Source: Aurantimonas manganoxydans SI85-9A1
GTDB taxonomy: Bacteria > Pseudomonadota > Alphaproteobacteria > Rhizobiales > Rhizobiaceae
Length of the DNA stretch: 64,000 bases
Direction: 5' to 3'
Assembly: GCF_000153465.1 (NCBI RefSeq)
Contig: NZ_CH672387.1
Coordinates: 2,891,903-2,955,902 of the forward strand
Under the pieces are notes generated by a model that saw only the letters and a program-made list of their open reading frames with translations, did no database searches and was not told the DNA's origin. Within the stretch, counting starts at the first letter, position 1; the number at the start of each line of letters is the position of its first letter. The position numbers and the translations under genes are program-made. Of the stretch, positions 1-64,000 are shown in pieces.

Positions 1-455
1 TCCTTGCGGGCGGACTGCACCGCGCTGGTGGCACGGTTGAGGCTCAGCGCCATGTCACGGGCGGCGTTCACCGCCGCCTCGGCGGTCTGGCCGTTCTCCG
101 GGGAGACCGCGAACTGCGACAGGGCCGCCTTCAGCGACGACAGGGTCGCCGCCGGCGAGGTCGGGGAATCGACGTCGCCGATGACCTCGCGGATCCGGTT
201 CAGTGACTGGGCACTGACGCTGGCAGAGCCGAGCGCGGAATTGGTCGTGATCAGCGAGCGGAACAGGGCCTGGTCGCCCGACTGGGCGATCGACATGATC
301 CGCACGCCGCCGGTCTGGCCGACGGTGAGGCCGGCATATTTCCGGGTCGCGTAGGGACTGTCCGCATTCGCGATGTTGCGCGACACGAGCGCCGACTGGC
401 TGGCGACGCTCGAAAGCGACGCCGTGGCGTTGGAGAAGGCTGACAGAAGTGACAT
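1..455 (-). CDS. flgK: Flagellar hook-associated protein 1 FlgK (partial, C-terminus cut by window edge)
   Basis: The reading frame starts at an ATG at 455 and stays open to the left edge (about 151 residues). The N-terminus begins MSLLSAFSNATASLSSV and is followed by SRNIANADSPYATRKYAGL, the rod/hook-family N-terminal helix with the conserved NIAN(S/A) signature. FlgK is the first hook-filament junction protein; it is exported and polymerises on the hook tip. It lies directly downstream of flgE in the same direction, the normal rhizobial order (flgE-flgK-flgL-flaF-flbT), so flgL, flaF and flbT are probably just off the left edge. The alternative of FlgL is less likely because of the N-terminal sequence. 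Confidence 0.88.
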   Translation of the reverse strand, partial: MSLLSAFSNATASLSSVASQSALVSRNIANADSPYATRKYAGLTVGQTGGVRIMSIAQSGDQALFRSLITTNSALGSASVSAQSLNRIREVIGDVDSPTSPAATLSSLKAALSQFAVSPENGQTAEAAVNAARDMALSLNRATSAVQSARK

Positions 456-497
456 GATGAGGGCTTATCCGGTACGCAGCAAAGAGCGGGCTCGCGC

Positions 498-1664
498 CTA
501 TCGCTTCAGGTTCACGAGGACGTCGAGGATCTCGGCGCCGGTCTGGAAGACTTTCGAGTTCGCGCTGTAGCTGCGCTGGGACTCGATCATGCTGGTCAGT
601 TCCGAGGCGAGGTCGACATTCGACTGCTCCAGACCGCTGGAGACCAGCGAGCCGTAGCCATTGGTACCTGGTCCACCGAGGGCCGCGACGCCCGAAGAGG
701 CGGTGGCGCTGTAGACGTTGCCGGCGGAGGCCTGGAGCTGGTCCGGGCTGGCGAAACGCGCCAGGCTCATCTCGTAGAGCGGAATCAGCTGGCCGGTGTT
801 CATGACGCCGCTCAGCGTCCCGTTCTCGGCAAAGGCAAAGCCGGTGAAGCTGCCGGGAGGATTGCCGTTGGTGACGAGTTTGGACGAAAAGTCGGTGGCA
901 TACTCGGTCAACGAACCGAACTCGATGTCGACGGTGTCGCCGTTGACATGGGTATAGGTCATGTTGGCCGGAGCGGCCGTCGGCCGGCCGGTATTGGGAT
1001 CGAAGACGATGGTCGTGGTCTGCGGCCCGCCGGAATCCGTGTAGCTGACCGTCCAGGTGTTGGCGGCGGTCTTTTCCATATCGACCGGCACTTCGATCGC
1101 CTTGCCGATGCTGTCATAGACGACCATCGACGACTTCTTGGTGTCGCCGACCGCGGCCGATTCAGGGAACTGGATGGTAAAGGCGCCTGCGTCGGTGGCC
1201 TTCGGGGCGACGATCGCGCCGACAGGCAACTCGATGGGCGCGGCCGCGCCGCCGCCGACGGGCGAGCCGGTCAGGCGGTAGCCGGCGGTATTGACCAGGA
1301 AGGTGGTCTCCTTGCCGCCGATCGTCTCGGTGCGCTGCACGAAGGAACCGGCGCGGGTATAGAATTCGCGGCCGGCCGTATCCTGCACGACGAAGAACCC
1401 GTCGCCCTGAATGGCGAGGTCCGAACCCGACGAGGTGGCGGCGATACTGCCCTGCTGGCTGATCGACTGGCGAACCTGGGTCTTCACCGAGCCCGGATTG
1501 TACTCGCCGCCGCCCTGGGCGAGGACGAGAGAGGCAAATTCGGTGGAATTTCGCTTGTAGCCGTTCGTGCTGGAGTTCGCGATGTTCTCCGACACGGTGG
1601 ACAGCCGGTTGGCCTGTGCATTCATGCCGGACACGCTGGTCCTGAAGACACCGTTGATGCTCAT
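498..1664 (-). CDS. flgE: Flagellar hook protein FlgE
   Basis: A 388-residue protein forming the flagellar hook. Residues 1-35 carry the rod/hook N-terminal signature (NIANSSTNGYKRNSTEF). The middle holds the FlgE D2-type region, and the C-terminus has the matching helix (SNVDLASELTSMIESQRSYSANSKVFQTGAEILD), which packs with the N-terminal helix in the hook lattice. The length fits short alphaproteobacterial FlgE proteins. A CtrA-like box at 1799-1814 lies about 135 bp upstream. flgK follows after a 42-bp gap. Confidence 0.95.
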   Translation of the reverse strand: MSINGVFRTSVSGMNAQANRLSTVSENIANSSTNGYKRNSTEFASLVLAQGGGEYNPGSVKTQVRQSISQQGSIAATSSGSDLAIQGDGFFVVQDTAGREFYTRAGSFVQRTETIGGKETTFLVNTAGYRLTGSPVGGGAAAPIELPVGAIVAPKATDAGAFTIQFPESAAVGDTKKSSMVVYDSIGKAIEVPVDMEKTAANTWTVSYTDSGGPQTTTIVFDPNTGRPTAAPANMTYTHVNGDTVDIEFGSLTEYATDFSSKLVTNGNPPGSFTGFAFAENGTLSGVMNTGQLIPLYEMSLARFASPDQLQASAGNVYSATASSGVAALGGPGTNGYGSLVSSGLEQSNVDLASELTSMIESQRSYSANSKVFQTGAEILDVLVNLKR

Positions 1665-1798
1665 TGCCTGGTACTCCGTGGCGTAGATCTCTCTTCCGCA
1701 ATACGGAGTGAAGCTTGCGCCGAACTGTCAGGAACCGGCCTTCTCAGTATATCGACGAAATAAAAGGCCCCGCCGAACTAACGACGAGACCTCTATTC

Positions 1799-1814
1799 TT
1801 AATAACTTGTTAAC
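1799..1814. promoter_or_regulatory. CtrA-like box upstream of flgE
   Basis: TTAA-N7-TTAAC. This matches the known CtrA consensus TTAA-N7-TTAA(C) exactly. It lies between the end of rem and the start of flgE, about 135 bp from the flgE ATG. Binding by CtrA is inferred; Rem, an OmpR-type protein, is an alternative. Confidence 0.55.
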
Positions 1815-1823
1815 CAGTTTGTA

Positions 1824-2495
1824 TCAGTCGACGCCGATGCCGTAGCCGAGATAGCGCTTCGAGGAGACCGGATCGTAGCCGAGGCGCATCTTCAACTTCT
1901 TGCGCAGCTTCGAGATGTGGCTCTCGATGACGTTCTCCTCGACGTTCTCGTCGAAGATGCCGTAGATCGCGCTGAACAGCTGCTGCTTGGAGACGCGGCG
2001 GCCGCGGTTGGCGACCAGATATTCCAGGATCCGGCGCTCGCGGCGCGGCAGGGCCATCGGCTTGCCGGCGACTTCGGCGTCGCGACCGTCCTGATAGACG
2101 GAGATCTCGCCGACGACGGTGCGGGCGTCCTCGGTCTCGTTGCGGCGACGGATGGCGCCGACCCGGGCGAGGATTTCCTTGACGTGGACCGGCTTGGCGA
2201 CGACGTCATCGACGCCGGCGGCGAACAGGTCGAGCGTGCCATCCAGGTTGCGGCCTTCCGACAGCGCGATCATCGGCGCCTTGGAGCGGGCCCGGATCAA
2301 CCGCGGGCAGATCGTGCGGTCATCGAAATCACCGAGCAGGAAAGCCTCGACGGCCGAGAGATCAGACTCCGGCGCGGTCTCGACCCAGTCGCGGAATTCG
2401 TCGGCCTTGAAGCCTGCTGCCGACACGCCTTCGCGACCGAACATGGACTCGTAGCCGTCCGTCACGAGTTCCCGGTTGTCCACTACAACGATCAT
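1824..2495 (-). CDS. ftcR: Flagellar transcriptional regulator Rem/FtcR (OmpR-type)
   Basis: A 223-residue regulator. The N-terminus ([23 protein letters not shown]) is typical of Rem of Sinorhizobium and FtcR of Brucella, which activate late flagellar genes. Residues 1-120 are a receiver-like domain that does not conserve the usual acidic pocket. Residues about 125-223 are an OmpR/PhoB winged helix ([32 protein letters not shown]). The start was placed at the ATG at 2495 because it aligns with the family start; a GTG at 2504 is possible. Two GTTAAC elements lie upstream (2582-2587 and 2640-2645), the second within a full CtrA-like box. Confidence 0.9.
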
Positions 2496-2581
2496 TTCCG
2501 TCACCCTCGGTCCGCCGTTTGTCTGTGAACAGAGAGTTAAACTGACCCCGAACTTGCGCCTATCCTGAAATTTAGTGATCC

Positions 2582-2656
2582 GTTAACCATGCCGTTCATT
2601 TTCGGACTAAGTCACGAATCCGACTCACGAATTTTTTTCGTTAACGAAGTCTTAAC
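2582..2656. promoter_or_regulatory. Upstream region of rem/ftcR with CtrA-like box and half-site
   Basis: At 2641-2656 the sequence is TTAA-cgaagtc-TTAAC, a perfect TTAA-N7-TTAAC box. At 2583-2590 there is TTAACCAT, the form reported as a CtrA half-site in Caulobacter. Both lie 80-160 bp upstream of the rem start. Function is inferred from motif match and position. Confidence 0.5.
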
Positions 2657-2733
2657 GGCCCGATCGCCGCCATGAATGCGCCATGGCCGGTCCATCGCGT
2701 CGCCGCGATCGCGTCCCGTCAGGCTGTGTCGTG

Positions 2734-4275
2734 TCAGAGATAAACGGAGGGATCGAGTTCGCGGCGGCGTGCGCCGGTCTCTTCGGCGGGCGATGCCGTC
2801 ATGGCCTGCTCCGGTCGCCCACCCCCCTGGCGCGCGGAACCCTCGCCGCCGAAGCCCGCGGCGCCGTCACGGGCCGCGCCATTCTGCGACTGGCCCGTCG
2901 ACGCCTGGCCATCGGCCTGGCCCTGCGCATTGGCGATGCCACCACGCGGCGCGCCGGCGTCACGGACACCGATGCTGATCGCCGCTTCGTCGACCGAGAA
3001 GCCGGCCTTGGTCAAGAGCTTGTTCAGGCCTTCGGCATCGTCCTTGATGCGCAGCGCCGTGTCGGCCTCGCTGGCGACGATGTGGATCGCCAGCTTGCCG
3101 TCGATCAGACGCATGGTGACGTCGAGCTTGCCGAGCTGCTCGGGCTGAAGCTGGATCTGGATGGTCTTGAGCGCTGCGCCGCCGGCCCGCATCTGCACCC
3201 GGGCGGCTTCGGCAGTGTCGCCCGTCGGCAGCGGTGCCCCGGTCAGCGAGGTGGTCACGGCGTCGGCGACCTGCCGGCCAATGGTCGGCGTCGCGCCTGC
3301 AACGGCCATGCCGGTCGCCGCGGTCTCGGAAACCTTCGGGCTCATGCCGGCCGCGGCGTTCCTGTTGCCGTCATTGTCGGCCCGCGGATTGCGGTCGAAG
3401 GCGGCGCGCTCGCCCCTCGGCTCGCTGCGGCCGCGGCGCGTCCCGTTGCCCTCGCCGGCTGCGAAGACGTCGCCGGTCTCGCCGTCGACTGCCGGTCCGC
3501 CCTCGCCGTCCGGCGTCGTGCCGTTGCCGGCGCGCATGTCGACGGATGCCAGCAACTGGCGAATGTTCGTGGTGGCAGCGCCGCCCGGCTTGCCTGCGGC
3601 AACGGCGGATGCGCCGGCGGCGGTGGTCGCCGGTTCGAAATCGGTGCGCTGCGAGACCAGGTCGACCCGCGCACGCGCCTGTTCACCAGCGGCTTGCGCC
3701 TTGCTGACATTCGCCGTCGCCGTCTTGCTGGCGCCAAGCGCTTCGCCCGCTGCTGCGGCGATCCGCGACACGGTCTCGTCAGCATCGTTCGCGGCAAACC
3801 GCGCGAGCGGATTGGCGGCCTTCTCGTCCTTGCCCATGGCGGTTCTGGCGAGAGGCGCATCGGCAGCCGGCCCTGCCTTGCCATCAGTGGCAGTCCCCAC
3901 ATCAGCATCGGCGACGTTGGTCATGGTCGCGGCGGTCGCGGTTCCCGAGCGCAGCAGCCGGTCCATGTCGGCAAGGATTGCGGCAAGGCCGTTGTCGCGC
4001 GGCCGCCCGGCCAGTGCGGCGTCGGCCTGCCTGTCGCTGGCCTGCGTCGTCTCGGCGGCGTCCTCGGAGCCCGCGGCCTTCGTCTCGTCGGTCTCGGCCT
4101 CGCGGGTGTCCCGGTTCTCGCTGTCGGACCGCGTCGCCTTCGGAGCCTGCTCGGCGTCCTTGACGAAGCTGTCGAAGGCATCGCGCGCCTCGGTGGCGCT
4201 TTCCGCGCCACGACCGGCCGGCGAGCGGGTTGCTGGAGCGCGCATTTCGACGGAGGTGCTGACGGATGCGGTCAC
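2734..4275 (-). CDS. fliK: Flagellar hook-length control protein FliK (MotD-like)
   Basis: A 513-residue protein starting at a GTG whose last two bases form the motC stop (GTGA). The first ~380 residues are low-complexity, rich in Ala, Asp, Glu and Thr, as usual for the molecular-ruler part of FliK. The C-terminal ~110 residues hold the Flg_hook domain (KTIQIQLQPEQLGKLDVTMR ... LLTKAGFSVDEAAISIG), which contacts FlhB and switches export from hook to filament substrates. In rhizobia this gene follows motC and was first named motD. Long open frames on the opposite strand are compositional shadows. Confidence 0.9.
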   Translation of the reverse strand: MTASVSTSVEMRAPATRSPAGRGAESATEARDAFDSFVKDAEQAPKATRSDSENRDTREAETDETKAAGSEDAAETTQASDRQADAALAGRPRDNGLAAILADMDRLLRSGTATAATMTNVADADVGTATDGKAGPAADAPLARTAMGKDEKAANPLARFAANDADETVSRIAAAAGEALGASKTATANVSKAQAAGEQARARVDLVSQRTDFEPATTAAGASAVAAGKPGGAATTNIRQLLASVDMRAGNGTTPDGEGGPAVDGETGDVFAAGEGNGTRRGRSEPRGERAAFDRNPRADNDGNRNAAAGMSPKVSETAATGMAVAGATPTIGRQVADAVTTSLTGAPLPTGDTAEAARVQMRAGGAALKTIQIQLQPEQLGKLDVTMRLIDGKLAIHIVASEADTALRIKDDAEGLNKLLTKAGFSVDEAAISIGVRDAGAPRGGIANAQGQADGQASTGQSQNGAARDGAAGFGGEGSARQGGGRPEQAMTASPAEETGARRRELDPSVYL

Positions 4276-5672
4276 GGCATGGCTCTCTTCAGATCGCCGC
4301 GAACGGCGTCGAGGAGCGCGGCTCCCCTGGTCAGGACGGCGGATTGCTCCGCGGGCGGCTGCGGCCCGTAGCGCTCGGCGGGGTCGATATTGGCGGCCAT
4401 CAGCGGCTTGCGCATCTCGCTGAGCACCTCGTAGGCCGCCTCGTGCAGCTTGCGGTCGGCGGGATGAAGCGTCGCGACGTCGATCGCTTCCAGCGCGACA
4501 CGTGCCTCGACGGGATCGCCCGTCGTCAGCGTGGCGGCGGTCTTGTAGAGCAGCGCGCGCTGGCTGTCGGCGGGAACGGCATTGCCGCTTTCCAGCGCCT
4601 CGGTCGCCATTGCGGCGGCGAGCGGCAGATTGCCGCCGACGAGCGCCCGGCGCGCCACGGCGAGGAAGATCGCCAGCCGCTGGTCGTCGGGAATCCGGGC
4701 AGTCGCATTGTCGATCGTGGCGACCGTTTCGTCCTTGGTCTCCGCCGGCCGCGCCGCGTAGACCGCCGAGAAGCGGGCGCGGAAGTTGCCGGCATAGGCG
4801 GAATCGGCGAAGCGGTCGAAATATTGCCGCGCATAGCGATCGGCGGCCGCGTGGGAGCCGATGTCCTCGGCGAGCAGCACGCCCATTCGCAGCGCCGCCT
4901 CTTCCAGAAGCGTGCCGGGCGCCGCCAGCATCACCTGCTCCAGCCGGTGCAGTGCATCGGCCGGGGCGTCCTTCTGCAGGAGCTGCGCAACCGCCAGGTT
5001 CAGCTGGGCAGCAAGGGCGGTGTCCATCTCCGACACGTCGATCGGCACCAGGGCCGCGCGCGCGTCGCGCGCACGGTTCTCGACATAGGCCAGGGCGCCG
5101 TCGAGAAGGGCCCGCTCGTCGCCATCGATGGTGGCGGTCGACAGTATGCCGCGCAGGACCGCAGGCGGCCCTCCGCTCAGGACGAACAGGGCCGCGGCGC
5201 GCAGATTGCGCGGGTCGGTCCACACTTCGGGCGGCTGTTCGAGAAAGGTCGGGCCGTAGCGGCGCAGGAGCTGCGCCTGCACGCGGATCGCCGCGCCGTT
5301 GCCGCGGGCGACCTGGTCCTGCAGGAACTGCACCGAGCGCACGATCTCGTAGGGCATGGGGGCCCGTTCGCGCGGCCAGGGCCCGGTGCCGTCGCCGTTC
5401 TCGTCCTCATGCGCGTCGGCATCGCCATCCGTCGCGACCTCCGCATGCTCGCTTGCGGCCTCGTCCGCATGGGCTTTCGGTTCGCCCGCAGGACCGCCTT
5501 CGGAGCGGATCGCATCCTCGCCGGCCTGGCGCACCCGCTCGGCGACGCTGGCCGGCTCCGATGCGCTCTCTCCGGCCGCCCATGCCATCGGCATGGCAGT
5601 CGTCAGCATCAGGGCGCAGGCGATCACGCCCAGCCCCAGTCGGCGTTCGGTGGACAAGCAACCCATTCTCAT
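4272..5672 (-). CDS. motC: Flagellar motor periplasmic protein MotC
   Basis: A 466-residue exported protein with an N-terminal signal peptide (hydrophobic segment about residues 12-32, ending AWA-AG). It matches the rhizobial MotC family: PYEIVRSVQFLQDQVARGNG and the following LRRYGPTFLEQPPEVWTDPRN are characteristic. In S. meliloti, MotC is periplasmic, is needed for motor rotation and interacts with MotB. Start and stop overlap motB (ATGA) and fliK (GTGA), so translation is probably coupled. A MotE-like chaperone candidate is encoded at 31203-31808. Confidence 0.9.
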   Translation of the reverse strand: MRMGCLSTERRLGLGVIACALMLTTAMPMAWAAGESASEPASVAERVRQAGEDAIRSEGGPAGEPKAHADEAASEHAEVATDGDADAHEDENGDGTGPWPRERAPMPYEIVRSVQFLQDQVARGNGAAIRVQAQLLRRYGPTFLEQPPEVWTDPRNLRAAALFVLSGGPPAVLRGILSTATIDGDERALLDGALAYVENRARDARAALVPIDVSEMDTALAAQLNLAVAQLLQKDAPADALHRLEQVMLAAPGTLLEEAALRMGVLLAEDIGSHAAADRYARQYFDRFADSAYAGNFRARFSAVYAARPAETKDETVATIDNATARIPDDQRLAIFLAVARRALVGGNLPLAAAMATEALESGNAVPADSQRALLYKTAATLTTGDPVEARVALEAIDVATLHPADRKLHEAAYEVLSEMRKPLMAANIDPAERYGPQPPAEQSAVLTRGAALLDAVRGDLKRAMP

Positions 5673-6910
5673 TGCGCCGGCTCGGTCAGCAGGATCTCGA
5701 TCCGGCGGTTCGCCGCCGCCTCGGGGTCGTCGGCAATCTTCGGCGCGCGGTCGGCGACCCCCTCGATCGCCTTGACGCGGTCCTCGTCCAGGCCGCCGCG
5801 GGCCAGCATGTAATAGGCCATGTGGGCGCGGGCGGTGGACAGGCGCCAGTTATCGTACTGGGCGCTGCGGAACGGCCGGGAATCGGTATGGCCGCGGATC
5901 GACACGTTGCCGGGCTGCTTCGACAGGACGGACGCAATGCGCTCCATCATGGCGACGACCTGCGGCGTCGGTCGGGCCGATCCGACCTCGAACATGCCCG
6001 ACATCATGTCGTCGGCGATCGAGATGGTCACGCCGCCTTCGCCCGGCACGACCTCGAAATTGGTCGGCAGAGGCTCGCCCTGACGGGCGAATTCGGCGGC
6101 AATCTCAGCCTTGAGCTCGTCGGCCCGGTCGGCCTGCGCAACGGCTTCGCCATCCGCCGGCTTGGCGTCCGCATCGGCCTCGGCAAGCTCGGCCTCTCCG
6201 GCATCAGGAGTCTCGGCTTCGGCCTCAGCATTGGCCTCGGCGACCGCCTCGGCCTGCGTCTCCGCATCCACCGGCACCGGCTCGTCCGACATGTCGTTCG
6301 GCAGCACTGCGGTCTTGAATTCGCTCGGCGGGGCCTCGTCGATGACGGCTGCGCTTTCGGTGGCGTTCGGGGCCAGCTGCCAGGAGGCGGGATCGAACGG
6401 ATCGCGATAGGCGTCGCCGCCATTCAGGCCCGGCAGGCCCGTCCCATCCGGCTTGCCCTGCAACTCGCCCGTGGTCTCGGACGCGCCCTCGGCGGCGATC
6501 TCTGCGAGCACCGCATAGGGATCGCGGAACAGCGCCTCTTCCTCGCCGCCTTCCTGGTCGCCAGCCAGCGGCTTGCCGTGGGGATCGCCGTTGGTGTCGG
6601 CCTTGCTGATGCCGTTCTCGTTCTCGTCGCGCGAGGCGCCGTCGTCGGACTGCTCGACGCCGCGCGTCGCCGGCGAGGCGTCGTTGAGGCGGATCGGATT
6701 GAAATACTGGGCGACCTGCTTGCGCGTCGCCATGTCTGAGGCCTGGGTCAGCCACATCACCAGGAAGAAGGCCATCATTGCCGTCATGAAGTCGGCGAAG
6801 GCGATCTTCCAGACGCCGCCGTGATGGGCTTCCTCGCCGTGGCCGCCGCGGCGGCGCACGATAATGATTTCCTGACGGTCCAGATGCCCCGCCCCGGACT
6901 GATCGGTCAC
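5669..6910 (-). CDS. motB: Flagellar stator protein MotB
   Basis: A 413-residue stator subunit. The single membrane segment at about residues 34-56 carries the proton-accepting Asp40 in FADFMTAMMAFFLVMWL. It is followed by a very long acidic linker (about residues 60-250) and a C-terminal OmpA/Pal-type peptidoglycan-binding domain (VSIRGHTDSRPF ... NWRLSTARAHMAYYML ... NRRIEILL). The GTG at 6910 is chosen because it forms a GTGA overlap with the upstream gene; a longer frame exists but would overlap it heavily. Unlike in many rhizobia, motA is about 33 kb away. Confidence 0.93.
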   Translation of the reverse strand: MTDQSGAGHLDRQEIIIVRRRGGHGEEAHHGGVWKIAFADFMTAMMAFFLVMWLTQASDMATRKQVAQYFNPIRLNDASPATRGVEQSDDGASRDENENGISKADTNGDPHGKPLAGDQEGGEEEALFRDPYAVLAEIAAEGASETTGELQGKPDGTGLPGLNGGDAYRDPFDPASWQLAPNATESAAVIDEAPPSEFKTAVLPNDMSDEPVPVDAETQAEAVAEANAEAEAETPDAGEAELAEADADAKPADGEAVAQADRADELKAEIAAEFARQGEPLPTNFEVVPGEGGVTISIADDMMSGMFEVGSARPTPQVVAMMERIASVLSKQPGNVSIRGHTDSRPFRSAQYDNWRLSTARAHMAYYMLARGGLDEDRVKAIEGVADRAPKIADDPEAAANRRIEILLTEPAQ

Positions 6911-7872
6911 GCGAGCGCCTCTTCCAGTGCCGTGCGCCAGCCCATCAGCCGTGTCTCGACGACGGTCTGGTCGCATTCAATTTTCACCTCGACCATGTCG
7001 GGGTCGGGTTCACAAACGATGAAGGCCTTGCGCTTGCCGAGCGCCTGTTCCAGCGCTTCGAGCAGATCGGCCGGGCCGGTGACGCGGATGTTCAAGGCCT
7101 TGCCGTCGCCGATCAGCATGTGGACCGCGTCGGCCAGTTCCAGAACGGTCTGGCGCCGGCGCGCATCGAGCGCGATCGGCTTCAGGACGCTCGACAGCGA
7201 GGCCCGCACGATGGTCTCGATCCGGTCGAGCCGATCGGTCAGGAGCGCGCCCATCTGCTCACCCTCCTCGCCGGCCCATTCGCCGCGTGCCGCCTCGACG
7301 GCTGCGGCCTTCGCCGCTTCCGCCGTTTCGCGCGCCTCGTTCAGCGCCGCCGCGGCCTCGGCCTCGGCTTCCGCCCTGCCCTGCTGGATGCCCGCCTCAC
7401 GGGCGGCTTCCAGCGGATCGAGTTCGCCTGACGGTGCCGCTGCCAGATCCGGCAGACCGGCCTCCGCCTCGTCGCCGAAACCATTCATCGCCGCATCGGG
7501 ATCGAAGTCCGGCGCATCGAAGCCGCCAAGATCCGGCAAACCGCCGGCGGCGCCATCCGCATCGTCGTCATCGAGGTTAAGCGCGGAGAAGTCCGGCAGC
7601 ATGCCGGCCGGTGCCGGGGTCTCGCCATTGTCCTCGCCGGCGAACTGCGCGGCAAAGTCGATGTCGGCTGCGCCGGTCTCGGCCTCGTCCTCTTCCTCGA
7701 TCTCCATCTCGGGGATCGGCGAGGTCTTGGTCTGGGCCGCGGGGCGCGCCTGGTTGGCGGCGACCAGCGCCAGCGGCTCGAAGATTGTCGCCTCGCGGGC
7801 CGACGCCCCCGGGCGGGCCGGCATGTCGGTATCGGCGTCCAGCTCGGGCAGGTACTGAGCGAGAGAGATCAT
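6907..7872 (-). CDS. FliH-like flagellar assembly protein (probable)
   Basis: A 321-residue cytoplasmic protein between fliF and motB. The N-terminal half is strongly acidic and Gly/Asp/Pro-rich, with repeated DLGG/LPDL-like pieces. Residues ~150-195 form an Ala/Glu-rich coiled coil (EAAREAGIQQGRAEAEAEAA), and the C-terminal ~110 residues resemble the FliH/YscL domain (ELADAVHMLIGDGKALNIRV ... VEVKIECDQTVVETRL). FliH normally inhibits and tethers the ATPase FliI. Position and fold support that role, but similarity is weak and no clear N-terminal Trp motif is seen. Confidence 0.62.
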   Translation of the reverse strand: MISLAQYLPELDADTDMPARPGASAREATIFEPLALVAANQARPAAQTKTSPIPEMEIEEEDEAETGAADIDFAAQFAGEDNGETPAPAGMLPDFSALNLDDDDADGAAGGLPDLGGFDAPDFDPDAAMNGFGDEAEAGLPDLAAAPSGELDPLEAAREAGIQQGRAEAEAEAAAALNEARETAEAAKAAAVEAARGEWAGEEGEQMGALLTDRLDRIETIVRASLSSVLKPIALDARRRQTVLELADAVHMLIGDGKALNIRVTGPADLLEALEQALGKRKAFIVCEPDPDMVEVKIECDQTVVETRLMGWRTALEEALA

Positions 7873-7875
7873 GGC

Positions 7876-9567
7876 TTAGGCCGCCTCTTTCTGGTTGAGC
7901 CACTGCTTCATGACGGTGGCGGCATGCTCTTCGTTGTGATCCAGGAGCCGCTCGAGGCGGGCTCTCGGCGAATTGCCCACATTGAAGTTGAGGTCGTCGA
8001 GGAAGCCGATCTCGTTGCCCGAGCCGCCGGCCGGATCCGAATCGTAGTTCAGGTTCTCCAGGAGGCTTTCCGACAGGGCGCGGGCATCGTCGTCCAGCTC
8101 CGGCATCTCGTCGTCGTCCAGCGCGGCCAGGGTGGTCCCTTCGGCGGCCGGCATGGCGGCGATGGCGCGGACGGCCGGCTTGAGGCCGAACCAGATCAGC
8201 ATGATCGCCACGGCGAGGATAGTCAGAGCGTTGATGAGCGTGCCGGACTGGCGCATGAACATCTCGCCGAGGCTTGGGGCCGGGATCGGCTCGAGGGCGT
8301 CGTCGGAGGCGATGAAGTCGACGGCGGTCACCTCGATCTGGTCGCCGCGATCGGCCGAGAAGCCCGACGCCGAGGCGACCAGAGCCTTGATCTCGCCGAT
8401 CCGCGCGTCGATCTGGGCGTCGGTCGGGTTCTCGCCGATGGCTTCGAGCACGCGCTTGCGGTCGACGACCACAGCCACCGACAGGCGCTCGACCTGATAG
8501 CCGTCGCTGGTCGTGGAGATGGTCTTCTCGTTGATCTCGTAGTTGGTGAGTTCCTCGCGGCGCTCGGTCTCTTCCGACGACTGCTCGCCGCCACCGCCGC
8601 CCGCCGGGGCCGCGTCGACTTCGCGGACGTCCTGCTCGACGCCCACCGGGGTCTCGCTGGCGCGGTTGGCCGACTGGTTGTTCTCGCGAATGGTGCGGGT
8701 CGAGCGCTCGACCCGGCTTTCGGGATCGAAGATGCGCTCGCTGATCTGCTTGCGATCGGTGTCGAGCCGGGCAACGACGCTGGTCTGGAAGTTGCCGATG
8801 CCGAGATAGGGCGCGAGGGTGCGGCGGATCGACTGCTCGATGTCCTTGGAGACGACGCTTTCGATGCCGAAGAGCTTGGTGGGCGCGGCCGAAACGCCTT
8901 CGTCGCCGGACGCCAGCAGCGTGCCGTCGGCATTGAGGATGGTCACCTCTTCCGGCGTCATGGACGGGATCGCCGAGGCGACCAGCGAGCGGATCGCCTG
9001 GGCGGACCCGAAATCATTGCCGTTCTCGGTGCGCACGACGACGCTGGCCGAGGGCTTCTGCTGTTCACGGCGGAACGAGCCCTTGTCGGGCAGGACAATG
9101 TGGACGCGGGCGGCGCGCACGTTGCGCAGGGTCTGGATGGTGCGGGCGATCTCGCCTTCCAGGGCGCGAACCCGGGTAATCTCCTGCATGAAGGAGGTCA
9201 GGCCGATCGAGCCGAGATTGTCGAAGAGTTCGTAGCCGGCGTTCTCCGAACGCGGCAGGCCCTTTTCGGCAAGCAGCATGCGCGCCGGGGCCGTCTGCGA
9301 GAAGGGCGTCAGGATGGCGTCGCCCTTGGAATCGACGTCGAAGGGAATGCCCGCTTCGGTCAGGGCCGCGCCGATGCGCGTCACGTCCGTGCGGTCGAGC
9401 CCCGAATAGAGCGTCTCCATGTCGGGACGCGACAGGTAGTAGCTGCCAAGTCCGACCAGGGCGACCACGAGCAGTCCGACCAGACCCAGAGCTCCGAGCC
9501 TGCGTGGACCGAGCGCGGTCAGATTCGTCAAAAGCTGCTGAGCTTTTCCGCCAACGGCAAGCGCCAT
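7876..9567 (-). CDS. fliF: Flagellar MS-ring protein FliF
   Basis: A 563-residue protein. First membrane helix at about residues 24-46 (LGALGLVGLLVVALVGLGSYY), then the YscJ/FliF ring domain (METLYSGLDRTDVTRIGAAL, ARVHIVLPDKGSF), the C-terminal periplasmic domain, a second membrane helix near 440-460 (LTILAVAIMLIWFGLKP) and a cytoplasmic tail that binds FliG. It is the platform on which the export apparatus and C-ring assemble. It heads the fliF-fliH-motB-motC-fliK unit. A CtrA-like box lies about 80-95 bp upstream (9647-9662). Confidence 0.97.
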   Translation of the reverse strand: MALAVGGKAQQLLTNLTALGPRRLGALGLVGLLVVALVGLGSYYLSRPDMETLYSGLDRTDVTRIGAALTEAGIPFDVDSKGDAILTPFSQTAPARMLLAEKGLPRSENAGYELFDNLGSIGLTSFMQEITRVRALEGEIARTIQTLRNVRAARVHIVLPDKGSFRREQQKPSASVVVRTENGNDFGSAQAIRSLVASAIPSMTPEEVTILNADGTLLASGDEGVSAAPTKLFGIESVVSKDIEQSIRRTLAPYLGIGNFQTSVVARLDTDRKQISERIFDPESRVERSTRTIRENNQSANRASETPVGVEQDVREVDAAPAGGGGGEQSSEETERREELTNYEINEKTISTTSDGYQVERLSVAVVVDRKRVLEAIGENPTDAQIDARIGEIKALVASASGFSADRGDQIEVTAVDFIASDDALEPIPAPSLGEMFMRQSGTLINALTILAVAIMLIWFGLKPAVRAIAAMPAAEGTTLAALDDDEMPELDDDARALSESLLENLNYDSDPAGGSGNEIGFLDDLNFNVGNSPRARLERLLDHNEEHAATVMKQWLNQKEAA

Positions 9568-9646
9568 GGATCTCTCTACCCTGCCTTAACTGTGTCTGCG
9601 AAGTGACGAGCGGACCATGCCGGTCGAAGCTTGCGCGAGACCACGG

Positions 9647-9662
9647 TTAATGAAGGGTTAAC
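9647..9662. promoter_or_regulatory. CtrA-like box upstream of fliF
   Basis: TTAA-tgaaggg-TTAAC reads as TTAA-N7-TTAAC and sits 80-95 bp upstream of the fliF ATG at 9567, inside the 173-bp gap after cheT. It indicates that fliF has its own promoter although it follows the che operon closely. Confidence 0.55.
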
Positions 9663-9740
9663 GCGAGAAACCTGTCGGTGAATGCAATCTGGACGGGTAC
9701 CCAGTGCTCTGCGGCGAAAGGCCGGAGATGTCCGGGCCGG

Positions 9741-10103
9741 TCAGGAGGCCTGGGAGAACAGTTCCATCTCGCCGTCGGAATCGTCCGGCTTCACGGCGCC
9801 AATGCCGTGCGCCGAGGGGACGAGCCGCAGCTTGAGATCGTTCAGGCGCACGGTCTCGAGCGCCGATTTCAGCGCGACTTCGTAGCTTTCCGGCAGTTCG
9901 TCCCGGGCCGCCTCGAGGAAGGTGGAGAGATTGCACAGCGTCTGCTGGGTGCGGTCGATGCGCTGCACGGCGCGCACATAGGCGGCGTCCTGCGTCGCGT
10001 GGTCCGGACAGACGAGCTCATGCATCGCCTCGGCATCCCTGGCGAGTTCCCGCAGTTCGAGGGAGAGGGTCCTGAAAAGGTCGGACAGGGAGCTCATCGA
10101 CAT
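9741..10103 (-). CDS. cheT: CheT-like small chemotaxis protein (candidate CheY-P phosphatase)
   Basis: A 120-residue, largely helical protein at the position where S. meliloti encodes CheT (between cheD and fliF). It contains two D-x-x-x-Q sequences, D34HATQ38 and D50RTQQ54. D-x-x-x-Q is the catalytic signature of CheZ phosphatases, and as I recall S. meliloti CheT is reported to act on CheY1-P. The tail is acidic and contains GEMELF, similar to the CheD C-terminus GDVELF. The start may be M1 or M3. Function is inferred from synteny and motif. Confidence 0.65.
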   Translation of the reverse strand: MSMSSLSDLFRTLSLELRELARDAEAMHELVCPDHATQDAAYVRAVQRIDRTQQTLCNLSTFLEAARDELPESYEVALKSALETVRLNDLKLRLVPSAHGIGAVKPDDSDGEMELFSQAS

Positions 10104-10178
10104 GGCATTTCGCTTCGATCGCTAGAATTGTACGAGACAGTGGCTCGAGACGGCTCGCCAGAGTACGTCGCGATCCTT

Positions 10179-10721
10179 TCAGAAAAGTTCCACGTCGCCG
10201 ATGGCATCGGGCTTGCGAACGGGACGGGCCACCGGGATCTGCGGCATGGCCGTCGGCTCGAACAGGATCTGCCGGGCCCGTCCGGAATGCGGCCAGTACT
10301 CGATGCGTCGGCCCGATTCCCCGCCCAGGCTGCCACCCAGATAGGTGATCTTCTCCGTGCGCAGGAAGCGCTCGGCGAAGACCGCATTCTTGGAGCCGAC
10401 ATTCGACAGGCGATCGACGGTCTGGGCGCCGCCGAACAGCTTAGCCTCGAGATTTTCGCGGCGCGCGCCCTGCTGCAGCAACCCGTTGATCAGCAGTTCC
10501 ATCAGATAGAGGCCGAAGCTCTCCGTGCGGCCGCTTTCCGCGTCGCCGGCGCCCGGCAGCAGGAAGTGGTTCATGCCGCCGACCCCCGCCACCCGATCGT
10601 GGATGCAGGCCGCAACGCAGGATCCGAGAAGCGTCGTCAGAACCGTATCCGGCCCCGTCGCCACCCGGGCTTCGCCCTGCATGACATGGATGCGCTGCAT
10701 TCCAGACCGGTTCAGCATCAC
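10179..10721 (-). CDS. cheD: Chemoreceptor glutamine deamidase CheD
   Basis: A 180-residue cytoplasmic deamidase. The catalytic Cys35 lies in [14 protein letters not shown] and His52 in GGMNHFLLP. The following [19 protein letters not shown] and [20 protein letters not shown] are also typical. CheD deamidates receptor glutamines and often partners with CheC/CheX-type phosphatases. The start is a GTG overlapping the cheY2 stop (GTGA), with an ATG immediately after it. The C-terminus ends GDVELF, shared in part with the neighbouring CheT-like protein. Confidence 0.95.
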
Positions 10722-11107
10722 TGAAGACGACCGACCACCGCTTCCATGGTCTTCTTGAGGACGGGGACCGTGATCGGCTTGGCCAGGAAGTTGTTGACCC
10801 CGAACTGCGCCGCGCGCTGCACCAGTTCGCGGTCGCCCTGTCCCGTCAGAATGATGAAGGGCGTCTTCTTCGTCGGTGCGTAGGACCGCACAGCCTTCAA
10901 GAGCTGGATCCCGTCCAGCTTGGGCATGTTGAAGTCCGAGATGATGATGTGGCAGGGCGCCGTCATCATCGTCTGCAGTGCTTCTTCACCATCGACGGCA
11001 AAGATGATCTGCTTGATTCCAAGTTGTTCCAATGCGTCGCGTATCAGCATCCGGCTGGTACGATGATCGTCGACGATGAGAACTCTGATCCGGTCTGCGA
11101 TGCTCAT
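10718..11107 (-). CDS. cheY: Response regulator CheY2
   Basis: A 129-residue single-domain receiver. The acidic pocket is D13/D14, the phosphoacceptor is Asp58 ([12 protein letters not shown]), the Thr is in FIILTGQ and the Lys in NFLAKP. By its place between cheB and cheD it corresponds to S. meliloti CheY2, the regulator that acts on the motor, while CheY1 (16266-16637) acts as a phosphate sink in that species. It overlaps cheD by 4 bp. Confidence 0.93.
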
Positions 11108-11216
11108 GGGGTCTATCCTTGTCGGATCCCTATTAAAGGGGAATTTTATGAAGAGATTCTCTCATCCGGATCGCATTTTGCGCCGACTTCAAACAATGTC
11201 CGGGAACATCGGCTGG

Positions 11217-12341
11217 TCAGGCAAAGATTTGCCGTGTCATTCTGGCAAGAGGGACTCTCTTCTCCGCGGCGCCGATCTCGTAGGCCACCCGCGGCATGCC
11301 GTAGACGAGCGAACTCGCCTCATCCTGCGCCAGGGTGCGCGAGCCACCCTTGCGCATTTCCAGGAGCCCCTGCGCGCCGTCGCGGCCCATGCCGGTCAGG
11401 ATCACGCCGCTGGAGCGGCCCTTGAAGTTCTTGGCGATGGACGCGAACAGGACGTCCACCGAAGGTCGGTGCCCGGACACCGGATCGTCGGCGACGAGCG
11501 AGATATAGGGCTGCATCGCCTTGCGCAGGACCATGTGCCGGCCGCCACCGGGGGCGAGATAGACATGGCCGGGCCGCAGGACGTCGCCATCCTTGGCTTC
11601 GCTCACCCGGGCCGGGCACAGGCGGTCGAGCCGGGCGGCGAAGGAACCGGTGAAGGCTGCGGGCAGATGCTGTACGATCAGCGTCGGCGGGCAATCGGCC
11701 GGAAACTCCGCTAGGACCTGGGTCAGCGCCTCGACGCCGCCGGTCGACGACCCGATGCCGATCAGCTCGGGCCCGGTCGGCGAACAGGTGACCTCATGCG
11801 GCGCGCGCGCCGACGGCGCGGTGCGGGTCATCGGTGCCGCCACCCTGCCCCGGCGCTTGACCAGACGGCCCTTGGCCTGCGCTGCCTCCTTGATGAGCCC
11901 CGGCAGGGTCTCGAACGTGTTGCTGCCGGCACCGGGCTTGGCGATGCAGTCGAAGGCGCCGATCTCCAGCGCTTCGAGGGTCGCCGACGCTCCGGGCGCG
12001 GTGAGGTTCGACACCATGATCACCGGCGTCGGCCGCAACTGCATGATCTTCTGCAGGAAATCGATGCCGTTCATGTTGGGCATCTCGACGTCGAGGGTGA
12101 CGACGTCGGGATCGAGCGCCTTCATCTTCTCGCGCGCCTCGAAAGGATTGGCTGCTTCGCCGACCACCTCGATGCCCGGATCGTTGCGCAGCACGTTGCG
12201 GATCAGCGCCCGCATGGTCATCGAATCGTCGACGATGAGAACGGTCGCGGGTGCCGTCATCGGTGCTTTGCTCCGTCCGGAATCACGAGGGCCGGATCCA
12301 CTGGACGAATCCGCAATCTGGTTCGGATCGATGCGGTCCAT
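11217..12341 (-). CDS. cheB: Chemotaxis methylesterase CheB
   Basis: A 374-residue response regulator-methylesterase. The receiver domain (about residues 28-150) has the phosphoacceptor Asp at ~84 (VTLDVEMPNMNG). The C-terminal esterase has the Ser in GIGSSTGGVEAL, the His in LIVQHLPAAFTGSFA and the Asp in LTGMGRDGAQG. It removes methyl groups from receptors during adaptation. The ATG at 12341 is 5 bp after the cheR stop; an ATG at 12260 (start of the receiver domain) is the alternative. Confidence 0.95.
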   Translation of the reverse strand: MDRIDPNQIADSSSGSGPRDSGRSKAPMTAPATVLIVDDSMTMRALIRNVLRNDPGIEVVGEAANPFEAREKMKALDPDVVTLDVEMPNMNGIDFLQKIMQLRPTPVIMVSNLTAPGASATLEALEIGAFDCIAKPGAGSNTFETLPGLIKEAAQAKGRLVKRRGRVAAPMTRTAPSARAPHEVTCSPTGPELIGIGSSTGGVEALTQVLAEFPADCPPTLIVQHLPAAFTGSFAARLDRLCPARVSEAKDGDVLRPGHVYLAPGGGRHMVLRKAMQPYISLVADDPVSGHRPSVDVLFASIAKNFKGRSSGVILTGMGRDGAQGLLEMRKGGSRTLAQDEASSLVYGMPRVAYEIGAAEKRVPLARMTRQIFA

Positions 12342-12346
12342 CACGG

Positions 12347-13309
12347 TCAGCCACCAGCCTTGCGATAGGAGGTGTTGGATTCGTAGCTGAGCGTGTTGGA
12401 TGCCGGTCCGGTGACCCGCTCGGAATGGCCGACATAGAGGAAGCCGTCGGGCAGGATGCGCTCGGCGAAGCGGTTCCACACCTTTTCGCGGGTCGTCTGG
12501 TCGAAATAGATGGTCACGTTCCGGCAGAAGATCGCGTCGAACAGGCCCTTCATCGGCCACTGGCCGATCAGGTTCAGTTCACGAAAGGCGACGAGATCGC
12601 GCATCGTGTCCGCGACCTCGAAGGCCATCTCGTCGGTCGCCCCGCGCTTGCCGCCGGTGGCGCCGTGCACCGGGCGGAACCACCGCCGGCGCAAATCCGC
12701 GGGCACGTTCTGCAGGTCGCTCGACAGGTAGATACCGGCGCGGCCCGTCGCCACGACGTTCGGGTCGATGTCGGAGGCCAGGATGCGCACGTCGTGATCG
12801 GCCGCATCCGGCATCATCGACAGGACGGTCATGGCGATCGAATACGGTTCATGGCCGTTGGAGCAGCCTGCCGACCAGATGCGCACGCGCCCGCCCCGCT
12901 TGGCGCTCGCCAGGAGCGGCGGCAGCAGGTTGTTGCGCAGATGGTCGAAATGATGTTGCTCGCGGAAGAAATGCGTGACGTTGGTGGTCAGCGAGGCGAG
13001 CATCTTCATCCGCTCGTCGGCGCCACCCGCACCGGCGACATGCTCGCAATAGTCGCGGAAGCTCTCCATGCCGAGGCTGCGCAACCGCTTGGACAGCCGC
13101 GAATAGACGAGTGTCGCCTTGGAGGGCGACAAATGGATGCCCGCGTCATCGTAGAGAATGCGCGCGATATTGGTGAAATCCGCCTCGGTCATCGGGAACT
13201 CGCCCGCCCCGATCGACGCGGAATCGGCCCGCCGCCTGCCTACCGGCTTTTCCTGCTGATGTCCGGCCGCCAAACGCCCCACTCCACTTCGGGCGCGGGA
13301 ACCGGGCAA
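12347..13309 (-). CDS. cheR: Chemotaxis methyltransferase CheR
   Basis: Up to 320 residues. The N-terminal CheR helical domain (FTNIARILYDDAGIHLSPSK ... LVYSRLSKRLRSLG) is followed by the SAM-binding methyltransferase domain (RIWSAGCSNGHEPYSIAM, DIDPNVV, IFCRNVTIYFD). It methylates receptor glutamates. The start is uncertain: TTG at 13309, GTG at 13282 and TTG at 13273 (the last preceded by GGAG) are all possible. The ATG at 13192 would remove residues that other rhizobial CheR proteins have. Confidence 0.93.
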   Translation of the reverse strand: MPGSRARSGVGRLAAGHQQEKPVGRRRADSASIGAGEFPMTEADFTNIARILYDDAGIHLSPSKATLVYSRLSKRLRSLGMESFRDYCEHVAGAGGADERMKMLASLTTNVTHFFREQHHFDHLRNNLLPPLLASAKRGGRVRIWSAGCSNGHEPYSIAMTVLSMMPDAADHDVRILASDIDPNVVATGRAGIYLSSDLQNVPADLRRRWFRPVHGATGGKRGATDEMAFEVADTMRDLVAFRELNLIGQWPMKGLFDAIFCRNVTIYFDQTTREKVWNRFAERILPDGFLYVGHSERVTGPASNTLSYESNTSYRKAGG

Positions 13310-13377
13310 CCTATGCCCGGCTCCATCGCACCATTCCTGTCATCTTGTCTGCTGTTGCGTACCGTGCTGCGCCCGGC

Positions 13378-13872
13378 TCAGGCCGCGTCGCGCAGCTGCG
13401 GCAGCACGTTGTCGGTGGCGATCAGGGAGACCATGCGGCCTTCCAGCGCCATGACGCCGCGCACGAACTGCTTGGCGAATTCCGTCGCCATGTCCGGCGG
13501 CGGCTGCAGGGCGTCGTCGGTCACCGTCAGTATATCGGAGACCGCATCCACCAGCAGGCCGAAGAGCTGCTGCTGCGAACGGGCGACGATGATGACGCTG
13601 CGCGCCGTCGGCTGCGTCTTCGGGAAACCGAGACGAGCCGCCAGGTCGACGATCGGAAGAACCGCGCCGCGCAGGTTGATGACGCCGTTGACGTAGGATG
13701 GGGCGTGCGGGATCGGGGTCGCCGGGGTCCAGCCACGGATTTCGCGCACCGACATGATGTCGACGCAGAATTCCTGCTCGCCGATGCGGAAGGCGACGAG
13801 CTCGCGGCCGTTGCCTTCACCGCGATTGTCGTTCTGGGCGGGCTTGCCGATCTGGTTGTGAGAAGTCGTCAT
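13378..13872 (-). CDS. cheW: Chemotaxis coupling protein CheW
   Basis: A 164-residue protein with a single CheW domain from about residue 24 ([25 protein letters not shown], then [23 protein letters not shown]). It links receptors to CheA. It starts 5 bp after the cheA stop. A short polar N-terminal extension precedes the domain. Confidence 0.96.
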
Positions 13873-13877
13873 CTATC

Positions 13878-16175
13878 CTACTCCGCGGCCTGTTGCATGG
13901 CGTTGCTGGCGAAGGCGATATCGCCCCGCGATGTTGCGACGACGGTATCGACGTCGAGAATGAGGGCGACACGACCGTCGCCGAGAATGGTGGCCGCGGC
14001 GATGCCGGGCACGTTGCCGTAATTGGTCTCGAGGCTCTTGATCACGACCTGGCGCTGCCCCTGGATGGCATCGACGAGGAGCGCCGAACGCAGGCCCTTT
14101 TCCGCCTCGACCAGGATCGCGACGCCGCCGGTGGCGTCCGTCGGCTGATCGGTGAAGCCGAGCTCCCGCCCGACATCGACCAGCGGCAGGAAGCTGTCGC
14201 GTACCTTCACCAGCCGCGCGTCGCCGCCGAAGCTCTTCACCTCTTCGGGCTTGGGCTGCAGCGTCTCGATGATCGCGGTCAGCGGCACGACGACGGTCTG
14301 GTCGCCAACCGAGACGATCATGCCGTCGAGGACAGCCAGCGTCAGCGGCAGGCTCATCGTGAAGATCGAACCCTTGCCGGGTTCGGAGGTGATCGACACG
14401 CGGCCGCCGAGAGCCTGGATCGAACGCTTGACGACATCCATGCCGACACCGCGGCCCGAAAGCTCGGACACCGAAGAGGCGGTCGAGAAGCCCGGCGCGA
14501 AGATCAGATTGTCGATCTCCTCGTTGGTCAGGTTCGCATCCGCCGGGACGAGGCCCTTGCTGACGGCGATCTCCTGGACCTTCGGACGGTTGATGCCGGC
14601 GCCGTCATCGGTGATCTCGATGACGATGCGGCCCGAACGGTGCATCGCCGCGACCTTCACCACGCCTTCGGCGGGCTTGCCGGCGGCAAGCCGCACGTCA
14701 GGCTTCTCCAGCCCGTGGTCGATGGCGTTGCGCAGCATGTGGGTCAGCGGATCGGCGAGGCGCTCGATGACCGTCTTGTCGACTTCGGTCCACTCGCCTT
14801 CCGTGACGAGGCGCACGGTCTTGCCGGAGATCTCGGCGACTTCGCGGGCAAGCCGCGGCAGCCGCTGGAAGACCGACTTCACCGGCTGGGCGCGGATCGC
14901 CATGACGCTGTCCTGGATGCCGCGGGTGAGCTGCTCGAGTTCGTCGAGACCGACCGCCAGTTCCGAGGTGCGGGCAAGGCCTGCCTGATAGGCGCGCTGG
15001 GACAGCATGACCTGATGGATGACCAGCTCGCCGACGAGGTCGATCAGCCGGTCGACGCGCTCCAGATCGACACGGATGGTCTGGGCTGCCGCGGTGGTCG
15101 CCGTGGCCGGCTTGCCGTCGGATTCGGAAGCCGCCCTGGCCTCGGAGGGCATCGCCTTCGGCACGGCGTTGACGGCCGGGGCCGGTGCTGCGGCCGCAAC
15201 ACTTGCCGGCTCGGGCGTGGCGGTCGCTACCGGAGCGGCCGGCGCCTCGTCCGCGGCGACGGGTCCGGCATCGGGCGCGGCTGCTTCCGGTGCCTCGGCG
15301 ATCTCCTCAGGAGCTTCCGCCGGCACGTCACCGCGGATGCGGGCGAGAATCTCGGCCAGATCGGAATCGAAGCCACCGGCGTCGCCTTCCGGCGTGTCGG
15401 CCTCGATCGTCAGGTCGCAATCCCACTCGACGAATTCGAAGATCTCGCGCACGGCCTCTTCGGTCGCGGACGTGCGCAGCTCGATGTTCCAGGTGAGATA
15501 GGCGCTCTCGGGATCGAGATCCTGCAGCTGCGGCAGCTCGCTGGTGTCGCAGGTCACCTCGGCCTCGCCGAGCTTGCAGAGATCGCGCAGGACGACCGCC
15601 GCCTCGTTGGCCTTGGAATAAAGCCCCTCATGCGGCTTGAAGGAGATCTGGAAAACGGTCTCGCCATCATCGTCCGCGTCATCGCCGCCGCCGAGAAGAT
15701 CGTCGAGATCCACGGCGATCGGGACGAAGTCGAGATCGCCCATGCCCTGGTTGTCGTCCTCGCCGGCCGCATCCTCGGTCTCGACCGCGCCGCCGCCGAC
15801 CAGTGCCTTGAGTTCGGCGGCCAGGCCGTCATTGCGGGCCGCGTCCGCCACGCCGCCGTCGCGGGCGACGGTGACGAGGTCGGCCAGCGCGTCGCCGGAA
15901 CGCAGCATCACCTTGATGACCGTGTCCGTCGCTTCCAGCCGGTTGGAGCGCAGCTCGTCGAGCGTCGTCTCGAAGATGTGGGCGAAGCGCACCAGATCAT
16001 CGAGGCTGAAGGCGCCGGCGCCGCCCTTGATCGAATGGACAGCCCGGAAGACGGCGTTGACCGTATCGGAATCGGCCTCGCCATTCTCGATCGCCAGCAG
16101 CCCGGCTTCCAGCTCTGCAAGCTGCTCGGCACATTCCTCGAAGAATGTCTGCCGGATTTCGGCCATCGCGTCCAT
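13878..16175 (-). CDS. cheA: Chemotaxis histidine kinase CheA
   Basis: A 765-residue kinase. The P1 Hpt domain has the phospho-accepting His47 in FRAVHSIKGGAGAF. A P2-like region and an Ala/Pro-rich linker (about 290-350) precede the P3 dimerisation helices (ERVDRLIDLVGELVIHQVML). The P4 ATPase has the N box (LTHMLRNAIDHGLE) and G boxes (ITDDGAGI, GRGVGMDVVKRSIQALGG), and P5 is CheW-like at the C-terminus. It autophosphorylates in response to the receptor and feeds CheY1, CheY2 and CheB. The upstream gap to cheY1 is 90 bp. Confidence 0.97.
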   Translation of the reverse strand: MDAMAEIRQTFFEECAEQLAELEAGLLAIENGEADSDTVNAVFRAVHSIKGGAGAFSLDDLVRFAHIFETTLDELRSNRLEATDTVIKVMLRSGDALADLVTVARDGGVADAARNDGLAAELKALVGGGAVETEDAAGEDDNQGMGDLDFVPIAVDLDDLLGGGDDADDDGETVFQISFKPHEGLYSKANEAAVVLRDLCKLGEAEVTCDTSELPQLQDLDPESAYLTWNIELRTSATEEAVREIFEFVEWDCDLTIEADTPEGDAGGFDSDLAEILARIRGDVPAEAPEEIAEAPEAAAPDAGPVAADEAPAAPVATATPEPASVAAAAPAPAVNAVPKAMPSEARAASESDGKPATATTAAAQTIRVDLERVDRLIDLVGELVIHQVMLSQRAYQAGLARTSELAVGLDELEQLTRGIQDSVMAIRAQPVKSVFQRLPRLAREVAEISGKTVRLVTEGEWTEVDKTVIERLADPLTHMLRNAIDHGLEKPDVRLAAGKPAEGVVKVAAMHRSGRIVIEITDDGAGINRPKVQEIAVSKGLVPADANLTNEEIDNLIFAPGFSTASSVSELSGRGVGMDVVKRSIQALGGRVSITSEPGKGSIFTMSLPLTLAVLDGMIVSVGDQTVVVPLTAIIETLQPKPEEVKSFGGDARLVKVRDSFLPLVDVGRELGFTDQPTDATGGVAILVEAEKGLRSALLVDAIQGQRQVVIKSLETNYGNVPGIAAATILGDGRVALILDVDTVVATSRGDIAFASNAMQQAAE

Positions 16176-16265
16176 GTCGCTACCTTCTTGTTCCTGCTCG
16201 GACTGCTGTCTGCGTCGCGGTCACCGGCCCGCTCGGGCCACGCGACCGTCGACAGGGCGCTCTGC

Positions 16266-16637
16266 CTAGGCGGCGACGCGGTTGATCGCGTCGACCAGCT
16301 TGACCGGGTCGAACGGCTTGACGATCCAGCCGGTCGCACCCGCGGTGCGGGCCCGCTGCTTCTTCTCGGCGTCGCTCTCGGTGGTCAGCACCAGGATCGG
16401 GATGGCGCGGCGCCGGGGATCGACCCGCACTTCCTCGATGAACTGGAAGCCGTCCTTGCGGGGCATGTTGATGTCCGTGATGATGACATCCGGCTCGACT
16501 TCCATGCCTTCCAGGACTTCGATCCCGTGGGCACCGTCCTCGGCCTGCACGACAATGAAGCCTTGCGACGACAGCGTCGCCCGCAGCATCTCGCGCATGG
16601 TGCGCGAGTCGTCGATCGTCAGAACTGTCCTGCTCAT
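16266..16637 (-). CDS. cheY: Response regulator CheY1
   Basis: A 123-residue receiver domain: D9/D10, phosphoacceptor Asp55 (VIITDINMPRKDG), Thr in LVLTTE and Lys in WIVKPF. Its position between the STAS protein and cheA matches S. meliloti CheY1, described there as a phosphate sink that drains phosphoryl groups from CheY2 through CheA. It overlaps the STAS gene by 4 bp (ATGA). Confidence 0.94.
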   Translation of the reverse strand: MSRTVLTIDDSRTMREMLRATLSSQGFIVVQAEDGAHGIEVLEGMEVEPDVIITDINMPRKDGFQFIEEVRVDPRRRAIPILVLTTESDAEKKQRARTAGATGWIVKPFDPVKLVDAINRVAA

Positions 16638-16939
16638 GCGAGGCTTCCCTTGTCGCTGATGTGCTCGGGCGACAGCCCGAGAAGCTCGAGGCCGCTCAAA
16701 AAGGCGTCCGAAGGTGTGTCGAGGTCGAACGGCGTGTCATCGACCTTCCAGGTCGCGGCTGCGGAGAGCAGAACCTGAACGCACTGGCCGCCGAGCCGGG
16801 TGACCTTGGAGGCGTCGACCTTGACCGGTCCGCCGCGCAGGGCCAGGAGCTGTTCCGCCAGTGGCGCGGCTGCCTTGATGTCGAGAACTTCCGGCAGGCC
16901 GACGGATGTCGCCTTGCGAGTTGCGGGCTTCCGGGCCAT
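16634..16939 (-). CDS. cheS: STAS-domain chemotaxis protein, CheS-like
   Basis: A 101-residue single STAS-like domain: LDIKAAAPLAEQLLALRGGPVKVDASKVTRLGG resembles the anti-sigma antagonist fold, with Gly/Gly where the phosphorylatable Ser would be. In S. meliloti the corresponding small protein CheS binds CheA and speeds CheY1-P dephosphorylation. Start and stop interlock with the receptor gene (TGATG) and cheY1 (ATGA), which supports co-translation. The CheS assignment rests on position and fold. Confidence 0.72.
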   Translation of the reverse strand: MARKPATRKATSVGLPEVLDIKAAAPLAEQLLALRGGPVKVDASKVTRLGGQCVQVLLSAAATWKVDDTPFDLDTPSDAFLSGLELLGLSPEHISDKGSLA

Positions 16940-18870
16940 CAGAACTCCTCCCAGCTATCTTCTTGAATCTGCGTGGCGCGGGCGGCGCCGCCCGAACCGG
17001 TCGTGCGCATCTGCGTCACGCCGCGGGACGGCGCATGGCGCTGCGGCTGCGCCCGGCCTTCGCTGCGGCGGGCGCCGGCATTGCCGGCACTGGTGCTGAA
17101 CTTGGCCATGGCATGGGCCAGCTCGTCGGTCTCGTTGGCCAGCGTCTGGCTGGCCGCGGTCGCCTCTTCCACCATGGCGGCGTTCTGCTGCGTGACCTTG
17201 TCCATCTGGTCGGCCGCACCCGAGACTTCCCGCAGGCTCGTCGCCTGTTCGCGAGCGCTCGAAGCAATGGTCGAGATGACCTCGGCCATGGCGCTGACTT
17301 CCGTGACGATCTCCTCGAGCGACTTGCCGGACGCCGTCACCAGCTCGACGCCGGTGCCGACCTGCTCGCGGGAGGTGGCGATCAGCGTCTTGATCTCCTT
17401 GGCCGCTTCCGCAGAGCGCTGGGCGAGCCCGCGCACTTCCTGCGCGACGACCGCAAAGCCCTTGCCCGCCTCGCCGGCCCGCGCCGCCTCGACGCCGGCA
17501 TTCAGCGCCAGCAGGTTGGTCTGGAAGGCGATCTCGTCGATGACCGAGATGATCGAGTTGATCTTCTCCGAGGACTGCTCGATCTGGCCCATGGCCGCGA
17601 CCGCCTTGCCGACGACCTCGCCGCCCTTCTGGGCCTTCTCACGGGCACCCGACGCCACCTGCTGGGCCTTGCCGGCGCCCTCGGCGGTCTCGTTGACGGC
17701 CTGGGTCACTTCACCCAAAGCAGCAACGGTTTCTTCCAGGCTCGCCGCCTGCTGCTCGGTGCGGTGGGCGAGATCGTTGGACGCGGTGTTGATCTCGCCG
17801 AGACCCGTGCGGATCGAGGCGATGGACGTCACGACATGGCCGATGGCCTCTTCCAGCGACGCGACGCTGGCGTTGAACTTGGCGCGGATCGGCTCGAATT
17901 CCTCGGCCACCTTGTCCTGCATGCGCACGGTCAGGTCACCGGCCGACAGGCGCTCGAAGCCCACTTCGACGACGCCGACAAAGGCCCGCAGGTCTTCCGC
18001 CTTGGCGTTGTCGAGCGCCGCCTGGCGCTTCTTGGCCTCGTCCTGGCTGATGCGGGCGGCCTCGGCCGTTGCGGCGAGTTCGTCCCGCTCGATCGCGGCC
18101 TGCTTGAAGGTCTCGACCGCGCCGGCCATCTCGCCGACCTCATCCTTGCGCTTGGCGCCAGGGACGATGATGGTCTTGTCGCCATCGGCCAGCTTGCGCA
18201 TCACGCCGGTCATCTGGACGATCGGGGTGGCAATCCCGCGGGACAGGGCCCAACCGAGACCGGCGGCAACCAAGATCAGCGCGCCCATGCCGGCCAGAAG
18301 GGCGGTCTCGGCAGCGACATTGGCAGCGGCTTCGGCGCTGCTGGCCGTGGCGACACCCGCCGTCGACGTCTCGCGAACGCCATCGAGAATGGTCTCGATC
18401 GGCTCGATGAACGCGTCGGCCTTGCCCGAATTGAACAGCGCCAGCGCCTGCGGGTAGGTGAGTTCGTTGCCGGCATCGCGGATCACCGGGTCAGCGATCT
18501 CGGTCTGCCAGGCCTGCATCGCGACCGACACCTGCGGCAATTGCGCGGCGATCGGGCTGCCGACGCCGGCGACCTCGCCGAGATTTGCGACGTTCTTCTG
18601 GAAGGTCGCGTAATGCTCCTTCACCCGGCCCGAGAAATAGGCGTCGCGGGTGATCATGAAGCCGCGCAGCGAGTTCTCCTGGCGGGCCAGCGCAAAACGC
18701 GCATCGATCGCGGCATTCGACAGCGCGACCTGATGGTTCTTGTCTTCTGCCGCCGTCTCGATCTGGAGCATCGACTGGAACAGCAGTGCCCCCATGCAGG
18801 CGGCGATCACGACGAGGATCGCGAAAGCTGCGGCGATCTTCGTTGATATCTTGAGATTGGCCATTTGCAT
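16939..18870 (-). CDS. Methyl-accepting chemotaxis protein with CheR/CheB-tethering pentapeptide
   Basis: A 643-residue receptor (M1 or M3 start). First membrane helix at residues ~8-35, a CHASE3-like periplasmic domain ([20 protein letters not shown]), a second helix at ~208-228, HAMP, then the signalling domain with the hairpin tip [24 protein letters not shown]. The C-terminus is a flexible linker ending SWEEF, which fits the pentapeptide that recruits CheR/CheB in other bacteria (NWETF in E. coli Tar). It is the first gene of the che operon, so it is likely the operon's cognate receptor. The ligand is unknown. Confidence 0.95.
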
Positions 18871-18950
18871 GATGGGGAACGTCCTTGGAAAGCGGCGGCG
18901 GCAGTTCCGAGATTCTGGAGTGACGCCAATGGGAAATTAGGGGAGCGATG

Positions 18951-18966
18951 GTTAACGGATTCTTAT
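18951..18966. promoter_or_regulatory. CtrA-like box upstream of the receptor/che operon
   Basis: On the minus strand it reads ATAA-gaatccg-TTAAC-CAT, one mismatch from TTAA-N7-TTAAC and overlapping a TTAACCAT half-site. It lies about 85 bp upstream of the receptor ATG. Confidence 0.45.
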
Positions 18967-19200
18967 CGTCGGCCCGTCGAAGCTTGCGTCAGGGATGCGC
19001 TGCATCGTCGTTGCAGTCGCAGGACCATCTGGACCGAAATTGCTTTCATTTGTCTTGCGGAGCCGGTCACGACGTTCATTTCCGCAAAATTTAATCAGTA
19101 AGATTCTCTTGGCTTTGCGGTGCGTAAGCTAAGACTGCCGTACAGTTCGTAGCCCGATCTGTTATGCACCCCTCCCCCCGCGCTCGTACCGGACGCCGGA

Positions 19201-19235
19201 CGCAAAACGGGCCCGGCCTTGCGGCCGAACCCGTT
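19201..19235 (-). terminator. Rho-independent terminator of flagellin copy 1
   Basis: In the gene direction, AACGGG-TTC-GGCC, loop GCAA, GGCC-GGG-CCCGTT, then TTTTGCG. The same hairpin class follows seven of the eight flagellin genes. Confidence 0.8.
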
Positions 19236-19261
19236 CGGTCCCTTCGGACTGTGCGAACCGA

Positions 19262-20230
19262 TTAACGGAAGAGCGACAGCACCGACTGCGAGGACGAGTT
19301 GGCGATCGACAGCGCCTGGACGCCGAGCTGCTGCTGCGTCTGCAGCGCCTTCAGCCGGGTCGACTCCTCGGTCATGTCCGCATCGACCAGCGTACCGACG
19401 CCCTTGTCGATGGAGTTTCGCAGGTTGGAGACGAACTCCGACTGGATATCCATGCGGCTCTTGGAGGCACCGAGATTGGAAGCCGCCGTGGTCATGTCCG
19501 AAAGGATCTTGTCGACGACCCGCACCATGGCGTTCACCTGTGCATCCGTTGTGGTGCTGGCCAGTGCAATCACCGTACCCGTGGCCGAAGTCGTTTCGCC
19601 GGTGACGTCGATCAGTCGGTAATTGTCCGGCGTGGTCGTCGGCGTCGCCAGCAGCTGGTCGGCATCGTAGTCCTTGGTCAGCAGACCCAGGGTCTCGTCG
19701 TCGGTTCCGATCAGCGTCATGCTGGAGACGTTCAGGCCGATGGTGCCGACCGAGACGTTGCCGCCGGAATCGCGGTTGAACGACGAGACGACGTTCTTGG
19801 TGCCGGCTGCGGTCGCGGTCGAGTTCTGCAGCCAGTTCTCGCCCGAGAAGCTGGCCGAGGACGCGATGCTGGACAGCTGGTTCTTCAGCTCGGTCAGTTC
19901 CGAATTGATCTTGGTCTTGTCGACGCCCGGCTCGAGAGCCGCCAGCAGCTTGGACTTGATTTCGGAGGTGACGTCGATCGCCGCTTCCATGCCCGTATAG
20001 GCCACGTCGACCTTCGCCTGGCCAAGGCCGAGGGCGTCCTCGACGGCGCCGAGCGCCTTGTTGTCGGACCGCATCGTGGTCGCGATCGACCAGTAGGCGG
20101 CGTTGTCCGACGCCGCACCGACGCGGTAACCGGTCGAGATGCGGTTCTGGGTCTGGTCGAGGCTGCTGTTGATTGCCGACAGGCTCTGCAGAGCCGTCAT
20201 CGCCGACGTATTGGTGTTGATGGAAGTCAT
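19262..20230 (-). CDS. fla: Flagellin, copy 1 (mosaic)
   Basis: A 322-residue flagellin. The N-terminal D0/D1 (MTSINTNTSAMTALQSL ... RISTGYRVGAASDNAAYWSI) and C-terminal D1/D0 (ADMTEESTRLKALQTQQQLG ... SVLSLFR) match the other copies. The central region (VSSMTLIGTDDETLGLLTKD ... VVDKILSDM) resembles copy 8 instead of copies 2-7, which suggests recombination. It is exported by the flagellar system and polymerises into the filament. Its leader (20231-20340) has the shared hairpins and its 3' end the shared terminator. Confidence 0.95.
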   Translation of the reverse strand: MTSINTNTSAMTALQSLSAINSSLDQTQNRISTGYRVGAASDNAAYWSIATTMRSDNKALGAVEDALGLGQAKVDVAYTGMEAAIDVTSEIKSKLLAALEPGVDKTKINSELTELKNQLSSIASSASFSGENWLQNSTATAAGTKNVVSSFNRDSGGNVSVGTIGLNVSSMTLIGTDDETLGLLTKDYDADQLLATPTTTPDNYRLIDVTGETTSATGTVIALASTTTDAQVNAMVRVVDKILSDMTTAASNLGASKSRMDIQSEFVSNLRNSIDKGVGTLVDADMTEESTRLKALQTQQQLGVQALSIANSSSQSVLSLFR

Positions 20231-20394
20231 TGTGTTGTCCCGTAACGCGGAATTTCAAACAGGGGACAGTCCGGATCGGCCGGCATAACGAAGCGGCATC
20301 ATGCCCGTGACCGACGATCTGTTCGCCGGTCACCTCGCTATGGGGGCACCATCGGCCGGCATCGACTACCGGCTACTTAAATTCATTGGTTAAC
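20231..20394 (-). promoter_or_regulatory. Flagellin leader, copy 1: structured 5' region and TTAA repeat
   Basis: In the gene direction: GTTAA-N9-TTAA at 20377-20394, then a hairpin at 20307-20333 (GTGACCGGCGA, loop ACAGA, TCGTCGGTCAC; 11 pairs, one G-U), then TGTCCC (20268-20263) that can pair with GGGACA (20241-20236). GGGA is the only Shine-Dalgarno-like sequence before the ATG. This may allow post-transcriptional control, for example by FlbT. The transcription start is unknown. Confidence 0.6.
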
Positions 20395-20495
20395 GCGTGG
20401 GCAGGACCGGCCCGGATCGCAGTCATCCTCAACGAAAGATTAACAAGACCGCTAAAAGTCGAGAGATAGGCTGGCAGGCTTTTATGGGCAGACAC

Positions 20496-20527
20496 GAAAA
20501 CGGGCCCGGCCTTTCGGCCGGACCCGT
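20496..20527 (-). terminator. Terminator of flagellin copy 2
   Basis: Gene direction: ACGGGTCCGGCC, loop GAAA, GGCCGGGCCCGT, then TTTTCG. It is nearly the same hairpin as after the neighbouring flagellins. Confidence 0.82.
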
Positions 20528-20554
20528 CTGTCTCCAGTGTCGAGATGTCGTGTC

Positions 20555-21454
20555 TTAACGGAAGAGCGACAGCAGCGACTGCGAGGAGGAGTTGGCGATC
20601 GACAGCGCCTGGACGCCCAACTGCTGCTGCGTCTGCAGCGCCTTCAGGCGGGTCGATTCCTCGGTCATGTCCGCATCGACCAGCGTGCCGACGCCCTTCT
20701 CGATGGAGTCGCGCAGGTTGGAGACGAACTCCGACTGGATATCCATGCGGCTCTTGGCGGCGCCGAGGTTGGAAGCAGCGGTGGTCATCGCACCGAGGGC
20801 CTCGTCCACGTCCGAGATCATCGTCGAGATGTTCGCGTCGGTGGTGGCACCGGTCAGCGTGAAGGTGGAGACGACCGTGCCACCCGTGCGACCCGTGTCG
20901 AGAATGCCGGCCGCGCCGTTCGAATCGAACAGCTTGGTCTTCGACGTGTCGACGCCGATGGTGCCGACCGAGACGTTGCCGCCGGAATCGCGGTTGAACG
21001 ACGCGACGACGGACTTCGTCGCCGTGTAGCCCGCAGCACCGCTGTTGACCGACAGCCAGTTCTCGCCCGAGAACGACGCCGACGAGGCGATCGAGGTGAG
21101 CTGGCCCTGCAGTTCCTTGATTTCCGAGTTGATCTTGGTCTTGTCGACACCCGGCTCGCGCGCGGCAACCAGCTTCGACTTGATCTCGTCGACGACGTCG
21201 ATGGCGGCGGTCATGCCGGTATAAGCCGTATCAACCTTCGCCTGGCCGAGGCCGAGGGCGTCCTGAACGGCACCGAGCGCCTTGTTGTCGGACCGCATCG
21301 TGGTCGCGATCGACCAGTAGGCGGCGTTGTCCGACGCCGCACCGACGCGGTAGCCGGTGGAGATGCGGTTCTGGGTCTGGTCGAGGCTGCTGTTGATTGC
21401 CGACAGGCTCTGGAGAGCCGTCATTGCCGACGTATTGGTGTTGATCGAGGTCAT
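20555..21454 (-). CDS. fla: Flagellin, copy 2
   Basis: A 299-residue flagellin with conserved terminal domains (SINTNTSAMTALQSL; KALQTQQQLGVQALSIANSS) and a short central domain (VGTIGVDTSKTKLFDSNGAAG) close to copies 3 and 7. N-terminal residues are nearly identical to copy 1. Its leader and terminator belong to the shared set. Confidence 0.96.
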   Translation of the reverse strand: MTSINTNTSAMTALQSLSAINSSLDQTQNRISTGYRVGAASDNAAYWSIATTMRSDNKALGAVQDALGLGQAKVDTAYTGMTAAIDVVDEIKSKLVAAREPGVDKTKINSEIKELQGQLTSIASSASFSGENWLSVNSGAAGYTATKSVVASFNRDSGGNVSVGTIGVDTSKTKLFDSNGAAGILDTGRTGGTVVSTFTLTGATTDANISTMISDVDEALGAMTTAASNLGAAKSRMDIQSEFVSNLRDSIEKGVGTLVDADMTEESTRLKALQTQQQLGVQALSIANSSSQSLLSLFR

Positions 21455-21618
21455 TGTGTTGTCCCGTAACGCGGAATTTCAAACAGGGGACAGTCCGGAT
21501 CGGCCGGCATAACGAAGCGGCATCATGCCCGTGACCGATGATGTGTTCGCCGGTCACCTCGCTATGGGGGCACCATCGGCCGGCATCGACTACCGGCTAC
21601 TTAAGCCAGATAGTTAAC
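21455..21618 (-). promoter_or_regulatory. Flagellin leader, copy 2
   Basis: Nearly the same as copy 1. TTAA-N9-TTAAC is at 21601-21618 and the hairpin at 21531-21557 (GTGACCG/CGGTCAC, loop of 13). The UGUCCC/GGGACA pairing next to the start codon is retained. Confidence 0.6.
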
Positions 21619-21710
21619 GTCAGGTCCGGGCCCGGCTTTGCCGTGGCATCCTGAATCAAGCGCTAATGAAACCTTGCGGAATCGCTGCAATGCGCGCCCG
21701 CATCAACGCG

Positions 21711-21741
21711 AAAACGGGCCCGGCCTTGCGGCCGGACCCGT
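21711..21741 (-). terminator. Terminator of flagellin copy 3
   Basis: Gene direction: ACGGGTCCGGCC, loop GCAA, GGCCGGGCCCGT, then TTTTCG. Confidence 0.82.
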
Positions 21742-21767
21742 CGGTCTCAGTGTCGAGGTGTCGTGTC

Positions 21768-22661
21768 TTAACGGAAGAGCGACAGCAGCGACTGCGAGGA
21801 GGAGTTGGCGATCGACAGCGCCTGCACACCCAGCTGCTGCTGCGTCTGCAGCGCCTTCAGGCGGGTCGACTCTTCGGTCATGTCCGCATCGACCAGCGTG
21901 CCGACACCCTTCTCGATGGAATCGCGCAGGTTGGAGACGAACTCCGACTGGATATCCATGCGGCTCTTGGCAGCGCCCAGGTTCGAGGCAGCGGTCGTCA
22001 TCAGCCCGATCGCTTCGTCGACGTCCGAGATCATCGTCGAGATCGCCGCGTCGGTCGTCGCGCCGGTCAGAGCCAGCGTCGACACGACAGTGGTGCCGGT
22101 GCGTGCGCCGTCCAGGATACCGTTGGTATTGTCGGTATCGAACAGCTTCGTCTTGGTGGTGTCGACGCCGATGGTACCGACCGAGACCGTGCCGTCAGCG
22201 GCGCGGTTGAACGAGGCCACGACGTTCTTGGTGCCGGCGGCGATACCCGTGCCGATCGACAGCCAGTTCTCGCCCGAGAAAGAGGCGGAGGACGCGATCG
22301 AGGTCAGCTGGCCCTGCAGTTCCTTGATTTCGGACTGGATCTTGGTCTTGTCGACACCCGGCTCGCGCGCGGCAACCAGCTTGGTCTTGATCTCGTCGAC
22401 CACGTCGATGGCGGCGGTCATGCCGGTATAGGCCGTATCGACCTTCGCCTGGCCGAGGCCGAGGGCGTCTTCGACGGCGCCGAGCGCCTTGTTGTCGGAC
22501 CGCATCGTGGTCGCGATCGACCAGTAGGCGGCGTTGTCCGACGCCGCACCGACGCGGTAGCCGGTCGAGATGCGGTTCTGGGTCTCGTCGAGGCTGTTGT
22601 TGATCGCCGACAGGCTCTGCAGAGCCGTCATTGCCGAAGTATTGGTATTGATCGAGGTCAT
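21768..22661 (-). CDS. fla: Flagellin, copy 3
   Basis: A 297-residue flagellin. Termini match the other copies. The central domain (IGTGIAAGTKNVV, GVDTTKTKLFDTDNTNGILD) is closest to copy 7 although five genes lie in between. It is part of the filament. Confidence 0.96.
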   Translation of the reverse strand: MTSINTNTSAMTALQSLSAINNSLDETQNRISTGYRVGAASDNAAYWSIATTMRSDNKALGAVEDALGLGQAKVDTAYTGMTAAIDVVDEIKTKLVAAREPGVDKTKIQSEIKELQGQLTSIASSASFSGENWLSIGTGIAAGTKNVVASFNRAADGTVSVGTIGVDTTKTKLFDTDNTNGILDGARTGTTVVSTLALTGATTDAAISTMISDVDEAIGLMTTAASNLGAAKSRMDIQSEFVSNLRDSIEKGVGTLVDADMTEESTRLKALQTQQQLGVQALSIANSSSQSLLSLFR

Positions 22662-22824
22662 TGTGTTGTCCCGTAACGCGGAATTTCAAACAGGGGACAG
22701 TCCGGGCCGGCCGGTATAACGAAGCGGCATCATGCCCGTGACCGGCGTTCCCTATGCCCGTCACCTCGCCATGACGCTACTTTGCGCCGCCGGACCTACC
22801 CACTACTTAAATTTGATAGTTAAC
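22662..22824 (-). promoter_or_regulatory. Flagellin leader, copy 3
   Basis: TTAA-N9-TTAAC at 22807-22824. The hairpin at 22738-22764 reads GTGAC-g-GGC ... GCC-g-GTCAC, with an inner stem different from copies 1-2 but still paired. The UGUCCC/GGGACA helix at the start codon is conserved. Confidence 0.58.
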
Positions 22825-22902
22825 GACATCTGCCGATCTTCGCTTCAAAGTTCATCCTGAATCAAATGCTAAGATGCGGGCTAACCGCCCTGCCCCGAAC
22901 GC

Positions 22903-22935
22903 AAAAACGGGCCCGGCCTTGCGGCCGGACCCGTT
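22903..22935 (-). terminator. Terminator of flagellin copy 4
   Basis: Gene direction: AACGGGTCCGGCC, loop GCAA, GGCCGGGCCCGTT, then TTTTGCG. Confidence 0.82.
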
Positions 22936-22960
22936 CGCTTCAGAATGGCTGCGTTCCGGA

Positions 22961-23938
22961 TTAGCGGAACAGCGACATCAGCGACTGCGAGGAGGAGTTG
23001 GCGATCGACAGCGCCTGCACGCCCAGCTGCTGCTGCGTCTGCAGCGCCTTCAGGCGGGTCGACTCTTCCGTCATGTCCGCATCCACCAGCGTGCCGACAC
23101 CCTTCTCGATGGAATCGCGCAGGTTGGAGACGAACTCCGACTGGATATTCATGCGGCTCTGGGCGGCGCCGAGATTGGACGCGGCGGTGGTCATGCTCTT
23201 CAGCGCCGTGTCGACATTCGAGATCATCGCGTCGATGACGGTCTCGACGGTCTCGGCGGTCGTGTAGGCGCCATCGACCGCGGCCTGGTTGAGGACCGCC
23301 GTGCTGATGTCGATGTCCATGACGTTGCCGGCGATCTTCGTGGCATCGTCACCAATCAGCGCATCCTTGTTGAGGATACCGTCGTCGTCTGCCGGTGTCG
23401 GGACACCCGCACCATTGTTGCCGATGAGCTTCACCGCCGATGCGTCGATGGCGATCGTCCCGACAGAGACGGCGCCCGCGCTGCTGCGGTTGAACGAGGC
23501 GACGACGTTCTTGGTGACGGCCGCTCCGTCGAAATTCAGCCAGTTCTCGCCGGAGAAGGAGGCCGATTCGGAGATCGACGTCAGCTGGTTCTTCAGTTCG
23601 GCGATCTCGGACTGGATCTTGTTGCGATCGACACCCGGCTCGCGCGCGGCAACCAGCTTGGTCTTGATCTCGTCGACAACGTCGATGGCGGCCTTCATGC
23701 CGGTATAGGCCGTATCGACCTTCGCCTGGCCGAGGCCGAGGGCGTCTTCGACCGCGCCGAGGGCCTTGTTGTCCGAGCGCATCGTGGTGGCGATCGACCA
23801 GTAGGCGGCGTTGTCCGACGCCGCACCGACGCGGTAGCCGGTCGAGATGCGGTTCTGCGTCTCGTCGAGGTTGTTGTTGATCATCGACAGGCTCTGCAGA
23901 GCCGTCATCGCCGACACGTTGGTATTGATCGAGGTCAT
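22961..23938 (-). CDS. fla: Flagellin, copy 4
   Basis: A 325-residue flagellin starting at MTSINTNVSAM. The frame is open further upstream, but that part is the leader. The central domain is distinct (ASAVKLIGNNGAGVPTPADD ... DALIGDDATKIAG) and longer than in copies 2, 3 and 7. The C-terminus has SRMNIQSEFVSNLRDSIEKG and ends SLMSLFR. Confidence 0.96.
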   Translation of the reverse strand: MTSINTNVSAMTALQSLSMINNNLDETQNRISTGYRVGAASDNAAYWSIATTMRSDNKALGAVEDALGLGQAKVDTAYTGMKAAIDVVDEIKTKLVAAREPGVDRNKIQSEIAELKNQLTSISESASFSGENWLNFDGAAVTKNVVASFNRSSAGAVSVGTIAIDASAVKLIGNNGAGVPTPADDDGILNKDALIGDDATKIAGNVMDIDISTAVLNQAAVDGAYTTAETVETVIDAMISNVDTALKSMTTAASNLGAAQSRMNIQSEFVSNLRDSIEKGVGTLVDADMTEESTRLKALQTQQQLGVQALSIANSSSQSLMSLFR

Positions 23939-24098
23939 GTTGTGTCCCGTAACGCGGAAAAATGAACAGGGGGACAGTCCGGGTTGGCCGGCATAGCGAA
24001 ACGGCATCATGCCTGTGGCCGGAACTCTGGCAGACCACTTCGCTATACCCTCAGGCTGTCAGCTTATCGCTACGTTTCGCTTAAGTAGAATGGTTAAC
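23939..24098 (-). promoter_or_regulatory. Flagellin leader, copy 4
   Basis: TTAA-N9-TTAAC at 24081-24098. The hairpin at 24015-24038 is GUGGUC ... GGCCAC (one U-G pair), replacing the GUGACC/GGUCAC of copies 1-2 by changes on both strands. TGTCCC (23976-23971) can pair with GGGACA (23948-23943). Confidence 0.6.
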
Positions 24099-24171
24099 GC
24101 TTTACTTCGTGGAAGCTTTCTGCTGCTGCATGGGGAGATGGACAGCGTCATGCAGCTTTCTTCCCGAACGC

Positions 24172-24203
24172 AAAAACGGGCCCGGCCTTGCGGCCGGACC
24201 CGT
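24172..24203 (-). terminator. Terminator of flagellin copy 5
   Basis: Gene direction: ACGGGTCCGGCC, loop GCAA, GGCCGGGCCCGT, then TTTTTG. Confidence 0.82.
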
Positions 24204-24229
24204 CTGTCTCAATGTCGAGGTGTCGTGTC

Positions 24230-25159
24230 TTAGCGGAAGAGGGACAGCAGCGACTGCGAGGAGGAGTTGGCGATCGACAGCGCCTGGACGCCCAGCTGTT
24301 GCTGGGTCTGCAGCGCCTTCAGGCGGGTCGATTCCTCGGTCATGTCCGCATCGACCAGCGTGCCGACACCCTTCTCGATGGAATCGCGCAGGTTGGAGAC
24401 GAACTCCGACTGGATATCCATACGGCTCTTGGCGGCACCGAGGTTCGAGGCACCGGTGGTCATCGACTGGATCGCGCCGTCGACGGCCGAGATCATCTCG
24501 CTGATGTCGGTGTCGTCGATGTTCGCTGCGGTGATGTCGAGTGTGCTCACCGATACGGTGGCAGCGCCGGCGCCCGTGGTGGTGAAGGCCGTGTTCAGGA
24601 TGCCGTTGTTGGCACCGCCGACGCCGACCGTGTCGTCACCGAACAGCTTCGTACCACCGATGACGATGTCGATCGTGCCGACCGACACCGCACCGGCCGC
24701 GCTGCGGTTGAAGGACGCCACCACGCTCTTCGACGTGTTTGCGGCACCGTCGAAGGACAGCCAGTTCTCGCCGGAGAAGGAGGCGGACGAGGCGATCGAG
24801 GTCAGCTGACCCTGCAGTTCCTTGAGTTCCGCCTGGATCTTCGACTTGTCGACGCCCGGCTCGCGCGCTGCGACGAGCTTCGACTTCATCTCATCGACGA
24901 CGTCGATGGCGGCCTTCATGCCGGTGTAGGCGGTGTCGACCTTCGCCTGGCCGAGACCGAGCGCGTCCTCGACGGCGCCGAGCGCCTTGTTGTCCGAACG
25001 CATCGTGGTGGCGATCGACCAGTAGGCCGCGTTGTCCGACGCCGCACCAACGCGGAAGCCGGTCGAAATGCGGTTCTGGGTCTCGTCGAGATTGCTGTTG
25101 ATCATCGACAGGCTCTGGAGAGCCGTCATTGCCGACACGTTGGTATTGATCGAGGTCAT
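24230..25159 (-). CDS. fla: Flagellin, copy 5
   Basis: A 309-residue flagellin starting MTSINTNVSAMTALQSLSMI. The central domain (VSVGTIDIVIGGTKLFGDDT, then a Gly/Ala/Thr-rich segment) is unique in the array. The conserved C-terminus ends SLLSLFR. Confidence 0.96.
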   Translation of the reverse strand: MTSINTNVSAMTALQSLSMINSNLDETQNRISTGFRVGAASDNAAYWSIATTMRSDNKALGAVEDALGLGQAKVDTAYTGMKAAIDVVDEMKSKLVAAREPGVDKSKIQAELKELQGQLTSIASSASFSGENWLSFDGAANTSKSVVASFNRSAAGAVSVGTIDIVIGGTKLFGDDTVGVGGANNGILNTAFTTTGAGAATVSVSTLDITAANIDDTDISEMISAVDGAIQSMTTGASNLGAAKSRMDIQSEFVSNLRDSIEKGVGTLVDADMTEESTRLKALQTQQQLGVQALSIANSSSQSLLSLFR

Positions 25160-25313
25160 GTTGGTGTCCCGTAACGCGGAAAATGAACAGGGGGGACAGT
25201 CCGGGCTGGCCGGGATAGCGAAACGGCTTCATGCCCGTGGCCCAATTGGCCACCTCGCTATGCCCGCAACATGCCAGCGGCTGGCTACCAAGCGCCTAAG
25301 GAATGTGGTTAAC
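25160..25313 (-). promoter_or_regulatory. Flagellin leader, copy 5
   Basis: CTAA-N9-TTAAC at 25296-25313. The compact hairpin at 25237-25253 is GTGGCC, loop AATTG, GGCCAC. The UGUCCC/GGGACA pairing near the ATG is kept. Confidence 0.6.
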
Positions 25314-25417
25314 ATATTCTTTTTCAAAACGAATTCGAAACGGTAGCAAATTTCAACCATTCTTCTGTCGATGGCGGCTATTTGGTCCGCCCCCGCTGAC
25401 CGCCCGTCCGCGCATGC

Positions 25418-25449
25418 AAAAACGGGCCCGGCCTTGCGGCCGGATCCGT
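25418..25449 (-). terminator. Terminator of flagellin copy 6
   Basis: Gene direction: ACGGATCCGGCC, loop GCAA, GGCCGGGCCCGT, then TTTTTGC. The stem has one mismatch more than the sister terminators. Confidence 0.78.
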
Positions 25450-25475
25450 CGGTCTCAGTGTCGAGGTGTCGTGTC

Positions 25476-26435
25476 TTAGCGGAAGAGCGACAGCAGCGAC
25501 TGCGAGGAGGAGTTGGCGATCGACAGCGCCTGGACGCCCAGCTGCTGCTGGGTCTGCAGGGCCTTCAGCCGGGTCGACTCTTCCGTCATGTCCGCATCCA
25601 CCAGCGTGCCGACGCCCTTCTCGATGGAATCGCGCAGGTTGGAGACGAACTCCGACTGGATATCCATGCGGCTCTTGGCGGCGCCGAGGTTCGAGGCAGC
25701 CGTCGTCATCCGCTGCAGGGCATCGTCGACACCGCTGATGTAGGAGTTCAGCGTCGTCACGTCGCCGGCAGCGTCCGTCAGGGCCGAGATGTCGAGGGTC
25801 GAGACGTTGAAGCCAGCAGCGGTCTGATCGGCGAGGTAGCTGCCGTCGGCTGCGCTGTACATACCGTCGAGGATGCCGGTACCGGCGGTGGCGGCGTCCG
25901 TGGCGGCGTCGAACAGCTTGGTCTTCGAGGTGTCGACCTCGATCGTGCCGACCGAGACGGCGCCTGCACTGTCACGGTTGAAGGAGGCGACGACCGACTT
26001 GGTGGCGTTGGCCGGTGCCGTGGAATCGACCGACAGCCAGTTTTCGCCCGAGAAGGAGGCCGAGGTCGCGATCGAGGTCAACTGACCCTGCAACTCGGTG
26101 ATTTCGGACTGGATCTTGGTCTTGTCGACGCCCGGCTCGCGCGCCGCGACCAGCTTCGCCTTGATCTCGTCGACCACGTCGATGGCGGCGTTCATGCCGG
26201 TGTAGGCCGTATCGACCTTCGCCTGGCCGAGGCCGAGCGCGTCCTCGACGGCGCCGAGGGCCTTGTTGTCCGAGCGCATGGTGGTGGCAATCGACCAATA
26301 GGCGGCGTTGTCGGAGGCGGCACCGACGCGGAAGCCGGTCGAGATGCGGTTCTGGGTCTCGTCGAGGTTGCTGTTGATCATCGAGAGGCTCTGCAGAGCC
26401 GTCATCGCCGACGTATTGGTATTGATCGAGGTCAT
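25476..26435 (-). CDS. fla: Flagellin, copy 6
   Basis: A 319-residue flagellin starting MTSINTNTSAM; the longer upstream open frame covers the leader only. The central domain is expanded (KLFDAATDAATAGTGILDGM ... ADQTAAGFNVSTLDISALTD). The C-terminus is the shared type. Confidence 0.96.
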   Translation of the reverse strand: MTSINTNTSAMTALQSLSMINSNLDETQNRISTGFRVGAASDNAAYWSIATTMRSDNKALGAVEDALGLGQAKVDTAYTGMNAAIDVVDEIKAKLVAAREPGVDKTKIQSEITELQGQLTSIATSASFSGENWLSVDSTAPANATKSVVASFNRDSAGAVSVGTIEVDTSKTKLFDAATDAATAGTGILDGMYSAADGSYLADQTAAGFNVSTLDISALTDAAGDVTTLNSYISGVDDALQRMTTAASNLGAAKSRMDIQSEFVSNLRDSIEKGVGTLVDADMTEESTRLKALQTQQQLGVQALSIANSSSQSLLSLFR

Positions 26436-26595
26436 GATGGTGTCCCGTAACGCGGAAAAATGAACAGGGGGACAGTCCGGATCGGCCGGCATAACGAAAC
26501 GGCATCATGCCCGTGGCCGAAGAACAAATGGCCACCTCGCTATAGGGACACCATGCCAGTAGCTGGCTACCAAGCACCTAAGGAAGGTGGTTAAC
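26436..26595 (-). promoter_or_regulatory. Flagellin leader, copy 6
   Basis: CTAA-N9-TTAAC at 26578-26595. The hairpin at 26513-26535 is GTGGCC, 11-nt loop, GGCCAC. UGUCCC/GGGACA is retained at the start codon. Confidence 0.6.
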
Positions 26596-26697
26596 GCTTT
26601 CTGTTTCCTGCAATTTCTGAAGTGAGCCGGATTGCGGCGTTTTCCGTCACCGGGCGGCAGGCCTCCCTGCCCTGCCCGACAGAGACCGTCTGCAACG

Positions 26698-26729
26698 CAA
26701 AACGGGTCCGGCCTTGCAGCCGGACCCGT
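26698..26729 (-). terminator. Terminator of flagellin copy 7
   Basis: ACGGGTCCGGC / GCCGGACCCGT is a perfect 11-bp stem, followed by TTTTGCG in the gene direction. Confidence 0.85.
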
Positions 26730-26755
26730 CGATCTCAATGTCGAAGCGGCGTGTC

Positions 26756-27649
26756 TTAGCGGAAGAGCGCCAGCAGCGATTCCGAGGAGGAATTGGCGAT
26801 GGACAGCGCCTGGACGCCGAGCTGCTGCTGCGTCTGCAGCGCCTTCAGGCGGGTCGACTCCTCGGTCATGTCCGCATCGACCAGCGTGCCGACACCCTTC
26901 TCGATGGAGTCGCGCAGGGTCGAGACGAATTCCGACTGGATGTCGACGCGGTTTTTGGCGGCGCCCAGGTTCGAGGCGGCCGTCGTCATGGCCTGCAGCG
27001 CCTCGTCCACGTCCGAAATCATGGCGGAGACCTGAGCGTCCGTCGTCCCAGCGGTAATCGTGAAGGTGGAGACGACGGTGCCGTTGGTGCGTCCCACGTC
27101 CAGAATGCCATCGGTGTTGTCGGTATCGAACAGCTTGGTCTTGGTGGTGTCGACGCCGATGGTGCTGACCGAAACCGAGGCATCGGCCGCGCGGTTGAAC
27201 GAGGACACGATCGTCTTGGTGCCGGCCACGATGCCGGTGCCGATCGACAGCCAGTTCTCGCCCGAGAAGGAGGCCGAGGTCGCGATCGAGGTGAGCTGGC
27301 CCTGCAACTCGGTGATTTCCGCCTGGATCTTGGTCTTGTCCACGCCCGGCTCACGAGCCGCGACCAGCTTCGCCTTGATCTCGTCGACCACGTCAATGGC
27401 GGCCTTCATGCCGGTATAGGCGGTGTCCAGCTTGGCCTGGCCGAGACCGAGCGCGTCCTCGACGGCGCCGAGCGCCTTGTTATCCGAGCGCATCGTGGTG
27501 GCGATCGACCAGTAGGCGGCGTTGTCGGACGCCGCGTTGACGCGATAGCCGGTCGAGATGCGGCTCTGCGTCTCGTTGAGGTTGTTGTTGATCATCGACA
27601 GGCTCTGGAGAGCCGTCATAGCCGACACATTGGTGTTGATCGAGGTCAT
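26756..27649 (-). CDS. fla: Flagellin, copy 7
   Basis: A 297-residue flagellin. The central domain (IGTGIVAGTKTIV, GVDTTKTKLFDTDNTDGILD) is nearly that of copy 3. Small changes in otherwise invariant parts (KNRVDIQSEFVSTLRD; SSSESLLALFR) set it apart. Confidence 0.96.
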   Translation of the reverse strand: MTSINTNVSAMTALQSLSMINNNLNETQSRISTGYRVNAASDNAAYWSIATTMRSDNKALGAVEDALGLGQAKLDTAYTGMKAAIDVVDEIKAKLVAAREPGVDKTKIQAEITELQGQLTSIATSASFSGENWLSIGTGIVAGTKTIVSSFNRAADASVSVSTIGVDTTKTKLFDTDNTDGILDVGRTNGTVVSTFTITAGTTDAQVSAMISDVDEALQAMTTAASNLGAAKNRVDIQSEFVSTLRDSIEKGVGTLVDADMTEESTRLKALQTQQQLGVQALSIANSSSESLLALFR

Positions 27650-27833
27650 GATGATGTCCCGTAACGCGGAAAACTGAATGGGGGGACAGTCCGGGTTGGC
27701 CGGTATAGCGAGACGGCATCATGCCCTACGTTCCCGACCTGCAAGGTGGAACGCATCGCTATGAGCGACGACTATCGCGGCAGGCTCCTTCCGAGGCGTT
27801 AACGGTAACGCCCCGTTGTCTTTCATGGTTAAC
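27650..27833 (-). promoter_or_regulatory. Flagellin leader, copy 7 (stem fully replaced)
   Basis: The hairpin at 27728-27754 is GCGUUCC ... GGAACGU (7 pairs, one G-U), with an inner ACCU/AGGU stem. The sequence is unrelated to copies 1-6 but lies at the same place between TAGCGA and GGGCATGATGCC. The UGUCCC/GGGACA helix is kept. Upstream there are two GTTAAC elements, at 27798-27803 and 27828-27833, instead of the TTAA-N9-TTAAC form. Confidence 0.6.
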
Positions 27834-27889
27834 GGATGCTTTCGGGCCGTCTCCCCTCACCCCGGCCTGCGCAGTACTTCAGAACGCAA

Positions 27890-27913
27890 AAAGCCGCCCC
27901 GGAGGGCGGCTTT
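27890..27913 (-). terminator. Terminator of flagellin copy 8
   Basis: AAAGCCGCCC / GGGCGGCTTT (10 bp, 4-nt loop) followed by TTTTTGCG in the gene direction. It is a different hairpin from the other seven. Confidence 0.85.
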
Positions 27914-27964
27914 CGTTCGTCATACCGGCGTCCCGCCAGGGGCGCCGCCGGAGTCTTGCGTCGG

Positions 27965-28933
27965 TCAGTTCTGGAAGAGCTGCAGGATCGCCTGGCTCGA
28001 GGAATTGGCGATCGACAGCGCCTGGACGCCGAGCTGCTGCTGCGTCTGCAGCGCCTTCAGCCGGGTCGATTCCTCGGTCATGTCCGCATCCACCAGCGCG
28101 CCGATGCCCGACGAAATCGAGTCGGTGAGATTGGAGACGAAGTTCTGCTGCAGCTCGATACGCGACTTGGCGGCGCCGAGATTGGCGGCGACGTTGGTCA
28201 TGTCCTTGAGGATCGCGTCGACGACCTTGATCATCGACGAAATCTCGAGGGTGGTGGTCGTGCCGGTCAGTGCAATCTCGGTGCCGCTCGCGGCCGTGCC
28301 CGTCGCGCCGGCATCCAGCAGAACGTAGTCGGTGGCGTCGCCGATCGGAGTGCTGATGCCGTCGGCATGGTAGTTCTTGGTCAGAACACCGGTGGTCTCG
28401 TTCACCGTGCCGATCAGGGTCATCGCCGTCACGTCGACGGTGATGGTGCCGATCGAGACCGCGCCGGTGGAGTCGCGGTTGAAGGAGGCGACGATGTCCT
28501 TGGAGCCGGCAGCCACCGACGCGTCGTTCTGCAGCCAGTTCTCTCCGGAGAACGAGGCGGAGGACGCGATGCTCTGCAGCTGCTTCTTCAGCTCGCTGAT
28601 TTCCGACTGGATCTTGGTCTTGTCGACACCCGGCTCGCTGGCCGCGACCAGCTTGGCCTTGATCTCGTCGACGACGTCGATGGCGCTTTCGAGCGCGGTG
28701 TAGGCGATGTCGACCTTGGCGGCGCCAAGCCCCAGCGAATCCTCGACCGCCGACAGGGCCTTGTTGTCCGAGCGCATGGTGGTAGCGATCGACCAATAGG
28801 CGGCATTGTCCTTGGCTTCGGCAACGCGGAAGCCCGTCGAGATGCGGTTCTGGGTCGCATCCATCGAACGGTTGGTCGCCTGCAGCGTCTGCAAGGCCGC
28901 CATGGCCGCGATATTGGTATTGATGCTGGTCAT
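27965..28933 (-). CDS. fla: Flagellin, copy 8 (divergent)
   Basis: A 322-residue flagellin, the outlier of the array. The N-terminus differs (MTSINTNIAAMAALQTLQAT, RVAEAKDNAAYWSI) and the C-terminus ends QAILQLFQN. Its central domain (VTAMTLIGTVNETTGVLTKN) resembles that of copy 1. It has its own leader without the shared hairpins, a TTAA-N7-TTAA box upstream and its own terminator. It may be the ancestral or differently regulated flagellin. Confidence 0.95.
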   Translation of the reverse strand: MTSINTNIAAMAALQTLQATNRSMDATQNRISTGFRVAEAKDNAAYWSIATTMRSDNKALSAVEDSLGLGAAKVDIAYTALESAIDVVDEIKAKLVAASEPGVDKTKIQSEISELKKQLQSIASSASFSGENWLQNDASVAAGSKDIVASFNRDSTGAVSIGTITVDVTAMTLIGTVNETTGVLTKNYHADGISTPIGDATDYVLLDAGATGTAASGTEIALTGTTTTLEISSMIKVVDAILKDMTNVAANLGAAKSRIELQQNFVSNLTDSISSGIGALVDADMTEESTRLKALQTQQQLGVQALSIANSSSQAILQLFQN

Positions 28934-29027
28934 GACACTCTACCCTCGGTGCTAACTTCGCCCGCATTCCGCCGGCGACGCACGGAGGCCCGCCTGCGCT
29001 CGCCCCCATTGGTCATGAAGGTAGTTT

Positions 29028-29049
29028 GTTAACCTTAATGGGGAGTTAA
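29028..29049. promoter_or_regulatory. CtrA-like box upstream of flagellin copy 8
   Basis: TTAA at 29035-29038, seven bases, TTAA at 29046-29049, adjoining GTTAAC at 29028-29033. It is about 100 bp upstream of the copy 8 ATG. Read on the minus strand it is TTAA-ctcccca-TTAA. Confidence 0.5.
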
Positions 29050-29093
29050 GGCTGACGGCGCGGCAGGCGGGACGCGCCCGGAAAATCGCGTCG

Positions 29094-29867
29094 TCAGAAG
29101 AAGGATCGGACCAGGGATCCGACCAGCATGTTCCAGCCGTCGATCAGGATGAAGAACAGGATCTTGAACGGCAGCGAGATGATCGTCGGCGGCAGCATCA
29201 TCATGCCCATCGACATGGTCAGGGTCGCGACGATCATGTCGATCACCAGGAACGGCAGAACGATGAGGAAGCCGATCTCGAAGCCGCGGCGCAGCTCGGA
29301 GATCATGAAGGCCGGGATCAGCTCCCGCAGATCGACGTCGCGCTCGTCAGCAGCGCCCTGCTCTTCCGGCTCGACCCGCTCACGGCTGGTGGCCGCGGCG
29401 ATATCGCCGAACAAAGTCAGGTCTTCCGGCCGCACCTGCGTCAGCATGAAGTCCTTGAACGGCTCGCTGATCCGGTAGAACGCCTCCTCCTCGGTGATCT
29501 CGTTGTTCAGGAGCGGCTGCAGGCCGTCGTTCCAGGCCCGGTCGAAGGTCGGCGCCATGACGAAGAAGGTCATGAACAGCGACAGCGAGATCAGGATCAG
29601 GTTGGCCGGCGTCGTCTGAAGGCCGAGACCGGTGCGCAGGATCGACAGCGCGATGACGATGCGCGTGAAGGACGTGACCATGACCAGGAGGCCCGGCGCG
29701 ATCGACAGGATGGTGACGATGCCGAAGAGCTGGACGATGCGGCCGGACGCGGTCGAATCGCCAGCCGGCAGGAGGGCGGCGAGATCGGGCAGCCCTGAGG
29801 TCTGGGCGGTCTGTGCGAGAGCTGGTCCCGCAAAGAGCAGCGCCGCCAGAAAGAGGAGCGTTCTCAT
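29094..29867 (-). CDS. fliP: Flagellar export apparatus protein FliP
   Basis: A 257-residue inner-membrane protein. A cleavable signal (RTLLFLAALLFAGPALAQ) is followed by the FliP signature TSFTRIVIALSILRTGLGLQ and membrane helices with FEIGFLIVLPFLVIDMIVA near the C-terminus. FliP forms the export gate with FliQ and FliR, neither of which is in the window. The stop of fliL overlaps the start (ATGA). Confidence 0.96.
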   Translation of the reverse strand: MRTLLFLAALLFAGPALAQTAQTSGLPDLAALLPAGDSTASGRIVQLFGIVTILSIAPGLLVMVTSFTRIVIALSILRTGLGLQTTPANLILISLSLFMTFFVMAPTFDRAWNDGLQPLLNNEITEEEAFYRISEPFKDFMLTQVRPEDLTLFGDIAAATSRERVEPEEQGAADERDVDLRELIPAFMISELRRGFEIGFLIVLPFLVIDMIVATLTMSMGMMMLPPTIISLPFKILFFILIDGWNMLVGSLVRSFF

Positions 29868-30385
29868 TCGGCGATCATCGTCTGGATGAGGTAGTCGACA
29901 ACGGCCGGCGAGCGCAGCTTGGCGCGCTGGCGCAGATCCTCGCGCAGATGCATCAGGCCGCGGGTGCCCTCGACCTGGGACAATTGCACCGAGCGCAGGA
30001 AGGCCAGCGTGTCGGCCTCGATCTGGGCGGCCAGCACCTCGGGATCGGCCGAGCCGTCGTCGCGATAGACCAGGGCCGCCTCGACGCGAAGCCAGGTCTG
30101 GGGCGGCGAATAGATGTTGGTGAGGACCGGTTTGAGCGGCATCAGCTTGAGCGGCAGCTTCTCCGCGCTCTCGGCCAGATCGCCGGCCTCGATGTCGACG
30201 ATCTCGGCGCCAGGCGTCTCGGCTGGCGCCGTCGTGGCCGCTGCGGGTTCAGGCGAAGCGAGCATCATGCCCAGCACCGCGCCGCCGCCGCCGCCCACGA
30301 GCGTCAGTATCGCCACTGCGATCGCCGTGGGGATCAGGCCCCCTGCCTTTTCGGTCTCTTCGTCCGATGCGCCAATGCTGGCCAT
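29864..30385 (-). CDS. fliL: Flagellar basal body-associated protein FliL
   Basis: A 173-residue single-pass membrane protein. The helix at about residues 17-40 (IPTAIAVAILTLVGGGGGAV) is followed by a periplasmic stomatin-like domain (TNIYSPPQTWLRVEAALVYRD) and a C-terminus typical of FliL (LREDLRQRAKLRSPAVVDYLIQ). FliL surrounds or supports the stator. It overlaps fliP by 4 bp and starts 116 bp after flgH. Confidence 0.9.
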   Translation of the reverse strand: MASIGASDEETEKAGGLIPTAIAVAILTLVGGGGGAVLGMMLASPEPAAATTAPAETPGAEIVDIEAGDLAESAEKLPLKLMPLKPVLTNIYSPPQTWLRVEAALVYRDDGSADPEVLAAQIEADTLAFLRSVQLSQVEGTRGLMHLREDLRQRAKLRSPAVVDYLIQTMIAE

Positions 30386-30501
30386 GCGCCGAACCCTTCC
30401 GCTGTTTCGTCGACGGACGGACCCTCATGGTCCAGCCCTGCCCGACGATCGAGCGTTAGCGGTTCAGCCTGACGCGAGACTTGCCTTGACGGCAGCGTCC
30501 C

Positions 30502-31206
30502 CTACTGGATGGCGACGGCGTCGTAGATCTGCTGCCCCCAGCCGGGCTGCTGGACGTCGGTGATCCGGCCGCGGCCGCCGTAGGAAATCCGCGCCTCGGC
30601 GATCTTGTCGTAGTTGATCGTGTTGTCCGGCAGGATGTCGCGCGGCCGGATGATGCCGGCGATCGACAGCACGCGCACCTCGAAATTGACCCGCACCTCC
30701 TGCTGGCCCGAGATGAACAGATTGCCGTTCGGCAGCTTCTGGCCGACGACCGCGGCGACCGACAGGTCGATGTCCTCGGAGCGCTTGATCTTGCCCTTGC
30801 CGGTCATGTCGGAGCTGTTGTCCGAGCCGAGCTGGGCGCCGACCGTCGGCAGCGTGTACTGGCCGAGATTGCCGGCCAGATCGAGACCGGCAGCGATGCC
30901 GGACTTGCGCGAGCGTTCCGAATTGTTGTCGATCGAGGCCTGGTCGCGGATGCGGATCTTGACGGTGACGATGTCGCCCTCGCTCAGAGCCCGCGGGTCC
31001 TGGTAGAAATCGGCCCGGGCGTCGGACCACAGCGAGTGCGACGTGTGCGGCTTGCTGGCCGGGAACGACGCCGGTTGGGCGATGATTGGCGGATACTCGT
31101 AAAGCCCTGCGCCGACCGGCGAGAGCGACGGCTCGCGCAGCGCGTCGTTGCCGGCTGTCGAACAGCCGGCGAGGGCCGCGACGGCGAGAAGGATCAAGGG
31201 CTTCAC
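30502..31206 (-). CDS. flgH: Flagellar L-ring lipoprotein FlgH
   Basis: A 234-residue outer-membrane lipoprotein. The signal MKPLILLAVAALAGC ends with the lipobox LAGC. It is followed by SHSLWSDARADFYQDPRALSEGD and the C-terminal SGQQEVRVNFEVRVLSIAGI RPRDI typical of FlgH. The GTG start forms a GTGA overlap with the upstream gene. A longer frame upstream is not real; it runs through the motE-like gene. Confidence 0.95.
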   Translation of the reverse strand: MKPLILLAVAALAGCSTAGNDALREPSLSPVGAGLYEYPPIIAQPASFPASKPHTSHSLWSDARADFYQDPRALSEGDIVTVKIRIRDQASIDNNSERSRKSGIAAGLDLAGNLGQYTLPTVGAQLGSDNSSDMTGKGKIKRSEDIDLSVAAVVGQKLPNGNLFISGQQEVRVNFEVRVLSIAGIIRPRDILPDNTINYDKIAEARISYGGRGRITDVQQPGWGQQIYDAVAIQ

Positions 31207-31808
31207 GTGCGCTTCTCCGCAACCTGCTCGGCGCCCTGCGTGCTGCCGGCCGACGTCTTGGCGACGATGAGCGATGCGATCTCGGCGGCCACCTTCGGCT
31301 CCATCTCGCTGAGGATGTCGCTCGCCAGGCGCGATTTCAGGCGCACCAGCACAGACGCGGCATCGCTGCGCGAGACGATCGCAAGCTGCGACGCGGCGGC
31401 GACGGAATCCATGTTGGTGTAGATGTCGACGACGATCTTGGAGGCGTCGTCGAGGAAGCGCTGACGCTCGGCGAGCCAGGCGTTGTAGTCCTCGCGCTTG
31501 GCCTGCAATTCGTCGATCTGCTCGGAGACCGCCGCTTCCAGTTCGGTCAGCTGCTTCTGCTCGAGGGCATAGCGCGCGTCCTGGGCCTTGTCGGCGATGC
31601 TCAGGCAATAGGCCTCGACCTCCGTCGAGGGCTTGGGCGGCGTGATCACCTCCCCCTTCGGCCCGACGACCCGCACTTCCTGCGGCGGCAGTTCGTCCGG
31701 CTGCACCGGCTTCCTGGCTTCGACCGCTTGGGCCGTGCCCGCGGCAAGGGAGACGGTGAGGAACAGGGCGAGGCACCGCCAGCGGGGATGGAAAGCCTGG
31801 GTCATCAT
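31203..31808 (-). CDS. motE: MotE-like periplasmic chaperone (MgtE_N-related)
   Basis: A 201-residue exported protein with a signal peptide (LALFLTVSLAAGTAQA). A coiled coil at about residues 65-120 (ALEQKQLTELEAAVSEQIDE) is followed by a helical domain (SDAASVLVRLKSRLASDILS) similar to the MgtE N-terminal fold. The S. meliloti gene at this place, between flgI and flgH, is motE, whose product stabilises MotC in the periplasm. ATG at 31808 overlaps the flgI stop; a second ATG follows at once. The name is by synteny and domain order. Confidence 0.75.
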   Translation of the reverse strand: MMTQAFHPRWRCLALFLTVSLAAGTAQAVEARKPVQPDELPPQEVRVVGPKGEVITPPKPSTEVEAYCLSIADKAQDARYALEQKQLTELEAAVSEQIDELQAKREDYNAWLAERQRFLDDASKIVVDIYTNMDSVAAASQLAIVSRSDAASVLVRLKSRLASDILSEMEPKVAAEIASLIVAKTSAGSTQGAEQVAEKRT

Positions 31809-32989
31809 TGCACCACGAGTTCGGCCTGAAGGGCGCCGGCCGTCTTGATCGCCTGCAGGATCGCGATGATCCCGGTCGGCTTGAGTCCGATACGGTTGAG
31901 GCCGCGGACAACTGTTTCGAGATCGGCGCCGCCGACGAAGGCGAAATTGCCGCCGTCCTCGCGGGCATCGATGATGGTCTCCGACGTGACAACCGTCTGG
32001 CCGTCCGAGAGTGGGGCCGGCTGCGACACCGACGGCATCTCGCTGATCCGCACCGTCAGATTGCCGTGGGTGACGGCGACGAGGGAGATCTGCACGTCCT
32101 TGCCGATGATGACGGTGCCGGTGCGCTCGTCGATCACCACGCGGGCCGGCTGGTCCGGTGCGATCCGCAATTCGCCGATCTCGGCGATGAAGCGCGTGCT
32201 GGAAACCTCGGACGGGCGCTTGAGATGCACCGTGCGGAAATCCTCCTCGCGCGCCACCGGCTGGCCCCAGCGGCTGCGGGCATAATCGTTGATCACGTCG
32301 ACGACACGGATCGAGGTGCGGAAATCGGGATTGCGCAGCTCGATCGCCAGCTTGCCGTCGTCGTTGAAGCCGCCGGGCACTTCGCGCTCGACCAGCGCCC
32401 CGTTGGGCACGCGGCCTGTGGTCGGCACGCCCTGGGTCAGCTTCTCGCTGTCGCCTTCGGAGGCGAAGCCGCTGACGGCGAGCGAGCCTTGTGCAACCGC
32501 ATAAATCTCGCCGTCGGCGCCGTAGAGCGGCGTCATCATCAGCGTGCCGCCCATCAACGAGGTGGCGTCGCCGAGCGAGGACACGGTCACGTCGATGCGC
32601 GAGCCGGTGCCAATGAAGGCCGGCAGTTCGCTGGTCACGGTGACGGCGGCGACGTTCTTGCTGCGCGAATTCTGCGAGCGGATGTTCACGCCCATGCGGT
32701 CGAGCATCGACTGCATCGACTGTTCGGTGAAGGGCGAGTTGCGCATGGAATCGCCGGTGCCCTGCAGGCCGATGACGAGACCGTAGCCGACGAGCTGGTT
32801 GGCGCGCACGCCGCGGATGTCGACGATGTCCTTGATGCGCACGCTGCCGCGGGCGCTCGCTGCATCGCCGATGACCGGCGCCGGCAGCGACGGCACGCCG
32901 CCGCCCGAGCCGGGATAGTCGGCCGCCAGGCTGCTGTTCACCAATGCGGCGACAAGGCCGGCAACGAGGATCAGACGCTTGCGGATCAT
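31805..32989 (-). CDS. flgI: Flagellar P-ring protein FlgI
   Basis: A 394-residue periplasmic protein with a signal peptide (cleavage near SSLA-AD). FlgI signatures are VRIKDIVDIRGVRANQLVGY LVIGLQGTGD near the start and LNRIGLKPTGIIAILQAIKT AGAL at the end. It builds the ring around the rod in the peptidoglycan layer. It overlaps flgA and the motE-like gene by 4 bp each. Confidence 0.97.
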   Translation of the reverse strand: MIRKRLILVAGLVAALVNSSLAADYPGSGGGVPSLPAPVIGDAASARGSVRIKDIVDIRGVRANQLVGYGLVIGLQGTGDSMRNSPFTEQSMQSMLDRMGVNIRSQNSRSKNVAAVTVTSELPAFIGTGSRIDVTVSSLGDATSLMGGTLMMTPLYGADGEIYAVAQGSLAVSGFASEGDSEKLTQGVPTTGRVPNGALVEREVPGGFNDDGKLAIELRNPDFRTSIRVVDVINDYARSRWGQPVAREEDFRTVHLKRPSEVSSTRFIAEIGELRIAPDQPARVVIDERTGTVIIGKDVQISLVAVTHGNLTVRISEMPSVSQPAPLSDGQTVVTSETIIDAREDGGNFAFVGGADLETVVRGLNRIGLKPTGIIAILQAIKTAGALQAELVVQ

Positions 32990-33483
32990 CCCGATATCCT
33001 GATGCTTCCGTCCGCCGACACGATGCCGGAGACGATGATGCCGCTGTCAGCATTGCGGACGCGCACGGTCTCGCCGGCGCCGGCGGAGCGCAGCGCGGTG
33101 CCCTGGCCGGTGATGACGAGGCCGGCCTCGCTGTAGACCAGGGTAACGGCGGCTCCGGCGCGCACCAGATCCGGCTCCTTCAGGTCGGACAGGCGAATCG
33201 CCTTGCCCGGCAGAAGGGTACGGCGGGCAACCCGACCGACCAGCGCGCTGTCATCGACGGCGTAGAGCCCGATCTTGTCGTCCTTGACGTAGAAGGCCTT
33301 GTGGTGGAGGCCCGGCCCGGTGACGCTCTGGCCGGGATAGATGACCGTCGTCGGCACCGGCAGTTCGAGCTCGGCCGCCAGGGCCCGAACCGGAACCGAC
33401 AGGATGACGAGGGCCGCGAGCGCCAGCGCCACGGCGTAGAGTACGGCCATGACCCGGCCGGGATCGCGCGTACCGCCGCCCAT
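32986..33483 (-). CDS. flgA: P-ring assembly chaperone FlgA
   Basis: A 165-residue exported protein. The N-terminal hydrophobic signal (AVLYAVALALAALVILSV) is followed by an SAF/FlgA-type domain (VGRVARRTLLPGKAIRLSDL, DLVRAGAAVTLVYSEAGLVI). FlgA is a periplasmic chaperone for FlgI, encoded next to it. M12 (33450) is an alternative start. Confidence 0.92.
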   Translation of the reverse strand: MGGGTRDPGRVMAVLYAVALALAALVILSVPVRALAAELELPVPTTVIYPGQSVTGPGLHHKAFYVKDDKIGLYAVDDSALVGRVARRTLLPGKAIRLSDLKEPDLVRAGAAVTLVYSEAGLVITGQGTALRSAGAGETVRVRNADSGIIVSGIVSADGSIRISG

Positions 33484-33486
33484 GAT

Positions 33487-34275
33487 TCAGCGAATCCCCT
33501 TCGAGACGACGCTCGCCATCTCGTCGGCGGCCGAGATCACCTTGGAGTTCATCTCGTAGGCGCGCTGGGCCGAGATCAGCTCGGAGATTTCCTTCACCGG
33601 ATCGACGTTGGAATCTTCCAGATAGCCCTGCTGAAGGGTGGCGTAGCCCTCGTCGCCCGGCACGCCGGCCGTCGGGGCACCCGAAGCGATCGTCTCGCGG
33701 AACAGATTGCCGCCCTGCGCCGCAAGGCCGGCATTGTTGGCGAAGGTTGCGAGCGTCAGCTGGCCGAGCTCTTCCAGATCGGCAGCACCGCCGACGCGGG
33801 CGAAGACCTGGCCGCTCTCGTTGACGATGACTTCGCTGGTGTTGGCCGGCATGGTGATCGCCGGATCGACCAGCAGGCCGTCGAGGGTCACGAGCTGACC
33901 GTCGCCATTGGTGTTGAAGGCGCCGTCGCGGGTGTAGAGGATTTCGCCGCCCGGCCCCTGGACCTGGAACCAGCCTTCGCCGTTCAGGGCGAGATCGAGC
34001 TTGTTGCCGGTCTGGTTGAGCGTGCCCTGGATGTGCAGGTTGCGGATGGCTGCAAGCCGCGTACCGAGGCCGAGCTGGGCGCCCTCGGGCACCACGCCCT
34101 GCCCGCCGCGGGCCGCGACGCCCTGGGCGCGCTCGACCTGGTAGAGCAGATCGGTGAACTCGGCACGGGCCCGCTTGAAGCCGGTCGTGTTGATGTTCGC
34201 GATGTTGTTGGCAATGACCTCGACATTGGTCTGCTGCGCATTCATGCCGGTCGCGGCGATCGCAAGGGCTCGCAT
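33487..34275 (-). CDS. flgG: Flagellar distal rod protein FlgG
   Basis: A 262-residue rod protein. The N-terminus [35 protein letters not shown] and the C-terminus [34 protein letters not shown] are classic for FlgG, and the length is standard. It forms the distal rod that passes through the P and L rings. It starts 83 bp after fliE. Confidence 0.97.
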
Positions 34276-34358
34276 CGGATGCTTCCTTCAGGACGGTGTA
34301 CCCGGTCCCCGTCGATGCGGGGCGCCGTGGGAAATTTCAGGTGGCGGAGACCGCCGGA

Positions 34359-34676
34359 TCAGATCGCCATTCGCGACAGTTCCATGTAGGCGCTGACCGC
34401 CTTGTCGCGGATCGAGACCGCAGTCTGCAGCGTCCGCTCGGCTTCCATGACAGCCTCGACGACGGCCTGGGTCGTCGCCTGGCCGTTGATCCCCTTGATC
34501 GAGGTGGCCTCGGCGGACTGGACGGTGGTGACCGCGTCCTTGGCGATCTGCGACAGGACGGCGCTGAAATCGGCGCCGGCGCCCTGCGGGGACGCGGTCG
34601 CGCCGGTGGTGGCGAGGCCGGCGTCCACACTGCCGGTCTGGATGCGGGGCAGGCTCGCTCCGATAGCAGGAATCAT
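34359..34676 (-). CDS. fliE: Flagellar hook-basal body protein FliE
   Basis: A 105-residue small rod/MS-ring adaptor. The C-terminal half (ATTQAVVEAVMEAERTLQTA VSIRDKAVSAYMELSRM) is the FliE signature. It is 2 bp from flgC, in the usual flgB-flgC-fliE order. Confidence 0.95.
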   Translation of the reverse strand: MIPAIGASLPRIQTGSVDAGLATTGATASPQGAGADFSAVLSQIAKDAVTTVQSAEATSIKGINGQATTQAVVEAVMEAERTLQTAVSIRDKAVSAYMELSRMAI

Positions 34677-34678
34677 GG

Positions 34679-35095
34679 TCAGCTCCTCAGCAGGTCGATG
34701 GTCATGTTGATGATTTCACGCGCCTGCTTCACCACCTGGATGTTGGCTTCGTAGGAGCGGTTGGCTTCGCGCATGTCGGCCATCTCGACCAGCATCCGCA
34801 CATTCGGCATCTTCACGTAGCCGTCGGCATTGGCGGCCGGATTGCCGGGATCGCTTTCCAGGATGAAGGGCGTGTCGTCGCGACCGACCTTGTCGACCGA
34901 GACCATCTGGGCACCCGAGACCCGGTCGAGCTCGCTCTGGAAGCTGACCATCTTGCGCTGATACGGGTCGCTGCCGGGCGTCGTGCCGGTGGTCTGCGCA
35001 TTGGCGATGTTCTCGGAGACGATGCGCATGCGCGTCGACTGCGCCTGCAGGCCGCTGGCGGCGATCTTCAGAGACGAGAGCAGTGGATCGGCCAT
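34679..35095 (-). CDS. flgC: Flagellar proximal rod protein FlgC
   Basis: A 138-residue rod protein with N-terminal [28 protein letters not shown] and C-terminal [20 protein letters not shown], the FlgC pattern. It forms the proximal rod with FlgB and FlgF. Confidence 0.96.
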
Positions 35096-35099
35096 CGGA

Positions 35100-35480
35100 T
35101 TATCCCTTCGCGGACATGATGAGCATGCGGTGGAACGACTTCACCACCGACGTGCCGAGGGCGTATTCGCGCGACACTTCGCCGGCCTTCAGCATTTCCT
35201 GCGGCAGGCTGACGGAGTTGCCCGAATGCTTGACGCTCCAGGGCATCTCGTTGACGACGTCCGAACCGCCGCCCGCACTGTCCAGCGAGGCCAGATGCAT
35301 GGCCTGCGACCGCGACATGCGCAGCGCCGTGGCGTCGAGCGCCTCGGTGAAGGACGAGAGATCCTTGGAGGTGTAGCCGGGCGTGTCGACATTGGCGACA
35401 TTCTCGGCGACCACCGTCTGGCGCTGGGCCAGATAGGCGGTCCGCTGCGATGCGAGCCCGAAGATGTAGAGACTATCCAT
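35100..35480 (-). CDS. flgB: Flagellar proximal rod protein FlgB
   Basis: A 126-residue protein with [32 protein letters not shown] near the N-terminus, typical of FlgB. It heads the flgB-flgC-fliE-flgG-flgA-flgI-motE-flgH-fliL-fliP series. The 216 bp upstream (35481-35696) probably hold its promoter; I see no TTAA box there. Confidence 0.95.
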
Positions 35481-35696
35481 GACGATCCGCGCTGAAAAAC
35501 TTGCGACGGGTCCAGCCTTAGGACGAGGCGCTTGTCCGAAGCTTGATGGATCGGCAGGAACGACTTGGAATGAAACGTCCGGGGGACAGTATTGCCCGCA
35601 GGAGGCCAGAATCCCGCATCCGCGGCATGGCGCGCGGAGCGGGGCTGGTGCGTGACTTGCGGAGAGGGATCGCAGCGGTCCGCCGGACCGCCCGGA

Positions 35697-36125
35697 TCAG
35701 GACGCGCGGGGCTTCAGATGCGCGTCGTGGATGGCGTTTTCCAGACGCTCGACGCCCTCGTCGGGGCAGGCCGGGCTGTCGAAGGAGATGTAGGTGATGT
35801 CGACGGCCGCTGTGGCGGCGCCCAGTTCGAGCTGGAAATGCGCCGTCACGCCGTCATAGACGAATTCCAGCGCCAGGCAGACGATTGGCACCGTGCCCCA
35901 CGACACCCGGACATGGCCGGAATTGGCGAAGCGCAGGACACCCGGCTTGAGAAACAGCTCCGCCGAGGAGGTCACGATGTCGGACAGATTGCCGTAGCGC
36001 TCCAGTCGCAGGAAGGCGATGTAATCGACCACTTCGACCAGCCGCAGCTCGGCGGCGACTTCCTTGATGCCTTCGGCGAGCGCGCGCTCCCGGGACAAAG
36101 TCCTGTGCTTGCGAATATCCAGCAT
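35697..36125 (-). CDS. Conserved protein of unknown function in the flagellar cluster
   Basis: A 142-residue soluble protein with no family I can name. It has an alpha-helical N-terminus (SRERALAEGIKEVAAELRLV), a probable beta-rich middle (HVRVSWGTVPIVCLALEFVY) and no signal or membrane segment. It starts 2 bp after the flhB stop, so it is co-transcribed with flhB. That position and its codon usage, like its neighbours, support a real gene with a flagellar link. Confidence 0.8.
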   Translation of the reverse strand: MLDIRKHRTLSRERALAEGIKEVAAELRLVEVVDYIAFLRLERYGNLSDIVTSSAELFLKPGVLRFANSGHVRVSWGTVPIVCLALEFVYDGVTAHFQLELGAATAAVDITYISFDSPACPDEGVERLENAIHDAHLKPRAS

Positions 36126-36127
36126 GG

Positions 36128-37216
36128 CTACGCTGTAGCAACTCCTACCTTGGATCCCGTGCGGGAGTGGAGGAAATAGATAATCTCAGCGATCGCCTTG
36201 AAGAACTTGGGCGGAATCATCTGATCGATTTCGACATGATCGTACATCGACCTTGCCAAGAGCTTGTCTTCGATCACCGGAACATCGTTGGCTTCGGCGA
36301 TTTCACGAATTTTCAGAGCGACCAGATCGGCGCCCTTGGCGACCACCATCGGAGCGCCGCCCTCTTCGCGATTATAGCGCAGCGCGATGGCGTAATGGGT
36401 CGGGTTGGCGATCACCAGGGTGGCCAGGGGGACGTCGGCCATCATGCGGCGGCGCACCCGGTCACGGCCGATCTGGCGCTGGCGGGCCTTGATCTGCGGA
36501 TCGCCCTCGGCCTGCTTGTTCTCGTCCTTGATTTCCTGCTTCGACATCATCAGGTCGCGGCGCCAGTGAAACCGGGTCATGGCCAGGTCGGCGGCGACGA
36601 GGACAATGGTGGCGATCGAGATGCCCGACAGCAGCTTCATCGCCATCTGCAGGATCAACTCGGGCACCAGCACGGGGTCCGCGAACATGGCCTGCATCAT
36701 CGTCGGGAAGCTCGACACGAGCAACATGCTGACGACGACGCCGATGGTGATGAACTTGAACACCGCCTTGCCGAACTCCGTCAGCCCGCGCAGGCCGAAA
36801 ATGCGCGTGAAGCCGGATGCCGGCGACACGTTCGACCATTTCGGACGAATGCGCTCGATATTGATCTGGGGCGGATTCTGCAGGACGGAAGAGATGACGC
36901 CGCCGGCGACAAAGAGCCCTGCGGCCGGCAGGATGAACCAGACGGCCTCGCGGGCCAGCATGTGCAGGACATGTAGAGCATCGGCACTCGTATCCAAATC
37001 CCACTGGAGCGGGTTCTCGAACGTCGTCTGCAGCGACAGCAGGAGGCGCTGAACACCCTCACGGGCCTGCAGCGCGATGAACGCCATGATGGCCAGAAGC
37101 GAGGCCAGAATAGGCGCTTCCCGCGAAACCGGAAGGTTGCCCTTCTCGACCGCGTCGCTGATCTTCTTCTCGGTCGGGAACTCTGTTTTTGAGGATTTGT
37201 CCTCGCTATCCGACAC
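36128..37216 (-). CDS. flhB: Flagellar export apparatus protein FlhB
   Basis: A 362-residue protein. Four membrane helices lie between residues ~30 and 215. The C-terminal cytoplasmic domain carries the autocleavage motif NPTH in VIANPTHYAIALRYN. The N-terminal KTEFPTEKKISDAVEKGNLP is also typical. Autocleavage at N-P allows the switch to filament export together with FliK. A strong hairpin at 37259-37288 separates it from fliG. Confidence 0.97.
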   Translation of the reverse strand: MSDSEDKSSKTEFPTEKKISDAVEKGNLPVSREAPILASLLAIMAFIALQAREGVQRLLLSLQTTFENPLQWDLDTSADALHVLHMLAREAVWFILPAAGLFVAGGVISSVLQNPPQINIERIRPKWSNVSPASGFTRIFGLRGLTEFGKAVFKFITIGVVVSMLLVSSFPTMMQAMFADPVLVPELILQMAMKLLSGISIATIVLVAADLAMTRFHWRRDLMMSKQEIKDENKQAEGDPQIKARQRQIGRDRVRRRMMADVPLATLVIANPTHYAIALRYNREEGGAPMVVAKGADLVALKIREIAEANDVPVIEDKLLARSMYDHVEIDQMIPPKFFKAIAEIIYFLHSRTGSKVGVATA

Positions 37217-37258
37217 TGGCGATTAAGCTCCGCAGGTGTTGACGTTCAGTGAAGAGAA

Positions 37259-37288
37259 CGGCTTTCCCGGCCGATGACGGGAAAGCCG
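37259..37288 (-). terminator. Perfect 11-bp hairpin between fliG and flhB
   Basis: CGGCTTTCCCG, 8-nt loop, CGGGAAAGCCG. There is no long T run after it in the gene direction (GTTCTCTTCACTG). It may be a weak terminator/attenuator reducing flhB expression relative to the switch genes, or an mRNA stability element. Confidence 0.5.
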
Positions 37289-37315
37289 TGGAGGACACGC
37301 GGCGCGTTTGCGCCG

Positions 37316-38365
37316 CTATTCCTCGGATTCGCCGTGCAGATCCAGCTTGCCCTGGCTCCACAGCTCGAGCGCCGTGCTGGCCACCTGGCGGCGGGCGCGA
37401 TCGATGTCGGCTGCCGGCTTTTCGTCGCCGCGCTTGAACTCGGCCTCGACCATGCGCCGCGAACGGGCGCTGAGCGAGGACAATGCGGCCTCCTTCAGCT
37501 CTTCGCTCGCGCTGACGAAGGCGGTGATGATCACCTCCGTGTCGATCGCATCGAACAGCACCATGCGGGCGCGCTTGTCGAGCGCCACGATGTCGTCGAA
37601 GGCGAAGAGCAGGTTGCGGAGCTTCTCGGCATCCTTCGGCGAGGTTTGGTCGAGCATCACGATCAGGTCGTCGGCATGGCTCTTCGACATGCGGTTGACG
37701 ATGTCGGCGAGGATCGTGTGGCTGCTCTGCTGCTCGCCCCTGTCCGGCGACGCCAGATAGGCCTGCCGCAGATGGACTTCGAGCAGGCGCTGCACCGGCC
37801 GCGTCAGCGACTTCAGCGTCAGCACCCGGCGCATGACGTCATGGCGGAACGCCGGATCGAATTCGCGGGCGACGGTCGCCGCCGTATCGGGCCGGATTTT
37901 CGACAGGAGCACGGCCACGACATGCGGGTGTTCGCGCGACAGCCGCGGCGCAAGGATCTCGCCCTGCAGCTCGGCGACCGAATCCCAGACATTGCGGGAG
38001 TCGCGCTCGGCAGCCTTGACCCCGTCGTCGCCTTCGCCGGGCGACACCGAGAAGATCGTCTCGAATTCTTCTTCCGACAGCGATTCCTTGAGCAGATTGG
38101 TCATCTGCAGAGACGGCGCGTCCAGCCCCGGCGCCTTCTTGAAGGCGTCCTGGAACTCGTCGACCAGTTCGGCGATCTGTTCGGGCGTGACCGATTGCAG
38201 GCCGGCCGCGCTTTCCTTCAGAAGCTTGATCTCGCTGGCGGAGAAATGCTTGAGCACCCGGGACGTGCCGGGTGCTCCGAGGGTGAGGAGCAGAACAGCC
38301 ACGCGGGCCTTGCCGCTTGCCGGCAGTTCCGGAACGTTATCCTGAAAAGCGGCGATCATCGACAT
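37316..38365 (-). CDS. fliG: Flagellar motor switch protein FliG
   Basis: A 349-residue C-ring protein. The N-terminal domain binds FliF (KARVAVLLLTLGAPGTSRVL KHFSASEIKLL), the middle domain contains EHPHVVAVLLSKIRPDTAAT, and the C-terminal torque domain includes LLFAFDDIVALDKRARMVLF with the charged residues that face MotA. It is 5 bp downstream of fliN. Confidence 0.97.
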   Translation of the reverse strand: MSMIAAFQDNVPELPASGKARVAVLLLTLGAPGTSRVLKHFSASEIKLLKESAAGLQSVTPEQIAELVDEFQDAFKKAPGLDAPSLQMTNLLKESLSEEEFETIFSVSPGEGDDGVKAAERDSRNVWDSVAELQGEILAPRLSREHPHVVAVLLSKIRPDTAATVAREFDPAFRHDVMRRVLTLKSLTRPVQRLLEVHLRQAYLASPDRGEQQSSHTILADIVNRMSKSHADDLIVMLDQTSPKDAEKLRNLLFAFDDIVALDKRARMVLFDAIDTEVIITAFVSASEELKEAALSSLSARSRRMVEAEFKRGDEKPAADIDRARRQVASTALELWSQGKLDLHGESEE

Positions 38366-38370
38366 GATCG

Positions 38371-38700
38371 TCAGGCTGCCCGCTGGTTCTTGGTGGCGAT
38401 GCGCGCGCCCGGCTTGGCCACCTCGGTGAGGGTGACGCCGAAGCGCTGCTCCTCGTTGTCGAGGACGACGATCTCGCCGCGGGCGATGACACGACCGTTG
38501 ATGATCACGTCGACCGGGTCGCCGACCTTGCTCTCCAGCTTGACCACGGCACCACGACCCAGGTCGAGCACTTCGGCGACCGTCATGCTGGTCGAGCCGA
38601 GCACGATGTGCATCGTGACCTGCAGATCCTTCACCAGGTCCAGATCCATCCGGCCGGTGCCCAGGTCAGCGCTGCTGGTGGCGAAGTTGTCGTCGGTCAT
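38371..38700 (-). CDS. fliN: Flagellar motor switch protein FliN
   Basis: A 109-residue SpoA-domain protein: LVKDLQVTMHIVLGSTSMTV AEVLDLGRGAVVKLESKVGD PVDVIINGRVIARGEIVVLD is the standard FliN fold. Its C-terminus RFGVTLTEV is also typical. It lies in the C-ring base and is part of the motA-fliM-fliN-fliG order. Confidence 0.97.
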   Translation of the reverse strand: MTDDNFATSSADLGTGRMDLDLVKDLQVTMHIVLGSTSMTVAEVLDLGRGAVVKLESKVGDPVDVIINGRVIARGEIVVLDNEEQRFGVTLTEVAKPGARIATKNQRAA

Positions 38701-38774
38701 GGCGTTTTCGTCCTTGGGTCTTCAGCCGTCCGCATCATGCGGGGGCCGTGTCACACGGGAGTGATCAATCCGAT

Positions 38775-39152
38775 TTAGCCGGCCAGACTGGCGTGAAGCC
38801 TGCGATCGGTCCATTCGCCTGCCGGCGGCAGGACGCGATGGACGCGGCCGGCCTCCACACGGCGCGGCAGGGCGTCCGCCTCGGCGATCAGCCGCTCGAG
38901 CCGATCGGTGGCGTCATCGGCTTCGGCAATCCGGAACTCCAGGCGGCGCAGCGTCTCGACGCCCTCGTGCTTCAGCCCGACCACCACTTCGGCGGCGCGG
39001 GTGATCGAGGCATCGGCCTGCGCCAGCGAGGCGGAGAGCGCGCTCTCCGAGGAGCGCAGGGTTCGCAGTTCGCGCTGCATGCGGGTGCAGCGGAACGCCG
39101 TCACGACGAGCGCCACGACGAGAACGAAGTCAAGCAGATAGGATATCATCAA
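38775..39152 (-). CDS. DUF6468-like membrane-anchored protein in the motor operon
   Basis: A 125-residue protein with one N-terminal membrane helix (ISYLLDFVLVVALVVTAFRC) and a coiled-coil body (SALSASLAQADASITRAAEV, RRLEFRIAEADDATDRLERL). Small proteins of this form lie between fliM and fliN in several alphaproteobacteria and are annotated as DUF6468, with unknown function. It overlaps the 3' end of fliM by 23 bp, consistent with coupled translation. Confidence 0.8.
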   Translation of the reverse strand: MMISYLLDFVLVVALVVTAFRCTRMQRELRTLRSSESALSASLAQADASITRAAEVVVGLKHEGVETLRRLEFRIAEADDATDRLERLIAEADALPRRVEAGRVHRVLPPAGEWTDRRLHASLAG

Positions 39153-40065
39153 TAAACTCCTCGGCGGGGTCGATGCGCTCTTCGATGCGGACGACGTAGG
39201 AATCGCGCGACCGGCCCATATGGGCGCGGAACAGCGGCTGGTCCTCGCATTCGATGGCGATCAGGCTGTTGGCGCTGACATCCAGCGGAATGGTGTCGCC
39301 AACGGCGAAGCCGGCGATCGTTCCCAGGTCGATCTTCTTCTTGGTGACGATGGCACTGAGACGAAGATCGCTCTTGGCGAAGCTTTCCTTGATGGCGTTC
39401 GACCAGCTTTCCTCGCGATCCGGCGGCGGCATCTTCGGCGGCTCGCGCAGGAAGCGGAGATGCGGCGCAAAGAGCGCGCCCGGCAGCGCGAAGGTGATGG
39501 TCGTAGACAGAGAGGCGACCGTCAGATCGAAGCGGAACAGGATGAACCGGTCGGTCTCGCCGGCAAGCTGCTCGCCGAGTTCGGCCGCGTTGATGATGTT
39601 GCCCACCGACAGACGCAACTCGCCGATCATTTCGAACACCGACAATGCGGAGTCGGCGATGGTCGCCAGCCCCAGCTTGACGATGCTGCGGTCGAGATCG
39701 GTCGGCGTGCGCGGCGGGGTTCCCGGCGGTGACGGCTCGGCGGCGAAGAGCGCGGAGATCAGGGCCTCCAGCGCCTCGTGGTCGAGCATCGCATAGCCCG
39801 GGCTGCGAAAACGCGGCGAAGACAATGGCGCGTACATGGTGCCGTCGTCTTCGGCCTCGTCGAGCTCGGGACCGAAATCCGATTCCACCTCGCGAAGCGT
39901 CAGGTCGAGGCTCGCACCGGCGATCGCAGAGATCTTGGTCGCGGCCGAGGCCGCCCAGGTCTCGGCCATGTGCTTGAGGCGCGGCAGGCGCCGGGGTTCG
40001 AATTCGGCGGCATTGCGAAGGCGTTCGCCGACATCCGCCCCGCTGATCTGTTCGGTCTGGCTCAT
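39130..40065 (-). CDS. fliM: Flagellar motor switch protein FliM (divergent)
   Basis: A 311-residue protein from ATG 40065, just after the motA stop. The C-terminal SpoA domain is clear (SDLRLSAIVTKKKIDLGTIA GFAVGDTIPLDVSANSLIAI). The middle domain is weakly conserved, with LSVGNIINAAELGEQLAGET. The N-terminus (MSQTEQISGADVGERLRNAA) lacks the LSQxEIDxLL peptide by which enteric FliM binds CheY-P. Identity is supported by its place between motA and fliN. Confidence 0.85.
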   Translation of the reverse strand: MSQTEQISGADVGERLRNAAEFEPRRLPRLKHMAETWAASAATKISAIAGASLDLTLREVESDFGPELDEAEDDGTMYAPLSSPRFRSPGYAMLDHEALEALISALFAAEPSPPGTPPRTPTDLDRSIVKLGLATIADSALSVFEMIGELRLSVGNIINAAELGEQLAGETDRFILFRFDLTVASLSTTITFALPGALFAPHLRFLREPPKMPPPDREESWSNAIKESFAKSDLRLSAIVTKKKIDLGTIAGFAVGDTIPLDVSANSLIAIECEDQPLFRAHMGRSRDSYVVRIEERIDPAEEFIDDILSA

Positions 40066-40069
40066 CGGA

Positions 40070-40927
40070 TCAGGCTCCACCGCCGATGGTCTCGGTCTCG
40101 ACCTGGTCGATGGACGGGCGGTCGTAGGCAGAGATGGTCTTGCGGCCGTATTCGAGCGCGACCTGCGGGATGGCACCGTTCATGTAGGCGATCAGGGTGG
40201 AGCGCACGATGACGAAGACGCGGATGTTCTTCTCGCGCACCGACTTCACCTTGGTGGCGACCGGGCCGACCACGCCATAGGAGAAGAAAATGCCGGCGAA
40301 GGTGCCGACGAGGGCGGCGCCGATCAGGTGACCGAGCACTTCCGGCGACTGGTCGAGCGCGCCCATGGCCTTGATGACGCCGAGAACGGCGGCGACGATG
40401 CCCAGTGCCGGCAGGCCGTCGGCCATGTCCTGGAGCGCGTGCTTGGGCTTGAGCCGGTCCGAGGAGATCGTCTGGATCTCTTCTTCCATCAGCGCCTCGA
40501 TCTCGTGCGGACGGGCGTTGCCGATGATGATGAGGCGGCAATAGTCGCAGATGAAGTGGACGAGCGACTCGTCCTTCATCAGCTCCGGGTAGGCCTGGAA
40601 GATCGGCGATTCCTTCGGCTCGTCGATATGCGCCTCGACCTCGCCGCGCGACTTGGAGCGCATCTCGCGCATCAGCTGATGCAGTAGCGCCAGCACCTTC
40701 AGATAGTCGTTCTGCGTGGGCACCTTGTTGGCGAAGGCTTCCTTGATCGCCTTGCCGGTGTCCTTGACCACCTTGGTGGGGTTGGCGACCAGGAAGGTTC
40801 CGATCGAGGACCCCAGAATGATGACGTACTCGAATGGCTGCACGAGAACGCCGAGATGGCCACCCATGGCGACGAAGCCGCCGAGAAGGCAGCTCAAGGT
40901 GACGATCAGTCCGACTAGAATGCCCAT
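40070..40927 (-). CDS. motA: Flagellar stator protein MotA
   Basis: A 285-residue membrane protein with helices near residues 1-20, 33-52, 170-192 and 202-225. Conserved pieces are [19 protein letters not shown], the cytoplasmic loop with [10 protein letters not shown], and the last pair [20 protein letters not shown] and [19 protein letters not shown]. It is the proton-channel partner of MotB (5669-6910). ATG 40927 fits the family start; an upstream open frame is not supported. Confidence 0.97.
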
Positions 40928-41274
40928 GCGGCCCCCGAATGCGAATGTTGCAGACCACCGGTAGGAAGTACCGCTTGTGCGAGCCTTGCCCCCGCACCAA
41001 TCCGGAGGCGCTGGCGACCGGATCGGGCTTGAGCGGCGCGGGGCGACAGGCTGGCGCAAGGGTGAGCCCGGATTTTCACGGCATACATTCTTCTACCGGA
41101 GGCCCGTATGCCGGCCGCAACCACCCGATCGACCCTCAAGCGCCGCGATATGCCCGGCGCCATCGTCCGCATGGCCGGACGGGCCCGTATCGAGCGCGTT
41201 CTTGACCGGTCGACCCTGTCCGTCGGTTCGGCAGCCACGTCCGGTCTCCTCCAAGACAGTCGGGATATCTGACG
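40928..41274. other. Divergent promoter region between motA and flgF
   Basis: No gene is seen in these 347 bp. Two operons leave from here in opposite directions. I find no TTAA-N7-TTAA box and cannot name a promoter; the early-class flagellar promoter probably lies here. Confidence 0.55.
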
Positions 41275-42000
41275 ATGGAAACTGCTCTTCCAGTCGCCCT
41301 GTCGGCGCAGCTCGCCATGTCGAAGCGGCTCGACACCATTGCCCACAACGTCGCCAATTCGCGCACGACGGGCTTTCGCGCCGAGGAGATCAAGTTCGAG
41401 GAGCTGATCTCGCTCAGCGCGCCCGAGCCCGTCTCCTTCGCCTCCGAGGGCACCACCTATTTCTCCACCCGCTCCGGCGAGATGACCCAGACCGGCAATC
41501 CGCTGGACATGGCCGTGGACGGCGACGCCTTCTTCGCCTTCCAGGGGCCGAACGGGCCGGTCTATACCCGGGACGGCCGCATGCGGATCAATGCCCAGGG
41601 CATGGTCGAGACGATCAGTGGCTATCCGCTCGTCGATGTCGGCGGCGCACCGCTGCAGGTCGATCCGAATGCCGGCCCGGTGACCATCACCCGCGACGGC
41701 ATGATCACCCAGAACGGCGCCCAGGCCGGCGCCGTCGGCCTGTTCCAGCTGCCGGCCGGCGCCAAGCTGACGCGCTTCGAGAATTCCGGGCTGATCCCGG
41801 ACCGCGCGGCCGTTCCGATCGTCGAATTCGCCGATGTCGGCGTGATTCAGGGCTTCCAGGAAGGCTCGAACGTCAATCCGATGCTCGAGATCAGCCGGCT
41901 GATCTCCCTGCAGCGCGCCTTCGAGAATGCGTCCAACCTCGTGCAGAGCTCGGAGCGCACGCTGGATGACGCGGTCAAGACGCTCGGGACGAACTCGTGA
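41275..42000 (+). CDS. flgF: Flagellar proximal rod protein FlgF
   Basis: A 241-residue rod protein with N-terminal AMSKRLDTIAHNVANSRTTG FRAEE and C-terminal EGSNVNPMLEISRLISLQRA FE, the FlgF/FlgG family pattern. The length (shorter than FlgG) and pairing with fliI, as in rhizobia, identify it as FlgF. Its stop overlaps the fliI start (GTGA). Confidence 0.94.
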   Translation: METALPVALSAQLAMSKRLDTIAHNVANSRTTGFRAEEIKFEELISLSAPEPVSFASEGTTYFSTRSGEMTQTGNPLDMAVDGDAFFAFQGPNGPVYTRDGRMRINAQGMVETISGYPLVDVGGAPLQVDPNAGPVTITRDGMITQNGAQAGAVGLFQLPAGAKLTRFENSGLIPDRAAVPIVEFADVGVIQGFQEGSNVNPMLEISRLISLQRAFENASNLVQSSERTLDDAVKTLGTNS

Positions 42001-43370
42001 CGGCTACGCCGACCTCCGGTTCCGGCCAGACCCGGCTCGACGACCATTGCCTGTCGATCACCGGTCACATCATCGACGTCTCGCCGCAGGCGTTCCGCGT
42101 CGCGGGCCTTTCGCCCTTCGTACGGCTGGGCGACCGCATCGCCTGCCCGGGCGATGACGGCGACGCCATCGGCGAAGTGGTGCGCATCGAGCAGGCCAGC
42201 CTGACCGTCAAACCCTTCGCCAACCGCTTCGTGCGCGGCGTCAAGGCGCCGGCCCGTCAGATCGGGCCCTTCATGGTCTCGCCCTCGCGCAGCTGGAAAG
42301 GCCGCGTTCTCGACGCGTTCGGCCAGCCGACCGACGGCAAGGGACCGGTGAGCGAAGGCGACGATCCCCGCCGCGCCGACGCGCCGCCGCTTCCCGCCAT
42401 GCAGCGTGGCCGCACCGGCAAGCCCGTCGCCACCGGCGTACGCGCCCTCGACATCTTCACGCCGCTGGTCCGCGGCCAGCGCATCGGCATCTTCGCCGGT
42501 TCCGGCGTCGGCAAGTCGACGCTGATGAGCATGCTGGCGCGCGCCAAGGGCTTCGACACGGTGGTGGTCGCCCTTGTGGGCGAGCGTGGCCGCGAAGTGC
42601 GCGAATTCCTCGAAGAGACCATGGCCGGCAATCTCGCCAAGGTCGTCACCATCGTCGCCACCGGCGACGAGAGCCCGATGATGCGGCGCCTGGCACCGCG
42701 CACCGCCACCAGCGTCGCCGAATATTTTCGCGACCGGGGCGACAGCGTGCTGCTGATCGTCGACAGCGTCACCCGCCTCGCCCATGCCGCCCGCGACGTG
42801 GCCCTTGCAGCCGGCGAGCCGCCGGTTGCGCGCGGCTATCCGCCGAGCGTCTTCTCCGAACTGCCGCAGCTCCTGGAGCGCGCCGGACCGGGGCTGGAAG
42901 GCTCCGGCTCGATCACCGGCATCTTCTCGGTGCTGGTCGATGGCGACGATCACAACGACCCCATCGCCGACGCCATCCGCGGTACGCTGGACGGCCATAT
43001 CGTGCTGGACCGCGCGATCGCCGAACAGGGCCGGTTCCCGGCGGTGGACGTCCTGAAATCGATCTCGCGCCTCGCCGACCGGGCCTGGAACCCGCAGGAG
43101 CGCGAGCTGGTCAGCCGCCTGCGCAGCATGATCTCGCGCTACGAGGACACGCGGGATCTGCGCCTCCTTGGCGGTTATCAGCGGGGCAGCGACCAGACGC
43201 TCGACCAGGCCGTCGATCTGGTGCCGCATGTCTACGAACATCTCGTCCAGCATCCGGAGGAAGGGCCCTGCAAACAACCCTTCGAGGATCTGAGTGCGCG
43301 GCTGAAGAAGAGCTTCCAGCCGCCCGCTCCCGTCGTCCCCACGGGGCCGGGCAAGCCCGCCGCCGGCTGA
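41997..43370 (+). CDS. fliI: Flagellum-specific ATPase FliI
   Basis: A 457-residue F1-beta-like ATPase with Walker A GSGVGKST at about residues 168-175, Walker B in DSVLLIVDSVTRLAHAARD and the conserved GYPPSVFSELPQLLERAG. It energises loading of export substrates, normally with FliH and FliJ; only a FliH-like protein (6907-7872) is in the window. The GTG start overlaps the flgF stop. Confidence 0.97.
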   Translation: MTATPTSGSGQTRLDDHCLSITGHIIDVSPQAFRVAGLSPFVRLGDRIACPGDDGDAIGEVVRIEQASLTVKPFANRFVRGVKAPARQIGPFMVSPSRSWKGRVLDAFGQPTDGKGPVSEGDDPRRADAPPLPAMQRGRTGKPVATGVRALDIFTPLVRGQRIGIFAGSGVGKSTLMSMLARAKGFDTVVVALVGERGREVREFLEETMAGNLAKVVTIVATGDESPMMRRLAPRTATSVAEYFRDRGDSVLLIVDSVTRLAHAARDVALAAGEPPVARGYPPSVFSELPQLLERAGPGLEGSGSITGIFSVLVDGDDHNDPIADAIRGTLDGHIVLDRAIAEQGRFPAVDVLKSISRLADRAWNPQERELVSRLRSMISRYEDTRDLRLLGGYQRGSDQTLDQAVDLVPHVYEHLVQHPEEGPCKQPFEDLSARLKKSFQPPAPVVPTGPGKPAAG

Positions 43371-43389
43371 TCGGCCTCCTTCTGTGACA

Positions 43390-43435
43390 TTCAGCCATAG
43401 CTGAACGATTTGTCTTCGTTCAGTCTTGATTGAAC
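43390..43435 (+). promoter_or_regulatory. Two inverted repeats upstream of the efflux regulator (candidate operators)
   Basis: TTCAG-ccatag-CTGAA at 43390-43405 and GTTCA-gtcttgat-TGAAC at 43418-43435. The centres are 29 bp apart, near three helical turns. The half-site TTCAG/GTTCA is shared, so the downstream MarR-type regulator probably binds here and controls its own operon. Confidence 0.65.
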
Positions 43436-43460
43436 GGCCCGGCGCACGTATCTGCGCCGG

Positions 43461-43979
43461 ATGAACATCGTCCTCGATCCCCAGCCCGTCCCGACCGACG
43501 ACGGCAGCGCCGTGTGCGCGCATTTCGTCGACCGCATGGGTCACCATCTCGAAGTGGAGGGCCTGCCGCGGATCGCGGGCCGTCTGTTCGGCTATCTGAT
43601 CCTTGCGCCCGTACCGGTCAGCTTCGGCGCGCTGGCGGAGACGCTCGGCGTCAGCCGCGGTTCGATCTCCACCAATGCCAGGCTCCTCGAAAGCAAGGGG
43701 CTGATCGAGCGGATCGCCGTGCCGGGCGAGCGCCAGGACTTCTTCCGCCTCGCCGAGCGCCCTTATGCGAACATGATGCGCGGCATCATCGCGCGGATGC
43801 AGGACATGCTCGCCACTCTTGCCGAGACCGCCGATGCCCTGCCCGGCGACGCTGCCGTCGAGCGCGCCCGGCTCGACGAAGCACGTCAGTTCTTCGAAAC
43901 GTCGGTTTCCGCCTTTGCCGACATCGCCGCGCGCCTGGCCGATCAGCCAGTGCCCGCGCAAACCCCGGACGACCGATGA
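43461..43979 (+). CDS. MarR/GbsR-family transcriptional regulator of the efflux operon
   Basis: A 172-residue protein with a winged helix at residues ~40-100: GLPRIAGRLFGYLILAPVPV SFGALAETLGVSRGSISTNA RLLESKGLIERI, the GbsR-type MarR pattern. The C-terminal helices likely dimerise. It starts the operon, overlaps the adaptor gene by 4 bp (ATGA), and is preceded by two inverted repeats, so it is likely the local repressor. The effector is unknown. Confidence 0.87.
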   Translation: MNIVLDPQPVPTDDGSAVCAHFVDRMGHHLEVEGLPRIAGRLFGYLILAPVPVSFGALAETLGVSRGSISTNARLLESKGLIERIAVPGERQDFFRLAERPYANMMRGIIARMQDMLATLAETADALPGDAAVERARLDEARQFFETSVSAFADIAARLADQPVPAQTPDDR

Positions 43980-45529
43980 CCAGCACCGACGAAAACCGGA
44001 CGCAGACACCGGCCGCCGACAGCACGCCCCCGGCCAGGGAACCGAGGTCCTATGCCGGCTGGCTGGCGACCCTCTTCGTTCTCGCCCTCGTGGGGTGGAT
44101 GGGCTCGGGCTATCTCTACCCTGCCGAGGACACCGCCACGGCGCCGCAGGCGCGCCAGCAGCAGCCCTTCACCGTCGAGGCCTTCGCCTCGAACGCCAAG
44201 GCGGTGACCCAGTTCGTCGCCGCCGAGGGGCAGGTCTCGCCCGACCGCATCACCCCGGTGCGCGCCAAGGTGGGCGGCACGGTGGAAGAGGTGCTCGTCG
44301 CCAAGGGCGATTTTCTCGAGGAAGGCACGTTGATCGCCCGGATCGCGCTCGACGATCGCAGTGCCCAGGTCGCCCAGGCCGAAGCGGAACTGTCGCGCCG
44401 CCAGGGCGAGTACGATCGGGTCTCGGGCCTGGCCGATCGCGGCTATTCGACCGCCGCCGAAGTCGAGGCCGCACAGGCCGAACTCGCCAGCGCCAAGGCG
44501 GCACTGGCGGCGATCCGGCAGACCACCGGCGATACCGAAATCCGCGCGCCGATCACCGGCGTTCTCGACGCCTTCGACCTCGATCTCGGCGAGTTCGTTG
44601 CCGCGAGCGCCGAGATCGGCCAGCAGATCGACATCGATCCCCTGACCGTCGACGTGCAGATCGCCCAGCAGAATGTCGGCAAGGTCAAGGTCGGCCAGCC
44701 GGCCGCCGTCACCTTCATCACCGGCGAGGCGCGCGAGGGCACGGTGCGCTACATCGCCGCCAATGCCGATACAGCCACCCGGACCTTCCCGGTGGAGGTC
44801 GTGGTGGAAAATCCCGACCGCGACATCCCGGCCGGCATTTCGGCGCAGGTCCGCATCCCCACCGGCGAGACGCCGGCACATTTCATCTCGGCGGCCCTGC
44901 TGGCGCTCGGCCCGGACGGCACGCTCGGCGTCAAGGCGGTCGGCGAAGACGACGTCGTCAGCTTCCATCCGATCGAACTGGTGCGCGCCGAAACCGACGG
45001 CATCTGGGTAAGCGGACTGCCCGAAGAGCTGCGCATCATCTCGGTGGGTCAGGGCTTCGTCGCGGCTGGCGAGACCGTGCGCGTGGTTGCGCCCGAACCG
45101 GGTGAATCGGGCGAGCCGGAGACGGCGGCGGACCCGCAGGTGGAGCTTCCCGAGCCGGCCCCCGACATCGTCGGCGAGACCGCCAGCGAACAGGAACAGG
45201 GCGCTGGCGGGATCGTGGCGCAGGGCGATACGGACGCCGACATGCCGCAGGCCGCGACAACCGACGAGAGCACGGAGACCGCTTCGATCGCTCCGCAGAC
45301 CGCCGCCGAGATCGAAGCCTCGCTGGAGGCCCTGCCGGTGCGGGCGCTGCAGCAGCGGCTGGAGACGCTCGGCTATTCGCCCGGCACCGTGGACGGCGTT
45401 CTCGGCGCATCGACCCGTGCGGCGATCCGCGCCTATCAGCGCGACAACGGCTTGGAGGTGACGGGCGAGGTGACGCCGGCGCTGGCGGGCGCGCTGCTTC
45501 TCGATGACGCCGCGGAGACGGCCCGATGA
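43976..45529 (+). CDS. RND efflux adaptor (membrane fusion protein) with C-terminal peptidoglycan-binding domain
   Basis: A 517-residue protein. Membrane anchor at residues ~21-42 (WLATLFVLALVGWMGSGYL), then HlyD-type lipoyl halves (VSPDRITPVRAKVGGTVEEV; TEIRAPITGVLDAFDLDLGE), a short alpha hairpin and a beta-barrel. From ~360 there is a Glu/Ala/Thr-rich linker, then at ~458-510 a PG_binding_1 domain (VRALQQRLETLGYSPGTVDG VLGASTRAAIRAYQRDNGLE). Adaptors usually end before this. ATG 43976 overlaps the regulator stop. It links the permease to the envelope, probably with an outer-membrane channel encoded elsewhere. Confidence 0.9.
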   Translation: MTSTDENRTQTPAADSTPPAREPRSYAGWLATLFVLALVGWMGSGYLYPAEDTATAPQARQQQPFTVEAFASNAKAVTQFVAAEGQVSPDRITPVRAKVGGTVEEVLVAKGDFLEEGTLIARIALDDRSAQVAQAEAELSRRQGEYDRVSGLADRGYSTAAEVEAAQAELASAKAALAAIRQTTGDTEIRAPITGVLDAFDLDLGEFVAASAEIGQQIDIDPLTVDVQIAQQNVGKVKVGQPAAVTFITGEAREGTVRYIAANADTATRTFPVEVVVENPDRDIPAGISAQVRIPTGETPAHFISAALLALGPDGTLGVKAVGEDDVVSFHPIELVRAETDGIWVSGLPEELRIISVGQGFVAAGETVRVVAPEPGESGEPETAADPQVELPEPAPDIVGETASEQEQGAGGIVAQGDTDADMPQAATTDESTETASIAPQTAAEIEASLEALPVRALQQRLETLGYSPGTVDGVLGASTRAAIRAYQRDNGLEVTGEVTPALAGALLLDDAAETAR

Positions 45530-48500
45530 GAGCCCTCATCGACGCCGCCTTCGACCGGTCGCGAACGGTCCTCCTGTTCCTCATCCTGGTGCTGATCGCT
45601 GGTGTCGCCGGCTATCAGGCGATCCCGAAGGAATCCTCGCCCGACATCCCGATCCCGGTGATGTATGTCAGCGCGGTGCTGGAAGGCATCTCGCCGGAGG
45701 ATAGCGAGCGCCTGCTGGTGCGGCCGCTGGAGACCGAGCTGTCGTCGCTCTCAGGGCTCGACGAGATGGAGGCGCATGCCTCCGAGGGCTTCGCCTCGGT
45801 GCAGCTGAAGTTCGAGGCGGGCTTCGACGCCGACGAGGCACTGACCGACGTCAAGGACGCCGTCGACCGCGCCAAGCCGAACATGCCGGCCGAGGTCGAC
45901 GAGCCGGTGGTCACCGAGGTGAACACCTCGCTGTTCCCGATCCTGACCGTCGTCCTGTCCGGGCCGATTCCCGAACGCTCGTTGGTCAACATCGCCAGCG
46001 ATCTGAAGGACGATCTGGAAGCGCTGTCGGGCGTTCTGGAAATCGACATCGGCGGCGAGCGCGAAGAGCTGATGGAGGTCCTGATCGACCCCACGGTCTT
46101 CGAGACCTACAATCTGTCCTTCGACGAACTGGTCAGCCAGATCAGCCGCAACAACCGGCTGATCGCCGCCGGCGCGCTCGACACCGGGGCCGGACGGATC
46201 GTCCTCAAGGTACCCGGCCTGATCGAGGACGCGCAGGACGTGCTCGACCTGCCGATCAAGGTCGACGGCTCGACCGTCCTGACCTTCAAGGACGTCGCCA
46301 TCGCGCGGCGCACCTTCGAGGACCCGGAGGGCTTTGCCCGCATCGACGGCGAACCGTCGCTGGCACTGGAAGTGAAGAAGCGCTCCGGCGCCAACATCAT
46401 CGAGACGGTGGACGCCGTCCGCGAAGTGGTCGCGCGCCAGAAGGAAGCCTGGCCCCAAACGGTGAGCGTGCGCTACCTGCAGGACGAGTCCGAGCAGGTG
46501 AAGACCATGCTCGGCGATCTGGAAAACAACGTCATCTCGGCCATCGTGCTGGTGATGATCGTCATCGTCGCGGCGCTCGGCTTCCGCACCTCGGTGCTGG
46601 TCGGCTTGTCGATCCCGGGCTCCTTCCTCGCCGGCATCGCGATCCTCTGGCTCGCCGGCTACACGATGAACATCATCGTGCTGTTCTCGCTGATCCTCGT
46701 GGTCGGCATGCTGGTCGACGGAGCCATCGTCACCACCGAGCTCGCCGACCGGCGGCTTCTGGAAGGCGCCTCCCCGCGCGACGCCTATCGCCAAGCGGCC
46801 AAGCGCATGGCCTGGCCGATCATCGCCTCGACGGTGACGACGCTCGCCGTGTTCCTGCCGCTTCTGTTCTGGAGCGGGATCGTCGGCGAGTTCATGAAAT
46901 TCCTGCCGATCACGGTGATGATCACCCTCACCGCGTCGCTGTTCATGGCGCTGGTCTTCATCCCGGTCCTCGGCGGCATGATCGGCAAGGCCCAGCCGAT
47001 GCCGGCGCGCCAGCGTGCGGCCATCGAGGCCGCCGAGACCGGCGACATGTCGCAGATCGGCGGCTGGACCGGCACCTATCTGCGCGTCCTGCGCAGCGCC
47101 GTGAAGGCACCCTTCGCCACCCTCGTCATCGCCACCGTCCTGCTCGTCGGCGCCTTCTACGGCTATTCGCAGCACGGCAAGGGCGTCGAGTTCTTCCCGT
47201 CGATCGAACCGGAATTCGCCCAGGTGCAGATCCGCGCCCGCGACAATTTCTCGATCTTCGAGCGCGACGCGCTGGTGCGCCGGGTCGAGAGCCGGCTGCT
47301 CGGCATGGAGGAGGTGCAGACTGTCTATGCCCGCACGCTGAGCGAAGGCGGCGCCCGGCAGGTCGGGGCCGACGTCATCGGCACCGTCCAGCTGGAGCTC
47401 GACGAATGGGACGAGCGGCGCAAGGCGACGGCGATCTTCGACGACATCCGAGCCCGTGTGGCCGACATTCCCGGCATCACCGTGCAGGTGCAGCAGGAAC
47501 AGAACGGCCCGGCCAGCGGCAAGCCGGTCAATCTCAAGCTGCTCGGCCCGTCGCTGGAAACGCTGGCCGACGGCATCGCCACGGCGCGCGGCCTGATGGA
47601 AGAGATCGGCGGCTTCACCAACGTCACCGACACGCGCCCCCTGCCCGGCGTCGAATGGCAGCTGCAGGTCAACCGCGAGGAGGCCGCGCGCTATGGCGCC
47701 GACGTCTCGCTGCTCGGCCAGGCCGTCCGGCTTCTTACCGCCGGGATCGAGGTTTCCAACTATCGGCCGGAGGATGCCGGCGGCGACGGCGAGGTGCCGA
47801 TCCGCGTGCGCTTCCCGGCCGGCGACCGGACGCTGGAGCGGCTGCAGGATCTAAGGATCCCCACCGCGCAAGGCCTCGTGCCCATCCGCAACTTCGTCTC
47901 CTTCAAGCCGGCGCCCAAGGTCGGCACGATCATCCGCATCGACCAGCGCCGGGTCATGGCGGTGGAGGCGGACGTCGCCGAGGGCCTGCTGGTCAACGAC
48001 CAGATCGTCGCCCTGCGGCAGGCGCTGGAACAGGCCAGCCTGCCGCCCGGCGTCGATTTCCGCTTCGGCGGCGAGGCGGAGGATCAGGCGGAAGCGATGA
48101 GCTTCCTCGCCGGCGCCTTCGGCGCGGCGATCTTCCTGATGTTCCTGGTGCTGGTGACCCAGTTCAACTCGATCTACCAGGCCATCCTGGTGATGAGCGC
48201 CATCGTGTTCTCGACGGCCGGGGTGTTCTACGGCCTGCTCATCACCGGACGGCCGTTCGGCGTGGTGATGGGCGGCATCGGCGTGATCGCGCTGGCCGGC
48301 ATCGTGGTCAACAACAACATCGTCCTGATCGACACCTACAACGATCTGCGGCGCTCCGGCCAGCCGCCGCTGGAAGCGCTGTTGCGCACCGGCGCCCAGC
48401 GTCTGCGGCCGGTGTTTCTGACCTCGATCACCACCGTTCTGGGGCTCATGCCGATGGTGATCGGCGTCAACATCGACTTCATCCACCGCACCATGGCGTT

Positions 48501-48738
48501 CGGTGCGCCCTCGACCCAGTGGTGGACGGAACTGTCGAGCGCCATCGCCGGCGGCCTGACCTTCGCGACGGTGCTGACGCTGGTGCTGACCCCGGCCATG
48601 CTGATGCTGGGCGAATGCCTGGTCGCCTGGTTCAAGCGCAGGCGCGGCGAGGACGCACCGAGCCCGCTCATCGGCGATCCGCTGGCAAAGCACGCACCGG
48701 CACCCGCAAGCGCCGCGCCCGCTCCCGCTCCCGCCTGA
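45526..48738 (+). CDS. RND-family efflux permease (AcrB/HAE1-like)
   Basis: A 1070-residue protein with the usual two halves: helix 1 at ~15-32, large periplasmic loops, helices 2-6 at ~340-490, helix 7 at ~530-550 and helices 8-12 at ~865-1040. TM4 reads VVGMLVDGAIVTTELADRR, with Asp-Gly in place of the Asp-Asp pair of AcrB. TM10 reads IVVNNNIVLIDTYNDLR, with Asn in place of the AcrB Lys940. The Ala/Pro tail is low-complexity. Substrate unknown; start overlaps the adaptor (ATGA). Confidence 0.93.
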   Translation: MRALIDAAFDRSRTVLLFLILVLIAGVAGYQAIPKESSPDIPIPVMYVSAVLEGISPEDSERLLVRPLETELSSLSGLDEMEAHASEGFASVQLKFEAGFDADEALTDVKDAVDRAKPNMPAEVDEPVVTEVNTSLFPILTVVLSGPIPERSLVNIASDLKDDLEALSGVLEIDIGGEREELMEVLIDPTVFETYNLSFDELVSQISRNNRLIAAGALDTGAGRIVLKVPGLIEDAQDVLDLPIKVDGSTVLTFKDVAIARRTFEDPEGFARIDGEPSLALEVKKRSGANIIETVDAVREVVARQKEAWPQTVSVRYLQDESEQVKTMLGDLENNVISAIVLVMIVIVAALGFRTSVLVGLSIPGSFLAGIAILWLAGYTMNIIVLFSLILVVGMLVDGAIVTTELADRRLLEGASPRDAYRQAAKRMAWPIIASTVTTLAVFLPLLFWSGIVGEFMKFLPITVMITLTASLFMALVFIPVLGGMIGKAQPMPARQRAAIEAAETGDMSQIGGWTGTYLRVLRSAVKAPFATLVIATVLLVGAFYGYSQHGKGVEFFPSIEPEFAQVQIRARDNFSIFERDALVRRVESRLLGMEEVQTVYARTLSEGGARQVGADVIGTVQLELDEWDERRKATAIFDDIRARVADIPGITVQVQQEQNGPASGKPVNLKLLGPSLETLADGIATARGLMEEIGGFTNVTDTRPLPGVEWQLQVNREEAARYGADVSLLGQAVRLLTAGIEVSNYRPEDAGGDGEVPIRVRFPAGDRTLERLQDLRIPTAQGLVPIRNFVSFKPAPKVGTIIRIDQRRVMAVEADVAEGLLVNDQIVALRQALEQASLPPGVDFRFGGEAEDQAEAMSFLAGAFGAAIFLMFLVLVTQFNSIYQAILVMSAIVFSTAGVFYGLLITGRPFGVVMGGIGVIALAGIVVNNNIVLIDTYNDLRRSGQPPLEALLRTGAQRLRPVFLTSITTVLGLMPMVIGVNIDFIHRTMAFGAPSTQWWTELSSAIAGGLTFATVLTLVLTPAMLMLGECLVAWFKRRRGEDAPSPLIGDPLAKHAPAPASAAPAPAPA

Positions 48739-48796
48739 CGGCATCGCACTGGCGGCGTCGCCGAACGGGTCGATCGACGCGGCTCCCTAAACGCAG

Positions 48797-48823
48797 AAAG
48801 GCCGGGGACATGCCCCGGCCTTT
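48797..48823. terminator. Bidirectional terminator between the RND operon and the ABC transporter operon
   Basis: AAAGGCCGGGG, loop ACATG, CCCCGGCCTTT. It has A and T tracts on both sides and lies between two convergent operons, so it should stop transcripts from both. Confidence 0.88.
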
Positions 48824-48850
48824 CGCTTGTCCGCACTGACCGGCAGGCGG

Positions 48851-49846
48851 TCAGTCCATCTCGGCAGCCTTGTCGGTGACGACGCTGGTCCAGGCGCCCT
48901 CGGGCTCCTTGGTGATCACCGGGTCGGAACCGCCCGACATCAGGACGCCGACGGTGTTGTCGGCCGCCGCGGTGTCGAGCGCGCCGTCGTCACCGAGAAG
49001 CTTGGCGATCTCGCCCATCATGAAGGTCTGGTGCGCCATGGTCTGGGCGCCGGTCATGTCGTTGTCGAGAACGATCTCGGCCGCCTCTTCCGGGTTTTCG
49101 GCCGCATATGACCAGCCCTTCATCGACGCCTTCACGAAGCGGGCATAGGCATCCACCATCTCCGGCTTCTGCAGATCCTCTTCAAGGACATAAAGGCCGT
49201 CCTCGAGCGTCGCGACGCCCTGGTCGGTGTAGTTGAACACCACCAGTTCCTCGGCCGGGATGCCGGCGTCCAGAACCTGGCCGTATTCGTTGTACGTCAT
49301 GGTGGAGATGCAGTCGGCCTGCTTCTGGATCAGCGGGTCGACATTGAAGCCCTGCTTGATGACGGTGACGCCGTCATCGCCGCCTTCGGTCGACAGGCCG
49401 AGCTGCGACATCCAGGACAGGAACGGATATTCGTTGCCCGAGAACCAGACGCCGAGGGTCTTGCCCTTGAAGTCCGCAGGCTTCTCGATGCCGGTCTCCT
49501 TGCGACAGGTCAGCATCATGCCCGAGCGCTCGAAGGGCTGGGCGATGTTGACCAGCGCAACGCCCTTTTCGCGGGCGGCCAGTGCCGACGGCATCCAGTC
49601 GACGACGATGTCGGCGCCGCCACCAGCCAGCACCTGCACCGGGGCGATGTCGGGTCCGCCCGGCTTGATGGTGACGTCGAGATCGGCCTCCTCGTAGAAA
49701 CCCTTCTCCTTGGCGACGTAATAGCCGGCGAACTGCGCCTGGGTGACCCATTTGAGCTGCAGCGTCAGCGCATCCTGCGCCATCGCGGGCATCGCCAGAC
49801 CAAGACCTGCCAACGCCACCGTGGCGCCTGCCAGTAGCTTCCTCAT
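48851..49846 (-). CDS. NMT1/THI5-type ABC transporter substrate-binding protein
   Basis: A 331-residue periplasmic protein with signal peptide MRKLLAGATVALAGLGLAMP AMA-QD. NMT1/THI5-like domain: TLQLKWVTQAQFAGYYVAKE KGFYEEADLDVTIKPGGPDI. Members bind pyrimidine-type ligands such as hydroxymethylpyrimidine precursors. Here the gene cluster favours a pyrimidine-related substrate, which is inference. ATG 49846 is chosen over 49852 because AAGGAG lies 7 bp before it and only 1 bp before the other. Confidence 0.9.
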   Translation of the reverse strand: MRKLLAGATVALAGLGLAMPAMAQDALTLQLKWVTQAQFAGYYVAKEKGFYEEADLDVTIKPGGPDIAPVQVLAGGGADIVVDWMPSALAAREKGVALVNIAQPFERSGMMLTCRKETGIEKPADFKGKTLGVWFSGNEYPFLSWMSQLGLSTEGGDDGVTVIKQGFNVDPLIQKQADCISTMTYNEYGQVLDAGIPAEELVVFNYTDQGVATLEDGLYVLEEDLQKPEMVDAYARFVKASMKGWSYAAENPEEAAEIVLDNDMTGAQTMAHQTFMMGEIAKLLGDDGALDTAAADNTVGVLMSGGSDPVITKEPEGAWTSVVTDKAAEMD

Positions 49847-49881
49847 GCGCATTCTCCTTTGCTGCTGCGTTGCGTCGCCGC

Positions 49882-50856
49882 CTAGCCCTTGCGGTAGGAC
49901 GGATGCCAGAAGGTCGTGATCCGCTCGATGACGGACAGAATGCCATAGGTCAGCGAACCGGCGAGCGCGGCGACCGCGATCTCGGCCCAGACCATGTCGG
50001 TGTTCATCCGGCCGATCTCGGCCGAGATGCGAAAGCCCATGCCGACGATCGGCGTGCCGAAGAACTCCGCCACGATTGCACCGATCAGGGCGAGGGTCGA
50101 GTTGATCTTCAGCGCGTTGAAGATGAAGGGCATGGCCGCCGGCAGCCGTAGCTTCAGAAGGCTCTGCCAGGGTCCGGCAGCATAGGTGCGCATCAGGTCG
50201 CGTTCCATCGCCCCGGCCGCCGAGAGGCCGGCGACGGTGTTCACCAGCATGGGGAAGAAGGTCATCACCACGACCACGGCGGCCTTGGACGGCCAGTCGA
50301 AACCGAACCACATCACCATGATCGGCGCGACGCCGACGATGGGCAGTGCCGAGACGAGGTTGCCGACCGGCAGGAGGCCGCGCTTGAGGAAGGACGAGCG
50401 ATCGACCAGCACCGCGACTACGAAGCCGCTGGCACAGCCGATGACGTAGCCGGCGATTACCGCCTTCAGGAAGGTCTGGACGAAGTCGACCCACAGGATC
50501 GGCAGCGAGCTGGCAATCCTGACACCGATGTCGGAGGGGGCCGGCAGCAAGACGATCGGCACCTGCAACGCCCGCACCACGAACTCCCAGAGGAACAGCA
50601 GCGAGACGCCGAAGACGATCGGAATGAGCACCTGGAGCGCGACGCGCCCTGCCCGCCCCCGCGGCTCGATCGCGGCGAGACTGACGGTCAGCCGCCAGGA
50701 GGCGGCCCAGAAGGCGAGGATCGCCAGGATCAGAAGCGGGCCGCGCTGGTCCACACCGAGCAGCGCCAGCGCGGCGATCGCCGCCATTGCCGCAAGGCCA
50801 CCGGTCAGGGCGATCGCGCCGGGACCGGGGCCGGCGCCGTTCCGCACGGCGCTCAT
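49882..50856 (-). CDS. ABC transporter permease 1
   Basis: A 324-residue BPD-type permease with six to seven hydrophobic segments. The EAA-like loop contains DLMRTYAAGPWQSLLKLRLP AAMPFIFNALKI, which docks on the ATPase. Pairs with the second permease (50853-51809) to form a heterodimeric pore. ATG overlaps the upstream permease stop (ATGA). Confidence 0.92.
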   Translation of the reverse strand: MSAVRNGAGPGPGAIALTGGLAAMAAIAALALLGVDQRGPLLILAILAFWAASWRLTVSLAAIEPRGRAGRVALQVLIPIVFGVSLLFLWEFVVRALQVPIVLLPAPSDIGVRIASSLPILWVDFVQTFLKAVIAGYVIGCASGFVVAVLVDRSSFLKRGLLPVGNLVSALPIVGVAPIMVMWFGFDWPSKAAVVVVMTFFPMLVNTVAGLSAAGAMERDLMRTYAAGPWQSLLKLRLPAAMPFIFNALKINSTLALIGAIVAEFFGTPIVGMGFRISAEIGRMNTDMVWAEIAVAALAGSLTYGILSVIERITTFWHPSYRKG

Positions 50857-51809
50857 GGCCGGGCCCCCATGCGCTTGAGCGACGCCTTTTCGCCGAGCCC
50901 GATCAGCCAGACGAGGACACCCGCCATGATCGCGGCGGCGACGAGCGCCGACCAGATCTGGATGGTCTGGCCATAATAGGAGCCGGCCAGAAGCCGCGCG
51001 CCGAGACCGGCTACGGCGCCGGTCGGCAATTCGCCGACGATGGCGCCGACGAGAGCCGCCGCCACGGCGACCTTCATGGAGGTGAACAGGAACGGCATGG
51101 ACGCCGGCCAGCGCAGCTTGACCAGCGTCTGGCGGCGGGACGCCGAATAGGTGTGCATCAGATCGATCAGCATCGCGTCGGGCGAGCGCAGCCCCTTCAC
51201 CATGCCGACCGCCACTGGGAAGAAGGACAGATAGGTTGAGATGATCGCCTTGGGCAGAAGGCCGGTCACGCCGACGGAATTGAGGACGACGATCACCATC
51301 GGCGCGATGGCAAGGATCGGGATGGTCTGCGAGGCGATGATCCAAGGCATCAGGCTCTTGTCGAGCGTGCGCGAATTGAGGATGCCGACGGCCAGCAGCA
51401 CGCCCAGGGCGGTGCCGATGAGAAAGCCGAGCAGCGTCGAGGAGAGCGTCACCCAGGCGTGGTAGAGCAGCGAACGCGGCGAGGACGGTTTCACCCCGAC
51501 CGTCGAGTTCCAGATTTCCACGACGATCTGGTGCGGCGCCGGCAGCACCGGCCGCTCGGCCGACCAGGCGGCCGCGACCGTATCGAGGACGCCATAGGCC
51601 TCGCCGGCGCGCTCCAGCTTCACCGTCTCGGTCGCCCAGTTCATGCCGATGGCGGCAAGATACCAGATGGCGAGGATTGCCAGGACGACGGTGAGCACCG
51701 GTACGGTCCGCCCGTCGCGCATGCGCCGGCCGAGCCGCCGCAGCGGACCGGCATAGCCGATCCCAGCCCCCGGCTCGGCAATGGGTGTCGGCGGCGGCGT
51801 CATTGGCAC
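50853..51809 (-). CDS. ABC transporter permease 2
   Basis: A 318-residue permease of the same family with the EAA-like loop IDLMHTYSASRRQTLVKLRW PASMPFLFTSMKV. Membrane helices begin near residue 38. It has a longer N-terminal and periplasmic part than permease 1. It starts 3 bp after the ATPase stop (or at M3, 51803). Confidence 0.92.
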   Translation of the reverse strand: MPMTPPPTPIAEPGAGIGYAGPLRRLGRRMRDGRTVPVLTVVLAILAIWYLAAIGMNWATETVKLERAGEAYGVLDTVAAAWSAERPVLPAPHQIVVEIWNSTVGVKPSSPRSLLYHAWVTLSSTLLGFLIGTALGVLLAVGILNSRTLDKSLMPWIIASQTIPILAIAPMVIVVLNSVGVTGLLPKAIISTYLSFFPVAVGMVKGLRSPDAMLIDLMHTYSASRRQTLVKLRWPASMPFLFTSMKVAVAAALVGAIVGELPTGAVAGLGARLLAGSYYGQTIQIWSALVAAAIMAGVLVWLIGLGEKASLKRMGARP

Positions 51810-51812
51810 CGC

Positions 51813-52586
51813 TCAGTCATAGCCGTGCCCTGCCCGCAGCCCTTCGCGCACCCGGTGGGCGATGGCGAGGAATTCCGGCGTGTCGCGGATGTCGAGGGGA
51901 CGGTCCGGCCCGAGATCGCAGTCGATGATTTCGTGGATGCGACCGGGGCGCGGGCTCATCACCACGATCCGCGTCGACAGGAACACCGCTTCCGGGATCG
52001 AATGCGTCACGAAGACGACGGTCTTCTGCGTCTTGGCCCAGAGCTTCAGCAGTTCCTCGTTGAGATGGTCGCGGACGATTTCGTCGAGCGCGCCGAAGGG
52101 TTCGTCCATCAGGAGGAGGTCCGGATCGAAGCACAGGGCGCGGGCGATCGACGCCCGCTGCTGCATGCCGCCGGACAATTGCCAGGGATATTTGCGGCCG
52201 AAGCCGGCAAGGCCGACCAGTTCGAGATTGGCGTCGATCCGGCGTTTCCGCTCGGCCCGGTCGAAACCCATGATCTCCAGTGGCAGCGCGACGTTCTTCT
52301 CGATCGTGCGCCAGGGATAGAGCGCCGCGGCCTGGAAGACATAGCCATAGGCCCGCGCCTGGCGCGCCTGATCGGGCGTCATGCCGTTGACCGAGATCGA
52401 TCCGCCGGTCGGCTGCTCAAGGTCGGCGATAACCCTGAGCAGCGTGGTCTTGCCGCAACCGGACGGCCCGATGAAGGAGACGAATTCGCCGCTGTTCACG
52501 GTGAGGTCGATGCCCTTCAGCGCATGAACCGGCGTATCGGCGGTCTCGAAGACGAGGTCGAGATTGCGTGCTTCGATGACGTTCAC
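51813..52586 (-). CDS. ABC transporter ATP-binding protein (nitrate/taurine/THI5-type)
   Basis: A 257-residue ATPase: Walker A GPSGCGKTT, Q-loop around GYVFQAAALYPWRTIEKN, signature LSGGMQQRASIARAL, Walker B LLLMDEPFGALDE, switch His in VFVTHSIPEAV. It heads the transporter operon of one ATPase, two permeases and the binding protein. Confidence 0.95.
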   Translation of the reverse strand: MNVIEARNLDLVFETADTPVHALKGIDLTVNSGEFVSFIGPSGCGKTTLLRVIADLEQPTGGSISVNGMTPDQARQARAYGYVFQAAALYPWRTIEKNVALPLEIMGFDRAERKRRIDANLELVGLAGFGRKYPWQLSGGMQQRASIARALCFDPDLLLMDEPFGALDEIVRDHLNEELLKLWAKTQKTVVFVTHSIPEAVFLSTRIVVMSPRPGRIHEIIDCDLGPDRPLDIRDTPEFLAIAHRVREGLRAGHGYD

Positions 52587-52776
52587 GTTGCGCCTTTACT
52601 CACCGCCACCACGATTGGGTGGCCCACTTTCGCTTCGGCTAAAGACCGCAGTGCTTCAATACCACCGACAGCGTGTTCGATGGCGGCGCGCAATCGCTGG
52701 TCATGTCCGGGCCGGAAACGACCACCGTTCGTCGTTTCTTCACAACCACATATGCAACGTGGGCTGCTCACCGTAG

Positions 52777-54228
52777 TCAGACCCCGCTCGCCGGAATGCC
52801 GGTGCGCTCGATCCTGCGCGGCGCGGTGAGTTCCTTCCAGGTCGACAGCGCCTTGGCCGCGGGCGCACTGGCGGGACGCTCGACGAAGCGGCCATTGCCC
52901 TTTTCGGCGCGCACGTCGCCCTCCTTGTAGGCGAGACGGCCGCGCGAGAACGTCATCACAGGCAGGCCGGTCAGTTCAATGCCCTCGAAGACGTTGTATT
53001 CGATCACCGATTTCTGGGTCTTGGCTGAGATGGTCTTGGTGGCGGCCGGATCGAAGATCACCAGATCGGCATCGGCCCCGACGAGGATCGCGCCCTTTTT
53101 CGGATAGATGTTCAGGATCTTGGCGATGTTGGTGGAGGTAACGGCGACGAACTCGTTCATCGTCAGCCGGCCGGTGCCGACGCCCTTGGTCCACAGAACC
53201 GCCAGCCGGTCTTCCAGGCCGCCGGTGCCATTGGGGATCTTGGTGAAATCGCCAAGCCCCATGCGCTTCTGCTCGTCGGTGAAGGCGCAATGGTCGGTCG
53301 CGACGACCTGCAGCGAGCCGGCAGCGAGCCCCGCCCAAAGGGAATCCTGGTTTTTCTTGTCGCGGAAGGGCGGCGACATCACCCGGCGGGCGGCGTGCTG
53401 CCAGTCGGGATGGAAGTACTCGCTCTCGTCCAGCACCAGATGCTGGATCAGCGGCTCGCCATAGACCCGCATGCCCTTCTGGCGGGCCCGGCGGATCGCT
53501 TCATGGGCCTGTTCGCAGGAGGTGTGGACCACGTAGAGCGGCACGCCGGCCTGATCGGCGATCATGATGGCGCGGTTGACCGCCTCGCCCTCGACCTCGG
53601 GCGGGCGCGAATAGGCGTGACCCTCCGGCCCATTGTTGCCCTCGGCCAGCAGCTTCTGCTGCAGGAAGGCGACGACGTCGCCGTTCTCGGCATGGACCAG
53701 CGGCATGGCGCCGAGTTCGGCGCAGCGGGTAAAGGACGCGAACATCTCGTCGTCATTCACCATCAGCGCGCCCTTGTAGGCCATGAAGTGCTTGAAGGTG
53801 TTGATGCCGGCCTCGACCACCCTGGGCATCTCGTCGAAATATTTCTGGCCCCACCAGGTCACGCCCATGTGGAAGGAATAGTCGGTGCGGGCCGGGCCGG
53901 CCTTCTGGAACCAGGTCTGCAGCGCGTCCAGCGGTCCCTGGTCGGGGGCCGGCAGGCAGAAATCTACGGTCATGGTGGTGCCGCCGGCCAGTGCCGCGGC
54001 CGAGCCGGAATCGAAATCGTCGGCCGAGTGAGTGCCCATGAAGGGCATTTCCATATGGGTGTGCGGGTCGATGCCGCCGGGCATGACGTAGGTGCGTGAG
54101 GCGTCGATCACCTCGTCGCCCGACAGGTCCGGCCCGATCGCCGCGATGGTGTCGCCGTCGATCAGGATGTCGGCCTTGTAGGTGAGATCGGCGGTGACGA
54201 TCGTGCCGCCCTTGATGACGATGGTCAT
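52777..54228 (-). CDS. hydA: Dihydropyrimidinase (D-hydantoinase, PydB-type)
   Basis: A 483-residue amidohydrolase. Metal ligands are His56 and His58 (GGIDPHTHMEMP), the carbamylated Lys152 (FMAYKGALM), His179 (LVHAENGD), His in YVVHTSCEQA and Asp in VVATDHCAF. It opens dihydrouracil or dihydrothymine to N-carbamoyl-beta-amino acids, the second step of the reductive pyrimidine pathway. Its ATG overlaps the stop of the MazF-like toxin gene (ATGA), and AGGAG 6 bp before the ATG lies inside that gene. 190 bp without a gene separate it from the transporter operon. Confidence 0.94.
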   Translation of the reverse strand: MTIVIKGGTIVTADLTYKADILIDGDTIAAIGPDLSGDEVIDASRTYVMPGGIDPHTHMEMPFMGTHSADDFDSGSAAALAGGTTMTVDFCLPAPDQGPLDALQTWFQKAGPARTDYSFHMGVTWWGQKYFDEMPRVVEAGINTFKHFMAYKGALMVNDDEMFASFTRCAELGAMPLVHAENGDVVAFLQQKLLAEGNNGPEGHAYSRPPEVEGEAVNRAIMIADQAGVPLYVVHTSCEQAHEAIRRARQKGMRVYGEPLIQHLVLDESEYFHPDWQHAARRVMSPPFRDKKNQDSLWAGLAAGSLQVVATDHCAFTDEQKRMGLGDFTKIPNGTGGLEDRLAVLWTKGVGTGRLTMNEFVAVTSTNIAKILNIYPKKGAILVGADADLVIFDPAATKTISAKTQKSVIEYNVFEGIELTGLPVMTFSRGRLAYKEGDVRAEKGNGRFVERPASAPAAKALSTWKELTAPRRIERTGIPASGV

Positions 54229-54605
54229 GGTGACTCCTGGCTGGACGATGGAAGAGTGGAAGACGCAGCGCCGGCGACGCCTGCCAGTTGCAGGAAGATC
54301 ATCAGGGCGCGGTCGACCTCGAGCATGCGGTCCGGGTCGACACTGCCGATCGGTGCATAGACCTTCTCGCGCGGATAGGTCTGGAGCTTGTCGACCATCA
54401 ACTGCGACCGCTCCCGCAATCCGTTCGACGGCGCCGGCTCGACGGGAATGCTGATGGAGATGTCCTTGCCAAGATCGGTGGTGAAGGGAACGACGGTGAC
54501 GCTGCCCAGATGTTCGGCGAAATGGTCAGCCTGCACGACAACGGCCGGCCTGGCCTTGCCGTAGTCTCCCTTCCCCGAGACGAGCACGACATCCCCTCTT
54601 CTCAT
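54225..54605 (-). CDS. MazF/PemK-family endoribonuclease toxin
   Basis: A 126-residue protein with the PemK-like fold: MRRGDVVLVSGKGDYGKARP AVVVQAD, VTVVPFTTDL, and SQLMVDKLQTYPREKV, where the Arg of KARPAV and the Thr of PFTTD match catalytic positions. MazF toxins cleave mRNA. The last ~18 residues (AGVAGAASSTLPSSSQESP) are low-complexity and run into hydA, whose start overlaps the stop, so the toxin end may be extended by the insertion. ATG overlaps the antitoxin stop. Confidence 0.9.
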   Translation of the reverse strand: MRRGDVVLVSGKGDYGKARPAVVVQADHFAEHLGSVTVVPFTTDLGKDISISIPVEPAPSNGLRERSQLMVDKLQTYPREKVYAPIGSVDPDRMLEVDRALMIFLQLAGVAGAASSTLPSSSQESP

Positions 54606-54820
54606 TGAGGGAGATCGTCCCACAGATCGGCGACCTCTTCCGACAGGCGATCGATCTCTCGCGACCGGCGATCCGCCGCGTTGATTGCCCGGCAGTCTTT
54701 GTCCAACTGCGCCTGAAAGGCCGGATGGTTCCAGTTCGGCACCCAGACCTCCACAGGACGATATCCGCGAGCTAGAAGATCGGCCCGTTCCGCTTCGGTC
54801 AGTTCCTTCGGCCTGCCCAT
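54602..54820 (-). CDS. MazE-type antitoxin (DUF3018-like)
   Basis: A 72-residue protein starting MGRPKELTEAERADLLARGY RPVEVWVPNW, followed by an acidic C-terminal helix (EIDRLSEEVADLWDDLPQ). This is the form of small antitoxins encoded just before MazF toxins. A strong Shine-Dalgarno AGGAGG is 6 bp before the ATG. It starts 35 bp after the amidohydrolase stop; the toxin overlaps it by 4 bp. Confidence 0.85.
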   Translation of the reverse strand: MGRPKELTEAERADLLARGYRPVEVWVPNWNHPAFQAQLDKDCRAINAADRRSREIDRLSEEVADLWDDLPQ

Positions 54821-54855
54821 GACGACCTCCTGGCGTTGCGCGATCCCGGTCCAGC

Positions 54856-56103
54856 CTACTCCACGATCCCCGCAGTCTCCACGACTGCGCGCATCAGGAC
54901 GTTGGCGCCGGCCGTCGCCCATTCCTTCGAAATCTCTTCCGCCTCGTTGTGGGACAGGCCGTCGACGCAGGGGCACATGACCATGGCGGTCGGCGCGACG
55001 CGGTTGATCCAGCACGCGTCGTGGCCGGCGCCCGAGACGATGTTGCGGTGGGAATAGCCGAGCGCCTCGGCGGCATCGCGGATGGCCCTCACGCAGGTCT
55101 CGTCGAAGGTCACCGGATCGAAATGGCCGACCTCGTCGACCGACACGTCGATGTCGAGCGCGTCGGCGATCAGGTCGATGCCGTCCTCGATGCGCTCGCG
55201 CATCGTGTCGAGGGTCTCCTTGGACGGCGAGCGGATGTCGACGGTGAAGACGCAGCGGCCGGGAATGATGTTGCGCGAGTTCGGATGGACGTCGATCTGG
55301 CCGATCGTGCCGACGGCGTTCGGCTGATAATCCATCGCCACCTCGTGGACGAGCTCGATCACCCGCGCCATGCCGAGGCCGGCATTGCGCCGTTTGTACA
55401 TCGGGGTCGAACCGGTGTGGCTCTCCTTGCCGGCCAGGGTGACCTCCAGCCAGTAGAGCCCCTGCCCGTGGGTGACGACGCCGATGTCGATCCCCTCGTC
55501 CTCCAGGATCGGCCCCTGCTCGATATGCAGTTCGAAGAACGCCTTCATCTTGCGGCTGCCGACCGGCTCGTCGCCCTGCCAGCCGATACGTTCGAGTTCA
55601 GCGCCGAAGCTCTTGCCGGCGGCGTCCTTGCGGTCCTTGGCCCAGCTCTCTTCCAGCACGCCGGCGAAGACACCCGAGGCCAGCATGGCCGGCGCGAAGC
55701 GGGTGCCCTCCTCGTTCGTCCAGTTGGTGACGACGATCGGATGCCTGGTGCGGATGTTGAGGTCGTTGAGCGTGCGCACCAGTTCAAGCCCGGTCAGCAC
55801 GCCGAGCACGCCGTCATACTTGCCGCCGGTCGGCTGGGTATCGAGATGACTGCCGACATAGACCGGCAGCGCTTCGGGATCGGTGCCCTCGCGGCGGGCG
55901 AACATGTTCCCCATCGTGTCGAGGCCCATGGTCAGGCCGGCGGCCTCGCACCACGATCTGAACAGCGACCGGCCCTCGGCGTCCTCGTCGGTCAGGGTCT
56001 GGCGGTTGTTGCCGCCGGCGACGCCCGGTCCGATCTTCGCCATCTCCATCAGCGAGTCCCAGAGGCGGTCGCCGTCGATCTGGAGATTGGTGGCTGGGCT
56101 CAT
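54856..56103 (-). CDS. Zinc amidohydrolase: N-carbamoyl-beta-alanine amidohydrolase (PydC-like)
   Basis: A 415-residue M20-family hydrolase. Zinc-site motifs are YVGSHLDTQPTGGKYDGVLG VLTGLE, TNWTNEEGTRFAPAM and FELHIEQGPILED. The dimerisation domain includes GKESHTGSTPM, and NSRNIIPGRCVFTVDIRSP is typical of the hydantoinase/carbamoylase group. Allantoate amidohydrolases look alike, but the pairing with dihydropyrimidinase, PreA and the transaminase favours beta-ureidopropionase. ATG 56103 has GAGAGAG upstream; the in-frame start at 56142 overlaps the previous gene. Confidence 0.88.
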   Translation of the reverse strand: MSPATNLQIDGDRLWDSLMEMAKIGPGVAGGNNRQTLTDEDAEGRSLFRSWCEAAGLTMGLDTMGNMFARREGTDPEALPVYVGSHLDTQPTGGKYDGVLGVLTGLELVRTLNDLNIRTRHPIVVTNWTNEEGTRFAPAMLASGVFAGVLEESWAKDRKDAAGKSFGAELERIGWQGDEPVGSRKMKAFFELHIEQGPILEDEGIDIGVVTHGQGLYWLEVTLAGKESHTGSTPMYKRRNAGLGMARVIELVHEVAMDYQPNAVGTIGQIDVHPNSRNIIPGRCVFTVDIRSPSKETLDTMRERIEDGIDLIADALDIDVSVDEVGHFDPVTFDETCVRAIRDAAEALGYSHRNIVSGAGHDACWINRVAPTAMVMCPCVDGLSHNEAEEISKEWATAGANVLMRAVVETAGIVE

Positions 56104-56134
56104 GGGGTCACTCTCTCGATCTGTTGCGGTGCCG

Positions 56135-57463
56135 TCAGGCAAGGGTCTTCAGAATGCCGCGCAGCGTCTCGACGATCTCGCCGATCTGGTCCTCGGAGAT
56201 CATCAGCGGCGGCGACAGGGCGATGATATCGCCGGTGGTGCGGATCAGCAGCCCCTTTTCGTAGGCTTCCAGGAAGGCCGAGAAGGCCCGCTTGGTCGGC
56301 GCGCCGGCGATCGGCTCCAGCTCGATGGCGCCGATCAGGCCGATGGTGCGGATATCGATGACATGGGGCTCGCCCTTCAGCGAATGGATCGCCTCGGCCC
56401 AGACCGGCTCCAGCGCCTTCGCCCGTTCGAACAGCCCGTCTTCCTTGTAGGTCTCCAGCGTCGCCAGACCTGCCGCCGCGGCGATCGGGTTGCCGGAATA
56501 GGTATAGCCGTGGGCGAACTCGATCAGATGCTCCGCGCCGCCCATGAAGGCGTCGTAGATCTCGTCCTTCACATAGACCGCACCCATCGGGATGACGCCG
56601 TTGGTCAGCCCCTTGGCGGTGACCATGATGTCCGGCGTCACGCCGAAATAATCGGCGGCGAAGGCCGTGCCCATGCGACCGTAGCCGGTGATCACCTCGT
56701 CGAAGATGAGCAGGATGCCGTGCTGGTCGCAGATTTCGCGCAGCCGCTTCAGATAGCCCTTGGGCGGCGGCAGGACGCCGGTCGAACCGGCCACCGGTTC
56801 GACGATCACCGCGGCGATGGTCGAGGGATCGTGCAGGGTGGCGATGCGCAGGAGGTCGTCGGCCAGCTCGGCGCCGTGCTCGGTCTCGCCGCTGGAATAG
56901 CCGTTGCGGACAGGGTCGTGGGTGTGACGCATATGGTCGACGCCGGTCAGGAGCGTGCCGAACATCTTGCGGTTGCCGACGATGCCGCCGACCGAGATGC
57001 CGCCGAAATTGACGCCGTGATAGCCGCGCTCGCGCCCGATCAGGCGGAAGCGGGCACCGTCGCCCTTGGCCCGGTGATAGGCGAGCGCGATCTTCAGCGC
57101 GGTCTCGACCGACTCGGAGCCGGAATTGGCGAAGAACACGTGGTCCAGGCCGGACGGCGCGATCGCGGCAAGGCGCGAGGCCAGCTCGAAGGCCTTCGGG
57201 TGCCCCATCTGGAAGGCCGGCGCGTAGTCGAGCTCGGCCGCCTGCTTCTGGATCGCCTCGACGATCCGCGGCCGGCAATGACCGGCATTGACGCACCACA
57301 GGCCGGCGGTGCCGTCGAGCACCTGCCGCCCATCGGAGGTGGTGTAGTGCATGTCCTTGGCCGCGACGAACATGCGCGGCGTCTGCTTGAACTGCCGGTT
57401 CGCGGTGAACGGCATCCAGAAGGCTTCGAGATTGTTGGGCGCGATCGGTGCGTTCTCGTTCAT
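56135..57463 (-). CDS. Beta-alanine:pyruvate (omega-amino acid) aminotransferase
   Basis: A 442-residue class III PLP enzyme. PLP features: SGSESVETALKIALAYHR, RERGYHGVNFGGISVGG, VIVEPVAGSTGVLPPPKGYL, LLIFDEVITGYGRMG and the Schiff-base Lys in VTAKGLTNGV. EAFWMPFTANRQFK near the start is typical of beta-alanine:pyruvate transaminases. It converts beta-alanine, the product of uracil degradation, to malonate semialdehyde. ATG 57463 is preferred to TTG 57478. The RutR-like palindrome is about 50-65 bp upstream. Confidence 0.93.
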   Translation of the reverse strand: MNENAPIAPNNLEAFWMPFTANRQFKQTPRMFVAAKDMHYTTSDGRQVLDGTAGLWCVNAGHCRPRIVEAIQKQAAELDYAPAFQMGHPKAFELASRLAAIAPSGLDHVFFANSGSESVETALKIALAYHRAKGDGARFRLIGRERGYHGVNFGGISVGGIVGNRKMFGTLLTGVDHMRHTHDPVRNGYSSGETEHGAELADDLLRIATLHDPSTIAAVIVEPVAGSTGVLPPPKGYLKRLREICDQHGILLIFDEVITGYGRMGTAFAADYFGVTPDIMVTAKGLTNGVIPMGAVYVKDEIYDAFMGGAEHLIEFAHGYTYSGNPIAAAAGLATLETYKEDGLFERAKALEPVWAEAIHSLKGEPHVIDIRTIGLIGAIELEPIAGAPTKRAFSAFLEAYEKGLLIRTTGDIIALSPPLMISEDQIGEIVETLRGILKTLA

Positions 57464-57512
57464 CGGCTGCCGCCTCAATGGGACGGTTCCGAAGCCCGGA
57501 TCGTCCGAAATC

Positions 57513-57528
57513 TTGACTAAATGGTCAA
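57513..57528. promoter_or_regulatory. RutR-like operator palindrome
   Basis: TTGACTAAATGGTCAA, against the E. coli RutR consensus TTGACCA-NN-TGGTCAA: one mismatch. It lies between the divergent aminotransferase and tetR/rutR-like genes and could control both. Binding is inferred. Confidence 0.75.
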
Positions 57529-57640
57529 AAGCGAGGCTAGAAGGTCGTCAGGAACCGGTCAAGCGTCCTGCTGAAGAACTGCGCAGAATATCGCAGTGCA
57601 AAATAGGCGGGCAGACCCCGGTTTGGAGAGGGCGGAACGC

Positions 57641-58303
57641 GTGGACCAGACAGTCGAGCATTCCGGCACGGAGCCGCCGCATGGCGACCGCCAGCCGACC
57701 CGCATCCAGGCGATCAACCGCGAGATCATCCTGGACGCTGCGCTGGACGTGTTTTCGGTCAACGGCTTCCGGGGATCGACCGTCGACCAGATCGCCGTGC
57801 GGGCGAAGATGTCGAAGCCGAACCTCCTCTATTATTTCCGCCGCAAGCAGGACATCTACCGGGCAGTGCTGGAGCACACGCTGGATGACTGGCTGGCGCC
57901 GCTGGAAGCGATGAACGCCGACGGCGACCCGATCGAGGAGCTGCGCCGCTACATCACCGCGAAGCTCGCCATGTCGGAAGACAATCCGGCCGCCTCGCGC
58001 CTGTTCGCCAACGAGGTCCTGGCCGGCGCCCCGGTGGTCGGCGACTTTCTCGCCACCCGGCTCAAGCAGCTCGTCGACGTGAAGGCGCGGGTCATCCGCG
58101 ACTGGGTCGATCGCGGCCAGCTGGCGCCGGTCGATCCGTACCATCTGATCTTCATGATCTGGGCGACGACCCAGCACTATGCCGATTTCGACGTGCAAAT
58201 CCGCGCGATCGTCGGTCGTCAGGTCGATGCGCCCGGCTTTCGCGAGCAGACCGCGCAGGCTGTGCTGACGGTCGTCCTCAACGGCATCCGGCCGCGGGAC
58301 TGA
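57641..58303 (+). CDS. rutR: TetR-family regulator, RutR-like
   Basis: A 220-residue regulator. The HTH at ~20-65 (REIILDAALDVFSVNGFRGS TVDQIAVRAKMSKPNLLYYF) is followed by the TetR_C_3-type ligand domain (IRDWVDRGQLAPVDPYHLIF MIWATTQHYADFDVQI) found in RutR, the uracil-responsive repressor. Position next to the pyrimidine operon and a RutR-like palindrome supports the same role. GTG 57641 follows GGAGAGG; a GTG at 57596 would add 15 residues. Confidence 0.85.
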   Translation: MDQTVEHSGTEPPHGDRQPTRIQAINREIILDAALDVFSVNGFRGSTVDQIAVRAKMSKPNLLYYFRRKQDIYRAVLEHTLDDWLAPLEAMNADGDPIEELRRYITAKLAMSEDNPAASRLFANEVLAGAPVVGDFLATRLKQLVDVKARVIRDWVDRGQLAPVDPYHLIFMIWATTQHYADFDVQIRAIVGRQVDAPGFREQTAQAVLTVVLNGIRPRD

Positions 58304-58343
58304 CGTTCATTCGCTTGTCGGACGATCTGCGCTCGTCCGCCGT

Positions 58344-60788
58344 TCAGGCGGCGGTGGCGGCAGCGCTGCGCGGCTCGATTGCTTCCTGGGTCAGCGCCTC
58401 GAATTCATGCGGCCAGCGGTCGGCGATCTCCACCAGCATCTTCGGCAGGTCCGAAGCCGGGCGCGGCCGCGAGAAATAATAGCCCTGCATCTCGCGGCAT
58501 CCCTCGGCGTAGAGGATGCGCATCTGCTCCGGCGTCTCGATACCTTCGGCGATGACCCGCATGTCGAGGGCGTTGGACAGGCCGATGACCGAACGCACGA
58601 TGGCGATGTTCTCCGGCCGCGACATGTCGCGCACGAAGGACTGGTCGATCTTGATCTTGTCGAAGGGGAAGCGGTTCAGATAGCCGAGCGAGGAATAGCC
58701 GGTGCCGAAATCGTCCATCGAGATGGTCAGGCCCATCCGGCGGAATTCCGTCAGGATCGAGAGTACCTTGTCGCCCTCGTCGAGGAACAGGGATTCGGTG
58801 ACCTCGATCTGCAGTCGCGACGGCTGCAGCCCGGACTTGGCCAGAACCCGCCGCACATCCGCGACGAGGGTCGGGCTCTTGAACTGCACCGCCGAGAGGT
58901 TGACCGAGATGGCGAGATCGCTGACCCAGTTCGATGCCTGCTCGCAGGCGGTTTCCAGCGCCCACAGGCCGATCGGCGTGATCATGCCGGTTTCCTCGGC
59001 CAGCGGGATGAAGGTGGAGGGGCTGACGCGGCCGCGTTCAGGGTGATTCCAGCGCAGCAGGGCCTCGAAGCCGCTGATTGCGCGGCGCCCAGTATCGACG
59101 AAGGGCTGGTAGAACAGCTCGAACTGCCCCTCTTCGATCGCCTTCTGCAGGTCGATCTCCAGTTCGCGGCGCTGCTGCAGCTTCTGGCGCATGCTCGGCT
59201 GGAACATCCGGTAGCTGCTGCCGGCCGACTGCTTGGCCTGATAGAGCGCGAGGTCGCAATTCTGCAGCGCGATCGCGGCGTCGAGATCCACGGGACGCTT
59301 GCCGCCGGCAACATACAGGGCACCAACACTGCCGGCGGCGCTGATGTGGCGACCCTCGACCTCGAAGGGCTCGTCGAAGCTGGCGACCATCGAGCGGGCC
59401 AGATCCTCGGCATCGGCGGCGGAGCGGCCGCCGAGGAGGATGACGGCGAATTCGTTGCCGCCGAGGCGCGCGACCGTCGCCTTCGTGCCGGCCTTTTCGA
59501 TCAGCCGCGCACCGCACTGGCGCAGGATGGCGTCGCCGACGGGATGGCCATAGGTGTCGTTGATGGTCTTGAAGCCGCGAATGTCGATGACCGCGATGGT
59601 CAGCGCCTTGCGGCCCTTGCCGAGCGCCTCGTCGAGGATTTCGGCGAAGACGCCGCGATTGGGCAGTTCGGTCAGGGCGTCGTGACCGGAGAGGTGCTGC
59701 AGGCGCCGGGCGATGGCCTCGCGTTCGGTGATGTCCTCGAAGGTGATCAGAAGGCCGTCGCCGGACATGCCGCGACGCTTCACTTCCATGATCTGGCCCT
59801 CGCCGACTTCCTGGATGTGCGACGCCGTGTCGTTCGGGGCGACACGGCCGGTCAGCCGCGCATCGGTGAAGAAGTCGCGGGCGTTGGTGCCGGCCGGGTG
59901 GTCGCCGAAGAGTTCGGTGAAGGTCTCGTTGCACAGGATCATGCGCTTCTGGCCGTCCAGCATGCAGAGCGCCTGGGTCATGTTGTTCAGGGCCGCAGTC
60001 AGCTGATCCTGCTGCGTGTCGAGCCGGCCGGCCATCAGGTCGACCTTGTCGAGCATCATGGTCTCGAGCTTCTCGCAATGCTCCTGCATCTGCCGCAGGG
60101 CGTTGAGGACGTCGCGCACCTCGCTTGGGCCGCGCGCCTCGATCATGTCGCACTCGATACCGCTGGCCAGATTACGCGCAAGGCCCGACACCCGGCGCAG
60201 CGAGGCGCCGACGGATCGCGACAGGAAAACGGCAAAGCCAGCCATGCCGATGAGGATCGCGGCCAGGCCGGCAAAATTGCGCAACCGCGCGCTCTCGATG
60301 GCGCCGACCGCAACGGCCTTGGTCTGCACAAGGTCCGCGTTCAACGCCGTGACCGCGCGGTCCAGAACCAGTGCGGTGCTGGCGATTTCGCGAGCCGCCA
60401 TCCGGGCCGACATGTTGCCGCCGGAGGCTTCCAGCCGGCTCAACGGATACAGGAGTTCGGACAGGATGGCCTGAACCTCGGCGGAACCGGACTGGTCGAG
60501 AGCTGTCTGCACGTCGGCCTTGATCGACGAAATGGTGCGCATCGCCGGCTCCAGCCGCACCTGCGCGTCGTTTCCGACGGCTGCCCCTTCGGCGCCAAGG
60601 CTCTCGGCCAGCGCCACCGTCTTGCCCTTGGCGACCTGAAGCCGCCCCAGCGGATCGATCCCGCCATCGTAGAAATTCTGCGCGAAACCGAGGGACACGG
60701 ACTGGGAATGATAGGAAAAGGCCGCGAACAGGAGCGCCAGCACCGCGAAGATCGAACTGCCGATAATGAGACGCAAATGGATCGACAT
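58344..60788 (-). CDS. Membrane GGDEF-EAL protein, probable c-di-GMP phosphodiesterase
   Basis: An 814-residue protein. Membrane helices at ~5-27 and ~180-198 flank a periplasmic sensor region. After a HAMP-like stretch and coiled coil there is a PAS-like domain (LDGQKRMILCNETFTELFGD), then GGDEF with the site degraded to GGNEF (ARLGGNEFAVIL), then EAL with FEALLRWNHP, NLSAVQF, EVTES, DDFGTGYSSLGYL and KIDQSFV intact. It likely hydrolyses c-di-GMP. The start at 60788 gives a membrane helix at once; 60830 is possible. It runs convergent with rutR. Confidence 0.92.
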   Translation of the reverse strand: MSIHLRLIIGSSIFAVLALLFAAFSYHSQSVSLGFAQNFYDGGIDPLGRLQVAKGKTVALAESLGAEGAAVGNDAQVRLEPAMRTISSIKADVQTALDQSGSAEVQAILSELLYPLSRLEASGGNMSARMAAREIASTALVLDRAVTALNADLVQTKAVAVGAIESARLRNFAGLAAILIGMAGFAVFLSRSVGASLRRVSGLARNLASGIECDMIEARGPSEVRDVLNALRQMQEHCEKLETMMLDKVDLMAGRLDTQQDQLTAALNNMTQALCMLDGQKRMILCNETFTELFGDHPAGTNARDFFTDARLTGRVAPNDTASHIQEVGEGQIMEVKRRGMSGDGLLITFEDITEREAIARRLQHLSGHDALTELPNRGVFAEILDEALGKGRKALTIAVIDIRGFKTINDTYGHPVGDAILRQCGARLIEKAGTKATVARLGGNEFAVILLGGRSAADAEDLARSMVASFDEPFEVEGRHISAAGSVGALYVAGGKRPVDLDAAIALQNCDLALYQAKQSAGSSYRMFQPSMRQKLQQRRELEIDLQKAIEEGQFELFYQPFVDTGRRAISGFEALLRWNHPERGRVSPSTFIPLAEETGMITPIGLWALETACEQASNWVSDLAISVNLSAVQFKSPTLVADVRRVLAKSGLQPSRLQIEVTESLFLDEGDKVLSILTEFRRMGLTISMDDFGTGYSSLGYLNRFPFDKIKIDQSFVRDMSRPENIAIVRSVIGLSNALDMRVIAEGIETPEQMRILYAEGCREMQGYYFSRPRPASDLPKMLVEIADRWPHEFEALTQEAIEPRSAAATAA

Positions 60789-60929
60789 ACAGCTCATTTC
60801 CCAATCGGCTGCCATTCCAGGCAACCGCATTCTCGACGCGCACGCCGCGGTTCTGACAGAAGAATGCTTCGGCTAGGTTACTTCACGGTTACGTGACGAC
60901 GGGTCGCGCAAATTATTTTCGCCGGTTTT

Positions 60930-62591
60930 TCAACCTGTGGCTTCGGCGGCATACCGGCCGGCCCGGCGTCCGGAGAACAGGCAGCCGCCAAGAAAGCCGC
61001 CTTCCACCGCATTTTATCCGTGAACGCCGCCGCCGCCGAAGCCGGCGATCTCACCGGCGGCATACAATCCGGGGATGGGTCGTTCATCCGCCGCGAGCAC
61101 CCGGCCGTCGAGATCGGTATGAAGACCGCCGAGCGTCTTGCGCGTCAGGACGTTCAGGCGGACTGCAATCAGCGGCCCATGGGCGGAATCGAGAATTGCA
61201 TGCGGCTTGGCGGTCCGGATCAGCCGGTCGCCGAGATACCGGCGGGCGCCGCGCAGCGCGATGATCTGCGCGTCCTTGGAGAAGGGGTTGGCGATCTCGC
61301 GATCGCGCGCGACGATCTGCGCTTCCAGATGCGCCCGGTCGAGCCTGGGCTCGCCGGCGATCGCATTCATGCCGTCGACCAGTTCGCCCAATGTGTCGGC
61401 AACGACGAAATCCTCGCCATGCCGCTTGAACGCCTCGACCGGTGGCGGTGCGTTGCGTCCGCGCCGGTTGCGCAGCACCGCGCGCCAGTCCTTGCCGGTC
61501 ATGTCCGGGTTCTGCTCGGACCCGGACAGCGCGAATTCCTTCTTGATGATCGACTGGGTCAGCACGAACCAGGAATGCCCATGGCCGGTCGACAGGATGC
61601 GCTTGAGGGTCGCCAGCGTGTCGAAGCCCGGCAGCGCCGGCGGCTCCATGCGGTCGCCGAGCGCATCGAACCACAGGGACGACGGGCCGGGCAGGATGCG
61701 GATGCCGTGCATCGGCCAGATCGGGTCGTGGTTGGTGACACCCTCGGTATAGTGCCACATGCGGTCGCGGTTGATGACGCGGCCGCCGGCCGCCTCGGCG
61801 ATCTCCAGCATGCGACCGTCGACATGGGCCGGAACGCCCGAGATCAACTTCTGCGGCGCCGGTCCGATCCGGGCGGTCGGCCAGTTGCGCCGCACCATCT
61901 CGTGATTGCCGCCGACCCCGCCCGCCGTCAGGAGGATCGCACCGGCCTCGATCTCGAAATCGCCGATCACCGCGCGCGACGAGGTTTCTCCGCGTGCTGT
62001 CGTGGCCGGGGCGAGAATCTCGCCCGCCACGCCCGTGGCGGTGCCGTCGACGATCCGCAATTCGCTGACCCGGTGGCGGCCTTTCAGGATGATGCGCCCG
62101 GCCGCCATGTGCGCGCGCACGCGCCGCTCGAAGGGCGCGAGCACGCCGGGACCGGTGCCCCAGGTGATGTGAAAGCGCGGCACGGAATTGCCATGGCCGG
62201 TGGCCAGGCTGCCGCCGCGCTCGGCCCAGCCGACGACCGGAAACCAGCGCAGGCCCATCGCATGGAGCCAGGGCCGCATCTCGCCGGCGGCGAACTCCAC
62301 ATAGGCCTCGGCCACAATGCGCGGCCAGTGATCCTCCTCGCGGTCGAAGCCGGCCGATCCCAGCCAGTCCTGCAGCGCCAGTTCGCGGCTGTCGCGAATG
62401 CCGAGGCGGCGCTGTTCGGGGGTGTCGACCATGAACAGGCCACCGAGCGACCAGAAGGCCTGCCCGCCGAGATGCTCGGCGCTCTCCTGATCGACGATGA
62501 CGACACGGCGTCCGGCGTCGGCCAGTTCGCTCGCAGCCACCAGTCCGGCCAGACCGGCGCCCACGACGACCGCATCGCTGCGTTCGCTCAA
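60930..62591 (-). pseudogene. FAD-dependent dehydrogenase (fumarate reductase/KstD-like) interrupted by an in-frame TAA
   Basis: The frame from ATG 62591 encodes 525 residues to a TAA at 61016-61014. N-terminal dinucleotide motif AVVVGAGLAGLVAASELADA, and C-terminal PIPGLYAAGEIAGFGGGGVHG. In the same frame after the TAA the sequence continues NAVEGGFLGGCLFSGR and ends 27 codons later at a TGA (60932-60930). In this family GGGVHGYNALEGTFLGG is continuous, so TAA replaces a Tyr codon. It may be a recent nonsense mutation, a base-call error, or a truncated but working enzyme. Its substrate and link to preA, 79 bp upstream, are unknown. Confidence 0.82.
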
Positions 62592-62670
62592 ATCGATCCC
62601 CTCCCCCGGATGCTTCTCCCGATGCCGCCCTCCGCCAGCCCGGACATGCCTACCGGCGTTCTGCGCGCCG

Positions 62671-64000
62671 CTACTCGGCGGCGTCGGGCAGCACCACCGG
62701 CTCGGCGGCGTGCTGCCGGCGCTCCTTTGCCATCGGATTGTTCGGATGGCTGGTCCAGTTGCCGTATGTGTCGGGGATCGGCCGCTTGGTGCGCGGATCG
62801 AAGCCGGTGATCCGCTCCATGGTGATGCAGTCCTCGACCGGGCAGACGTCGACGCACAGATTGCAGCCGACGCATTCCTCGTCGATCACCTCGAACTTGC
62901 GGATGCCGTCGAGCATGCTGGTGATCGCCTGATGCGAGGTGTCCTCGCAGGCGATGTGGCAACGCCCGCAGGAGATGCACTTGTCCTGATCGATCCGCGC
63001 CTTGGTGACGTAGTTGAGGTTTAGATACTGCCAGTCGGTCACGTTGGGGGCGGCGCGGCCGCGAAAATCCTCGATCGAGGCATAGCCCTTCTCGTCCATC
63101 CAGTCGGACAGGCCGGAGCTCATCTCCTTCACCACCTTGAAGCCGTAGGTCATCGCCGCGGTGCAGACCTGCACGGTGCCGCAGCCGAGCGCGATGAACT
63201 CCGCCGCGTCGCGCCAGGTGGTGATGCCGCCGATACCCGACATGGGCATTCCGATCGTCTCGGGATCGCGGGCGATCTCCGCCACCATGTTGAGAGCGAT
63301 CGGCTTGACCGCCGGACCGCAATAGCCGCCATGGCTGCCCTTGCCGTCGATGGTCGGGGTCGGGGCGAAATTGTCGAGATCGATGGAGACGATCGACGAG
63401 ATGGTGTTGATCAGCGACACGGCGTCGGCGCCGCCCCTCCTGGCCGCCCGGGCCGGGAAGCGGATGTCGGTGATGTTCGGGGTCAGCTTGACGATGACCG
63501 GCAGCTTCGAGTGCTGCTTGCACCAGCGCGCGACCATCTCGATATATTCGGGCACCTGGCCGACCGCCGCGCCCATGCCGCGCTCGCTCATGCCGTGCGG
63601 GCAGCCGAAGTTCAGTTCCACCCCGTCGGCGCCGGTCTCCTCGACCAGAGCCAGGATCTTCTGCCAGGGCGCCTCCTCGCAGGGCACCATCAGCGACACG
63701 ATCATCGCCCGGTCGGGCCAGTTGCGCTTGACCCGCGCAATCTCCTCGAGATTGGTATCGAGCGCCCGGTCGGTGATCAGCTCGATGTTGTTGAGGCCCA
63801 GCAGCCGCCGGTCGGGGCCATAGATCGCGCCGTAGCGCGGGCCGTTGACATTGACCACCGGTGGGTCTTCGCCGAGGGTCTTCCAGACGACGCCGCCCCA
63901 GCCCTGCTCGAAGGCGCGCTGGACGTTGTATTCCTTGTCGGTCGGCGGCGCCGAGGCGAGCCAGAACGGGTTCGGCGAGGAGATGCCGAGGAAGTTCGTT
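62671..64000 (-). CDS. preA: NAD-dependent dihydropyrimidine dehydrogenase subunit PreA (N-terminus cut by window edge)
   Basis: The frame is open to the right edge; only about six residues of a normal PreA are missing, as it begins NFLGISSPNPFWLASAPPTD. FMN/pyrimidine barrel: VWKTLGEDPPVVNVNGPRYG, ELNFGCPHGMSERGMG, MSGIGGITTWRDAAEFIALG. C-terminal 4Fe-4S clusters: CISCGRCHIAC and CVGCNLCVDVCPVEDC. With PreT it reduces uracil and thymine, the first step of the pathway completed by the genes at 52777-57463. PreT is presumably just beyond the right edge. Confidence 0.95.
   Translation of the reverse strand, partial: TNFLGISSPNPFWLASAPPTDKEYNVQRAFEQGWGGVVWKTLGEDPPVVNVNGPRYGAIYGPDRRLLGLNNIELITDRALDTNLEEIARVKRNWPDRAMIVSLMVPCEEAPWQKILALVEETGADGVELNFGCPHGMSERGMGAAVGQVPEYIEMVARWCKQHSKLPVIVKLTPNITDIRFPARAARRGGADAVSLINTISSIVSIDLDNFAPTPTIDGKGSHGGYCGPAVKPIALNMVAEIARDPETIGMPMSGIGGITTWRDAAEFIALGCGTVQVCTAAMTYGFKVVKEMSSGLSDWMDEKGYASIEDFRGRAAPNVTDWQYLNLNYVTKARIDQDKCISCGRCHIACEDTSHQAITSMLDGIRKFEVIDEECVGCNLCVDVCPVEDCITMERITGFDPRTKRPIPDTYGNWTSHPNNPMAKERRQHAAEPVVLPDAAE

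Follow-up and report, generated by a model that had tools for sequence, protein, structure and literature searches.

The leaders of seven tandem flagellin genes in Aurantimonas manganoxydans share a junction-shaped element, and comparison with its relatives strongly supports the conclusion that these leaders carry a structured cis-regulatory RNA whose structure has been under selection. Across the order, the element fronts predicted flagellin messages together with some putative chemotaxis and c-di-GMP messages. We favor, at a probability of about 0.55, a reading in which this cis-regulatory leader RNA would probably serve translational control and be recognized by one subfamily of FlbT, termed FlbT-B here, as its putative partner. 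More broadly, we consider it likely that a motility regulon under post-transcriptional control shares this RNA class, across the order, as its recognition site. The class would then be either a new kind of riboswitch responding to a motile-sessile messenger or the first RNA target to be defined for an FlbT subfamily turned global regulator (c-di-GMP enzymes, adhesin-type exporter). Taken together, our results suggest that rhizobia and their relatives share RNA-level control of motility, which in some genera reaches chemotaxis and c-di-GMP signaling.

Architecture of the element in the flagellin array

The window (the whole 64,000-nucleotide stretch of DNA that was analyzed) contains tandem flagellin copies 1–7 on the minus strand, with starts at 20230, 21454, 22661, 23938, 25159, 26434 and 27649; copy 1 (19262..20230) is an open reading frame with a Flagellin_N domain (PF00669). 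Two covariance models were used throughout, namely R1, made from the seven window leaders, and R2, a core model of 60 diverse sequences. The R2 input began as 107 matches, of which 7 that were partial, weak or oddly aligned were removed and rows longer than 110 bases and redundant rows were then dropped, leaving 62, of which 60 entered the model.

The element is a three-way junction with a closing stem (P1), a variable arm (P2) and a near-invariant arm (P3), followed by a CCGG hairpin (P5) and then, in about two thirds of flagellin leaders, by a further stem (P6). The sequence-only reading had quoted one hairpin stem for each of copies 1–7, and all seven were found in the minus-strand leaders, where they form P2, the least conserved arm of the junction. 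Beyond that hairpin we identified P1, the pairing inside P3 (previously quoted as a flank only), P5, P6 and an eighth copy of the layout. In the window, P1 is a 7-bp stem (ATAGCGA with TCGYTAT) that closes the junction holding P2 and P3, P3 is a GGC-AUGAN-GCC hairpin with the window form GGCATGATGCC, P5 is a CCGG-N5-CCGG hairpin lying 3' of the junction, and P6 pairs TGTCCC with GGGACA and ends 4–5 bases upstream of the ATG. The flanks of the hairpin, which had been described as constant, are not strictly so: TGGCGA stands in copy 3 and GGCATGAAGCC in copy 5, which leaves the exact TAGCGA and GGCATGATGCC pair in 5/7 copies. In the wider alignment, the AUGA positions of the P3 loop are 99–100% conserved.

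Element copy 1 (P1-P2-P3-P5; 20269..20347, minus strand like all copies that follow; 72.2 bits with R2, which contains this copy) was delimited from R2 and the sequence, with P1 arms at 20335-20341 and 20285-20291, the P2 hairpin at 20307-20333, the P3 hairpin at 20295-20305 and the P5 hairpin at 20271-20283. Its P6 (TGTCCC/GGGACA, 20236..20268), read directly from the sequence as in every other copy, adjoins the start codon at 20230. The remaining copies, with their R2 scores, are copy 2 (21493..21571, 72.0 bits; P6 at 21460..21492), copy 3 (22700..22778, 68.3 bits; P6 at 22667..22699), copy 4 (23977..24052, 66.2 bits; P6 at 23943..23976), copy 5, in which P3 takes the form given above (25199..25267, 62.9 bits; P6 at 25165..25198), copy 6 (26475..26549, 66.4 bits; P6 at 26440..26473) and copy 7, whose P2 is unrelated to the others (GCGTTCC/GGAACGT; 27689..27768, 53.0 bits; P6 at 27655..27688). 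Flagellin copy 8 (27965..28933, minus strand, start 28933) has a leader without the element and serves as an internal negative: R2, run up to E=10, reported nothing from 27769 to 29320, and the leader sequence itself showed no copy on inspection. GTTAAC/TTAAG boxes are conserved in copies 1–6, with the inverted repeats downstream of them.

The eighth copy of the layout (L008) precedes a distant flagellin of the same genome and has P1 as GGCGGGA/TCCCGTC, P3 as GACATGATGTC and P6 as GTCCC/GGGAC. L008 was not part of R1 and scored 35.5 bits with that model (E 1.7e-6, 428 kb searched); a whole-genome R1 search with stricter filters did not report it. Since window copy 1 and L008 are both included in R2, the R2 scores of these two are not independent. 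Over the collected leaders, the GUCC/GGGAC stem P6 covers the stretch before the start codon in 66/101 leaders with a flagellin-like ORF and is paired in 0/9 leaders before other genes (counts that leave out two rows cut by locus ends), which points to a translational-control route for flagellins rather than a general one.

Covariation of the paired arms

The sequence-only reading had taken joint change of both arms within the window as the mark of a selected structure. On the seven leaders alone this signal was weak, with 3 pairs and 5 cells changing on both sides versus shuffled means of 1.4 and 1.9 (values reached in 37 and 5 of 500 shuffles, respectively), and a slide by one column did about equally well (3 pairs and 3 cells; covariation score 0.104 versus 0.099 for the true register). 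In this alignment P2 of copy 7 sits one base out of register, which counts against the structure. P2 has both-sided changes in 3 pairs, and the other stems say little from seven copies because P5 and P6 are invariant and P1 changes on one side only.

That reading had also staked selection on covarying pairs over more genomes, and there we found them. In 112 distinct sequences aligned to R2 (the alignment's 100 sources having been picked from about 300 loci to limit near-duplicates), 20/23 pairs and 425 cells change on both sides, far beyond the 13.0 pairs and 131.8 cells of shuffles and the 24–75 cells obtained with partners slid by 1–3 columns, and 88.2% of cells pair versus 74.7% in shuffles; these values profit from an alignment fitted to the R2 structure and include related sequences, which do not count independently. 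Both-sided changes occur at all pairs of P1 and P2, while P3 and P5 are mainly invariant. When column pairs were ranked by corrected G-score, the structure accounted for 8 of the first 10 and 15 of the first 40, and most of the remaining ones fell in the P5 region. Judged by covarying pairs held against both shuffle and slide controls, the leaders thus behave as structured cis-regulatory RNAs. Single-sequence folding recovered P1, P2 and P3 in copies 1, 2, 4, 5 and 7 and preferred other folds, with no junction, for copies 3 and 6 and for L008; given this and z-scores of -0.7 to -3.1, it is comparison and not energy that carries the case. The portions available of two start-site papers (PMC3616915, PMC10469942) give no position for these leaders.

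Folding as an RNA of the gene strand is supported by the excess of G-U over A-C combinations in P1 (55 to 11) and P5 (19 to 6). No clear excess appears in P2 (32 to 24) or P3 (6 to 9), and the strand asymmetry is thus owed to P1 and P5. Such asymmetry is unexpected for a double-stranded site, which bears on whether the inverted repeats could instead act as DNA, serving a transcriptional regulator as operator or cruciform. The lack of G-U excess in P2 and P3 and the placement of the repeats downstream of the conserved boxes in copies 1–6 would suit such a site; the element nevertheless keeps its position before the start codon, and P2 varies in length and sequence while its pairing is kept, and we regard this explanation as highly improbable.

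Slighter still is the chance that the AUG in P3 starts a leader peptide, the conserved feature then being a coding upstream ORF. An ATG is present in P3 of 85/87 leaders, yet over these 85 its frame relative to the flagellin is spread 31/33/21, and we rejected the leader peptide on that spread. Furthermore, 49 of the ORFs end ahead of the flagellin start that was taken and 36 continue beyond it (some leaders being scored from an in-frame ATG downstream of the true flagellin start), and in the window copies 1–3 differ in frame from copies 4–7 owing to a length difference of one base.

Distribution and downstream genes

Evaluating genomes sampled from the organism's own family, we found R1 matches (E up to 0.1) in 66/101, with 65 of the positive genomes among the 83 that have flagellin and the other (G297, E 0.008) among the 18 that do not. 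At the level of the order, R2 gave 103 matches (E up to 0.01) in 67/297 genomes, representing 33/123 genera; most of these 297 genomes are without a detectable element in wide searches that ran strict filters, which lose weak matches. At the level of the class, R2 matched 5/385 genomes, comprising the organism's own, one more of the order and three weak matches outside it. The latter (L208-L210, E 0.006-0.009) were taken as chance, with no flagellin downstream, and nothing convincing was found outside the order with R2 in this sample of 385 genomes. Matches to a DNA pattern of the element, among those listed, include Mesorhizobium, Aminobacter, Aurantimonas, Jiella and Phyllobacterium as well as Nitratireductor, Brucella, Microvirga, Chelatococcus and Azorhizobium, names from which we take the sampled order to be the Rhizobiales (Hyphomicrobiales).

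Flagellin genes follow most of these elements. We inspected 95 of the 103 matches in the order sample and found that 81 precede flagellin, while the other 8 matches are the seven own-genome copies and L059, all known to precede flagellin. The 14 that do not stand before a called flagellin comprise 5 before genes for protoglobin-domain products, 2 before genes for HAMP-domain products, L203, whose product has no Pfam hit yet passes the flagellin search, and 6 weak matches. Both the protoglobin-domain and the HAMP-domain products, known from their first 290–360 residues, look like chemotaxis receptors. Among the weak matches, L276, L369 and L373 (E 0.006-0.01) were taken as chance, having coding-like or unrelated surroundings, and L269, L273 and L372 (E 0.0018-0.0094) were not counted as targets. 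Among the DNA-pattern matches listed for L062-L141, the loci covered by our 260-base test (the remaining 36 pattern loci lie outside it), flagellin was found within 260 bases for 76/94; the other 18 are 4 at locus ends, 3 of which start a flagellin, and 14 from Microvirga.

Microvirga extends the range of targets. From 12 genomes of this genus, picked for having the element, 48 of 57 hits were inspected, with labels taken from Pfam for representatives and from similarity by eye for the rest. The first 30 hits precede 12 ABC exporters, 10 genes of MHYT type, 5 GGDEF-EAL genes, 1 gene of CHASE4 type and 2 TackOD1 genes; in one of the 10 MHYT-type genes the frame looks broken. Of the further 18, 4 are followed by flagellin (including two elements in tandem), and the others precede 4 PAS genes, 6 of CHASE4 type, 1 of MHYT type, 1 gene for an RTX-repeat protein and 2 of no clear type. 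One flagellin (L350) has tandem elements before it.

Association with FlbT-B and relation to known systems

We compared 43 hand-picked FlbT sequences, which split into two clean groups, A and B. The 23 FlbT chosen as first copies of element-bearing genomes (3 Microvirga included) are without exception type B, scoring at least 109 bits to the B query and at most 39.5 to the A query. The other 20 comprise 8 second copies of genomes that bear the element and 12 sequences of genomes where no element was hit; every one is type A, scoring at least 135 bits to the A query and at most 46 to the B query. With a B-type profile, 77/297 genomes of the order sample scored at least 141.9 bits, the next score being 62.8. 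The element is present in 65/77 genomes with FlbT-B versus 2/220 without it, a contrast for which the Fisher test ignores relatedness, and in 0/133 genomes that have FlbT but not FlbT-B. The two exceptions are G124, whose genome is 86% complete and whose congener G047 carries element and FlbT-B alike, and G370, with a single element hit in a coding-like stretch. Conversely, the element was not found in 12/77 FlbT-B genomes, 10 of which belong to genera where other genomes have it. FlbT of either kind is present in 65/67 element genomes of the order sample and in 12/12 Microvirga genomes (type B in the 3 inspected). Four genomes (G046, G154, G356 and G339) carry both FlbT types, with the element 12–13 kb from the B copy, and no FlbT lies in the 64-kb window or in the collected DNA loci. 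An FlbT-linked RNA had been suggested from the window, and this much agrees with the co-occurrence; the suggestion was too narrow, because that hairpin forms a single arm of a junction and non-flagellin genes also follow the element.

Rhizobiaceae and relatives are described as having a lateral-type flagellar system, with both systems in nine genera (PMC6406911, as far as available), and FlbT-B is probably the FlbT of this lateral-type (Rhizobiaceae-type) flagellum. The co-occurrence is confounded because FlbT-B seems to be part of a whole flagellar system, and the two may be jointly inherited. It would therefore fit any component of that system, and another trans-acting factor (FlaF, described as coupled to FlbT in PMC9812332, or another RNA-binding protein, a small RNA or an RNase) might target the element while FlbT-B only travels along. 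We hold this to be doubtful, having found no specific candidate in an analysis that computed co-occurrence for FlbT only.

Equally tentative is the proposal of a new riboswitch class sensing a motile-sessile small molecule, with c-di-GMP as first candidate, and controlling flagellin, chemotaxis and c-di-GMP genes. The compact junction with its invariant loop and hairpin would be in keeping with a ligand sensor, and we retain this proposal on account of the c-di-GMP genes and of one flagellin (L350) preceded by tandem copies. GGDEF-EAL, PAS, exporter and RTX genes are a set familiar from c-di-GMP control, and the Microvirga targets (MHYT- and CHASE4-GGDEF-EAL and PAS proteins, an ABC exporter and an RTX protein) are of these kinds. 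A ligand sensor, however, needs no FlbT-B, whereas no convincing element in the order sample occurs without it bar the one 86%-complete genome; in addition, known Rfam riboswitches have no match to the element, and flagellins lie downstream of most hits inspected.

Under the favored reading, FlbT-B would recognize the invariant P3 and P5, and its binding would change access to the ribosome-binding site through P6, or else mRNA stability, so that expression of flagellin and chemotaxis genes, and of some c-di-GMP genes, would be timed to flagellar assembly. The predicted effect could take either sign, a Caulobacter-like lowering or a Brucella-like raising. Several observations sit awkwardly with FlbT-B: one would not expect FlbT to have the GGDEF/EAL, PAS and exporter targets of Microvirga, which would suit a c-di-GMP riboswitch, P6 is missing in about a third of flagellin leaders and in the other targets seen, 12/77 FlbT-B genomes had no element found, and P2 and P3 lack a G-U excess. 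As regards the protein itself, a CsrA-like N-terminus of FlbT was not supported by profile comparison (hhalign probability 6.5 and 0.1), and a sequence search of solved structures turned up no relative of FlbT-B, its two matches up to E=10 (best 0.19) being at chance level. With a compact covarying element at hand that follows one FlbT subfamily, the action of FlbT on flagellin mRNA can be tested directly, and genomes carrying both types come with an internal control.

Searches of known RNA families with Rfam 15 gave 0 matches at the gathering threshold over the 64-kb window, 12 weak matches up to E=10 over 19500-29500, none of them on the element, and 3 matches in ten relative loci, again none on the element. 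We found no description of the element in the literature searched, most subscription journals being outside that search. Among known RNAs, flg-Rhizobiales (RF01736), described as three stem-loops (PMC3765529, as far as available), resembles the element as a structured RNA named for flagellar genes in the same order. It was rejected as the same RNA, being absent among the 12 array matches up to E=10, and matched 0/20 genomes (the organism's own and 19 relatives); it differs in sequence and layout, and its end reads like a start codon followed by coding sequence. The likeness to c-di-GMP riboswitches lies in similar kinds of target gene in Microvirga, while the element, unlike them, has no Rfam match.

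The closest system is control by FlbT, as described for Caulobacter and for Brucella fliC. In the portions of the literature available, FlbT is placed on flagellin mRNA leaders (PMC4347634, PMC9812332, PMC7591256); a review (PMC4347634) relates a proposal that it binds the leader, with decay promoted in Caulobacter, where flagellin expression is lowered, and activation in Brucella, where expression is proposed to be raised, and calls its mode of action on flagellin mRNA unresolved. Repression in Caulobacter is reported to need a flagellin-like co-repressor that is later secreted (PMC9812332, PMC7591256). The element's predicted role shares with this system a place in the flagellin 5' leader, a post-transcriptional level of action and an FlbT encoded in the genome. 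Its gene set also agrees with the Caulobacter FlbT targets, given as flagellins and Che proteins (PMC9812332), and this agreement is among our reasons for favoring recognition by FlbT-B. What sets the present case apart is that the candidate site is a defined covarying RNA structure found over an order and going with FlbT-B only, and that in Microvirga the element reaches GGDEF/EAL, PAS and exporter genes.

Sequences around the element in the flagellin array

Upstream of the element, the folded leader RNA that precedes flagellin copies 1-7, we found GTTAAC and TTAAG boxes, about 9 bases apart and conserved 5' of the element at copies 1-6 (e.g., window 20370-20395), that may represent a promoter or perhaps a CtrA-like site. 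Between the flagellin genes (window 20500-26760), almost identical GC-rich hairpins (GGGCCCGGCC...GGCCGGACCCG) lie 3' of several copies, and these look terminator-like, with some of them weakly matching Rfam CC0196.

Element copies in other genomes

A tandem pair was seen in Microvirga, where two elements precede a single flagellin gene (L350, G785:C45:229065-229203). Elsewhere in Microvirga (L358, G787:C437:1001-1086), the ORF downstream of the element resembles a transposase by eye, had no match in a Pfam search, and this element is perhaps a displaced copy. The gene downstream of the element at L203 (G096:C1:1982149-1982236) encodes a 285-aa protein that had no Pfam match, retained the flagellin-like AYWSI motif and passed a phmmer search for flagellin.

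FlbT subfamilies and flg-Rhizobiales

FlbT, the flagellin regulator, divides within the order into two sharply separated subfamilies (loci L309-L348 and L366-L368), and each flagellar system apparently has its own. Matches to the Rfam structured RNA flg-Rhizobiales extended to several other families, in 23 of 199 genomes, with 5 above the gathering score and most under it (L012-L031).
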